Virus record (IMG/VR): IMGVR_UViG_3300005529_001117
Location: 1-28,703 of that record
From: a virus
Length of the DNA stretch: 28,703 nucleotides
Direction: 5' to 3' (one strand)
In this document: positions 1-28,703 of the stretch, piece by piece
Layout of the letters: each line of letters opens with the position of its first letter
How positions within the stretch are numbered: the stretch's first letter is position 1
The notes under the pieces: generated by a model
Database searches by the model: none
What the model was told of the DNA's origin: nothing
What the model saw: only the letters and a program-made list of their open reading frames with translations
Position numbers and translations under genes: made by a program

Positions 1-969
1 ATGGCGAATACCAAGCAAGTTCCCCATTTGAGCGCTCCCGATTTTGAGCGCCTTCGCAAGCTCCAAGTTGTCATCGCCGAGTCCGAGCGGGCCGCGCGAA
101 CGCGGATCGAATACAACCGCGACTGGAAGAAATTCACGGAATGGTGCCGTACAGCTCGCGTCTGCGCGTGCCCGGCGAGCACCGACACCGTGCTGTTCTA
201 CCTGACCGACATGCTGGCGCGTGGCAGGAAGGTATCGAGTGTCACACGCTATCTGCGCAGCATCGACGCGGCACACCGCGTCAGAGGATTCGCTCTCTCG
301 AATTCTCAGGCGCTGCGTGGCTTCCTGGCCGGTGCCCGCCGGTTGCGCTGCGAACAGCCGGACCAGAAAGCTCCGATCACTCTGGAAGTACTTCGCTCGA
401 TCTGCGCCCAGTTGGTTACAGGACGGCCCCGCGACACTCGAAATCGATCGATTCTCACGCTCGGCTTTGCCACGGCATTGCGCCGTTCGAATCTTGCGGC
501 GCTCGACCTGGCGGATCTCCGGTTTGTAGTAAAGGGCCTGGAGGTGAGAGTTAGGAAGGAAAAACAGGACCAGGAAGCCAAAGGCCGCGCAATTGGCGTG
601 ACCCACGGTTCGCACGCCGCGAGTTGCCCGGTCGCGGCCTTGCGCGCGTGGCTTGAAATTCGCGGCCAATCTCCGGGGCCGTTGTTCTTGCCGTTTACTG
701 CCCGCGGCGCACGTGTCATGATGCGACGGCTCGAAACGAGAACGATCGGCCGCGTGGTCAAAGATGCCGTGCAGAGGATTGGATTGCCACCGGAAGATTA
801 CTCGGGGCATTCGCTTCGGTCTGGCTTTGTAACCACCGCTGTCGAGGCCGGTGTGCGGGAATTTTTGATTGCGGATCACACCGGGCATCGCTCGCTCAGT
901 GCGCTCCGGCGTTACTTTCGCAAGCGGGATCTCTTTCAGGCTAATGCCTGCACGATGATCGGGTTGTAA
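1..969 (+). CDS. int: Tyrosine-type site-specific recombinase (phage integrase)
   Basis: A 322-aa tyrosine recombinase, expected to integrate and excise the phage chromosome by cutting and rejoining attP and attB through a phosphotyrosine intermediate. An N-terminal SAM-like core-binding domain (about residues 15-115) precedes the catalytic domain. Catalytic residues visible are R161 (in ALRRSNLAAL), a lysine in the RKEK beta-hairpin near 186, H270 and R273 (GHSLRSGF), H296 (HTGHRS) and the nucleophile Y305 (LRRYFRK), so the enzyme looks intact. It lacks a clear arm-binding domain, so it resembles compact integrases. The first ATG is base 1 of the window, so a start further upstream cannot be excluded. 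It is co-oriented with the virion genes but separated from them by about 700 bp. Whether it belongs to this phage or to flanking DNA is an inference from proximity. Confidence 0.9.
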   Translation: MANTKQVPHLSAPDFERLRKLQVVIAESERAARTRIEYNRDWKKFTEWCRTARVCACPASTDTVLFYLTDMLARGRKVSSVTRYLRSIDAAHRVRGFALSNSQALRGFLAGARRLRCEQPDQKAPITLEVLRSICAQLVTGRPRDTRNRSILTLGFATALRRSNLAALDLADLRFVVKGLEVRVRKEKQDQEAKGRAIGVTHGSHAASCPVAALRAWLEIRGQSPGPLFLPFTARGARVMMRRLETRTIGRVVKDAVQRIGLPPEDYSGHSLRSGFVTTAVEAGVREFLIADHTGHRSLSALRRYFRKRDLFQANACTMIGL

Positions 970-1024
970 ATACCCTGTTTCGGATTCGTCCATAAGCCCT
1001 TCGGTTACAAGGGCGACTGAGGAG

Positions 1025-1069
1025 GGCGGCCGCCTAACCGAGTCTCCGTGGGACGGAGCTGCGGCCGCC
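1025..1069. other. Large two-tier hairpin downstream of integrase
   Basis: The outer arms ggcggccgc (1025-1033) and gcggccgcc (1061-1069) are perfect 9-bp reverse complements. An inner 6-bp stem ctccgt/acggag (1044-1049/1053-1058) closes a ggg loop. No T-run follows, so it is not a canonical intrinsic terminator. It may be a Rho-dependent end, an RNA processing structure or part of an attachment region. Confidence 0.5.
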
Positions 1070-1382
1070 GCATCCGCAATCCAACGCGTCTCGCTTTTAA
1101 CTGCGCGAGCCGCATTCTGCCGGTTAGCTAGACCAGCGCTTTGACTATAGCCGACGGTTCCGAATTTGACAAGTGGCGAGAGACGTGCTTTTCCGGGCGA
1201 AACAGGCGTGCTATGCTCAGTTTGACTCACCGGACCTGCCTTTCCTCTTCTTCGTTTGGCGGGGCCGGGGTACTACGCTGGCAACTGCTGTTGTGCGGGC
1301 GCCGGTGATTTGGTAGTGGGCAGTGCTGCTCGCTACTTTTTTGGGCGGTGTTTCTTATTCGCATCGCTCATTTGCACCAAGC

Positions 1383-1431
1383 GGCGGGGCGCCTCGCGAC
1401 ATGGTCAGTGTCTGGGCGGGGCGTCTCGCGA
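1383..1431. repeat. Imperfect 17-bp direct repeat pair
   Basis: The 17-bp unit at 1383-1399 recurs at 1415-1431 with one C/T difference, a 32-bp period (about three helical turns). Helically phased repeats next to an integrase gene could be protein-binding sites such as excisionase or arm sites. This is an inference and the role is unknown. Confidence 0.5.
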
Positions 1432-1639
1432 TCACCATTTCAAATCTCACAAAAGAAATTCGGGTTCTGACGAGCTTACCAATATTCGGCCACATTTTGG
1501 CGGCAGCCTGGCTCTGTTACCGCACCATGAACCCATCCCAAGTTACGCCCGCGATGGAAATCGAGTCAATCCCCAATTGCGATTCCCCTGATTCGCTTAC
1601 AAATTTTGATCGCTAACAATTCCCGCCCGCAAACGCGGC

Positions 1640-1669
1640 TTCCATTTCTACAAAAATCTGGTTTATACT
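1640..1669 (+). promoter_or_regulatory. Candidate promoter for the packaging operon
   Basis: A good -10 hexamer, TATACT, lies at 1664-1669, about 20 bp before the ATG at 1689. The matching -35 is poor (TTCCAT at 1640-1645, 18-bp spacer). If used, it would give a leader of only about 13 nt, consistent with the lack of a Shine-Dalgarno sequence before 1689. The weak -35 could mean dependence on an activator, as for a late promoter. Confidence 0.35.
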
Positions 1670-1688
1670 CCAAACAATCGGCTTCGAA

Positions 1689-2114
1689 ATGTCGTTGCGG
1701 CGCAAGACCAACCTCGGGAAATCCAATGACCCGCGTGCCGCTGTGGTCGACGAGTACGGGGAGCTGGAGCGGAAGATCGCGCTGCTCGCTCCGACCATTG
1801 CGCGGCGCGACGCGCTGCGGGAGAAGATTTTAAGCTGGTGCGCCGGCCAGCCGGCCGACGAGGCCGTGACGGTCCAGGGCGCGCAGTACCGGATCGACAT
1901 TACGCCCTGCGAATATAAGCGATTTATTCCGAATATGGCCGCGGTGTTTCGTTTGTTCGGCCAGGATAAGTTTTTGCAATATTGCACGTTTCCGCTGGGC
2001 ATCCTCGATTCCCAGCTTTCGAAGGCGGAACAGCGCGCGGTCATCCGCAAAGAGCGTCTGGGAAGCCGCAGGATTTCTGCAGTAGCGAAAGCCGCGCCCG
2101 CACGGGCGGCGTAA
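1689..2114 (+). CDS. Hypothetical phage protein upstream of terminase (141 aa)
   Basis: A 141-aa protein of unrecognised function, the first gene of the rightward packaging block. The N-terminal half is charged and predicted helical (EYGELERKIALLAPTIARRDALREKIL, read in two parts around residues 23-50). A mixed middle section follows (VTVQGAQYRIDITPCEYKRF), then a basic and alanine-rich tail. No catalytic motif, membrane segment or signal peptide is evident. The ATG follows a TATACT -10 box by about 20 bp and has no Shine-Dalgarno sequence, so initiation may be near-leaderless. Its place before the terminase genes suggests a packaging or late-regulation accessory role, but that rests on position only. 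The coding call is supported by sensible amino-acid composition compared with the arginine-rich alternative frames. Confidence 0.7.
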   Translation: MSLRRKTNLGKSNDPRAAVVDEYGELERKIALLAPTIARRDALREKILSWCAGQPADEAVTVQGAQYRIDITPCEYKRFIPNMAAVFRLFGQDKFLQYCTFPLGILDSQLSKAEQRAVIRKERLGSRRISAVAKAAPARAA

Positions 2115-2134
2115 ACGCGGTATCGGGACTCGCG

Positions 2135-2159
2135 TAGGTCGGCGTCGGATGGCGACCTA
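2135..2159. other. Small hairpin between two leading packaging genes
   Basis: A perfect 7-bp stem taggtcg/cgaccta (2135-2141/2153-2159) with an 11-nt loop lies in the 90-bp gap between 2114 and 2205. An A-run rather than a T-run follows, so a terminator is unlikely. It may be an RNA processing or attenuation structure. Confidence 0.35.
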
Positions 2160-2204
2160 AAACTTCCAAACTCCCGTAACGACCCTTACCCGAGGTGTGT
2201 TCGC

Positions 2205-2489
2205 GTGTATCCACCCATTGTGAAGGACACATTGCCGCTCAAAAACCGGGCCGGCGAGACCTTGATGCACGTACGCCGGCAGACCGCGGAGCGCCTGATC
2301 AGCAAAGAGCTGGTGATTCCGAAAGGCACCAAGCACCGGACCCATGCCTTGCTGCTCGCGCCCCAGTTCGATGATTCGGTGGTGGTGTCGCTGTTGCAGT
2401 ACGCCGGGCAGCGCTACGTCCATCGGCGCGAGACCGCGGAGAATCCGCCGCGGGTGTGGATGCATAAGCGCGTTTTGCTGCATGGGTGA
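2205..2489 (+). CDS. Hypothetical protein preceding small terminase (94 aa)
   Basis: A 94-aa protein of unknown function with a GTG start. The start is supported by GAGG at 2192-2195, 9 nt upstream. The sequence is mixed alpha/beta and basic (HVRRQTAERLISKELVIPKGTKHR split over residues 22-46, then a hydrophobic strand AQFDDSVVVSLLQYAG region and a basic end). No membrane segment or known catalytic motif is seen. The stop codon overlaps the ATG of the small terminase by 8 bp (2482-2489), so the two are probably translationally coupled and the protein is likely a packaging-module accessory. The function is not recognised. Confidence 0.7.
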   Translation: MYPPIVKDTLPLKNRAGETLMHVRRQTAERLISKELVIPKGTKHRTHALLLAPQFDDSVVVSLLQYAGQRYVHRRETAENPPRVWMHKRVLLHG

Positions 2490-2970
2490 CAGCGCGCGGG
2501 CCCGGGCGTTTTTGAAGGCCTACCGGGAGACCGCGTCGATTACCAAAGCGGCCCAGGCCGCCAAGGTCGACCGCACGCGGCACTATCGCTGGTTCCAGGC
2601 GAGCGGCCGGTACCGGATGGCGTTTGAGCGCGCGAAAGAAGAGGCCATGCAGGCGCTTGAAGACGAAGCCATCCGGCGCGCGTACGAGGGCTGGAACGAA
2701 CCGGTTTTCTACAAGGGCGAGAAATGCGGCGCGATCCGGCGCTACTCCGACGGCCTGATGATGTTCCTGCTGCGCGGCGGGATGCCGGCCAAGTACCGCG
2801 AGAATTACAAGCTCGAACTGGCGGGGCCGGCGGGCGGCCCGATCCCGGTCGAGCAGCAGCGATTGCAGACATTGAACGATGACGAGCTCGGCGAACTGCT
2901 CCGCATTGCTCGAAAGCTTGCCTCCGATCGAACTGATCGAGGCGGAACTGAGCCGGCGGCAGCGGAATAA
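2482..2970 (+). CDS. terS: Phage terminase small subunit
   Basis: A 162-aa small terminase subunit, which recognises the packaging site and delivers concatemeric DNA to the large subunit. Residues 10-40 form a helix-turn-helix of the type seen in these subunits (KAYRETASITKAAQAAKVDR followed by HYRWF). Next comes an acidic helix (EEAMQALEDEAIRRAYEG). Then comes a conserved stretch, EPVFYKGEKCGAIRRYSDG (residues 73-91), and the LLRGGMPAKYRE signature around 96-107. A longer frame exists upstream of 2482, but its N-terminal 46 residues are cysteine/arginine-rich and overlap the previous gene, so I chose the ATG at 2482. Translation is probably coupled to the preceding gene through the 8-bp overlap. 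The 3' end overlaps the large subunit by 92 bp. Confidence 0.88.
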   Translation: MGDSARARAFLKAYRETASITKAAQAAKVDRTRHYRWFQASGRYRMAFERAKEEAMQALEDEAIRRAYEGWNEPVFYKGEKCGAIRRYSDGLMMFLLRGGMPAKYRENYKLELAGPAGGPIPVEQQRLQTLNDDELGELLRIARKLASDRTDRGGTEPAAAE

Positions 2971-4333
2971 GATCGCGCGGTACTTCCCCGACGAAGGTAA
3001 ATACGCGCGGGCTCTCTATCCCAAGCAGCTCGCCTTTTTCGAAGCCGGGGCCAAGTACCGCGAGCGCTGCTTCATGGCCGGCAACCGGGTCGGCAAATCG
3101 GACGCGGGCGCCTATGAGCTCACGCTGCACCTGACCGGCCGGTATCCCGGCTGGTGGCGGGGCAAGCGCTTCACCCGGCCGGTGCGTGTCTGGGCCGCGG
3201 GCGACACGTCGAAGACTGTGCGCGAGATCGTGCAGGAAAAGCTGCTGGGGCCGCCGGGCGCGCACGGCACGGGCATGATCCCGGGCGACGCGATCCTTAA
3301 AACCACCACGAAATCGGGCGTGGCCGACGCGATCGATACCGTCTGGGTGCGGCATGCTGCGGGCGGGCATTCGATGCTCGTGCTGAAATCCTATGACCAG
3401 CGCCGCGAGTCCTTCCAGGGCACCGAGCAGGACGTGATCTGGCTCGACGAAGAGCCCGACCAGGGGATCTACACCGAGTGCCTGCTGCGCACGATGACGT
3501 CGAACGGGATCGTGCTGCTCACGTTCACGCCGCTGTTAGGCCTCTCCGACGTAGTGCTCTCGTTTCTGCCGGGCGGCGATCTCGACCGCGCCGCGGCGAC
3601 CGGCAAGTTTCTGGTGACCTGCACGTGGGACGAAGTGCCGCACCTGACGCCCGAGGCGCGGGACGAGCTGTGGCTCGCAATACCGCCGCACCAGCGCGAG
3701 TGCCGCTCCAAGGGCGTGCCCGTGATGGGCGCGGGCGCGATCTACCCGGTACCCGAGGAAGACATCGTGGTGGCCGACTTCGAGCTGCCGAAGCACTGGC
3801 CGCGCTGCTATGGGCTGGATGTGGGCTGGAACCGCACGGCCGCGGTCTGGGGCGCGCTCGACCGCGACACCGACGTGCTCTATCTCTACAGCGAATACTA
3901 CCGCGGCGACGCCGAGCCGTCGGTGCACGCGCACGCGATCCGCGCCCGCGGCGAATGGATTCCGGGCGTGATCGATCCGGCGGCGCGCGGCCGCAGCCAG
4001 GTGGACGGCCGGCAGCTCGTCCAGATGTACCGCGACCTGGGCCTGGATCTGGCCGAAGCGCAGAACGCGGTCGAGGCCGGGATCTATGAAGTGTGGCAGC
4101 GCATGTCATCGGGCCGGCTGAAGGTGTTCCGCTCGCTTTCGAATTATCTCGAAGAGCGGCGGCTGTACCGGCGCGACGAGAAGGGCAAGATCGTGAAGGA
4201 AAAAGATCATTTGCAAGATGGGGTCCGCTATCTGGTGATGAGTGGCATCGAGCGCGCCGTGACGATGCCCGCGCCCAAGCAGGAGATTAAATTCACGCCG
4301 AGCTGGGGCGGCGGCGGGAGTTGGATGACGTGA
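2879..4333 (+). CDS. terL: Phage terminase large subunit (ATPase/nuclease)
   Basis: The 484-aa packaging motor: an N-terminal ATPase drives DNA translocation and a C-terminal RNase H-fold nuclease cuts concatemers. Visible motifs are Walker A AGNRVGKS (67-74), Walker B VIWLDEE (186-192), coupling motif LLTFTP (213-218) and nuclease acidic residues D314 (GLDVGW), D366 (VIDPAA) and D447 (LQDGVRY). The arrangement and length fit P22 gp2-like headful terminases. The ATG at 2879 lies 92 bp inside the small subunit gene; the next in-frame ATG is within the Walker A region, so the start is either 2879 or a nearby TTG. The last 41 bp overlap the end of a leftward gene (4293-4511) tail to tail. That suggests the toxin-antitoxin island was inserted directly behind terL. 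Confidence 0.93.
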   Translation: MTSSANCSALLESLPPIELIEAELSRRQRNKIARYFPDEGKYARALYPKQLAFFEAGAKYRERCFMAGNRVGKSDAGAYELTLHLTGRYPGWWRGKRFTRPVRVWAAGDTSKTVREIVQEKLLGPPGAHGTGMIPGDAILKTTTKSGVADAIDTVWVRHAAGGHSMLVLKSYDQRRESFQGTEQDVIWLDEEPDQGIYTECLLRTMTSNGIVLLTFTPLLGLSDVVLSFLPGGDLDRAAATGKFLVTCTWDEVPHLTPEARDELWLAIPPHQRECRSKGVPVMGAGAIYPVPEEDIVVADFELPKHWPRCYGLDVGWNRTAAVWGALDRDTDVLYLYSEYYRGDAEPSVHAHAIRARGEWIPGVIDPAARGRSQVDGRQLVQMYRDLGLDLAEAQNAVEAGIYEVWQRMSSGRLKVFRSLSNYLEERRLYRRDEKGKIVKEKDHLQDGVRYLVMSGIERAVTMPAPKQEIKFTPSWGGGGSWMT

Positions 4334-4511
4334 GCGAGCGTTGGCGCATGCAGTCGCGGCAGCGGCAGCGCGGCGTGTCCGGGTTGTGCTGCTTCCAGTA
4401 TTTCCCGCCCGAGTACGAAGCGCGCTTGCGCGCGTTCCGGCGCGCCCGCTCCGCTTTCAGGACTTCGTCGGGAATGGTTGCGGGATCGATGTCTTTCGTC
4501 CAGCGTTTCAT
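4293..4511 (-). CDS. 72-aa basic CxCxxC protein, last gene of TA island
   Basis: A small protein beginning MKRWTKDIDPATIPDE, followed by a basic helix (KAERARRNARKRAS), the stretch YSGGKYWKQHNP and a cysteine cluster CRCRDC. The cluster could bind a metal or RNA. I recognise the general form as a small hypothetical protein seen next to HicB-like genes, but I know no assigned function. The ATG overlaps the stop of the upstream HicB gene as ATGA (4508-4511), so it belongs to the same translationally coupled unit. The C-terminal 13 codons run antisense over the end of terL. A longer upstream extension in the same frame is arginine-rich and overlaps hicB, so I rejected it. It could be a third TA component, an RNA-binding regulator or a passenger. 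Confidence 0.65.
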   Translation of the reverse strand: MKRWTKDIDPATIPDEVLKAERARRNARKRASYSGGKYWKQHNPDTPRCRCRDCMRQRSLTSSNSRRRPSSA

Positions 4512-4723
4512 GCGACCTCGGCGTATTCCACCTGTGTGGTGGGTTCCGGGATGGGATCGCCGTCTTCGCGCATGCCTTCGAGATGAAACTCGATCGCTTC
4601 GCGGATGTTGCGGCGCACCTCTTCGAGCGTATCGCCCGTGGACACGCAGCCGGGAAGATCGGGAACCGATGCGCAATAATTGCTGCCCGGCGCCTTCTCG
4701 ATTACGACAGCGTATTGCCTCAT
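4508..4723 (-). CDS. hicB: HicB-family antitoxin-like protein (orphan)
   Basis: A 71-aa protein with the HicB partial RNase H-like fold: YAVVIEKAPGSNYCASVPDL, then PGC and a TLEEVRRNIREAIEFHLEGM helix (residues 4-52). HicB proteins bind and neutralise the HicA mRNA interferase and often repress their own promoter through a separate DNA-binding domain. This one is short and has no C-terminal HTH or ribbon-helix-helix after about residue 55. No HicA gene is adjacent; its neighbours are the brnA-like gene upstream (ATGA overlap at 4720-4723) and the 72-aa Cys protein downstream (ATGA overlap at 4508-4511). It could be an orphan antitoxin, could act with the HicA at 11668, or the 72-aa protein may be an unfamiliar partner. 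Confidence 0.82.
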   Translation of the reverse strand: MRQYAVVIEKAPGSNYCASVPDLPGCVSTGDTLEEVRRNIREAIEFHLEGMREDGDPIPEPTTQVEYAEVA

Positions 4724-4920
4724 TTCATCGCCTCGACGATCGAGATGTCCTGGCTCAGCAGCTCGTTTACCAGCTCGTTCAGCGATGTGCCCTTCCGCTC
4801 CGCGGCGGCGGAAAGGTAGGTTTGCAAATGCTCGTCCAGATATACCGGGATGCGAAGCGTTGCATCGGGCCGGTAAAACTTGCCGCGTTCGGCGTTTTGA
4901 AAATCGTAGTGATCTCTCAT
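4720..4920 (-). CDS. brnA: BrnA-like ribbon-helix-helix antitoxin
   Basis: A 66-aa protein immediately downstream of a BrnT-type toxin. A basic/aromatic N-terminal arm (RDHYDFQNAERGKFYRP) is followed by a ribbon-helix-helix-like unit: strand ATLRIPVYL and helices EHLQTYLSAAAERKG and SLNELVNELLSQD (residues 20-60). Known BrnA antitoxins bind BrnT and, as RHH dimers, repress the brnTA promoter. This one is shorter than typical BrnA and could instead be called a CopG-like antitoxin. Its start overlaps the brnT stop by 4 bp (4917-4920). The likely operator is the inverted repeat at 5237-5254. Confidence 0.78.
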   Translation of the reverse strand: MRDHYDFQNAERGKFYRPDATLRIPVYLDEHLQTYLSAAAERKGTSLNELVNELLSQDISIVEAMK

Positions 4921-5222
4921 TGGTGTTCCTCGTATTCGTGGATCTCGGCGCGATTGGCCGGGCGAGCGGAAATGATGCGTACCCGAGCGCTGGAAGGGCT
5001 CAGATCTTGCCAGGTGTGAATCACGAGGAGCATCTGGCCATTGCTGGCGTGCCCGATGCTGATCCAGCGCTCTTCGGTTTCGGAATGGTCCGGATCGGGA
5101 ATCGTCCGAGCGAGCGGATCCAAAAAGATCGTCGCGCCCGTTTCGAACGAGATTCCATGCTTGCGCAGATTTTCAACGGCCTTTTTCGGATCCCATTCGA
5201 ACTGATGTTCAAAGCCGCTCAC
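4917..5222 (-). CDS. brnT: BrnT-family ribonuclease toxin
   Basis: A 101-aa BrnT-type toxin, a RelE-fold ribonuclease family that inhibits translation and is neutralised by BrnA. The family signature is clear: FEWDPKKAVENLRKHGISFE (residues 8-27), LDPLARTIPD, the ERWISIGHASNGQMLLVIHT strands (51-70) and the C-terminal RIISARPANRAEIHEYEE (82-99) containing the conserved Arg/Glu residues. The start is GTG at 5222, exactly where transcription would begin from the promoter at 5229-5257, so the mRNA is probably leaderless; there is no Shine-Dalgarno sequence. It is the first gene of a four-gene leftward island in which every junction is an ATGA overlap. It lies between terL and the portal gene, antisense to late transcription, as a moron would. 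Confidence 0.88.
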   Translation of the reverse strand: MSGFEHQFEWDPKKAVENLRKHGISFETGATIFLDPLARTIPDPDHSETEERWISIGHASNGQMLLVIHTWQDLSPSSARVRIISARPANRAEIHEYEEHQ

Positions 5223-5228
5223 GAAGCC

Positions 5229-5257
5229 AGTATCTCACAGATGCTAGTATCTGTCAA
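5229..5257 (-). promoter_or_regulatory. Promoter of the brnT island, leaderless
   Basis: On the minus strand TTGACA (5257-5252) is followed by a 17-bp spacer and GATACT (5234-5229). The predicted +1 is 5222, the first base of the brnT GTG codon. The -35 is a perfect consensus match. The region ends 8 bp before the portal ATG on the other strand. Confidence 0.75.
5237..5254. promoter_or_regulatory. Candidate BrnA operator (inverted repeat)
   Basis: Arms ACAGAT (5237-5242) and ATCTGT (5249-5254) form a perfect 6-bp inverted repeat with a 6-bp centre, lying in the -10/-35 spacer and touching the -35 box. A direct repeat AGTATCT also occurs at 5229-5235 and 5246-5252. Binding by the ribbon-helix-helix antitoxin would block RNA polymerase, the usual autoregulation of such operons. 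Confidence 0.6.
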
Positions 5258-5265
5258 GTAAATTG

Positions 5266-7410
5266 ATGGCCATCTCGCACAAAGATCTGCTCGAGACGGC
5301 GCGCAAGCGCTTTGCGCTGGCGAAGTCGGAAGAGGAGGAAATCCGGCGCGAGGCCAAGAAGGACCTGGCGTTTCTGGCCGGCGAGCAGTGGGACGCGCGC
5401 ACGAAGCACGAGCGCGAGAGGGCGGGCCGGCCGGCGCTGGTGATCAACAAGCTGCCCACCTTCGTCCAGCAGGTGGTGAACGACGCGCGGTCGAACAAGC
5501 CCGCGATCAAGGTATCGCCCAAAGAATCAGGCGTCAACACCGATACGCGCGACGTGGTGCAGGGCCTGATCCGGCATATCGAGTACGACTCCGACGCCGA
5601 CGTGGCGTATAACACCGCCGAAGAGTACGCAGTCTCGTGCGGGTTCGGCTACTACCGCCTGGTCACGGAGTATTGCGAGGAGCGCAGCTTCGATCAGGAA
5701 ATCAAGATCAAGCGCATCGCCGATCCGTTCACGGTGTACTTTGATCCGGCGGCGAAGGAAGTGGACCGCTCCGACGCCGACTGGTGTTTCGTGGTCGAGT
5801 CCTACTCGAAAGACGAGTTCGCCGCGCGCTGGCCCAAGGCCGAAGCGTCGAGCTCGAATTTCTTCGCGGGCGCGAGCGATGAGGACGGCTGGTTCACCGA
5901 AGATCAGGTGCGCGTGGCCGAGTATTGGTACGTCGAGATGGAGCCGCGCACGCTGGTGCTGCTGTCGACCGGCGAGACCGCCTTCGACGACGAGCTGCCC
6001 GAGGAGCTGCCCGAAGGCGTCGAGGCGCTGAAAGAGCGCGAGGTCACGGTGCGCACGGTGAAGTGCGCGGTGATCAACGGCCAGGAAGTGCTTGAAGAGA
6101 ACGACTGGCCGGGGCAGTGGATCCCGATCGTGCCGGTATGGGGCAAAGAGCTGATGGTCGACGGCAAGCGCAAGCTGTTCTCGCTGATCCGCTGGCAGCG
6201 CGACCCGCAGCAGCTCTTTAACTACTACAAAACGGCGATGGCCGAAACGGTGGGCCTGTCGCCCAAGGCGCCGTGGATCGGCGTCGAAGGCCAGTTCGCG
6301 GGCCATGAGGCCGAGTGGCAGACGGCGAACTTGGCGCTGCATCCGTACCTGGAATACAAGCCGGTATCGCTCAACGGGCAGCCGGCGCCGCCGCCGCAAC
6401 GCCAGGTTTACGAGCCGCCGATTCAGGCGCTCTCGGTGGGCGCGATGCAGGCGTCGGACGATATGAAGGCGACGGCGGGGATTTTCGATGCGTCGCTGGG
6501 CGCGCAGGGCAACGAGACGTCGGGCATCGCGATCGCGCGCCGGCAGCGCGAATCGGATGTCGCCAATTTTCATTTTCTCGACAACCTGGCGCGCGCGCAG
6601 CGGCATACGGGCCGCATGCTGATCGACCTGATCCCCAAGATCTACGACACCGAGCGCGAGATCCGCATCCTGGGTGAAGACATGAAGGAAAAAGTGGTCC
6701 GGGTGAATCGACACTACGTCGATGAAGCGGGCCGTGAGCGCTATTACGACCTGGGAATCGCGAAATACGACGTGACGGTGTCGACCGGGCCAAGCTACAC
6801 CACGGCGCGCCAGGAAGCCTTCGACATGCTCACGCAGTTTGCGCAGGCCTACCCGGCGCTGTTGCAGATGGCGGGCGACATCGTGTTCCGCAATTCCGAT
6901 ATTCCGGGTGCCGATCAGCTCGCCGAGCGGTTTCAGAAGATGCTGCCGCCGCAATTGCAGCCGCAGAGCGATCAGGCCATTCCGCCACAGGCGCAGGCCA
7001 TGATGGCCGAGCAACAGCAGCTCATTCAGCAGTTGGGCGATGCGCTCAAGGGAGTGAATGAAACGATCCGGACGAAGCAGATGGAACTGCTATCGCGCGA
7101 GCGCATCGAGACCATGCGCATCCAGGCAGATCTGATCAAGACCGAAGCACAGATCAATAGCAAAGAAGCGCAGGCGATGCTGCAAGCCGAGATGCAGGCC
7201 ATCCAGCAGAAGCTCGATCAACTGCATGAGGCCGAGATGATGGACACCGAGCACGAGCAGCAGAGGCGCACGCAGCAGGCCGACCAGGCGCACCAGTTCG
7301 GGATGCAGGCGGTCGCCGCCGGCCAGGAGCAGGATATGGCGGCGCTCAACCAGCAGTTCAACCCCGAATTGATGCCGAATGAGAACGGACAGGCGCTGCC
7401 GGCGACGTAA
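5266..7410 (+). CDS. P22-like portal protein
   Basis: A 714-aa portal protein, the dodecameric ring at the capsid vertex through which DNA enters and leaves. Size and sequence fit the P22 gp1 portal family (about 725 aa). The N-terminal region reads KDLAFLAGEQWD (about 26-37), RAGRPALVINKLP and VNDARSNKP; then come DPFTVYFDP, DADWCFV and the core around ETVGLSPKAPWIG and NETSGIAIARRQRESD. From about residue 560 to the end the sequence is glutamine-rich and helical, matching the long C-terminal barrel of P22-type portals. I chose ATG 5266 over an in-frame TTG at 5263. No strong Shine-Dalgarno sequence is visible. The gene is separated from terL by the leftward brnT island, whose promoter lies just upstream. 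Confidence 0.92.
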   Translation: MAISHKDLLETARKRFALAKSEEEEIRREAKKDLAFLAGEQWDARTKHERERAGRPALVINKLPTFVQQVVNDARSNKPAIKVSPKESGVNTDTRDVVQGLIRHIEYDSDADVAYNTAEEYAVSCGFGYYRLVTEYCEERSFDQEIKIKRIADPFTVYFDPAAKEVDRSDADWCFVVESYSKDEFAARWPKAEASSSNFFAGASDEDGWFTEDQVRVAEYWYVEMEPRTLVLLSTGETAFDDELPEELPEGVEALKEREVTVRTVKCAVINGQEVLEENDWPGQWIPIVPVWGKELMVDGKRKLFSLIRWQRDPQQLFNYYKTAMAETVGLSPKAPWIGVEGQFAGHEAEWQTANLALHPYLEYKPVSLNGQPAPPPQRQVYEPPIQALSVGAMQASDDMKATAGIFDASLGAQGNETSGIAIARRQRESDVANFHFLDNLARAQRHTGRMLIDLIPKIYDTEREIRILGEDMKEKVVRVNRHYVDEAGRERYYDLGIAKYDVTVSTGPSYTTARQEAFDMLTQFAQAYPALLQMAGDIVFRNSDIPGADQLAERFQKMLPPQLQPQSDQAIPPQAQAMMAEQQQLIQQLGDALKGVNETIRTKQMELLSRERIETMRIQADLIKTEAQINSKEAQAMLQAEMQAIQQKLDQLHEAEMMDTEHEQQRRTQQADQAHQFGMQAVAAGQEQDMAALNQQFNPELMPNENGQALPAT

Positions 7411-7417
7411 CAGTTCC

Positions 7418-7433
7418 GGCCCACGGGTGGGCC
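7418..7433 (+). terminator. Hairpin after portal gene, possible weak terminator
   Basis: A perfect 6-bp GC stem GGCCCA/TGGGCC (7418-7423/7428-7433) with a 4-nt loop sits 7 bp after the portal stop. Only TTG follows, so termination would be weak; it may reduce read-through or stabilise the upstream mRNA end. Confidence 0.4.
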
Positions 7434-7457
7434 TTGTACGCCCGGAATTGAATCCAC

Positions 7458-8360
7458 ATGAGTGACGAACCACAAACACCGGAACCGGTGATACCCGAGG
7501 ACTACCTGGCGTACGAGCGCTGGCGCGAGACCGGGGAATTGCCGGCCGAAAGCAAGCCAGAATCTTCCGCGGCGCCGGACGAAGCCGAGAAGGCCGAGCC
7601 GGAAGCCAAAACCGCCGAGGAGTCGGAACCCTCTCAACCGGAGCAGGAAACCAAGGAAGGCGACGAGGACGAGAAGCCGCAGCCGAAAGGCGGCTTCCAG
7701 CGCCGCATCGACAGACTGACACGCGAAAAATACGAGCTCCAGGCCCAACTCGAGGCCGCGCAACGGCAACTGGCGGCCAAGCCCGCTGCGCCTGCCGAAG
7801 CGCCCAAGCCCGCACCGAACGGCAAGCCCAAGCTCGAAGACTACGACACGCACGAGGAGTTTGTCGAAGCGCTGACGGACTGGAAGATCGCGCAGAAGAC
7901 GCAGGAGTTCAGCGAGCGCGCGGCGCGCGAGAAAGCGCAGGCCGAACAGCAGGCCAAGCAGCAGACCTGGCTGGAGCGCAAGGCCGAGGCGGCGAAGCGA
8001 ATCCCGGATCTGGAGGAAGTGCTCGATCAGGAGCTGCCGCTTACGCCCGCCATGCGCGATACGATCCTCGAATCCGAGAAGGGGCCGGACCTGGCCTACT
8101 GGCTGGGCACGCACCCGACCGAATGCGCCCGCATCGCGAAGCTCTCGCCGCTCGCCGCAGCGCGCGAGCTAGGCCGCGTGGAAGCGTCTTTCGAAAAACC
8201 GCCTGCGCCGGAATCGAAGAAAGTCACCAACGCGCCCAAGCCGATCAAACCCGTAGCCGGGGCCAAATCCGCCGCGCCGCCGAATGTCTACGACGAGGCG
8301 ACCGCGGCCGATTACCCGGCATGGGAGCGAGCGAGACTGGCGCAACTCAAGAGGAGTTAG
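7458..8360 (+). CDS. P22 gp8-like scaffolding protein
   Basis: A 300-aa highly charged, helical protein between portal and coat genes, the position and length (P22 gp8 is 303 aa) of the scaffolding protein that directs procapsid assembly and then leaves. The N-terminal third is acidic and low-complexity (E/P/A-rich, residues 1-78). A helical section follows: RRIDRLTREKYELQAQLEAAQ (82-102) and THEEFVEALTDWK (131-143). Then comes a long alanine/glutamine coiled coil (about 145-175). The C-terminal 40 residues are basic and proline-rich (PKPIKPVAGAKSA), consistent with the basic coat-binding end of scaffolds. No catalytic motif is present. The start is an ATG 48 bp after the portal stop, without a strong Shine-Dalgarno sequence. 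Assignment relies on position, size and composition more than on a unique motif. Confidence 0.82.
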   Translation: MSDEPQTPEPVIPEDYLAYERWRETGELPAESKPESSAAPDEAEKAEPEAKTAEESEPSQPEQETKEGDEDEKPQPKGGFQRRIDRLTREKYELQAQLEAAQRQLAAKPAAPAEAPKPAPNGKPKLEDYDTHEEFVEALTDWKIAQKTQEFSERAAREKAQAEQQAKQQTWLERKAEAAKRIPDLEEVLDQELPLTPAMRDTILESEKGPDLAYWLGTHPTECARIAKLSPLAAARELGRVEASFEKPPAPESKKVTNAPKPIKPVAGAKSAAPPNVYDEATAADYPAWERARLAQLKRS

Positions 8361-8363
8361 GAA

Positions 8364-9575
8364 GTGGCTAATAGTTTGCTGACGCCGCAGGTCATCACCA
8401 ATGAGCTGCTGCGGAGATTTAAGAACAACTTAGGGTTCGCAGGCGCGGTCTCGCATGAGTGGGAAGACCGCTTCGCCGTAAGCGGCGCGAAGATCGGCGA
8501 CACCATCAAGCTGCGCATGGCGCCGAAATTCGTCGCCGTCAAATCGGCCATTTTGAGCATTCAGGACGTCATCGAGCCCAACAAGACCCTGACGTTGAAC
8601 ATTCAGGCGCACGTGGGCTTCCAGTTCACCAGTAAAGACCTGACGCTGACCATCGACCGCTTCCGCGAGCGTTACCTGGAAAGCGCGGCCATCGCCCTAG
8701 CCAACATCGTGGACGTCGACGGCCTGACGCTCGCGTATCAGACGACGCCGAACTCGGTGGGCACGCCGGGCACGGTTCCCAGCGCGCTGCGCACCTACTA
8801 CCAGGCGGGTCAGAAGATCGATGAGAACTCCGCGCCGCTCGACGACCAGCGCACGGTGGTGATCTCGCCGGCGATGCAGACCGAGATTCTGGACGCGACC
8901 AAGGGCCTGTTCAATTCGCAGGTGCAGATCAAGAACCAGTACGAGCGGGGCCGCATGGGCATTGCGGCGGGCTTCAACTGGGTGATGGATCAGAACGTGC
9001 GCACCCACACGGTGGGCCAGCAGGGCGGCACGCCGCTGGTCAACGGCGCGTCGCAGACCGGATCGACGCTGGTGACCGACGGCTGGACTGCGGCCGCGGC
9101 GAACCGGCTGAAGATGGGCGACACCTTCACGATTGCAGGCGTGTACGCGGTGAATCCCGTATCGGGCGATCCGCTGGGGAGCCTGCAATCGTTCACCGTC
9201 ACGGCCGATGTGAGTTCGGACGGCTCCGGCAACGCGACCATTCCGATCTATCCGGCGATCGTGACTTCGGGCGCCTCCAAAACCGTGAGCAATTCGCCCG
9301 CCGATAACGCGGCGATTACCGTCAACGGCGCGCCTTCGACCGCGAGCCCGCAGGGGATCGCCTTTCACAAGGATGCCTTTACCCTGGCGATGGCGCCGCT
9401 GGAGCTGCCACAGGGCGTGCATTTCGCGGCCAAGCAGCAGGACCCGGATACCGGCGTCTCGATCCGCATGGTGAGCGCGTATGACATCATCAACGATGTC
9501 TTCGCGACCAGATGCGACATTTTGTACGGCTGGGCGGCCACGCACCCCGAGTGGGCCTGCCGCATCGCCAGTTGA
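8364..9575 (+). CDS. Major capsid protein, P22 coat (gp5) family
   Basis: A 403-aa major coat protein of the HK97-fold P22 coat family. The N-terminal segment ANSLLTPQVITNELLRRFKNN, the strand GDTIKLRMAPKF and the spine-helix region LTIDRFRERYLESAAIALAN (about 92-112) are characteristic. The middle section DQRTVVISPAMQTEILD leads into MGIAAGFNWVMDQNV. The inserted beta-rich section (about 225-330, with AVNPVSGDPLG and SFTVTADVSSDGSGNA) corresponds in position to the extra domain of P22-type coats. The GTG start at 8364 is supported by GAGGAG at 8351-8356. Strong translation signals and a terminator immediately downstream (9612-9637) suit the most abundant virion protein. Confidence 0.92.
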   Translation: MANSLLTPQVITNELLRRFKNNLGFAGAVSHEWEDRFAVSGAKIGDTIKLRMAPKFVAVKSAILSIQDVIEPNKTLTLNIQAHVGFQFTSKDLTLTIDRFRERYLESAAIALANIVDVDGLTLAYQTTPNSVGTPGTVPSALRTYYQAGQKIDENSAPLDDQRTVVISPAMQTEILDATKGLFNSQVQIKNQYERGRMGIAAGFNWVMDQNVRTHTVGQQGGTPLVNGASQTGSTLVTDGWTAAAANRLKMGDTFTIAGVYAVNPVSGDPLGSLQSFTVTADVSSDGSGNATIPIYPAIVTSGASKTVSNSPADNAAITVNGAPSTASPQGIAFHKDAFTLAMAPLELPQGVHFAAKQQDPDTGVSIRMVSAYDIINDVFATRCDILYGWAATHPEWACRIAS

Positions 9576-9611
9576 CGTTGCTGTGGTAGCTTACTTGCCT
9601 CTAGGTGCTAC

Positions 9612-9637
9612 GGGGCGGCCCGGCCGCCCCATTTTTT
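9612..9637 (+). terminator. Strong intrinsic terminator after the coat gene
   Basis: A perfect 7-bp all-GC stem GGGGCGG/CCGCCCC (9612-9618/9624-9630) with a 5-nt loop is followed by ATTTTTT (T-run 9632-9637). It would lower expression of the downstream head-completion genes relative to coat unless antitermination operates. Confidence 0.85.
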
Positions 9638-9655
9638 GGAGGAAAGGACCATCAG

Positions 9656-9901
9656 ATGAAAGCCGAATTTCCCAAAATGCTGTATCACCGTACGGAGAAT
9701 CCCCGGATCGTGAACGATCCCTCCGAGCTTGAAGCGCTGGGGCCGGACTGGAAAGAATCGCCGGCCGAGTTTGACATGCACCGCGAAACCGAGGAGAGCT
9801 TCAAGCGGCGCACGGAGCAGGCGCAGGGCCTGGCCAAGCCGGCGGCGGATGAAGACGCAGACGAAGCCGTCGAGGCCGCGCCCAAGAGCCGAAAGAAATG
9901 A
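9656..9901 (+). CDS. Small virion-module protein after coat (81 aa)
   Basis: An 81-aa charged protein beginning KAEFPKMLYHRTENPRIV, followed by LEALGPDWKESPAEFD (about 26-41) and an acidic/alanine-rich, then lysine-rich end. Small proteins with a PKMLYH-like start are often found after coat genes in P22-like and other podovirus-type prophages; the function is unknown to me. I chose the ATG at 9656 because GGAGG (9638-9642) and an AAAGGA element lie just upstream. The alternative GTG/CTG-type extension runs through the terminator hairpin. The stop overlaps the next ATG by 4 bp (9898-9901). Confidence 0.8.
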   Translation: MKAEFPKMLYHRTENPRIVNDPSELEALGPDWKESPAEFDMHRETEESFKRRTEQAQGLAKPAADEDADEAVEAAPKSRKK

Positions 9902-10287
9902 CGGCCCAGGAACTGATCAACGGCGCGCTGCGGTTGATCGGCGTGATCGCGGCGGGCGAAACGCCGTCGGCCGATGAATCGGCCGACGCGCTCGCCGCGT
10001 TCAACGCCATGATCCAGAACTGGAACGAGGGGATCGCGAAGGCGCTTGCGGGTTCGTACGCGAGCGTGATCTACACGTTCAATCCGCTGGCGACGTACTC
10101 GGACCTGAGCGATACGATTTCACTGCCGGGCGGCTGGCTGCGGGCGCTGCGCTATAACCTGGCGGTCGATCTGGCGCCCGAGTACGGGCGGCCGCTCGAT
10201 CCCGCGGTGGTGACGATGGCGAACCAGTCGCGCATCGCGCTGATGACGGTTGTGGGGCCGGTGGCGGCCACGGCGGCGGGAGCGTAG
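9898..10287 (+). CDS. P22 gp4-like tail accessory factor, copy 1
   Basis: A 129-aa protein of the P22 gp4 type (packaged DNA stabilisation / tail accessory factor), which extends the portal and closes the DNA-filled head. Helices at the N terminus (AQELINGALRLIGVIAAGE, then SADESADALAAFNAMIQNWNE, residues 3-44) are typical of this head-completion fold. The C-terminal segment SLPGGWLRALRYNLAVDLAPEYGRP (split around 75-99) is shared with the next gene product. ATGA overlap with the upstream gene indicates coupling. Downstream, 2 bp separate it from the second copy. P22 has one gp4, so two adjacent versions are unusual; this copy lacks the middle domain of the longer one. Confidence 0.8.
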   Translation: MTAQELINGALRLIGVIAAGETPSADESADALAAFNAMIQNWNEGIAKALAGSYASVIYTFNPLATYSDLSDTISLPGGWLRALRYNLAVDLAPEYGRPLDPAVVTMANQSRIALMTVVGPVAATAAGA

Positions 10288-10289
10288 CC

Positions 10290-10994
10290 ATGGCCACCGT
10301 ACTCGATGCGCTGATCCGCCCGGCGCTGCGCATGATCGGGCAGCTTGGGCCGGGCCGCGGCGCCGGACCCGCGGAGCTGGTCGACGCGCTGGGCGTGCTC
10401 AACCGGATGCTGGACGCATGGTCGACCGAGCGGCTGAACGTCTACACGATCCGGCCGGACGTGTACAACCTGATCGCGGGCCAGCAGACCTACACGATCG
10501 GGCCGGGCGGGGATTTCAACGCGCCGCGTCCGGTGCGCATCGAGGAAGCGAATTTGCGCCCGGCGCTCAACCCGGATCAGCGCGTGCCGCTGGAGGTCAA
10601 GAGCGGGCTCGACTGGTCGCGGCAGAATCTGCCGCCGGTGACGTCGACGATGCCCGGCACGCTCTACTACGATGCGCAGGCGCCGCTCGGGAACATCCGG
10701 CTGTGGCCGGTTCCCTTGTACGCGGATCAATTGGAGCTGTTCACCTGGCAGCAGCTCGGGCAGTTCAATGCCGTGAGCGATACCGTGGCGCTGCCGCCGG
10801 GATACGCGGACGCGATCGCCTCGAATCTGGCGTGCAAGCTCGCGCCCGAGTGGGGCAGGCCCATCCGGCCCGATGTGTATCAGATGGCCGTCGATTCCAA
10901 GGCGCGGATTCAATCGCTGAACACGCCGGCGCTCACGATGACACCCGACAGCTTTGGGCTCAAGGGGCGCGGGTTTTCGATTCTGACGGGATAA
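10290..10994 (+). CDS. P22 gp4-like tail accessory factor, copy 2
   Basis: A 234-aa homologue of gp4-type head-completion proteins and a paralogue of the preceding gene. The N-terminal helices LIRPALRMIGQLG and PAELVDALGVLNRMLDAWS (7-46) align with copy 1. Then RLNVYTIRPDVYNLIAGQQTY leads into a beta-rich middle (about 48-160, with PLEVKSGLDWSRQNLP and TLYYDAQAPLGNIRLWPVP) absent from copy 1. The C-terminal ALPPGYADAIASNLACKLAP and EWGRPIRPDVYQMA (about 166-200) again match copy 1. It probably forms a ring beneath the portal. Length is greater than P22 gp4 (166 aa). It starts 2 bp after the upstream stop. Confidence 0.82.
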   Translation: MATVLDALIRPALRMIGQLGPGRGAGPAELVDALGVLNRMLDAWSTERLNVYTIRPDVYNLIAGQQTYTIGPGGDFNAPRPVRIEEANLRPALNPDQRVPLEVKSGLDWSRQNLPPVTSTMPGTLYYDAQAPLGNIRLWPVPLYADQLELFTWQQLGQFNAVSDTVALPPGYADAIASNLACKLAPEWGRPIRPDVYQMAVDSKARIQSLNTPALTMTPDSFGLKGRGFSILTG

Positions 10995-10999
10995 GAGAA

Positions 11000-11191
11000 A
11001 TGGCCGTCGACTTAGTCAGTCTTTTCGTCGTGATCGTGGTGCTGGGCCTCGTCTGGTATCTGGTCACGACGTACATCCCGATGCCGCCCGGCGTGCGCAC
11101 CGTGATCACCGTGGTGGCGGTGCTGATTCTGTGCCTGTGGCTGCTGCACGTGTTCGGGGTGAGTTCGATCGTGGTGCCGGTGCGCAGATAG
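11000..11191 (+). CDS. Small two-helix membrane protein (Thivi_2564-like)
   Basis: A 63-aa integral membrane protein with two hydrophobic helices: residues 4-24 (DLVSLFVVIVVLGLVWYLVTT) and 34-54 (TVITVVAVLILCLWLLHVFG). The short loop YIPMPPGVR joins them. The pattern, including the PMPP turn, matches small membrane proteins annotated as Thivi_2564 family in bacteria and phages; their function is unknown. In a head-gene context it could be a membrane moron or an early holin-like protein, but nothing beyond topology supports a lysis role. The ATG at 11000 lies 5 bp after the upstream stop, with only a short GAGA as possible ribosome binding site. It is the last rightward gene before the hicAB island. 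Confidence 0.75.
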   Translation: MAVDLVSLFVVIVVLGLVWYLVTTYIPMPPGVRTVITVVAVLILCLWLLHVFGVSSIVVPVRR

Positions 11192-11221
11192 ATCCCGATG
11201 CGGAATAGGCTTCAGCATGCA

Positions 11222-11656
11222 TCACGCCGCGTTTTCCACGGCCAGCACGACGCTCTGGCCGAGCACCTCGAGGGCTGCCTGGAGTTTTTCCGGCTTGGTC
11301 GCGTGATCCGGGTCCAGCATCCTACGCACCACGGTTTCGCGCACGCCGAGCTTGCGGGCGAGCGCGGAGTTGTTCATGCCGAGCTCGCGCATCCGCCAGT
11401 AGAGTGCCAGCTTCGGCGCGACCCAGAGCGGCACGGGGACCAGTTTTTGCCCGCGCTTTGGCGCCGACGGACGCGGGATCTCCTGCTTATCCGCGAGCGC
11501 GAACGCGATCGCGCTGCCGAGGCAATCGATCGCTTCCTCGAGCGCCTCTACCGCAGACGCTCCATCGGTCGCCGATCGCGGGAAATCCGGGAAGAGCACC
11601 AGGACTCTGCCATCCTTGTCCTTCCGAAACGTTGCCGGGTAACTCAATGCGAACAT
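11222..11656 (-). CDS. hicB: HicB antitoxin with C-terminal HTH
   Basis: A 144-aa HicB antitoxin. The N-terminal part has the degenerate RNase H-like fold (FALSYPATFRKDKDGRVLV, FPDFPRSATDG, then VEALEEAIDCLGSAIAFAL, residues 2-57) that blocks HicA. A proline/lysine linker leads to an XRE-type helix-turn-helix (RELGMNNSALARKLGVRETVVRRML, about 94-118) for autorepression. The start at 11656 is supported by GGGAGG 5-10 nt upstream; a longer in-frame extension overlaps hicA and is rejected. It lies 11 bp downstream of hicA and ends 30 bp from the Thivi_2564-like gene on the other strand. Its operator is probably the perfect palindrome at 11891-11908. Confidence 0.9.
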   Translation of the reverse strand: MFALSYPATFRKDKDGRVLVLFPDFPRSATDGASAVEALEEAIDCLGSAIAFALADKQEIPRPSAPKRGQKLVPVPLWVAPKLALYWRMRELGMNNSALARKLGVRETVVRRMLDPDHATKPEKLQAALEVLGQSVVLAVENAA

Positions 11657-11667
11657 GGTGACCTCCC

Positions 11668-11880
11668 TTATAGATCGCTGGGCTTGATTCCCAAATCGCG
11701 GCACATTTTGCTGAGCAGGCCTGCGCCGATTTCTTTCTTCGGGTCCTTCAATGCGGTGAAATTCGGACCGAGAAATACACGGCCATGGCTGCCCTTGCCC
11801 TTGCCGGGATCAAACGACATGCTCAAGCCGCGAGTCCTCGCCACTTTACCCAGCCGCCGGAGGAACTCGCTGCCCTTCAT
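11668..11880 (-). CDS. hicA: HicA mRNA interferase toxin
   Basis: A 70-aa HicA-family toxin, a small double-stranded-RNA-binding-fold protein that cleaves mRNA and is neutralised by HicB. Family features are the N-terminal helix KGSEFLRRLGKVART, the loop with the catalytic-type histidine H32 (KGSHGRVFLG) and the C-terminal EIGAGLLSKMCRDLGIK helix (50-66). The usual GSHH has become GSHG, so only one histidine is kept. I chose ATG 11880 over the in-frame ATG at 11898 because the predicted transcription start is 11880 itself. GAGG just upstream of 11880 would serve only if a longer transcript exists. hicA precedes hicB, the common order. The pair lies directly upstream of, and divergent from, the gp10-like gene. 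Confidence 0.88.
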   Translation of the reverse strand: MKGSEFLRRLGKVARTRGLSMSFDPGKGKGSHGRVFLGPNFTALKDPKKEIGAGLLSKMCRDLGIKPSDL

Positions 11881-11886
11881 AGCCTC

Positions 11887-11915
11887 AGTATCGCACATAA
11901 GTGTGCGAGATGCAA
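11887..11915 (-). promoter_or_regulatory. Promoter of hicAB, leaderless
   Basis: On the minus strand TTGCAT (11915-11910) is followed by a 17-bp spacer and GATACT (11892-11887), with the predicted +1 at 11880, the A of the hicA ATG. Spacing, -10 sequence and start-codon position are identical to the brnT promoter. Confidence 0.65.
11891..11908. promoter_or_regulatory. Candidate HicB operator (palindrome)
   Basis: A perfect 7-bp inverted repeat TCGCACA/TGTGCGA (11891-11897/11902-11908) with a 4-bp centre fills the spacer between the hicAB -10 and -35 boxes. It is well placed for repression by the HTH of HicB. Confidence 0.7.
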
Positions 11916-11927
11916 GAGCAACGAATC

Positions 11928-13577
11928 ATGCCTGAGTTCGGCTTTTGCGGCCCGGCGTATACGGCGGCGAGCGTGATCGCGGACGCGCAGCAGGCGGTGA
12001 ATCTGTATCTGGAGAAGGACGAGTCGGGCGCCGGCAAATCCAAGCTGACGCTCTACGGCACGCCGGGCACGGCGCCCTTCTGCACGCTGCCTGCGGCGCC
12101 GATCCGCGGGCTGTTTGTGGGCGAAGAGCGGATGTTCGCCGCGGCCGGTTCGCATCTCTACGAGATCTCAGCCGGCGGCGGCGTGACCGACCGGGGCGAG
12201 ATCGGCAACGATGGCTCTCCCGTGCAGATGTTCCCGAATGGCCAGCAGCTCTTCATCGTGTCCAACAAGCTGGCGTGGATCGATACAGGGACCGGGATCG
12301 TGCAGCCGCGCTACGACGGCAACACATACGAGGACCTGGCGATCGACGCCGCCGATACGCACAAGATCACAAGCGCCGAGACGCCGTTTGAGGCGAGCGA
12401 CGTGGGGACGTATCTGGACATCACCGGCGGCGCGGGATTCACCGTGCAGCGGGTACAGATTACGGCTGTAGACGGCAGCCACGTCGCGACCACAGACCTG
12501 GCGGTGGGCGCCGCCGGTTCGACGGGCGGCGCGGCGGGGCAGAAGCTCGGTGTGGTGACCGCGGTGCAGGGCGCGTTTCTGGACGGGTATTTCATCGCGC
12601 AGGTGGCGCCCGATCCGGGCGAAGCGCTCTCCAATAAAAAGTTCGCCGTCTCGAAGCTCTACGACGGGCTGCACTGGGATCCGCTCGACTACGGGATCAA
12701 AGAGGGCTACCCGGATGCGCTGGCGGCGATTCTGGCGGACCATGAGGAGCTGTGGCTGTTCGGCACGCAGACGACCGAGGTCTGGCGCAATGAGGGCTCG
12801 GCCGATTTCCCGTTCCGGCGCGATCCGTCGGGATTCATCCATCAGGGCTGCCGCGCGCCGTGGACGCCGACCTCGCTCGCCGGACAGGTGTTCTGGCTGG
12901 GCGGCGACGCGCGCTCCAAAGCGGTCGCCTGGCGGGCGCAGGGCTTTCAGCCGCAGCGCGTGTCGACGCATGCGGTCGAGCAGGCCTGGAACCAGTACGC
13001 GCGTGTGGATGACGCCGAGGCCTACGGCTATATCGAGAATGGGCACGCCTTCTGGGTGATCTCGTTCCCGTCGGCCGACGCCACCTGGTGCTACGACGTG
13101 ACGACCCAGAGCTGGCACCAGCGCGCGAGCTGGGACGGGTCCAACCTGCACCGGCACCGCTCGCGCTGGCATGCGTTCGTATTCGGCAAGCACTACGTGA
13201 GCGATTATGAGACCGGCGACATCTACGAATCGTCGGTCAACTTCTACTCCGACAATGGCGCCGACATCCGGCGGGTGCGCGCGGCGCCGCATATCGCGAA
13301 CGAGAACACGCACCAGTTCCACCACTTTTTGCAATTGGACATGGAGGTGGGGGTTGGGGAGCCTACTTCGATGACCCTGGCGTGGTCGAACGACGGCGGC
13401 CACACGTGGACCGCGCCGGTCTCGGCGTCGGCGGGCGCCAATGGCGACTACTTCCAGCGCGTGATCTGGCGGCGCCTCGGCAAGGCGCGCGACCGCGTGT
13501 ACAAAGTCACGATCACGGGGCAGACCAAAGTGGCGCTGGCGAATGCGTATGTACGGATCACACAGGGGACAAGCTGA
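11928..13577 (+). CDS. P22 gp10-like packaged DNA stabilisation protein
   Basis: A 549-aa homologue of P22 gp10, the tail hub protein that binds below gp4 and keeps packaged DNA in the head. Recognisable segments are the N-terminal GFCGPAYTAASVIADAQQAV and NLYLEKDE (4-32). The conserved beta-propeller-like core includes LDGYFIAQVAPDPGEALSNK, HEELWLFGTQTTEVWRNEG, RRDPSGFIHQGCRAPWT and SLAGQVFWLGGDARSK. The C-terminal section VSDYETGDIYE and WRRLGKARDRVYKVTITGQT is typical of phage stabilisation proteins. At 549 aa it exceeds P22 gp10 (472 aa), partly through a glycine-rich inserted region near residues 150-215 (TYLDITGGAGFTVQ, VGAAGSTGGAAG). The ATG at 11928 is preferred to GTG 11901 because conserved sequence begins there and the earlier region is the hic operator. 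Confidence 0.88.
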   Translation: MPEFGFCGPAYTAASVIADAQQAVNLYLEKDESGAGKSKLTLYGTPGTAPFCTLPAAPIRGLFVGEERMFAAAGSHLYEISAGGGVTDRGEIGNDGSPVQMFPNGQQLFIVSNKLAWIDTGTGIVQPRYDGNTYEDLAIDAADTHKITSAETPFEASDVGTYLDITGGAGFTVQRVQITAVDGSHVATTDLAVGAAGSTGGAAGQKLGVVTAVQGAFLDGYFIAQVAPDPGEALSNKKFAVSKLYDGLHWDPLDYGIKEGYPDALAAILADHEELWLFGTQTTEVWRNEGSADFPFRRDPSGFIHQGCRAPWTPTSLAGQVFWLGGDARSKAVAWRAQGFQPQRVSTHAVEQAWNQYARVDDAEAYGYIENGHAFWVISFPSADATWCYDVTTQSWHQRASWDGSNLHRHRSRWHAFVFGKHYVSDYETGDIYESSVNFYSDNGADIRRVRAAPHIANENTHQFHHFLQLDMEVGVGEPTSMTLAWSNDGGHTWTAPVSASAGANGDYFQRVIWRRLGKARDRVYKVTITGQTKVALANAYVRITQGTS

Positions 13578-13780
13578 TGGCGAATCTATCGATGTTTCAA
13601 CCGAATCTGGTGCTCAAGATGGTCGAGGCCTCCAGCCTGTTTTACGAGGCGCTGCGCACCGGCAATGTCGAGGACTATCACAAGTACCTCGATCTCTGGA
13701 ACCAATACCGGCAGCAGATGGGCTACCCGTTGTATGTCAGCCCATTGACCGATGAAGAGATCGCGCGCAACAAGCACTGA
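13577..13780 (+). CDS. Hypothetical virion-module protein (67 aa)
   Basis: A 67-aa mostly helical protein (FQPNLVLKMVEASSLFYEAL, then NVEDYHKYLDLWNQYRQQMG) with no membrane segment or recognised domain. Start and stop both overlap neighbours (TGATG at 13575-13579 and TGATG at 13778-13782), so it is embedded in a coupled cluster between gp10 and the next structural gene. In P22 this position is occupied by the tail needle gp26, but this protein is far too short to be a needle. A connector or assembly accessory role is only a guess. Confidence 0.72.
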   Translation: MANLSMFQPNLVLKMVEASSLFYEALRTGNVEDYHKYLDLWNQYRQQMGYPLYVSPLTDEEIARNKH

Positions 13781-14247
13781 TGCCGGCCGAGACAGTTCGC
13801 GTTCCGATCCAGACCCCGATGTTCGACGAGTCGGGGAACCTGACGCGGACCTGGGTGCTGTTTTTCGAGCGGCTGTTCCGCGGCGGCGATTCGTACACGG
13901 TGACCTGGGGCGTGGGAATCGGGGCCAATGTCGCGGTGGGCACGGATGTCGCGCCGCATTACCTGGTGCCGCGCGAGGGCACGGCGGTGAAGGCGACGGC
14001 AACCGCGAAGACGTGGCCGGAGGGCGGCGATGTGCGGATCGACATTCTGGCCAAGCGGCCCGGCAAGCGGGCGGCGTCGATCTTCGGCGAGCGGAAATTG
14101 GTGATTTCCGCCGATCACACGGACGATGTCGAGCGACCGCTCTCCTACGGCCTGGCCGAGGGGGACCTGCTGACGCTGGATGTGCTCAGCGCCGGCGCGA
14201 GCGTACCGGGTAAAGACATCACGGTGCAGTTGACGATCGAGACGTAG
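13780..14247 (+). CDS. Predicted virion/tail structural protein (155 aa)
   Basis: A 155-aa beta-rich protein. The N-terminal motif PIQTPMFDESGNLTRTWVLFFERLF (residues 9-33, read in two parts) is common at the start of phage virion proteins near tail genes. The remainder alternates short strands (TVTWGVGIGANVAVGTDV, VRIDILAKRPGKRA, DITVQLTIE), suggesting a beta-sandwich. No catalytic motif is seen. The ATG overlaps the stop of the upstream gene by one base and the downstream gene begins 2 bp after its stop. It is probably part of the tail or head-tail interface, although the exact role is unknown. Confidence 0.72.
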   Translation: MPAETVRVPIQTPMFDESGNLTRTWVLFFERLFRGGDSYTVTWGVGIGANVAVGTDVAPHYLVPREGTAVKATATAKTWPEGGDVRIDILAKRPGKRAASIFGERKLVISADHTDDVERPLSYGLAEGDLLTLDVLSAGASVPGKDITVQLTIET

Positions 14248-14249
14248 TC

Positions 14250-14522
14250 ATGGCCGCCAATGTCACACAGGAAGCTCTCGAGCCGATCGGCAAGGGCGCG
14301 AACTCGCGGGCGAATGCGACCGCGCAGGCGCTCGAAGTTGCGGGCGGCCCGGCGGCGAGCCGGGCCGAGATCACGCACCAGGCGGTCGAGATCGCGGGCG
14401 GCCCCACGGCCAGCCGCGCCCTGGTGACGCATCAGGCGCTCGAGATCATCGGCAAGCTGCGCGTGCCGGCCAACTACGTCGAGGGAGCGGTGCCGGCGGC
14501 GATCGGGGCTTTCGTCTATTGA
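14250..14522 (+). CDS. Short repeat protein with 18-residue tandem units (90 aa)
   Basis: A 90-aa protein largely built from an 18-residue repeat beginning at residue 8: EALEPIGKGANSRANATA, QALEVAGGPAASRAEITH, QAVEIAGGPTASRALVTH and a partial QALEIIGK. Each unit has the pattern QAxExxGGPxASRAxxTH, that is, a short strand or helix, a Gly-Pro turn and an Ala-Ser-Arg step. Phage structural genes often carry similar (R-V-S-Q)-type repeat proteins near the tail, usually annotated as hypothetical. The C-terminal 20 residues (RVPANYVEGAVPAAIGAF) are not repeated. It follows the upstream stop by 2 bp. Role unknown; repeats suggest an elongated or trimeric virion component. Confidence 0.7.
   Translation: MAANVTQEALEPIGKGANSRANATAQALEVAGGPAASRAEITHQAVEIAGGPTASRALVTHQALEIIGKLRVPANYVEGAVPAAIGAFVY
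14271..14447 (+). repeat. 54-bp tandem coding repeats
   Basis: Three full units of 54 bp start at 14271, 14325 and 14379 and a partial unit starts at 14433. The second and third are the most similar. They encode the 18-aa repeats of the surrounding gene. In-frame unit length allows copy-number change without loss of reading frame. Confidence 0.75.
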
Positions 14523-14523
14523 C

Positions 14524-15624
14524 ATGCTGACCTTCATCGATTCGTTCGCCCATTACGCGAGCGGGGACCAGGCCAAAAAGTGGACCATCGGGGGGAGCGG
14601 CGTATCTCTGAATCCATCGGGCGGGCGGGATAACCGGCCGTATCTGAGCCTGACGGGCAGCGGCCCCATGATCACGCTGCCCAAACAATCGGGGCAGAGC
14701 CAGGTGGTGCTGGGAGTGGCCTACCGCAACACGCTGCCCTACTGGGGCGACATGCTGCGCATCGGCGTAGCCGGCGACCATCCGCCGACCGATCCCGCCA
14801 ACGGCCCGCCATATATCGATGACGCGGTGACGCTGCGGTCGATCAGCGACGGCACACTGTACCTGCATTATGAGGGCTGGAAGCTCCAGGGCGGTTCCTA
14901 TAGCGGGATTCAGGCCAATAGCGGGATCATTACGCTGCCGCCCGACAACATTCAGGTGAACCAATGGTATTATCTCGAACTCAAGCTGACCTGGTCGGGT
15001 TCGGATAACGCCATGGGCGTGGAACTCCGGGTCAACGAGCAGACCGTGTTCTCGGACCCGGCGCCGGTGTTCGTCCAAAGCGGCACGGGCTATCCGATTC
15101 TGCTGGGAGATTTCTCGTACTACTACGTGCTGCTCAACGTCGGCAACTGGCAGGATCTGTATGTGCTCGACGACACGGGTTCGCACAACACCGATTACCT
15201 GGGCGATTCGAAGGTGATCTGCGTGTACCCGCGGGCCGATGGCTCGCACACGGACTGGACGCCGGACACGGGCACTGACCACTATGCGCGGGTAAACGAG
15301 CATCCGCCCGACGATGCAACTTCGTACGTGCACGCGGACACGGCGGGAGCGATCGACACGTATTTCTTCGATGCGGTGACGCTGATTTCGGACATTCAGG
15401 GAGTGCAATTGAATACCTGGGCGCAGAAAGAGGATGCCGGACAGCGGCAGATCGCGGCGGTGTGCGTGTCGGGCGGCGCGGATCACGCCGGCGCCAACGT
15501 GAAGGCGCTGAACACGAGCTGGGGCGACACGCGCGAGATCTGGGAGCGGAACCCGGACGGCGGCGGGCAGTGGACGCCGGGCGCGATCGACGCCGCGGAG
15601 TTCGGCGTCAAACTGGTGACGTGA
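14524..15624 (+). CDS. Virion structural protein with lectin-like domain (366 aa)
   Basis: A 366-aa beta-rich protein, probably a tail or decoration protein. The N-terminal part (LTFIDSFAHYAS, SGPMITLPKQSGQSQVVLG, VNQWYYLELKLTWSGSDNAM and GVELRVNEQTVF, up to about 185) has the strand pattern of a concanavalin A-like (LamG) jelly roll. The following section is one I associate with phage structural proteins: QDLYVLDDTGSHNTDYLGDS, then KVICVYPRADGSHTDW and DTGTDHYARVNEHPPDD. It ends with WTPGAIDAAEFGVKLV. No hydrolase catalytic motif is evident. A glycan- or surface-binding role is inferred from fold type only. It starts 1 bp after the upstream stop. Confidence 0.75.
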   Translation: MLTFIDSFAHYASGDQAKKWTIGGSGVSLNPSGGRDNRPYLSLTGSGPMITLPKQSGQSQVVLGVAYRNTLPYWGDMLRIGVAGDHPPTDPANGPPYIDDAVTLRSISDGTLYLHYEGWKLQGGSYSGIQANSGIITLPPDNIQVNQWYYLELKLTWSGSDNAMGVELRVNEQTVFSDPAPVFVQSGTGYPILLGDFSYYYVLLNVGNWQDLYVLDDTGSHNTDYLGDSKVICVYPRADGSHTDWTPDTGTDHYARVNEHPPDDATSYVHADTAGAIDTYFFDAVTLISDIQGVQLNTWAQKEDAGQRQIAAVCVSGGADHAGANVKALNTSWGDTREIWERNPDGGGQWTPGAIDAAEFGVKLVT

Positions 15625-15634
15625 CGGCGGGCCG

Positions 15635-15829
15635 ATGAGACGCTGGCGAATCTGGCATCGCCTGCTCCACTGGACAGGCATGCATAAAGGCTACCTGGTG
15701 ATGTACACCGAATGGCCCAGCAAGCGGCAGATGCACGGGTTCCTCTGCGGCGACTGCGGGCGTCTGACGTGGTCCTATCCCACGCGGCCCGAGGAAGCGC
15801 TGATCGTGCCGCGGAGGCGGTCGCGATGA
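15635..15829 (+). CDS. Small basic protein with CxxC (64 aa)
   Basis: A 64-aa basic, tryptophan-rich protein (RRWRIWHRLLHWTG, GYLVMYTEWPSKRQMHGFLC, then GDCGRLTW) with one CxxC pair at about residues 38-41. No known family is recognised. Coding is supported by the ATGA overlap of its stop with the next gene (15826-15829), the 10-bp gap to the upstream stop and a purine/G-rich stretch before the ATG. A single CxxC could bind metal as a dimer or be structural. Alternatively this could be spacer sequence that happens to be open. Confidence 0.55.
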   Translation: MRRWRIWHRLLHWTGMHKGYLVMYTEWPSKRQMHGFLCGDCGRLTWSYPTRPEEALIVPRRRSR

Positions 15830-16314
15830 CGGCGACGGTGGTATTTGCGAGCGCGTTCACGTTCGCGCCGACCGAGGACCGCGATCTGATCCGCATGGTG
15901 GTGACGCATCCGGCGGTCTACAAGCACGTATCGGATGATTTCTCGCCGCCGCCGGAAGAGTACGAGCCGCACCCGGGAATGCAGTACGTGAGTGTGTGGG
16001 ACAAAGGCGAGCTGCTGGGGATGTGGATCTTTCAGCCGCATAATGCCGTGTGCTACGAGGTGCACACGTGCCTGCTGCCGTGCGCCTGGGGCGAGCGCGG
16101 CCAGCGGGCGGCGCGGGAAATGGCGCACTGGATCTTCGCGCATACGCCGTGTAAGCGCATCATCACGAATGTGCCGGTGTCGAACCGCCTGGCGCTGCGG
16201 TTTGCGCGGGCGGCGGGGATGACGGAGTTCGGAGTGAATAAACGCTCCATAGCGAAGGGCGGGCAGCTTGAGGACCAGATTCTGCTCGGGCTGAGCCCGG
16301 AGGAGGTGCAGTAA
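15826..16314 (+). CDS. GNAT-fold protein, probable gp14-like head assembly protein
   Basis: A 162-aa protein with the layout of a GCN5-related N-acetyltransferase: strand VVFASAFTFAPTED, central strands MQYVSVWDKGELLGMWIFQP (51-70) and VCYEVHTCLLPCAWGERGQR (75-94). Then come helix AAREMAHWIFAHTPC, strand RIITNVPVSN and helix RLALRFARAAGMTEFG (118-138). The canonical acetyl-CoA loop is replaced by LPCAWGERGQR, so cofactor binding is uncertain. It lies directly before the gp7-like ejection gene, the position of gp14 in P22, whose family is also GNAT-like. I therefore infer a virion-assembly role rather than a free acetyltransferase. ATGA overlap with the 64-aa gene sets the start. Confidence 0.72.
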   Translation: MTATVVFASAFTFAPTEDRDLIRMVVTHPAVYKHVSDDFSPPPEEYEPHPGMQYVSVWDKGELLGMWIFQPHNAVCYEVHTCLLPCAWGERGQRAAREMAHWIFAHTPCKRIITNVPVSNRLALRFARAAGMTEFGVNKRSIAKGGQLEDQILLGLSPEEVQ

Positions 16315-16318
16315 ACCC

Positions 16319-17317
16319 ATGCCAGTTGCAGCAGCGATTCCGGCCATCGTCGGCGGCGTCACATCGGTTGTAGGCGGGCTTCAGGGGCGGAGCGCGGCCA
16401 AGAACGCGGCCGCCGCGCAGCAGGCCGCCGCTGGGCGCGCCGGCCAGACGTTCACGACCGCCGGCGAGCGCGCGATCACGGGCGTCAACGAGGGCGTGAC
16501 CAACGCCAACCAGGCGCTCGAAACCGCGTATACCCGCGGCACGGAAGCGCTCTCGCCCTACCAGCAGGCGGGCGCCGAAGCGCTCACGTCGCTGCGCTCG
16601 CTCTTGGCGCCCGGCGGGGATCTCTCACGCACGTTTACGGCGGCCGACATGAAGGCCTACGACCCGGGCTATCAGTTCCGGCTGGACGAGGGGAACAAGG
16701 CGGTCCAGCGGTCGGCCGCGGCCGGCGGCGGGGCGCTCGGCGGCGCCACGCTCAAGGCGCTGACGCGCTACGCGCAGGGCGCGGCGTCGAGCGAGTACGC
16801 CAACGCCTTCGACCGGTTTATGCGGGGCCAGCAGCAGCGCTACACGATGCTGTCGGGCCTGGCGGGCTCGGGGCAAAACGCCGCGACCAACCTCGCGGAC
16901 CTGGCCGCCAGTACCGGCGCGCGCACGTCGGGCAACATCATGGGCGGCGCGCAACTCGCGGGGGGGTTCGGGATGGACGCCGCGCGGGGCCTGGCTGAGG
17001 CGCAGATGGGCGCCGGCAATGCGCAGGCGGCGGGCCATGTCGGGAGCGCGAATGCCTGGAACGGGATGCTGTCGGGTCTGGCGGGCAGCGCCCAGATGCT
17101 GGGCCAGGACATGGGCTGGACCCAACCCAGAGTCGCGCAGCCTATGCAGTATGCCCTGCCCACGCTGGGCCAAGCGGCGCCGATGCCGATGGTTCTGCCG
17201 GCGGCGCCGGCGCTGACAGCGGGGGCCGCGGCTCCGGCCTCGAGTCCCTTGGCCTATTCGCCCACCATGCCCTACGATCCCCGCTACTGGACGTCGGCTG
17301 CCGGGGGAATGTACTGA
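16319..17317 (+). CDS. P22 gp7-like DNA ejection (internal virion) protein
   Basis: A 332-aa Ala/Gly-rich protein of the type annotated as DNA transfer or ejection protein gp7. These are carried in the head and expelled into the host to help DNA cross the envelope. The N terminus has a small hydrophobic Ala/Gly/Val segment (PVAAAIPAIVGGVTSVVGG). The diagnostic core is AYDPGYQFRLDEGNKAVQRS (about 116-135), followed by AAAGGGALGGATLKALTRYA and ASSEYANAFDRFMRGQQQRY (about 157-176). The C-terminal third is Gly/Ala/Pro/Met-rich and probably disordered. Long apolar helices fit membrane insertion. Its stop overlaps the ATG of the next gene by 1 bp (TGATG). It is the first of three consecutive long virion genes, matching the P22 order 7-20-16. 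Confidence 0.85.
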   Translation: MPVAAAIPAIVGGVTSVVGGLQGRSAAKNAAAAQQAAAGRAGQTFTTAGERAITGVNEGVTNANQALETAYTRGTEALSPYQQAGAEALTSLRSLLAPGGDLSRTFTAADMKAYDPGYQFRLDEGNKAVQRSAAAGGGALGGATLKALTRYAQGAASSEYANAFDRFMRGQQQRYTMLSGLAGSGQNAATNLADLAASTGARTSGNIMGGAQLAGGFGMDAARGLAEAQMGAGNAQAAGHVGSANAWNGMLSGLAGSAQMLGQDMGWTQPRVAQPMQYALPTLGQAAPMPMVLPAAPALTAGAAAPASSPLAYSPTMPYDPRYWTSAAGGMY

Positions 17318-19053
17318 TGCCCATCGATCCATCCATCGTTCTCGGCGTGCGGCCGCCCGAGAATCCGCTCGAGACCCAGCAGCGCGTGCTCACGCTGCGC
17401 ACGCTCGCGGGCCAGCAGCAGTATCAGCAGGAGCATCTGAAGACGCTTGCGATGCAGAATGAGTTGCAACGCCAGGCGATCGCGGACCAGCAGGTGTTGC
17501 GGCAGGCCTGGGCGCAGTCGGGCGGCGATCTGGATCGCGTGCTCGAATCGGTCGCGGGCAAGGTGTCGCCCGACACGATGCTGAAGATCCAGAACTCGAT
17601 CCTGGAGCACAAAAAGGCGCTGACGCAGGCGAAGCTCGAGGACCTGAAACTGACGCAGGGGCACGCGCAGGCGGTGGGCAATGCGGCGCAAGGCCTGCTG
17701 TCGCTGCCGCCCGGCCAGCGGCAGGCCCTCTATCCCGGCGTACGGGCCCGGCTCATTCAGAACGGGAATATTTCGCCGGCCGACGCGCCGGAGTTCTATC
17801 CCGGCGACGCCTGGCTCCAGCAGCACGTGGCCAATGCGCTCACGGCCGACAAGCAGATCGAAGCGGAACTCAACCGGCGCAAAACCGCGGCCCAGGAAGT
17901 CACGGCCGCATCCCACGCCCAGCAGGCCGTGACGAGTGCGCAGCGCCTGGCGGCCGAGCAGCCGGGCCTGGAGGCGCAGGCCGATGCGCGGGTGCGGGCG
18001 GATATCGCGGCGAAGCTCGCCGGCGCCACGAATGCCGAGCAATATAAAGCGATTCTCGAGGATCTGCCTCTGAAATACGCCCGCACACTGCCGCCGCCCG
18101 AGCAGTTCGATCCGGCGAAGACGCCGGCGCAGGTGCGCATGTGGGGGATGACGCCGGCCGAGCAGGCCGTCAACATCCGGCAGACCATGCCGAACACGCC
18201 GACCGAGCTGGCCATGGTCGCGAATGATCCGAACGCGCCGCCGGAACAGAGGGCGCAGGCGAAACAAGCGCTGAGGGTATTGGAGCAGCATGCCGCGGCA
18301 TCGCGGCCGGTCACGCAGTTCGTCGCGCCGCCGGCAATGGCGGGCCAGCAGAGCGCGACCATCGACCAGGTGCCCGAGAATATTCGCGGCCAGGTCAAGG
18401 CGATCATCGAGTACCGGACGCCCACGCCGCCGCTCGGGCGCAATAACCCCACCAACCAGGCGATCAATTACTGGGTGAACAAGGTCGACCCGAGCTATGA
18501 CGCGACGCAGTTCCCGGCGCGGAACAAACTGCGGGCCTCGTTCACGAGCGGGAAAGACGCCGACAACATCACCGCGATCAACACGGCGATCGGGCATTTG
18601 GGAACGCTCTACAACGCCGGCAAGCAGCTCGGCAACGTCAACCTGCGAGCGTACAACACGTTTGCGAATTTCCTTTCCCGCGAGTTCGGCCAATCGACCG
18701 TCAAACCGTTCCAGACGGCTCGCATCGGCGTGAGCGAAGAACTGGCCAAGGCATTTAAAGGCGGCATCGCGACGGAAGGCGAAGTGAAGCAATGGCAGAA
18801 TGCCATCGATGCTGCGGACAGTTGGCCGGCATTGCAGTCCGCGATTCAGACGGCAACGGAGATGCTGGCTTCACGCGTTGCCGCGCTTGAGGACAAGTAC
18901 ATGCGGGGTATGGGGAAAGCGCCCGAGCAGCCGCTGCTCTCGCAGAAATCCACGAAGGTGTTGAGTCAGATGCAGGGGACCGGCGGCGCTGGCGACAAGA
19001 AAGCCACGCATCGATTCAATCCACAAACCGGGAACATCGAGGAGGTCCGCTAA
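17317..19053 (+). CDS. Probable internal/ejection virion protein (578 aa)
   Basis: A 578-aa largely helical protein in the position of P22 gp20. The N-terminal 130 residues are glutamine-rich and coiled-coil-like (ETQQRVLTLRTLAGQQQYQQ, EHLKTLAMQNELQRQA, SGGDLDRVLESVAGKVSPD). The middle is an Ala/Glu/Gln helical region. The C-terminal half contains a more conserved, compact section (RASFTSGKDADNITAINTAI, GHLGTLYNAGKQLG, FQTARIGVSEELAKAFKGG, about 407-490). No enzyme motif is visible. It starts on the stop of the gp7-like gene. GGAGG near its 3' end (19041-19045) serves the next gene. The assignment as ejection protein comes from synteny, length and composition rather than from a specific motif. 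Confidence 0.72.
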   Translation: MPIDPSIVLGVRPPENPLETQQRVLTLRTLAGQQQYQQEHLKTLAMQNELQRQAIADQQVLRQAWAQSGGDLDRVLESVAGKVSPDTMLKIQNSILEHKKALTQAKLEDLKLTQGHAQAVGNAAQGLLSLPPGQRQALYPGVRARLIQNGNISPADAPEFYPGDAWLQQHVANALTADKQIEAELNRRKTAAQEVTAASHAQQAVTSAQRLAAEQPGLEAQADARVRADIAAKLAGATNAEQYKAILEDLPLKYARTLPPPEQFDPAKTPAQVRMWGMTPAEQAVNIRQTMPNTPTELAMVANDPNAPPEQRAQAKQALRVLEQHAAASRPVTQFVAPPAMAGQQSATIDQVPENIRGQVKAIIEYRTPTPPLGRNNPTNQAINYWVNKVDPSYDATQFPARNKLRASFTSGKDADNITAINTAIGHLGTLYNAGKQLGNVNLRAYNTFANFLSREFGQSTVKPFQTARIGVSEELAKAFKGGIATEGEVKQWQNAIDAADSWPALQSAIQTATEMLASRVAALEDKYMRGMGKAPEQPLLSQKSTKVLSQMQGTGGAGDKKATHRFNPQTGNIEEVR

Positions 19054-19054
19054 A

Positions 19055-20524
19055 ATGCCAAAAGTTGTCGAGGTGCCGGGCATCGGAAACGTCGAATTTC
19101 CCGAAGCCATGAGTGACCAAGAGATCTCCGCGGCGATCCGCAACCGCCTGAATCAGACATCGCGTGTCGGCGGGCAGAAGGTTTTGGATTACACCAATCA
19201 AATGCTGGCGAACATCCCGTCGAGCGCAGCCCGTTTCGTCGGGGATATCGCGACGGCTGTGGGTAATCCAAAAGAAACTGCGGCTGCTCTCGGCGGGCTC
19301 GGGCTGGGGCTCTCCGGCGCTCCCGCTTACCGTCAGAACGTCAACGCGCTGGTGAATCTCTACAAGCAGCGGTATGGCGGCTGGGATCAGTTCACCGAAA
19401 CATTGAAAACCGATCCGGTGGGAGTGCTCGCCGATCTTTCAGCGCTGGCCGATGCAGCGGGCGGTGCTACCAAAAGCCTGCAAATAGCCGCAGATGCGGC
19501 GAAGGCCTCGCGCCTGGCCGATGTGGCGGGTACAGCCTCCCGCACGGCGCGAACCGTGAGCGAGGCGACGAGCCCGATCCTCATTCCGAAGCAGGCGGTC
19601 CAAGCCGCAGCGACCGCCGCCCAAGTGCCGCAGTATTTGTACCGTACGGCGCTGCGTGGGGGATACGAGGTCCGTACGCCGATTGAAGACGTGCGTCAGC
19701 TTGCGCGCACCGGCCTCGCATCATCCCTGCCCGTCACAGAAAGCGGCGTGCGGCGGCTCTATGATTTGCTCGTCGATCTCAATCAGGACGTGAACCGGAC
19801 GATCCAGGCCGGCAGCCAACGAGGCCTCACGCTCGATACCGAGAAGATCGCGCGCTATGCCGAAGACGTGAAGCCACAATTCGAAACGGTGACGCGCGAA
19901 TCGAGCCAACGGCCCATCCAGCGCGTACAGGACGAGTTCACACGCGAATGGGGCCCGCAGCCGGCTCAGCCGGCCGGGCTGGTCAATGCGCAGGGTCAAC
20001 CGATTCAATCAACGCTTCAGGGCTGGCGGCCGATGCCGGTAGGGCAAGGCCAGGCGATTAAGGTCAACACATACCGCGAGCTGCAAAATGAGTTCGGCAA
20101 AATGTCGACCGCCGAAGTGGAGGCCAAGAAAGCGCTGGCCCGCGGAATCAAGGACGAGCTGGTCGCGGCATTACCGGAATTATCCGCGCTGAACGCCAAG
20201 GAGGCGAAACTACTCGATCTGTCCCCGGTTCTGGAGAAAGCAGTGAACAAGGCGTCCAACGCGACCGGCGGCGGTCTCAAGACCTTGATCACGAGCGGCG
20301 TCGCGAAAGGCATCACGGAAAGCAATAAGCTCGCCGTGGCGGCCGGACTGATACAGATGGTTTTAAACGATCCGGCCGTGCGCTCGCACCTGGCGATCGC
20401 ACTGAACTATGGGCAGCGGGCCCGCCCGGCAACCCGTGCCGGCGCGACGATAGGTACGGCATTGTCGAGAATTCAGGAGTATGAGGATCAACTTCGGCAG
20501 ATTGCCGCTGGTTCCCAGCAATAA
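19055..20524 (+). CDS. Probable internal/ejection virion protein (489 aa)
   Basis: A 489-aa protein in the position of P22 gp16. The N-terminal KVVEVPGIGNVEFPEAMSDQ and EISAAIRNRL (3-32) is a recurring opening motif of phage internal proteins in this position. The rest is helical and Ala/Thr/Ser-rich (ALADAAGGATKSLQIAADAA, KASRLADVAGTASRTA). The central section includes LPVTESGVRRLYDLLVDLNQ and EVEAKKALARGIKDELVAAL, and the C-terminal part is amphipathic. No lysozyme or transglycosylase motif is apparent. The ATG is preceded by GGAGG at 19041-19045 (9-nt spacing). It is the last gene of the rightward virion block before the lysis region; a short leftward gene ends 3 bp downstream. Confidence 0.7.
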   Translation: MPKVVEVPGIGNVEFPEAMSDQEISAAIRNRLNQTSRVGGQKVLDYTNQMLANIPSSAARFVGDIATAVGNPKETAAALGGLGLGLSGAPAYRQNVNALVNLYKQRYGGWDQFTETLKTDPVGVLADLSALADAAGGATKSLQIAADAAKASRLADVAGTASRTARTVSEATSPILIPKQAVQAAATAAQVPQYLYRTALRGGYEVRTPIEDVRQLARTGLASSLPVTESGVRRLYDLLVDLNQDVNRTIQAGSQRGLTLDTEKIARYAEDVKPQFETVTRESSQRPIQRVQDEFTREWGPQPAQPAGLVNAQGQPIQSTLQGWRPMPVGQGQAIKVNTYRELQNEFGKMSTAEVEAKKALARGIKDELVAALPELSALNAKEAKLLDLSPVLEKAVNKASNATGGGLKTLITSGVAKGITESNKLAVAAGLIQMVLNDPAVRSHLAIALNYGQRARPATRAGATIGTALSRIQEYEDQLRQIAAGSQQ

Positions 20525-20527
20525 GGA

Positions 20528-20686
20528 TTAGTCCCGGCTGCCCATCCAGATGATCGGAATCACCATGAGCCACGGCACTCCAGAGAAGGCGCATGCGAAC
20601 ATAGCGACGAGCAGCAAGAGAAACCCATCCTGCTCCCACCAAGTTTCTATAGAGTCTCCGATCCGGTCGCGCCAGCGCTGCCACAT
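20528..20686 (-). CDS. Small membrane protein on the opposite strand (52 aa)
   Basis: A 52-aa protein with an amphipathic, Trp-rich N terminus (WQRWRDRIGDSIETWWEQ), then two hydrophobic stretches (FLLLLVAMFACAFSG and PWLMVIPIIWMG) that could form a hairpin or one long segment. The minus-strand frame is far more protein-like than the plus strand here, which is otherwise empty. A GTG at 20728 would add VLLVFSYFAY, a further hydrophobic segment. Neither start has a clear Shine-Dalgarno sequence. It lies just upstream of, and divergent from, the lysozyme gene, so a holin or antiholin role is possible, but the orientation is unusual. It is convergent with the 489-aa gene, with stops 3 bp apart. 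Confidence 0.42.
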   Translation of the reverse strand: MWQRWRDRIGDSIETWWEQDGFLLLLVAMFACAFSGVPWLMVIPIIWMGSRD

Positions 20687-20737
20687 GCATCGATCGTAAG
20701 CGAAGTACGAAAAAACCAACAGAACCACAGGTACTAA

Positions 20738-21220
20738 ATGCGGACCAGCCAGAAAGGCAAAGACCTGATCCGGCAGTTCGAGGACCGCGCCGGATTCGAG
20801 CGCGGCGCGTGCTCGCACTGTGACGCCTATCAGGATGCGGGCGGCGTGTGGACCGTCGGGTGGGGCACGACGCACGGCGTCATGGCCGGAGTGAAGATTA
20901 CGCCGGCCATGGCCGATGATCTGCTCGACGCGCACCTGGCGAAACTCGAGCGGGAATTGGAAGAGGTCTTCGCCGGCGTGGAGCTGACGCAGGGGCAATG
21001 GGACGCGCTGGTATCCCTCACGTACAACTTGAAGGGCGGGCCGCGGGCATTGGCCAAGACGGCGCCGAAGCTGGTCGCGGCCATCCGCGAGCGGCGGCGC
21101 CTCGATGCCGCGCGCGAGTTTCTGGACATCAACAAAGCCGCGGGCAAGCCGCTCGCGGGCCTGACGCGCCGCCGCCAGGCCGAAGCCAACCTGTTTCTGG
21201 AAATCGAGGAGGCCGTATGA
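20738..21220 (+). CDS. Phage lysozyme (GH24 endolysin)
   Basis: A 160-aa GH24 muramidase that cleaves the MurNAc-GlcNAc bond of peptidoglycan at lysis. The E-D-T catalytic arrangement is seen as E15 (LIRQFED), D33 and T39 (YQDAGGVWTVGWGTTHG). Conserved downstream features include LTQGQWDALVSLTYNL (about 83-98) and the C-terminal GLTRRRQAEANLF. Between E15 and D33 the usual short loop is enlarged and contains C25 and C28 (ACSHC), which is unusual. There is no signal peptide or N-terminal signal-anchor, so it should need a holin for export. AGG 8 nt before the ATG may be the ribosome binding site. The stop overlaps the next ATG (ATGA, 21217-21220). Confidence 0.9.
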   Translation: MRTSQKGKDLIRQFEDRAGFERGACSHCDAYQDAGGVWTVGWGTTHGVMAGVKITPAMADDLLDAHLAKLERELEEVFAGVELTQGQWDALVSLTYNLKGGPRALAKTAPKLVAAIRERRRLDAAREFLDINKAAGKPLAGLTRRRQAEANLFLEIEEAV

Positions 21221-21432
21221 AGGTCGGAACCCTCGAAACCAACGCCGGCCACATCATCGTGTGCCTGGCGCTGATCGCCTTCGGCGCGATCTGCGCGCTG
21301 CTGCACGTGCCCAAATCCGAAGACATCATCCTGTTCGCGCTGGGCGTGCTGGGGCGCTCGATGAACGACAAGGAAACCAAGAGCGGCAACGAGCGGTCGA
21401 TCGAGGTGATCGAGCGGAAAGAGACGCCATGA
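21217..21432 (+). CDS. Small membrane protein, holin candidate (71 aa)
   Basis: A 71-aa protein with a hydrophobic segment at about residues 10-31 (GHIIVCLALIAFGAICALLHV) and a second, weaker one at 35-46 (DIILFALGVLGRSM). A charged, hydrophilic C-terminal tail follows (NDKETKSGNERSIEVIERKE). Two potential membrane segments plus a charged tail, small size and location directly after the lysozyme fit a class II holin. Many phages also carry similar small membrane proteins of unknown role here. Start and stop overlap the neighbours as ATGA, so it is coupled to the lysozyme and to the following coiled-coil protein. Confidence 0.65.
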   Translation: MKVGTLETNAGHIIVCLALIAFGAICALLHVPKSEDIILFALGVLGRSMNDKETKSGNERSIEVIERKETP

Positions 21433-21887
21433 GGTTTGATTGGACGCTGGATGTCGGCCACATCTTCACGGTGATCTCGGTCGTAGCTTCGATCGTGCTG
21501 TATCTGTCGCGCAACGCGGGCCAGTATGTGCGCTCGGTGGATTCGATGAAGCGCGATATGCGCGAAATGTCGGAGAGCGTGAGCCGGCTGAATACCGAGG
21601 TGCGGCAGCTCCGGGACATCCGGCCGGCCATGGATGCGATCGCCCGGGCCAACGACGAGCAGACCAAAGAGATCGCGCGGTTTTCGCAGGAGCTGCGCTC
21701 GATCGACACGCGCAACCAGATTCTGGAGCGCTCGGTCGACCGGCTGGAGAAACGGCAGGATTCGCTCGAAAAGGAAGTGCTGCGCGCGCGCGAAAACATC
21801 CATGACATCCGCAATCAACTGATGATGCATCCGGTGCTCGGGCTGGGCTCGTTCCGGCCGCAGCCGCAGCAATCCATGACGGAATAG
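21429..21887 (+). CDS. Membrane-anchored coiled-coil protein, i-spanin-like (152 aa)
   Basis: A 152-aa protein with one N-terminal membrane helix (about residues 9-28, VGHIFTVISVVASIVLYLSR). A long charged coiled coil follows, from about 38 to 130 (SMKRDMREMSESVSRLNTEV, TKEIARFSQELRSIDTRNQI, LERSVDRLEKRQDSLEKEVL), and then a short proline/glutamine-rich tail. Type II inner-membrane topology with a periplasmic coiled coil is the design of inner-membrane spanins such as Rz. Those span the envelope of Gram-negative hosts and fuse the membranes at lysis. No embedded Rz1 lipoprotein gene (lipobox) was recognised in the other frames, so the assignment is tentative. ATGA coupling to the holin-like gene supports membership of the lysis cassette. 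Confidence 0.6.
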   Translation: MRFDWTLDVGHIFTVISVVASIVLYLSRNAGQYVRSVDSMKRDMREMSESVSRLNTEVRQLRDIRPAMDAIARANDEQTKEIARFSQELRSIDTRNQILERSVDRLEKRQDSLEKEVLRARENIHDIRNQLMMHPVLGLGSFRPQPQQSMTE

Positions 21888-21896
21888 GGAGAAACG

Positions 21897-22247
21897 ATGA
21901 GCTTCTGGAGCAAACTGGCGGGACTGTTTACCGGGCGGGCCAGGCGCGCGATCGACACGGTCGCCGAGCTCGTGCCCAAGGCCCTGCCCTATCTGGACCT
22001 GGCCGCGCAGATCGCCGCGGGCATCACGCCGACCCTGGCCGATGACCGCGCGCTCGACCGGATTCACGCGAAGTTTCCGCGGCTGTTCGACGGCACGCTC
22101 AAGACCGGCAGCGAAGTGAAGCTCTATATGCTGGCCATAGCCGGCGAGTTGCTCGAGCAGCAGTTTCCGAAGATCTCGACCACAATGGCGCGCCTGGCGG
22201 TCGAAGCGGCGTATCTGCAAAAGAACCCGGACGCGCAGCGGGGATGA
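21897..22247 (+). CDS. Hypothetical protein at end of lysis cassette (116 aa)
   Basis: A 116-aa helical protein of unknown function. The N terminus is amphipathic and basic (SFWSKLAGLFTGRARRAIDT), followed by VAELVPKALPYLDLAAQIAA (about 21-40) and a globular-looking rest (ALDRIHAKFPRLFDGTLKTG, LYMLAIAGELLEQQFPKIS). The mid-protein helix is moderately hydrophobic but not clearly transmembrane. The ATG at 21897 has a good GGGAGA ribosome binding site (21887-21892). It lies between the spanin-like gene and the serine recombinase; similar small proteins occur near lysis genes in other prophages, but I cannot name a family. Confidence 0.68.
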   Translation: MSFWSKLAGLFTGRARRAIDTVAELVPKALPYLDLAAQIAAGITPTLADDRALDRIHAKFPRLFDGTLKTGSEVKLYMLAIAGELLEQQFPKISTTMARLAVEAAYLQKNPDAQRG

Positions 22248-22261
22248 GTTAGTATCTTGCC

Positions 22262-22885
22262 ATGAAACCAGTTACTAAGTGCGCGATCTACGCGCGGGTC
22301 AGCACCGACAAACAAAGCACCGACATGCAGATGACAGACCTGCGCGAGTATGTGCGCCGCGCGGGCTGGGAGTCGGTCGAATACATGGAGACGCAATCGA
22401 GCGTGAAGCACCGGCCTGTGTTCGAACGCATGATGCAGGACGCGCGGATGCGCAAGTTCGACACGATTCTGGTGTGGAAGATCGACCGCTTCGCGCGCTC
22501 CATGCAGCAGTTCATCAATACGGTTCTGGAGCTGGATGCCGTGGGAGTATCGCTGCGTTCGATCACGCAGAACGTATCGACCGATCAAAAGGACCCGATG
22601 GGCCAGTTCGTGCTCGGGCTGTTTGCGCTGCTGGCGCAGCTCGAGCGCTCGATCATCGTCGAGCGCGTGCGTGCCGGCGTGGCCGAAGCCAAGCGCAAAG
22701 GCAAGCACTGCGGCCGGCCGGTGAAGATCTTCCGGCGCGACGAGGCGCTGCGCCTGCGCAATGAAGGCAAGAGCTGGCGCGAGATCGAGCGCATCTTAAA
22801 AGTTCCGCAAACCACCATCCGCAAAGGATTGCGCGCTGGTGTGTTCAAAGACCTCGCAAAAGGGGGTGTGTACAAAGTCTCCTAA
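22262..22885 (+). CDS. Small serine recombinase (resolvase/invertase family)
   Basis: A 207-aa serine recombinase. The catalytic domain begins CAIYARVSTDKQS with R12 and nucleophile S14, continues with KIDRFARS (73-80), which carries the conserved Arg residues, and has the long E-helix LAQLERSIIVERVRAGVAEA (about 122-141). A C-terminal helix-turn-helix follows (EALRLRNEGKSWREIERILK, VPQTTIRKGLRAG, about 162-194). The length is that of resolvases and DNA invertases rather than large serine integrases. Likely roles are resolving genome multimers or inverting a segment. No invertible fiber cassette is visible here. The final codons lie within a repeated DNA motif (22838-22877) that continues downstream, a possible res-like target. 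No Shine-Dalgarno sequence is evident before the ATG. Confidence 0.88.
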   Translation: MKPVTKCAIYARVSTDKQSTDMQMTDLREYVRRAGWESVEYMETQSSVKHRPVFERMMQDARMRKFDTILVWKIDRFARSMQQFINTVLELDAVGVSLRSITQNVSTDQKDPMGQFVLGLFALLAQLERSIIVERVRAGVAEAKRKGKHCGRPVKIFRRDEALRLRNEGKSWREIERILKVPQTTIRKGLRAGVFKDLAKGGVYKVS

Positions 22886-22965
22886 CCTGTAGGGTATTGG
22901 CGCATTGATTCTACGTAGCAAGTGCCGCGTGTGAGGTGTGTGCTCAAAGCACATGGTTTGTACAC
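22838..22965. repeat. Repeated motif array over the recombinase 3' end, possible res site
   Basis: The motif GGTGTGTWCAAAG occurs at 22838-22850 and 22865-22877 (12/13 identical, 27 bp apart). A version with 2 extra bases lies at 22935-22949, and an inverted 9-bp core TTTGTACAC at 22957-22965 pairs perfectly with GTGTACAAA at 22868-22876. The third copy also forms a 6-bp hairpin TGTGCT-CAA-AGCACA. Several spaced half-sites next to a serine recombinase resemble a resolution site, but the pattern is not a canonical three-dimer res. Confidence 0.5.
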
Positions 22966-23082
22966 GGCTAAGTGCCGTCTGCTCATGGAGATAGGGGCGG
23001 GGCGCCGCCCGGCGGGCGGCTACAAAAGGCCACAATGATGGCACCCCCCGGCAGTTCAGAGATTGTGTACTAGTCTCGAAAG
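22886..23082. other. Non-coding interval after the recombinase
   Basis: About 200 bp without a gene. It holds the distal part of the repeat array, a direct repeat AAGTGCCG (22920-22927 and 22970-22977) and a 7-bp GC hairpin GCCGCCC/GGGCGGC (23004-23010/23014-23020) without a T-run. Confidence 0.5.
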
Positions 23083-23179
23083 ATGCGCAGTAAACGCGAG
23101 ATCGAAAACCAGCTCGAGCACTTTCGCCACGAGTGCGGCGCGCGCGACGGGCGCTGGCGGCCGCGCTGGCGCGGCTGCG

Positions 23180-23407
23180 ATGAATCCGGCCGCGCTCGCC
23201 GCCCGCTGCCGCGAGATCCACGACGGCTTACTGGGGCTGGTGAACCGCATGCCGGCGCTCGCCCGCGATCCCGAATTCGCCGAGCTGCTGGGCGGGGTGA
23301 CCGGAATCGTGATCGACGTGCAGCACCTTCAGGATCTGCTGGCGCGTGTAGAAGCGCGCTCGCCCGAATTGTGGGCGGCCTGGCAGGCCGCCAACGAACA
23401 GGAGTAA
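23180..23407 (+). CDS. Small hypothetical helical protein (75 aa)
   Basis: A 75-aa predicted helical protein ([58 protein letters not shown]) without a recognised domain. I place the start at the ATG at 23180; an in-frame GTG at 23063 would add an Ala/Ser-rich stretch that looks untranslated. In the +2 frame, an ATG at 23083 opens with the protein-like RSKREIENQLEHFRHEC, then becomes arginine-rich, so a frameshift or a separate short N-terminal gene is possible. The gene ends 4 bp before the next ATG and both probably share a transcript ending at 23576. Confidence 0.55.
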
Positions 23408-23411
23408 ACGC

Positions 23412-23546
23412 ATGCCGCTCAAACCAGGGAAGTCGCAGAAGACCGTATCCGAGAACATTCGGCGTTTGGTCAAAGAAGAAAAAAAGCCGCAGGACCAGGC
23501 CGTGGCGATCGCGCTGTCGAAGGCGGGCAAGTCGCGCAAGAAGTAA
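23412..23546 (+). CDS. Small basic phage protein (44 aa)
   Basis: A 44-aa lysine-rich protein beginning [20 protein letters not shown] and ending [17 protein letters not shown]. This pattern, with SENIRxLVxE and [16 protein letters not shown], is a widespread very small phage protein usually annotated as hypothetical. Its conservation across phages makes coding likely despite the size. It follows the 75-aa gene by 4 bp, with GGAG at 23401-23404 as ribosome binding site, and is directly followed by an intrinsic terminator. The strongly basic composition suggests nucleic-acid association, but no function is known to me. Confidence 0.82.
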
Positions 23547-23547
23547 A

Positions 23548-23576
23548 CCCGGCGCTGGCCGCGCGCCGGGCATTTT
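23548..23576 (+). terminator. Intrinsic terminator ending the rightward lysis/recombinase unit
   Basis: A perfect 8-bp stem CCCGGCGC/GCGCCGGG (23548-23555/23563-23570) with a 7-nt loop, followed by CATTTT, starts 1 bp after the stop of the 44-aa gene. Confidence 0.72.
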
Positions 23577-23653
23577 CACCGCACGAAGGATATGACAGAT
23601 TTATGAACTACCGGGATAGTGCGCACAGCGTGCGAAAGCTCGCAGTTCTCGGT

Positions 23654-23679
23654 CGTTTGTGCGCAGGTGCGCACAAACG
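23654..23679. promoter_or_regulatory. Perfect 11-bp inverted repeat
   Basis: Arms CGTTTGTGCGC (23654-23664) and GCGCACAAACG (23669-23679) around a 4-bp AGGT centre. No T-run follows on either strand, so an operator or recombination/replication site is more likely than a terminator. Related GTGCGCAC occurs about 35 bp to the left. Confidence 0.7.
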
Positions 23680-23746
23680 CACCAGGATGCGCGCCCCGGT
23701 TTTTTACTATTTTCCGTCAAATCTAAGCGTGACACACTCAGATTTC

Positions 23747-23768
23747 TGTCCGACAGGTGTCCGACAGG
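23747..23768. repeat. Tandem 11-bp iteron-like repeats
   Basis: TGTCCGACAGG occurs twice without a gap (23747-23757, 23758-23768), followed by a partial copy with GGACAGG (to 23778). Each unit contains the near-palindrome TGTC-C-GACA. The 11-bp period is one helical turn. A 10/11 copy lies inside the double-HTH gene at 24110-24120. Confidence 0.75.
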
Positions 23769-23850
23769 GTTGGACAGGCTCACCACGGATCGGCGCCCCG
23801 CATCGACCCGCCAGGCGCGCCCGCGAGCAGCGCAAGCAGCGATCGGCGGG

Positions 23851-24303
23851 TCATAGTTTCTCCAGATCCGCCCGCCGGTAGCGGTACGGCCGCATGTGCT
23901 CCAGCCGCTTGAGCTTTCCTCGCGCGACCAGCTCGCCCAGATACGCGGCCGGCAGGCCGGTATAGCGCACGGCTTCGGCGGTGGTCAGATAGACCTTGGC
24001 CCGCAGCTCTGCAAGCGGCAGCGCGTCGCGCCCGGGCGGGGGGATCGCGGCCAGGGCTTCGAAGAGCCGCGCGGGCACGAGCTGGCCGCCGGGGGCCGGC
24101 AGGGCGGCCTGTCCGTCAGGGACGGACAGGCCCTTTTCTCTCGCTAAGCGCAACACCTGATCGGGATTATAGACCGGCACATTGGGGCCGCGCTCGTGCT
24201 TCGCCAGGCGCCCGCGGGCGTGCAGGCGGTCGACCGTGCGCTCGCTGACGCGCAAGGCCTGCGCCACCTGCGCTTTCGTGAGCCATTCGGAGATGGGCTT
24301 CAT
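23851..24303 (-). CDS. Protein with two HTH (excisionase/MerR-like) domains
   Basis: A 150-aa DNA-binding protein with two helix-turn-helix units of the excisionase/MerR-like HTH_17 kind. The first is LTKAQVAQALRVSERTVDRL followed by HARGRLAKHE (about 8-37). The second is YLTTAEAVRYTGLPAAYLGE, then LVARGKLKRLEHMRPYRYRR (about 104-145). A proline/alanine linker separates them. The R-G-R/K-L pattern at the end of each recognition helix and the basic wing are typical. It is a candidate excisionase or regulator. The ATG at 24303 is preferred to an arginine/proline-rich upstream extension. It is the last gene of the leftward chain. An inverted repeat at 24106-24132 lies inside it. Confidence 0.8.
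   Translation of the reverse strand: MKPISEWLTKAQVAQALRVSERTVDRLHARGRLAKHERGPNVPVYNPDQVLRLAREKGLSVPDGQAALPAPGGQLVPARLFEALAAIPPPGRDALPLAELRAKVYLTTAEAVRYTGLPAAYLGELVARGKLKRLEHMRPYRYRRADLEKL
24106..24132. repeat. 12-bp perfect inverted repeat inside the HTH gene
   Basis: Arms GGCCTGTCCGTC (24106-24117) and GACGGACAGGCC (24121-24132) around AGG. On the plus strand CTTTTCTC follows, so it could terminate rightward (antisense) transcription. It includes TGTCCGTCAGG, 10/11 identical to the tandem repeats at 23747-23768, so an operator is the other possibility. Confidence 0.65.
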
Positions 24304-24310
24304 CGGGGCC

Positions 24311-24574
24311 TCACTGGACCGGGGAAGGGCCGGCGCGTTCCTTCCTGGCGTAATCGCTTTCGGGATATTCCTCCATCGCTGCGGCGTGCAGGGCTTGGGC
24401 GAGCTCGGCGGCCGAGCCGACGTTATGCCATCCCGGCGTCGACATGTCGCTATATCGCTCGTCCATGTAGGAGCACAGGGCGAAATCGAAGCCGCCATCC
24501 CAGAGCATGGTGATGGTTACGTTGATTTCGGAATCGTAGAGGGCCTGTAAGGTGCTGTCAAGATTTCTGGCCAT
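24311..24574 (-). CDS. Conserved hypothetical protein (87 aa)
   Basis: An 87-aa protein opening ARNLDSTLQALYDSEINVTI and TMLWDGGFDFALCSYMDE, with a later stretch GWHNVGSAAELAQALHAAAM and EEYPESDYARKER. I recognise this as a conserved small hypothetical protein found in many bacterial and prophage genomes; it has no assigned function. The NVTITMLWDGGFDFAL portion suggests a small beta-sheet. The start at 24574 removes a serine-rich extension that would overlap the neighbouring gene. It sits 7 bp upstream of the double-HTH gene and 19 bp downstream of the coiled-coil gene, so it is clearly part of the same leftward transcript. Confidence 0.78.
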   Translation of the reverse strand: MARNLDSTLQALYDSEINVTITMLWDGGFDFALCSYMDERYSDMSTPGWHNVGSAAELAQALHAAAMEEYPESDYARKERAGPSPVQ

Positions 24575-24593
24575 AGATGACGCTCGCGGGGAA

Positions 24594-24902
24594 TCACTCG
24601 ATGCCATACGAGCGGAGCTGGTCCCTTTCAGCCTGGAGGGCGCCTTTCACCTCGTAATATTCCGCGATCAGGCCGCGCAGCAGCGCCGGGCTAAAGTCCT
24701 CTCCGATCTCGTGCAGAATGACATCGACGTTGGCGCGGTTCTGCAGGCCTCCCATAGGATCGAGCGCAATCGCTTGGCTCAGTCCACTGAGAAGTTGACT
24801 GAGGAGACCGAGCCTCCTGGTCAGTTCCGTCATCCGTTTCCTGGTAGCGCCATGCTGCCGGACCAGGCGGCCGATCGTCGCGTCGTATTCGCTCTCGCTC
24901 AT
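24594..24902 (-). CDS. Hypothetical helical protein (102 aa)
   Basis: A 102-aa helical protein (SESEYDATIGRLVRQHGATR, KRMTELTRRLGLLSQLLSGL, AEYYEVKGALQAERDQLRSY) with heptad-like spacing at both ends. No membrane segment or known domain is recognised. Two starts are possible: ATG 24902 or GTG 24914, which lies directly on a GGAG and is therefore less likely. A 75-bp gap separates it from the upstream gene and contains a 6-bp palindrome, so it may have its own promoter or operator. Confidence 0.65.
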   Translation of the reverse strand: MSESEYDATIGRLVRQHGATRKRMTELTRRLGLLSQLLSGLSQAIALDPMGGLQNRANVDVILHEIGEDFSPALLRGLIAEYYEVKGALQAERDQLRSYGIE

Positions 24903-24920
24903 CGGTACGATCACTCCTTC

Positions 24921-24936
24921 ATCGTATGGTTACGAT
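24921..24936. promoter_or_regulatory. Palindrome upstream of the 102-aa gene
   Basis: A 6-bp inverted repeat ATCGTA/TACGAT (24921-24926/24931-24936) with a TGGT centre, 18 bp upstream of the ATG at 24902. The left arm read leftward, TACGAT, could be a -10 box with a weak TGTAAA -35 (24949-24944). Confidence 0.4.
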
Positions 24937-24977
24937 GCTATCTTTTACACTGAGAGCCAACATGCCCGATCTGGATT

Positions 24978-25163
24978 CTATGGAACGGGGCCTTCGAATC
25001 CTCGCAGCATTTCCAAGAGTTTTTCAGGAGTGGCTGCGCCGAGGGCGTCCAGAATCGTTTTCGTTTGCCGATGAACTTGCTCGCGAGCTCGGCGAAGCTG
25101 TTCCTCCGAAAGAACTCCCGCTTCAGTATCGGAGATGGATTTCATAGAGCCATACCCGCTCAC
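24978..25163 (-). CDS. Small hypothetical protein (61 aa)
   Basis: A 61-aa protein, mainly one charged helix (LSEEQLRRAREQVHRQTKTI followed by LDALGAATPEKLLEMLRGFE), no recognised family. I chose the GTG at 25163 because it overlaps the upstream stop as GTGA (25160-25163), like the other junctions in this operon; an in-frame ATG at 25145 would give 55 aa. A 73-aa plus-strand frame over the same DNA is less convincing because all neighbours run leftward and are overlapped. Confidence 0.6.
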   Translation of the reverse strand: MSGYGSMKSISDTEAGVLSEEQLRRAREQVHRQTKTILDALGAATPEKLLEMLRGFEGPVP

Positions 25164-25360
25164 GCTTGCGGCCCCCGGTCGCGCACGATCGAATCGACGA
25201 CCTTGATGAGCGCGTTCAGGCGCTCCTCGGTATGATTCTGGGCTTCGGCGAGCTTTAGAATTGCGTCTCGGGTTACGTTGGCAAGCTGGCCGACCACATC
25301 CGTGAGCCGCTCCAGGTTCGCCTCGATCCGGTCCAACCGGGAATTTCCGTTCGGTGTCAT
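25160..25360 (-). CDS. Small coiled-coil protein (66 aa)
   Basis: A 66-aa protein that is almost entirely coiled coil (SRLDRIEANLERLTDVVGQL, ANVTRDAILKLAEAQNHTEE, RLNALIKVVDSIVRD). Such short coiled coils occur widely in prophages and bacterial chromosomes without known function and probably oligomerise. The ATG overlaps the upstream stop as ATGA (25357-25360), and the stop overlaps the next GTG. A long upstream extension in this frame is arginine/glycine-rich and is the shadow of the neighbouring gene. Confidence 0.7.
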   Translation of the reverse strand: MTPNGNSRLDRIEANLERLTDVVGQLANVTRDAILKLAEAQNHTEERLNALIKVVDSIVRDRGPQA

Positions 25361-25566
25361 TTCGCTTCTTTCTTCCCCCACCGCTTCGCTGCGGCCTTTT
25401 GGGCGATCTCTTTCCGCTTGGCAGCGTTCAGCGCTTTGGCGCGGGCCTTGCCGCCCTTCAGGCCACCCTTCCGCCCAAGAGCCGCCTTTTCCTCGTCCGT
25501 GAGTTGCCGCATACGGAGTTTGCCGAGAGCGACGGCACCGGGATGTTTCTTCGGCACGTTGTTCAT
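25357..25566 (-). CDS. Small lysine-rich KGG-type protein (69 aa)
   Basis: A 69-aa basic protein: NNVPKKHPGAVALGKLRM, LTDEEKAALGRKGGLKGGKA, AKALNAAKRKEIAQKAAAKR, ending WGKKEAK. Repeated G-R/K-K-G-G and A-A-K-R-W motifs match small histone-like or stress-associated KGG proteins; DNA or RNA binding is likely from charge but unproven. It is second in the leftward operon, overlapping its upstream neighbour by 4 bp (25563-25566) and its downstream neighbour by 4 bp. Confidence 0.75.
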   Translation of the reverse strand: MNNVPKKHPGAVALGKLRMRQLTDEEKAALGRKGGLKGGKARAKALNAAKRKEIAQKAAAKRWGKKEAK

Positions 25567-25826
25567 GGCGTACGCCCCTCATGCCCGTTGCGCGGCACGG
25601 TGAGATTCTCGATCAGTTTCTTCTGCGCTTCTGCGATCTGGATTAACAGTTTGGCGCCATAGTGCAACAGTTTGGATGTGGCGCTCAACCGCCGGTCAAT
25701 CGAGTCCATGCGTTCGCGATGCTGCTTATGGGATGCGATCCATTCTTTCTGGCTCACCTCCCATTGCGCCCGCATTCGCTCTTCGAAAGCGTCCATGCGT
25801 GTTTCCCAGGCTGGTTTCTTGGCCAT
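25563..25826 (-). CDS. First gene of leftward operon, coiled-coil protein (87 aa)
   Basis: An 87-aa helical protein (AKKPAWETRMDAFEERMRAQ, WEVSQKEWIASHKQHRERMD, SIDRRLSATSKLLHYGAKLL) with heptad character throughout. The opening KPxWExRMxAFExRM is common among small hypothetical proteins of this kind; function unknown. The ATG at 25826 is only 4 nt from the transcription start predicted for the leftward promoter, with GGGGG just upstream. Being first after the shared control region, it would be expressed under direct control of whatever binds there. Confidence 0.7.
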   Translation of the reverse strand: MAKKPAWETRMDAFEERMRAQWEVSQKEWIASHKQHRERMDSIDRRLSATSKLLHYGAKLLIQIAEAQKKLIENLTVPRNGHEGRTP

Positions 25827-25836
25827 ACGCCCCCAT

Positions 25837-25865
25837 AGTTTACCAGCGTAATCAGCGCTGGACAA
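25837..25865 (-). promoter_or_regulatory. Leftward promoter of the control region
   Basis: On the minus strand TTGTCC (25865-25860), 17-bp spacer, TAAACT (25842-25837). The predicted +1 near 25830 gives a 4-nt leader before the ATG at 25826. The -35 box lies inside the left arm of the 14-bp inverted repeat. Confidence 0.55.
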
Positions 25866-25930
25866 GTACTGGGTACTCGCCCGGCAGCACACAGTACCTG
25901 ATGCTTGGTTCGGTGCTTGACCAGCGCTGC
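25853..25930. promoter_or_regulatory. Paired operator-like inverted repeats in the divergent control region
   Basis: CAGCGCTGGACAAG (25853-25866) and CTTGACCAGCGCTG (25916-25929) are reverse complements at 13 of 14 positions. Each includes the self-complementary CAGCGCTG and a candidate -35 box of one of the two divergent promoters. Between them AGTAC-TGG-GTACT (25866-25878) is another palindrome and CAGTACCTG (25892-25900) repeats its core. This is the pattern of a repressor-controlled switch. Confidence 0.65.
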
Positions 25931-25945
25931 TTACAGTGCGATTCT
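25917..25945 (+). promoter_or_regulatory. Rightward promoter of the control region
   Basis: TTGACC (25917-25922), 17-bp spacer, GATTCT (25940-25945). The -10 is weak and the predicted +1 is about 25952. A leader of about 45 nt precedes the zinc-finger gene. The -35 overlaps the right operator arm. Confidence 0.5.
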
Positions 25946-25957
25946 AAGACTGTAAGC
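25929..25957. promoter_or_regulatory. Perfect 9-bp inverted repeat over the rightward -10
   Basis: GCTTACAGT (25929-25937) and ACTGTAAGC (25949-25957) with an 11-bp centre that covers the candidate -10 box. A second operator or a hairpin at the start of the rightward transcript. Confidence 0.65.
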
Positions 25958-25996
25958 AACGACGCGAGTCGATAACGCGCGAAAGAGAGAAACGAA

Positions 25997-26239
25997 ATGA
26001 ACGAGACGCCGAATACCCCGAAACGCTGCTGGTTCTGCCATGGCGGCGGCCGTATCCGCATGTCCGCCGAACTGTCCGTGCCGTGCACGATCTGCGACGG
26101 CCGCGGCACGTTGAAAACGCACCGCCCGCAATGCATGCAGGCGTGGATCGACACCACGCCCCGCAAGCCCGCGCGCAACGCCCAAGTCGCCGAGCCGCTG
26201 CGCTCGGTTCTCAACCAGTTTTCGAAGGGGGTGGCGTAA
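25997..26239 (+). CDS. DnaJ-type zinc-finger small protein (80 aa)
   Basis: An 80-aa protein with two CxxCxGxG-like knuckles, CWFCHGGGRI (about 11-20) and CTICDGRGTL (about 30-39), which together form the four-cysteine zinc site of a DnaJ central domain. There is no J domain, so it is a stand-alone zinc-binding module rather than a chaperone partner. The C-terminal half is basic with one more cysteine. A purine-rich AGAGAGAAACGAA precedes the ATG. It is the first gene of the rightward early unit, and its stop overlaps the next ATG by one base (TAATG). A regulatory or nucleic-acid-binding role is plausible. Confidence 0.78.
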   Translation: MNETPNTPKRCWFCHGGGRIRMSAELSVPCTICDGRGTLKTHRPQCMQAWIDTTPRKPARNAQVAEPLRSVLNQFSKGVA

Positions 26240-26871
26240 TGGAAAAGATCAAGTTCGAGATCAACAAGCCCGTCGAGATGCGCCTGGCGTATCTCGAAGG
26301 CAAGCCCGTCAAATCGGACTACGGATTCGACGGCATGCAATACATGTACAGCACGACTGACGGCCGCGTGTTTTTCGTCGCCACGAAAGCGGGTCAGATT
26401 ATCGAACAGCAACTCATGAAGCTCAACATCGAGAAGGGCGAGCCCGTCGAGATCGGGCGATTCGAGTTCGACATGGGGCGCGGCCGGAAGCAGATTCAGT
26501 GGATCGTGAAGCGGGTCAACCCGATCGGCGAGCAGCGCGATGGGACGTTCGCGGTCGAGAATGGCGCCGGGACGGGTGCGCGAACACCCGCCCCGGTGGT
26601 TGAGCCATCTGTTACTGCCACTTCCAACGGCAATGGTAACAAACCGCCCGTCAACGGGCACGCGGCCGCGGCCGGCGCGCCCGAGCACAACATGCACCAG
26701 GGATGGGGGCAGTTTTTGCTGTCGCAGACCAATGCGATCATCGATGTATACGCCGCCGCGCTTCGTTATAGCGCGCGCCACGAAGGCCTTGTCAAGGCCG
26801 AAGATGTGCGCTCGGTCCTGCTGAGCGCGTTCATCCACATTTCCCGGAACGGAGGCGCGCATGTCGCCTGA
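26239..26871 (+). CDS. Unknown early protein, possible OB-fold/ssDNA-binding type (210 aa)
   Basis: A 210-aa protein in three parts. Residues 1-95 are strand-rich and charged (EKIKFEINKPVEMRLAYLEG, DGRVFFVATKAGQIIEQQLM, RGRKQIQWIVKRV), which could be an OB-like fold. Residues 100-150 are a low-complexity linker rich in Ala, Pro, Asn and Gly. Residues 155-210 are helical (GQFLLSQTNAIIDVYAAALR, KAEDVRSVLLSAFIHIS). Location between a zinc-finger gene and a RecB-like nuclease suggests DNA replication or recombination, and a single-strand-binding role is only an inference from shape and position. The end overlaps the nuclease gene by 11 bp. No family is recognised with certainty. Confidence 0.75.
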   Translation: MEKIKFEINKPVEMRLAYLEGKPVKSDYGFDGMQYMYSTTDGRVFFVATKAGQIIEQQLMKLNIEKGEPVEIGRFEFDMGRGRKQIQWIVKRVNPIGEQRDGTFAVENGAGTGARTPAPVVEPSVTATSNGNGNKPPVNGHAAAAGAPEHNMHQGWGQFLLSQTNAIIDVYAAALRYSARHEGLVKAEDVRSVLLSAFIHISRNGGAHVA

Positions 26872-27658
26872 AACCCTCACTCGCGGAGCGGCCCTGGCCG
26901 CTCCCGCGCCGCTCGGCGAAACGCTCTCGCCGTCGAAGGCGAAACTGTGGCTGGAATGCTCAGCGCGCTGGTGGTTCAAATACGCGATGGGGCTGCCCGA
27001 CCCGCCACGTGCAGATATGGTGCGCGGGATCGTGATCCATCGCGTGGTCGAGGCCTACATGAAGGCGAAGCGGGCCGGACAGACCCTGGAGGCCGACGAC
27101 CTGGCCGAAATCTTTTCTAGCGCCTGGGAAGCGGCCTGCGAGGGCGCCGTATTCGACGGCGCCGACGATCTGGGCCAGCTCCAGCAGGAAGCGGCCATCC
27201 TGGCCCGCAAGTACCTGGACGAAGCCGCGCCCGAGATCGAGCCGGCCAAGATCGAGATGCCGGTCGCGGGCGCGATCGGCGGGGTACACGTCCGCGGGGT
27301 GGTGGACCTCATGGATGTGCACGGGCGCATCATCGATCTGAAATCGAGCGGGCGCAAGCCATCGAAGATCAACCCCGGGTATGCGTTTCAGGTCGCGACG
27401 TACGTGCAGCTCGCGCCCAGCGCATCGGGCGAAGTGCGGCTCGATACGCTCGTCAACACGAAAACCCCGCAGCTCGTCACGCTGCCCTATCGCGTGAGCG
27501 AAGCTGACATCCGTATGACGCAGACCTTGTACCCGCACATTCAGGAAGGCATGCGCGAAGGGCGCGTGTTTCCGAACCGCAACTCGACGACGTGCTCGCG
27601 CAAGTACTGCCCGTATTGGCAAGAGTGCGAAGCGGAGTTCGGGGGCCACGTAGAATAA
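26861..27658 (+). CDS. PD-(D/E)XK nuclease, RecB/Cas4-like with cysteine cluster
   Basis: A 265-aa nuclease of the RecB/AddB/Cas4 superfamily. Core motifs are H60 (GIVIHRVVEAY), D149 (RGVVDLMD), D159 and K161 (IIDLKSS) and the QxxxY motif Q177/Y181 (AFQVATYVQ). C33 near the N terminus (LECSARWW) and C245, C250 and C256 at the C terminus (TTCSRKYCPYWQEC) are arranged as in the Fe-S-stabilised Cas4/AddB type. Members act as exonucleases on single- or double-stranded DNA in phage recombination or replication. No cas genes or CRISPR array are present, so a Cas4 adaptation role is not supported. The ATG at 26861 lies inside the preceding gene. Confidence 0.88.
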   Translation: MSPETLTRGAALAAPAPLGETLSPSKAKLWLECSARWWFKYAMGLPDPPRADMVRGIVIHRVVEAYMKAKRAGQTLEADDLAEIFSSAWEAACEGAVFDGADDLGQLQQEAAILARKYLDEAAPEIEPAKIEMPVAGAIGGVHVRGVVDLMDVHGRIIDLKSSGRKPSKINPGYAFQVATYVQLAPSASGEVRLDTLVNTKTPQLVTLPYRVSEADIRMTQTLYPHIQEGMREGRVFPNRNSTTCSRKYCPYWQECEAEFGGHVE

Positions 27659-27762
27659 GTTTTCTGCCGCGTGGAACGCGGGACGTCCTAGGCGTCCAAA
27701 CGCGGGCCGGTCCGGGTGGCTCCGAACCGGCTAATCTACGTTTGGCAGAAAGGAGGCAGCGG
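27659..27762 (+). ncRNA. Structured leader RNA before a micropeptide gene
   Basis: The 104-nt gap can form several compatible helices. P1 is TTTCTGCC/GGCAGAAA (27661-27668/27744-27751). P2 is GCGT/ACGC (27669-27672/27676-27679), and P3 is GGACG/CGTCC with a 7-nt loop (27681-27685/27693-27697). P4 is AAACG/CGTTT (27698-27702/27739-27743), enclosing P5 GCCGGT/ACCGGC (27706-27711/27726-27731). The ribosome binding site AGGAGG (27751-27756) directly abuts the 3' strand of P1. This resembles a multi-branched cis-regulatory RNA; it matches no riboswitch I know and was found by eye, not by energy calculation. Confidence 0.5.
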
Positions 27763-27840
27763 ATGTTCTACATCACGCTGACTGTCACGATCGCAATGGC
27801 CGTTGCGATCACGGTCACCGTCCGTTATAAGCGGCGGTAA
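27763..27840 (+). CDS. 25-aa membrane micropeptide
   Basis: A 25-codon gene, MFYITLTVTIAMAVAITVTV followed by RYKRR: one hydrophobic Thr/Val/Ala/Ile segment with a basic C-terminal end, so a single membrane helix with the C terminus predicted in the cytoplasm. The evidence for translation is the near-perfect ribosome binding site AGGAGG with a 6-nt spacing, one of the best in the window. Small hydrophobic peptides of this type include type I toxins, leader peptides and membrane-protein modulators; I cannot say which. It is last in the rightward early unit and lies between a structured leader and a GNRA-capped hairpin with a terminator. Confidence 0.6.
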   Translation: MFYITLTVTIAMAVAITVTVRYKRR

Positions 27841-27858
27841 TCGGAGTGCCAGCTAAAC

Positions 27859-27884
27859 TGCGGGTCTGGGAAACCAGGCCTGCA
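27859..27884 (+). ncRNA. 11-bp hairpin with GAAA tetraloop
   Basis: Residues 27859-27869 pair with 27874-27884 over 11 bp, including two G-T (G-U) wobbles, closed by GAAA. Wobble pairs in an otherwise perfect stem capped by a GNRA loop point to selection on RNA rather than DNA. It lies 18 nt after the micropeptide stop. Confidence 0.6.
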
Positions 27885-27921
27885 TCCCTCCCAAGAATAC
27901 CTCACCAGATCCCCTACAAAA

Positions 27922-27947
27922 AAGGCCCGGCTTTGAGACCGGGCCTT
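27922..27947. terminator. Strong intrinsic terminator, possibly bidirectional
   Basis: A perfect 9-bp stem AAGGCCCGG/CCGGGCCTT (27922-27930/27939-27947) with an 8-nt loop. It is preceded by an A-run and followed by GTCCTTTCT, so it can end transcripts from either side. It closes the rightward early unit. Confidence 0.82.
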
Positions 27948-28053
27948 GTCCTTTCTCCCCAACTGATCACTCGAACTGCACTTTTTTTTTTAATCTAACA
28001 AATCCGTGGCAAAATGTTCGGAAAGAGCAGAGTCTCTTCTGAGCTGGACAGAG
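27948..28053. other. Short non-coding gap with a T10 run
   Basis: About 100 bp without a recognised gene; it includes a 10-T run at 27982-27991. A 34-codon frame (ATG 28014 to stop 28121) runs through the following hairpin, but nothing else supports it. Confidence 0.45.
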
Positions 28054-28099
28054 CGCCCGCGCCGACGGGTTGCGACCTCGTGGCGCGGGCGTTTGTTTT
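28054..28099 (+). terminator. Terminator-like hairpin abutting a start codon
   Basis: A perfect 10-bp stem CGCCCGCGCC/GGCGCGGGCG (28054-28063/28082-28091) has an 18-nt loop that can itself fold, followed by TTTGTTTT (28092-28099). The T-run ends at the base before ATG 28100. It would stop transcription just before the next gene unless read through, so it may be an attenuator. Confidence 0.65.
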
Positions 28100-28501
28100 A
28101 TGGAGATGCGGCGGCGCATGATCGCGATCCTGGCCGGGGCGATTTTCGGTTCCCGGGCGCGCGCCGCGCTGCCCGACGTGCAGCTCCTGGGCGTCTACGC
28201 TGACCCGTCAGCCGCGGGCGAAATGCAGAGTATGCATCTGCGCCTGGGGCCGATGATCGCAATCGACTGGAACGCGAATCCGCGGCGGCTGTATGTGCGC
28301 TTCAAGTTCAACCAGCGGGCGGTGCGCGGGGCTGATGGCGCCTGGACCCTGCCCGATATTCCGCTGGCCTCGATGAGCGCGGTTTACCGCAACGGGCTGC
28401 GCCAGGCGCCCGGCGGCGATTTCACGCTTTCGGGCGCGAAGATCACGTTTCGCGCCGCGACCGAAGGCGACGACATTGTGCTGGCCGATTATGCGTACTG
28501 A
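28100..28501 (+). CDS. Phage receptor-binding/tail-associated protein (133 aa)
   Basis: A 133-aa protein with a short basic-hydrophobic N terminus (RRRMIAILAGAIFGSRARAA) and then strands (YVRFKFNQRAVRG, LPDIPLASMSAVYRNGLRQA, GDFTLSGAKITFRAATEGDD). The VYRNGLRQxxGxDFTLSGxxITF pattern is common at the C terminus of phage tail-fiber and receptor-binding proteins. The hydrophobic start could be a signal-like region or a domain tail. An alternative start is ATG 28118, which would avoid initiation right at the T-run of the upstream hairpin. No strong ribosome binding site precedes 28100. It overlaps the next gene by 11 bp. It may belong to a further module beyond the window. Confidence 0.6.
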   Translation: MEMRRRMIAILAGAIFGSRARAALPDVQLLGVYADPSAAGEMQSMHLRLGPMIAIDWNANPRRLYVRFKFNQRAVRGADGAWTLPDIPLASMSAVYRNGLRQAPGGDFTLSGAKITFRAATEGDDIVLADYAY

Positions 28502-28703
28502 GACGCGGGAGCGGCGCGAGGCCTGGATGCGGGCGCGGCAGCGGGCGAAGCAGAGACCGCGCCGGGCGGCGCATGCGCGCTGGAATTTTCGCTGGAAGTT
28601 TCTGGCCGCCGAGCGCGAGCCGCGCAGCCTGACGCCTTCGACCTGGCCGGCGGTCGAAGACGCGCTCAAGCGCTGGATCGGCGGGCCGCCGTTTGACAAT
28701 CTG
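28491..28703 (+). CDS. Basic hypothetical protein, cut by window end
   Basis: An open frame from ATG 28491 with 71 codons before the window ends and no stop. It is strongly basic at first (RTETRERREAWMRARQRAKQ, RPRRAAHARWNFRWKFLA), then less charged (LTPSTWPAVEDALKRWIGG). It overlaps the preceding stop by 11 bp, as expected for a coupled phage gene. No family is recognised and the C-terminal part is not visible. Confidence 0.55.
   Translation, partial: MRTETRERREAWMRARQRAKQRPRRAAHARWNFRWKFLAAEREPRSLTPSTWPAVEDALKRWIGGPPFDNL

Follow-up and report, generated by a model that had tools for sequence, protein, structure and literature searches.

What is a block of four small genes doing between terL and the portal gene of a phage, in reverse orientation to both, and do its members form one system? 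The question was raised by the window, the whole analysed stretch of 28,703 nt (positions 1 to 28,703 of the viral record IMGVR_UViG_3300005529_001117). The original prediction had placed a four-gene block with ATGA overlaps here, antisense between terL and portal, and all of its coordinates were confirmed. On the minus strand the block consists of brnT (4917-5222; 101 aa, GTG start), encoding a ribonuclease toxin of the BrnT family, a gene of 66 aa (4720-4920) for a short ribbon-helix-helix (RHH) antitoxin, the presumed partner of brnT, a hicB-like gene of 71 aa (4508-4723) for an orphan short HicB-like antitoxin, and, as the last gene, g72 (4293-4511), which encodes a basic protein of 72 aa (pI 11.1) with a His-x6-Cys-x-Cys-x2-Cys motif and no assigned family. 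The overlaps at 4917-4920, 4720-4723 and 4508-4511 make up every junction of the block. Its upstream neighbour terL (2879-4333, plus strand; phrog_2 terminase large subunit, E 4.2e-33) lies tail-to-tail with g72, which overlaps the terL 3' end by 41 nt, and the downstream portal gene (5266-7410, plus strand; phrog_156, E 1.1e-152) lies head-to-head with brnT. As judged from profile matches, the linkage of the RHH family to brnT and the relatives of g72 with their dN/dS, the four ORFs are genes and not chance ORFs.

The BrnT protein matched PF04365 (E 4.9e-26) with a score of 91.3 against a cut-off of 34.5 bits and thus contains a BrnT domain; phrog_4399 and a solved relative (7vd7 chain A, E 3.3e-13) were matched as well. 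Residues D11, K14, K21, H22, F33 and E93 were invariant in an alignment of six sequences. For Aave_1720, Lys-17, His-18, Phe-29 and Glu-86 are described as needed for RNase activity, and the BrnT residues were matched to those of Aave_1720 by spacing only, not by alignment with it. The RHH gene overlaps brnT directly downstream, and its family adjoins brnT in 78 of 80 loci. In the analysis as a whole, L004 (sister of L003), L121 (sister of L120) and L129 (identical to L002) did not enter as separate cases. The RHH family is also found beside brnT on plasmids of Euhalothece and Leptospira noguchii, and one relative on an L. interrogans plasmid has no annotated brnT alongside. In Pfam the RHH protein gave sub-threshold RHH matches only, with no BrnA model among the matches up to E 10, and we therefore speak of BrnT with an RHH partner, not of canonical BrnTA. 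The designation brnA-like thus has to be qualified. The assignments to BrnT, to an antitoxin-like partner, to an extra antitoxin-like gene and to an uncharacterised Cys gene, and the reading as one operon against the late genes, stood. As in BrnTA of Brucella abortus (PF04365), a toxin of the BrnT family comes first and an RHH antitoxin next, with an overlap and an own promoter; different are the short RHH antitoxin without a Pfam BrnA match and the two extra coupled genes. Judged by family and neighbourhood, the first two genes are BrnT and its usual RHH partner, and the TA pair by itself is ordinary.

The HicB-like protein matched PF15919 (E 6.7e-18), the short HicB subtype of HicAB systems, and shares 75% identity with the HicB encoded in a hicAB pair (L120). 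It differs from HicAB in its position behind brnT and the RHH gene and in the lack of a hicA, for which no profile match up to E 0.01 was found among window ORFs of at least 35 aa. Relatives of hicB were located behind hicA in eight of eight loci opened from its own hits. Among the 80 fetched brnT stretches hicB was present in one (L057), there in a complete hicBA whose hicB starts 163 nt past the RHH gene, and g72 was present in none. Only the RHH family travels with brnT, and the proposed functional unit of two TA families, for which co-occurrence at brnT loci had been suggested as a check, was not borne out. The overlaps had been taken as a sign of joint function as well, a reading that lost its ground when exactly -4 junctions proved common between brnT and RHH genes elsewhere (14/78, with 56/78 pairs overlapping; the nearest start was taken, which biases these distances to short values). 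Elsewhere in the window such junctions were found in 1 of 27 cases of a hand-picked gene list.

These counts also bear on a single four-component TA system, in which the RHH protein and HicB would both act on BrnT and g72 would be a working part. The coupling of all four genes by ATGA overlaps and the antitoxin type of both HicB and the RHH protein speak for it, but we consider it improbable, given one hicB in 80 stretches, as a separate hicBA, and no g72, with 70 of the 78 placed loci extending 1 kb or more past the RHH gene. In addition, brnT, the RHH gene and hicB had no match in all 14.2 kb of L144 or in 9.0 of the 51.4 kb of L152, two contigs with relatives of g72. Three-component TA operons such as paaR-paaA-parE and omega-epsilon-zeta likewise have more than two genes, the third being described as a regulator, and one of them lies in a prophage (PMC5086665). 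In contrast to these, the extra genes here do not track brnT. It is very improbable that the RHH protein and HicB together make up one split antitoxin of the HicB type, or that HicB took the place of some other function within the BrnT complex. Weak matches of the RHH protein to HicB-family RHH models (PF05534, E 0.0056; phrog_9151, E 0.0029) would suit such a division; however, in 77 of 78 placed loci brnT is followed by the RHH family with no hicB present, and a short HicB without the DNA-binding tail is already present in relatives (L120, L122, L123).

Phage morons carry foreign cargo under their own promoter between late genes. The cassette resembles them in its own predicted promoter and in the absence of its genes at the same place in the relatives examined; it differs in being antisense, in that no terminator was found within 4000-5500, and in sharing both ends with the cassette of an unrelated phage. 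No match to any of its four genes was obtained in 24 portal-related contigs, 5 of which also matched this terL, or in stretches of five annotated phage records. That the portal gene normally follows terL directly held true only loosely: in five annotated relatives the gap contains no, one or six small genes, and the spot is variable. GC3 of the three cargo genes was 0.67-0.73 as compared to 0.83 for core genes; values as low were found in 21 of 2091 core windows, and the integrase had a similar value (0.68). The genes flanking the L144 cassette had a GC3 of 0.61-0.72, and therefore a 57-aa cargo gene there (0.70) was not distinct and its g72 (0.83) was.

The predicted promoter at 5229..5257 (minus strand) was the only promoter-like site in 4000-5500 in silico. 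It consists of a -35 TTGACA (5257-5252), a 17-nt spacer and a -10 GATACT (5234-5229), and fits 10 of 12 consensus positions, with 0.4 such sites expected in shuffles. The GTG of brnT is located 6 nt past the -10, which suggests that the brnT-led mRNA is probably leaderless. A candidate operator at 5238..5253 (minus strand) is formed by the imperfect palindrome CAGATACTAGCATCTG, the arms of which are complementary at 7 of 8 positions, and AGATACT is repeated at the -10 as a 7-nt direct repeat. When the 43-nt intergenic stretch was shuffled 5000 times, in a test chosen post hoc, palindrome and direct repeat occurred jointly in 0.3% of the shuffles. As a BrnT-type system in Acidovorax is described as failing to bind its own upstream DNA (PMC10714953), autorepression is not certain here.

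The closest counterpart of the cassette was in L144, a phage contig found via g72 alone and otherwise unrelated to the window. Its cassette lies near the terminase genes, opposite to the terS/terL strand, with g72 last and different genes between promoter and g72. The promoter is common to the two, with 21 of 23 bases identical over TTGACAGATAC..GCATCTGTGA and the first start codon equally far away in both; the best of 3000 random 60-mers from the fetched loci reached 18 of 23. In blastn of the window against L144 the sole strong match was g72 (77% over 119 nt, E 3e-20). Three matches reached E 0.028, among them the promoter (23 nt), which alone of the three brackets a cassette together with g72. 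Among window ORFs of at least 60 aa, matches to L144 at E <=0.001 were limited to the frame of g72 and to two shadow ORFs antisense to it. Thus g72 and the promoter/operator stand at both ends of an antisense cassette in the otherwise unrelated L144, with other genes between them. Only two cassettes with both ends were found, and the frame is therefore one that we infer. No tRNAs were detected in L132-L135 and L144. The promoter/operator and its match in L144 had not been part of the original prediction.

Alternatively, a plain brnTA pair may have landed with its own promoter, with hicB and g72 as unrelated cotranscribed neighbours, a convergent promoter likeness in L144 and no exchangeable frame. 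This is possible, if on the unlikely side. It agrees with the 79 of 80 brnT stretches without hicB, the 80 without g72 and the 78 with an RHH gene, and with a general clustering of TA genes as reported in PMC10865869 and as present in L003 and L057. Moreover, the palindrome arms TTGACAGAT-N6-ATCTGTGA recur in four further groups of phage promoters, and the shared operator could therefore be convergent. On the other hand, L144 was reached through g72 alone, and its promoter nonetheless stands in the corresponding position with the equal start-codon distance. The central AC..GC is shared by the window and L144 and by no other promoter-type match. In one contig checked per other promoter group, no ATG/GTG ORF of at least 30 aa was placed at the same start distance.

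Searches for further copies of the operator were done in genomes and phage records. With up to two mismatches, the full operator had no copy in 398 genomes from the phylum of a betaproteobacterial MAG, nor in 5 other genomes. A host regulon was rejected for the phylum of the MAG titled Acidobacteria, as ACAGATRCnnGYATCTGT with at most one mismatch gave 10 sites, spread over 9 of its 297 genomes, versus 11 for the reversed control; two of the 10 sites were exact, neither being a TTGACA promoter, and no g72 was nearby. The promoter stretch of the window had no match among phage records. That of L144 matched 57 at E <=10 (best shown E 6), of which two were opened, and in the annotated one the match was inside a coding gene.

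Relatives of g72 were found in two other viral contigs, with 63% (L144/L002) and 48% (L152) identity, and the comparison with the 63% relative gave a dN of 0.32 and a dS of 1.26. Against Pfam, NCBIfam and PADLOC the protein gave no hit up to E 10, and the best matches in PHROG and in a PDB profile search were at E 0.2 and E 0.99, respectively. Its predicted structure (mean pLDDT 63, pTM 0.35) was too weak for a fold search. In L152 the g72 relative lies within a same-strand run without the operator, beside genes for an Eco57I-type methylase and ResIII; with TA genes as neighbours here, the company of g72 therefore appears to be differing cargo. No believable relative was found in 396, 398, 164, 159 and 161 genomes from the phyla of five MAGs titled Acidobacteria, Betaproteobacteria, Verrucomicrobia, Planctomycetota and Anaerolineales, in a scan that scored no more than 14-15 (later 37-39) candidates from a first look at each genome, so that misses are possible, and that used a two-row alignment as query for the 396 genomes. 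Weak matches in L130, L131, L163, L164 and L165-L167 were dropped by eye (wrong frames, internal stops or location within other genes), and L150 and L151, from a motif scan, were not g72.

With slightly better than even confidence, we favour an antisense moron of a temperate P22-like phage. Its promoter/operator and its end gene would be fixed and the cargo between them exchangeable; in this phage the cargo would be a BrnT addiction/defence module and a stray antitoxin. From a sigma-70 promoter overlapped by the operator, brnT-RHH-hicB-g72 would be transcribed as a single mRNA against the late operon, so that the cassette genes could be made in the lysogen while the late genes are silent. The working core would be a type II TA pair; by family, BrnT would be an mRNA-degrading RelE-like toxin, and the RHH protein would bind it and repress transcription. 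The pair may serve prophage addiction and/or abortive defence against other phages. As to hicB, with low certainty, it would be a former hicAB antitoxin, now alone, that most likely neutralises HicA of the host or other elements, or else a passenger. The same ends around a different middle in the window and L144 suggest an exchange of the genes lying between a fixed 5' control element and a fixed 3' gene, for which recombination within the cassette ends is the probable route. As the sole protein gene common to both cassettes, g72 is the best in-cassette candidate for acting on the shared operator; that it does so is a tentative and rather doubtful idea.

Promoter- or start-linked palindromes have been described in other phages. 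The promoter early stem loops (PeSLs) of T4 are credited with gene shuffling (Arbiol 2010, Comeau 2014), and the ESAS of cluster K are start-linked palindromic elements (PMC3203893). As described there, these elements recur often per genome or in related phages, whereas here one copy each was present in the window and L144, in unrelated phages and with a fixed last gene. A broader reading, speculative and in our opinion unlikely, is a class of exchangeable phage cassettes beside the packaging genes and antisense to them, with a fixed leaderless promoter-operator head and g72 as a fixed, operator-binding silencer at the tail. Small genes of any kind, whether for defence, TA or accessory functions, would lie in the middle, here the BrnT module and an orphan HicB that would disarm HicA of the host or rival prophages. 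If the frame is real, TTGACAGATACnnGCATCTGTGA together with g72 would be a sequence handle for collecting phage cargo genes, many of which would likely be unannotated defence or counter-defence genes, and the cassette would be a case of unrelated phages trading cargo via a common promoter and a common last gene.

The window looks like a temperate P22-like phage. In this 28,703-base virus record an integrase gene (1-969) was identified together with terS, terL, portal, scaffold, coat, head-tail and ejection genes. The four genes at 4293-5222 are encoded on the minus strand, with terL and portal on either side, and the layout given in the original prediction is fully confirmed. In a comparison with 24 portal-related contigs, terL of the window was also matched in five, with 6 to 426 nt separating the matched terL and portal parts, and none of the four genes (brnT, the ribbon-helix-helix (RHH) gene, hicB and the 72-aa gene, g72) was matched in any of the 24. 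Among annotated phage records, the terL-portal gap has no gene in MW202557, one small gene each in P26218, EBPR podovirus 1 and Vibrio 1.211.A, and six small genes, including an HNH endonuclease and a GroES homologue, in DSL-LC05 (L037); the four window genes were absent from all five. This spot takes up extra genes, and all those listed there in the relatives are in sense orientation. The phage contig nearest by portal (L009, 54%) has its terL split at 2226-4574 into two matching halves, and the 323-aa ORF that separates them matches an HNH endonuclease family (PF01844, E 8.5e-5); we read this as a putative endonuclease-bearing intron or a similar element. The window also has a second antisense ORF (11222-11704, minus strand) with weak HicB-like (PF15970, E 0.0054) and HTH_3 (E 0.011) matches, both below the cut-offs. 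The plus-strand ORF opposite it is 245 aa long and matched no family.

The first gene of the block encodes a clear BrnT toxin (PF04365, E 4.9e-26; solved relative 7vd7) and the second a 66-aa RHH protein, for which all Pfam RHH matches were sub-threshold and the BrnA model was not among the Pfam matches. Using profiles grown from the window proteins, we searched stretches of 2.8-5.3 kb around the best 80 of 542 confirmed brnT relatives from one genome scan. An RHH gene was found behind brnT in 78 of these best 80 loci, at -29 to +95 nt, so brnT and the RHH gene form a standard pair. The two genes overlapped in 56 of the 78 placed loci, and by exactly 4 nt in 14 of the 78 when the nearest start was taken. 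The original prediction had suggested that all four genes form one toxin-antitoxin (TA) unit, to be checked by their co-occurrence in genomes, and this was not borne out in the same sample: hicB was present in one of the best 80 stretches (L057), starting 163 nt past the RHH gene and with its own hicA next to it, and g72 in none. In 70 of the 78 placed loci the sequence past the RHH gene runs on for 1 kb or more, so this rarity is not merely due to missing sequence.

Gene 3 encodes a short HicB (PF15919, E 6.7e-18), and no HicA was found in the window by profile search. HicB matches were obtained in 2 viral contigs, 103 phage records and 95 plasmid records, and in all eight relatives examined out of these hicB sits behind a hicA. 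In L120, whose hicB is 75% identical to that of the window, the HicA matched PF07927 (E 6.8e-18); in L122 the gene before hicB is annotated as hypothetical and is HicA by likeness, and the remaining six are annotated as hicA-hicB. Two more hicB genes near brnT adjoin a hicA-like ORF; that of L003 precedes hicB, and that of L057 follows it. A survey of HicA contexts describes frequent clustering of TA genes and mentions solitary hicB genes (PMC10865869), and the TAs that another survey names for prophages include brnTA as well as hicAB (PMC9379143).

The last gene, g72, matched no curated family. Two relatives were detected in the viral collection, one at 63% in an otherwise unrelated phage contig (L144; the same relative as L002) and one at 48% in L152, and a motif scan of viral contigs gave four contigs, real in L144 and L152 only. 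Comparison with the L144 relative gave a dN of 0.32 and a dS of 1.26, which indicates selection on the protein. In L152 (3306-8359), g72 belongs to a series of genes on one strand and immediately precedes genes of restriction-modification type: an MmeI-type (MmeI/N6) methyltransferase (E 5.9e-8), an Eco57I methylase (E 2.3e-35) and a protein that combines a ResIII match (E 1e-5) with a T5orf172 domain. The L152 stretch examined contained neither the operator described below nor brnT, RHH or hicB, and g72 is therefore not bound to TA genes and not always to the operator.

Portal and brnT are separated by 43 nt. Within these, and reading in the direction of brnT, lies TTGACA-17-GATACT, the sole promoter-like site in 1.5 kb. 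The palindrome CAGATACTAGCATCTG, a candidate operator, lies between the hexamers and partly over them, and AGATACT is repeated at the -10; palindrome and repeat together occurred in 0.3% of 5000 shuffles, in a test picked after the sequence was seen. With the brnT start codon, a GTG, only 6 nt past the -10, the message is probably leaderless. L144, a full 14,236-base contig found through g72 alone, has at the head of its block ending in g72 the sequence TTGACAGATACATGCATCTGTGA, compared with TTGACAGATACTAGCATCTGTGA in the window (21/23). Counted from the first T, the first start codon falls at position 36 in each of the two, and 18/23 was the highest score among 3000 random 60-mers. The window and L144 have cassettes with common ends and a like promoter, and with differing cargo between. 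The L144 cassette genes encode 57, 36, 73 and 64 aa with start-stop overlaps of 1, 1 and 8 nt, and run opposite to the packaging genes at a distance of some 600 nt from terS; the ORF before the cassette is tail-to-tail with it and has no clear family. L144 has its own terminase genes, different from those of the window. With blastn, g72 was the one strong match between the two, at 77% over 119 nt (E 3e-20). Three matches stood at E 0.028, among them the promoter, which alone of these brackets the cassette together with g72. Among window ORFs of at least 60 aa, only g72 in its own frame and two shadow ORFs antisense to it matched L144 at E ≤0.001; two more short matches had E 0.005 and 0.007. 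The GC3 of g72 was 0.85 in the window and 0.83 in L144; that of the window cargo was 0.67-0.73 compared with 0.83 in core genes, and two L144 cargo genes had 0.70 and 0.49 compared with 0.61-0.72 in flanking genes.

A scan of viral contigs for TTGACAGAT-N6-ATCTGTGA returned 18 contigs: L144, two without a -10, and 15 (within L132-L148) whose -10 is correctly placed and which fall into four other phage promoter groups. In these 15 the pattern is followed by TATAAT, TAGAAT, TAAAAT or GATAAT, placing the palindrome within the promoter. Since the arms recur in phage promoters, convergence is possible; the central AC..GC was, among promoter-type matches, common to the window and L144 cassettes only. 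No ORF of at least 30 aa started at the window/L144 distance in the one contig checked for each of the four groups, and g72 was not within 2.5 kb downstream in any of the 17 other pattern contigs. No copy of the full operator was present in 398 genomes of one phylum or in 5 others, and 297 genomes from another phylum gave no sign of a host regulon. Record L169 (MG065636) goes by the name Campylobacter phage A16a and is flagged as unverified. Its taxonomy is Drexlerviridae (Hanrivervirus), as for Shigella phage pSf-1, and the stated host could be incorrect.

Prophages are already known to carry BrnT modules and HicB, and morons, extra phage genes with their own promoter amid late genes, are known as well. 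Neither brnTA joined to an orphan hicB nor this promoter-g72 frame turned up in the open-licence PubMed Central search results or in the cited passages. The nearest comparisons are the PeSLs of T4-type phages, promoter-linked like the window/L144 element and credited with shuffling (PMC4503421), and the start-linked inverted repeats of cluster K mycobacteriophages, palindromic like the window's promoter element (PMC3203893). The cassette would be expressed from the prophage, and candidate readers of its operator are the RHH protein, g72 and a repressor encoded by the phage or the host. According to PMC5086665, BrnT is a toxin with ribonuclease activity that its antitoxin keeps in check, and the complex of the two represses its operon; PMC10714953 reports no binding of an Acidovorax BrnT-like system to its own upstream DNA. 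The RHH gene was unmatched anywhere in the L144 contig, which argues that its product is not the sole reader of the operator. HicB may be a stray or an anti-HicA antitoxin, and BrnT-RHH would serve addiction or abortive defence.

Follow-up and report, generated by a model that had tools for sequence, protein, structure and literature searches.

A 25-codon open reading frame (ORF) downstream of a phage nuclease gene is probably a real gene of the nuclease operon and would encode a small membrane protein. Our preferred explanation of the arrangement, held tentatively and at somewhat less than an even chance, is that this micropeptide gene has a strong Shine-Dalgarno sequence of its own and is separated from the nuclease gene by a stop-proximal RNA structure that limits re-initiation. 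Neither the micropeptide nor its leader is of a new kind; of more interest, as a by-product of the analysis, is that small membrane ORFs recur behind this nuclease in other genomes.

The window, that is, the whole stretch of DNA analyzed (28,703 nucleotides), is a 28.7-kb virus record. It encodes P22-type portal and coat proteins, a large terminase, a tyrosine integrase, a serine recombinase, and a lysozyme, a gene content that indicates a P22-like, probably temperate podovirus. The hosts are probably soil bacteria. Of 257 genomes from a single order, 22 carry the nuclease; the class to which that order belongs includes a Candidatus Sulfotelmatobacter MAG, and this distribution suggests that the host group is probably Acidobacteriota. 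The operon that carries the nuclease would be an early, recombination-type operon with the micropeptide ORF as its last cistron. Its features are as follows:

25997–26239, + strand: gene for an 80-aa zinc-domain protein at the operon start, weakly similar to the zinc domains of anti-TRAP and DnaJ
From 26236, + strand: gene for a 211-aa protein, second in the operon
26861–27658, + strand: PD-(D/E)XK (RecB/Cas4-like) phage nuclease gene, the upstream cistron (Pfam PDDEXK_1, 1.4e-24; PHROG exonuclease)
27659–27762, + strand: 104-nt spacer, or leader, between the nuclease gene and the 25-codon ORF
27751–27756, + strand: Shine-Dalgarno sequence AGGAGG, 6 nt before the ATG
27763–27840, + strand: ORF for a putative 25-aa single-pass membrane peptide, MFYITLTVTIAMAVAITVTVRYKRR, with a basic C-terminus (RYKRR), recognized by its hydrophobicity, strong Shine-Dalgarno sequence, and recurrence in relatives
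27922–27947, readable on both strands: intrinsic terminator that closes the operon

A second terminator-like hairpin (about 28053–28091) lies about 130 nt from this terminator; the gap between them is AT-rich, and the next gene follows.

A first-pass annotation of this DNA had proposed a membrane micropeptide gene behind a near-perfect, ideally spaced AGGAGG. Both proposals are well supported: the motif is in fact perfect and its spacer is 6 nt, the encoded peptide is extremely hydrophobic, and small membrane peptides are encoded at the same place in relatives. The + strand of the window has three instances of AGGAGG followed 4–9 nt later by an ATG and the − strand has none, against 0.66 occurrences per strand expected from shuffles; each of the other two + strand instances stands before an ORF consistent with the order of the late genes. 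The micropeptide is more hydrophobic than all 1336 random ORFs of 20–40 aa, and its best 17-residue hydropathy is 2.23. Structure within the RNA of the ORF (z −1.2) does not exceed a synonymous-codon null, so the ORF is not a mere by-product of structured RNA, and we rejected that explanation. Two points call for caution: the reading frame is open upstream as far as a GTG at 27592 (82 aa), and a few of the ORF's codons are rare in this phage. We think it improbable that the ORF is untranslated and that its Shine-Dalgarno sequence and hydrophobicity coincide by chance. Such an accident would fit an ORF of only 25 codons whose product has no sequence homologue in any library searched, but it sits poorly with the joint rarity of the two properties and with the membrane ORFs that recur at this place in relatives. 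We infer that the peptide is translated in vivo and inserted into the membrane. As to function, our guess would be an early phage peptide that acts on the host membrane, for example in superinfection exclusion.

Relatives were reached through the portal protein, which gave the nearest phages, and then through nuclease alignment. Two of these phages, G051 and G052, carry the nuclease at 37–40% identity and have a GC-rich, terminator-like hairpin directly 3′ of its stop codon; neither the leader nor the micropeptide was found in them. Further nuclease loci from IMG/VR show up to 53% identity. Across 33 loci the slot after the nuclease is variable. Some loci have terminators there, others small soluble genes or an HNH-like gene, and seven (L196, L215, L216, L218, L222, L241, and G106) have a small membrane ORF that begins around the nuclease stop. 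This last group was defined as ORFs of 20–90 aa that start between −5 and +12 around the stop. Its frequency (7/33) compares with 8/528 for control genes drawn from the fetched loci (Fisher p 6e-6), a value that is indicative only because the hydrophobicity threshold was set after the loci had been seen and because the controls include some spurious ORFs. In several relatives the start codon of the membrane ORF overlaps the nuclease stop, usually as AUGA or GUGA; the encoded peptides include MRLRDWIGTAALVLLMLIMLAIAVGLWVVEPTSPVWPPWLD (G106) and MTSHMIGAALLMAGAAWLIPAGIYAFRELLRMARTKR (L218). The L216 and L218 peptides look related, with a shared IPAG..AF.EL.RM motif that possibly marks a micropeptide family, whereas the remaining ones are not. 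The window ORF starts at +107, outside the −5 to +12 group, and its peptide has no recognizable homology to any of the relatives' small membrane peptides; what they have in common is the next-gene place and the membrane character. In five bacterial genomic loci (L220, L221, L223, L224, and L239), the nuclease gene is followed instead by an ATGA-overlapping gene (MKPQRNPRYLAWIRTQPCCVCG...) whose product is HNH-type nuclease-like.

The 104-nt leader between the nuclease gene and the ORF, as delimited in the first-pass annotation, is confirmed and strongly folded. Its folding energy is −52.5 kcal/mol (z −3.42), and none of 200 dinucleotide shuffles was equally low; across analyses z ranged from −3.4 to −3.9. 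When both strands were scanned in 1102 windows of 104 nt, about 1.2% attained a z of −3.4. By a post hoc estimate, 0.08% of shuffled leaders have a perfect 8-bp stem that closes both ends. Folding favors a three-way junction formed by a 16-bp P1/P1a stem with a 2-nt bulge, a P2b/P3 hairpin, and a P5 hairpin. These helices, placed by base-pair probability, and the neighboring hairpins are as follows:

27660–27752, + strand: three-way-junction RNA element (fold, pair probabilities, z, and the stop-proximal criteria given below)
27660–27668/27744–27752, + strand: P1
27669–27675/27735–27741, + strand: P1a
27677–27680/27701–27704, + strand: P2b
27681–27687/27691–27697, + strand: P3
27705–27711/27726–27732, with an apical part 27713–27716/27721–27724, + strand: P5
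27646–27674, + strand: H0, a competing hairpin of the nuclease gene end and the 5′ arm of P1, with the stop codon in its loop
27758–27779, + strand: start-codon hairpin, about −9 kcal/mol, independent of P1

Of the five helices originally drawn for this leader, P1, P3, and P5 are recovered with probabilities of about 0.76–1.0, whereas P2 (CGCG/CGCG) and P4 (AAACG/CGUUU) have probabilities of 0.00–0.01, and P1a and P2b form instead. The junction starts 1–2 nt 3′ of the nuclease stop, with the stop codon and the Shine-Dalgarno sequence at opposite ends of P1. The ribosome binding site does begin where P1 ends, as had been observed: P1 ends with the first two bases of AGGAGG. H0 has an energy of −9.5 kcal/mol alone and is seen in folds of nascent transcripts; in full context its probability is 0.03.

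A further claim had been that the leader looks like a switch that hides or exposes the ribosome binding site, and this the results do not support. Of the six Shine-Dalgarno bases, P1 pairs the first two at most. The start-codon hairpin is closed in all truncations tried, with P1 present or absent; thus, P1 is not what hides the start codon. When the 5′ arm of P1 is removed in silico, the start codon is still paired, and the change in Shine-Dalgarno accessibility is small and inconsistent. Searches for the leader elsewhere give the claim no help either. In agreement with the earlier impression that it fits no known riboswitch family, it had no match at gathering score among 4227 Rfam families on either strand. 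No leader homologue was found in about 60 related virus records or nuclease loci, and none that was convincing in 399 bacterial genomes, in collections that may lack the records closest to the window. A covariance model built from the single leader sequence (self-match 137.7 bits) matched nothing in the related records; its weak matches in 4 of the 399 genomes (E 0.008–0.09 per genome) are attributable to chance, given their number and their alignments. Nine IMG/VR matches to the exact P1–Shine-Dalgarno motif were all unrelated, and none had the 5′ arm of P1. Searches of phage and plasmid records for the leader or the peptide returned nothing meaningful, the plasmid matches being to the terminator only. 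We also rejected a tRNA or tmRNA, which a cloverleaf-like impression had suggested and of which none was detected, and pairing of the Shine-Dalgarno sequence with a pyrimidine stretch at 27949–27963, which lies past the terminator.

Intergenic structure has been assigned two opposite roles. Structure around a downstream start may be opened by the upstream ribosome (PMC12548453), or structure directly after a stop may prevent re-initiation (PMC7518266). Structures of the latter kind, termed ribosome termination structures (RTS), are defined by at least five consecutive 40-nt windows, with start positions from −10 to +20, that are stabler than randomized sequence, at least one window at −6 kcal/mol or below, and a gap of at least 25 nt; they are enriched where neighboring genes are at least 25 nt apart and depleted where genes overlap (PMC7518266). 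When the spacer alone was permuted and the last nuclease codons were kept, 31 of 31 stop-proximal windows were stabler than the permutations. The minimum energy was −20.8 kcal/mol, and the next gene is 104 nt away. We prefer an insulating role since the leader begins 1–2 nt after the stop, most of the Shine-Dalgarno sequence lies outside P1, that sequence is strong and the ORF's own, and the leader falls within all three computational limits for an RTS. In several relatives the membrane peptide appears tied to the nuclease, whereas here 104 nt separate them. The leader would act in this phage as an RTS, from which ribosomes finishing the nuclease would leave rather than re-initiate, and the micropeptide would be initiated on its own, with the balance between AGGAGG and the start-codon hairpin setting the rate. 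We infer this insulating role from a structure that resembles published RTS in its stability right after the stop, its gap of more than 25 nt, and its windows below permutation; the leader differs in being larger and multi-helix and in closing exactly at the next Shine-Dalgarno sequence, and the published criteria are genome-wide ones. That exact closure of P1 is left unexplained by an insulating role.

Several other roles for the leader deserve weighing, and our estimates for them are not mutually exclusive, since translation of the ORF and the role of the RNA are partly separate questions. The main rival to insulation, which we consider rather unlikely, is coupling by unfolding. P1 and the start-codon hairpin would keep the micropeptide off until the 5′ arm of P1 is melted by a ribosome reaching the end of the nuclease gene; this would release the stretch preceding the Shine-Dalgarno sequence, and output would follow nuclease translation, as in the MS2 coat–lysis pair; the RNA-unfolding model of coupling has been reviewed (PMC12548453). 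Coupling would make sense of the stop codon and Shine-Dalgarno sequence at the two ends of P1, of the competition between H0 and P1, and of the overlapping, apparently coupled membrane ORFs in relatives. However, in silico loss of the P1 arm neither frees the start codon nor much alters Shine-Dalgarno access, the 104-nt gap is long, and post-stop structure lowered coupling in the one systematic screen; the strong Shine-Dalgarno sequence also suggests independent initiation. Another reading, in which the leader is a two-state RNA (H0 versus P1) that senses nuclease translation and sets the output of a membrane-active micropeptide, is very improbable in our judgment. If true, it would add a new kind of switch, internal to the operon, to phage recombination operons.

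The spacer may instead be an ordinary GC-rich 3′-UTR of the nuclease gene, serving mRNA stability or left over from a terminator hairpin and irrelevant to the micropeptide, which we regard as unlikely. The RTS criteria are permissive and easily satisfied in GC-rich DNA, and post-stop structure at other genes of this phage is comparable or stronger (the nuclease gene ranks 2–4 of 25), so an unrelated 3′-UTR structure is conceivable. L218, a relative with the overlapping arrangement, is likewise strongly folded after the nuclease stop. The terminator hairpins after the nuclease in G051 and G052 and the failure to find a leader homologue anywhere searched agree with this origin. On the other side are the leader's z, which places it among the top 1.2% of windows, and the rarity of its perfect 8-bp closing stem in shuffles; the leader also has no T-run and so is not itself a terminator. 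A further role, to which we give little credence, is that of a dedicated cis-regulatory RNA, whether riboswitch-like, protein-binding, or type-I-toxin-like, controlling a putative toxic peptide. A strong fold directly before a strong Shine-Dalgarno sequence and a hydrophobic, basic-tailed peptide would suit it, but the Shine-Dalgarno sequence is not covered by P1, two of the five helices first proposed are not predicted, and neither an Rfam match nor a homologue was found. A search for an antisense RNA promoter found no sigma-70-like promoter on either strand, a weak test since the sigma-70 type may not be the host's. There is no positive evidence for the regulatory-switch and toxin readings.

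It is useful to set the arrangement beside known systems. In phage lambda, the early exo-bet-gam operon ends, past its exonuclease gene, with genes for the very small proteins Kil and CIII, and translation of cIII depends on mRNA structure through alternative folds and RNase III. The window shares with lambda a very small ORF after an exonuclease in an early operon; there is no sequence relation and no sign here of alternative-fold or RNase III action. The combination of a brief hydrophobic ORF and a structured 5′ region also recalls, as a resemblance only, the mRNAs of type I toxins, timP among them (PMC7667032), and the small hydrophobic ORF expected of type I toxin–antitoxin systems is present (25 aa). 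The present case differs in that no antisense RNA and no family match were found and the ORF is the last cistron of a phage operon. The coat–lysis pairs of the RNA phages MS2, fr, and GA likewise place a small hydrophobic membrane peptide beside an upstream phage gene with a structured start region (PMC12548453, PMC9955659), and the relatives found here share their overlapping stop/start. By contrast, the window comes from a double-stranded DNA phage and has a positive spacing of 104 nt, a strong Shine-Dalgarno sequence of the ORF's own, and an unrelated peptide.

More broadly, unannotated tiny membrane-peptide ORFs recur beside one nuclease family in phages and in Acidobacteriota genomes, and gene callers are likely to miss ORFs this small. 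Similar gene pairs occur in an overlapping, apparently coupled arrangement and in a separated, structured, apparently insulated one, a natural contrast that offers a native setting in which to study the role of stop-proximal RNA structure.

Elsewhere in the window, we considered a replication origin and rejected it, there being no notable skew change. On both strands, the strongest folding of the whole stretch (z about −5.5) is at 23609–23712, 3′ of the gene for the serine recombinase. Nearby, 23854–24498 (− strand) holds a gene for a 215-aa protein with helix-turn-helix domains and an excisionase-like C-terminus. Between the terminase and portal genes, 4508–5222 (− strand) carries genes for a HicB-like antitoxin and a BrnT toxin with a small ribbon-helix-helix-like gene between them; these toxin–antitoxin genes are cargo within the head gene block.
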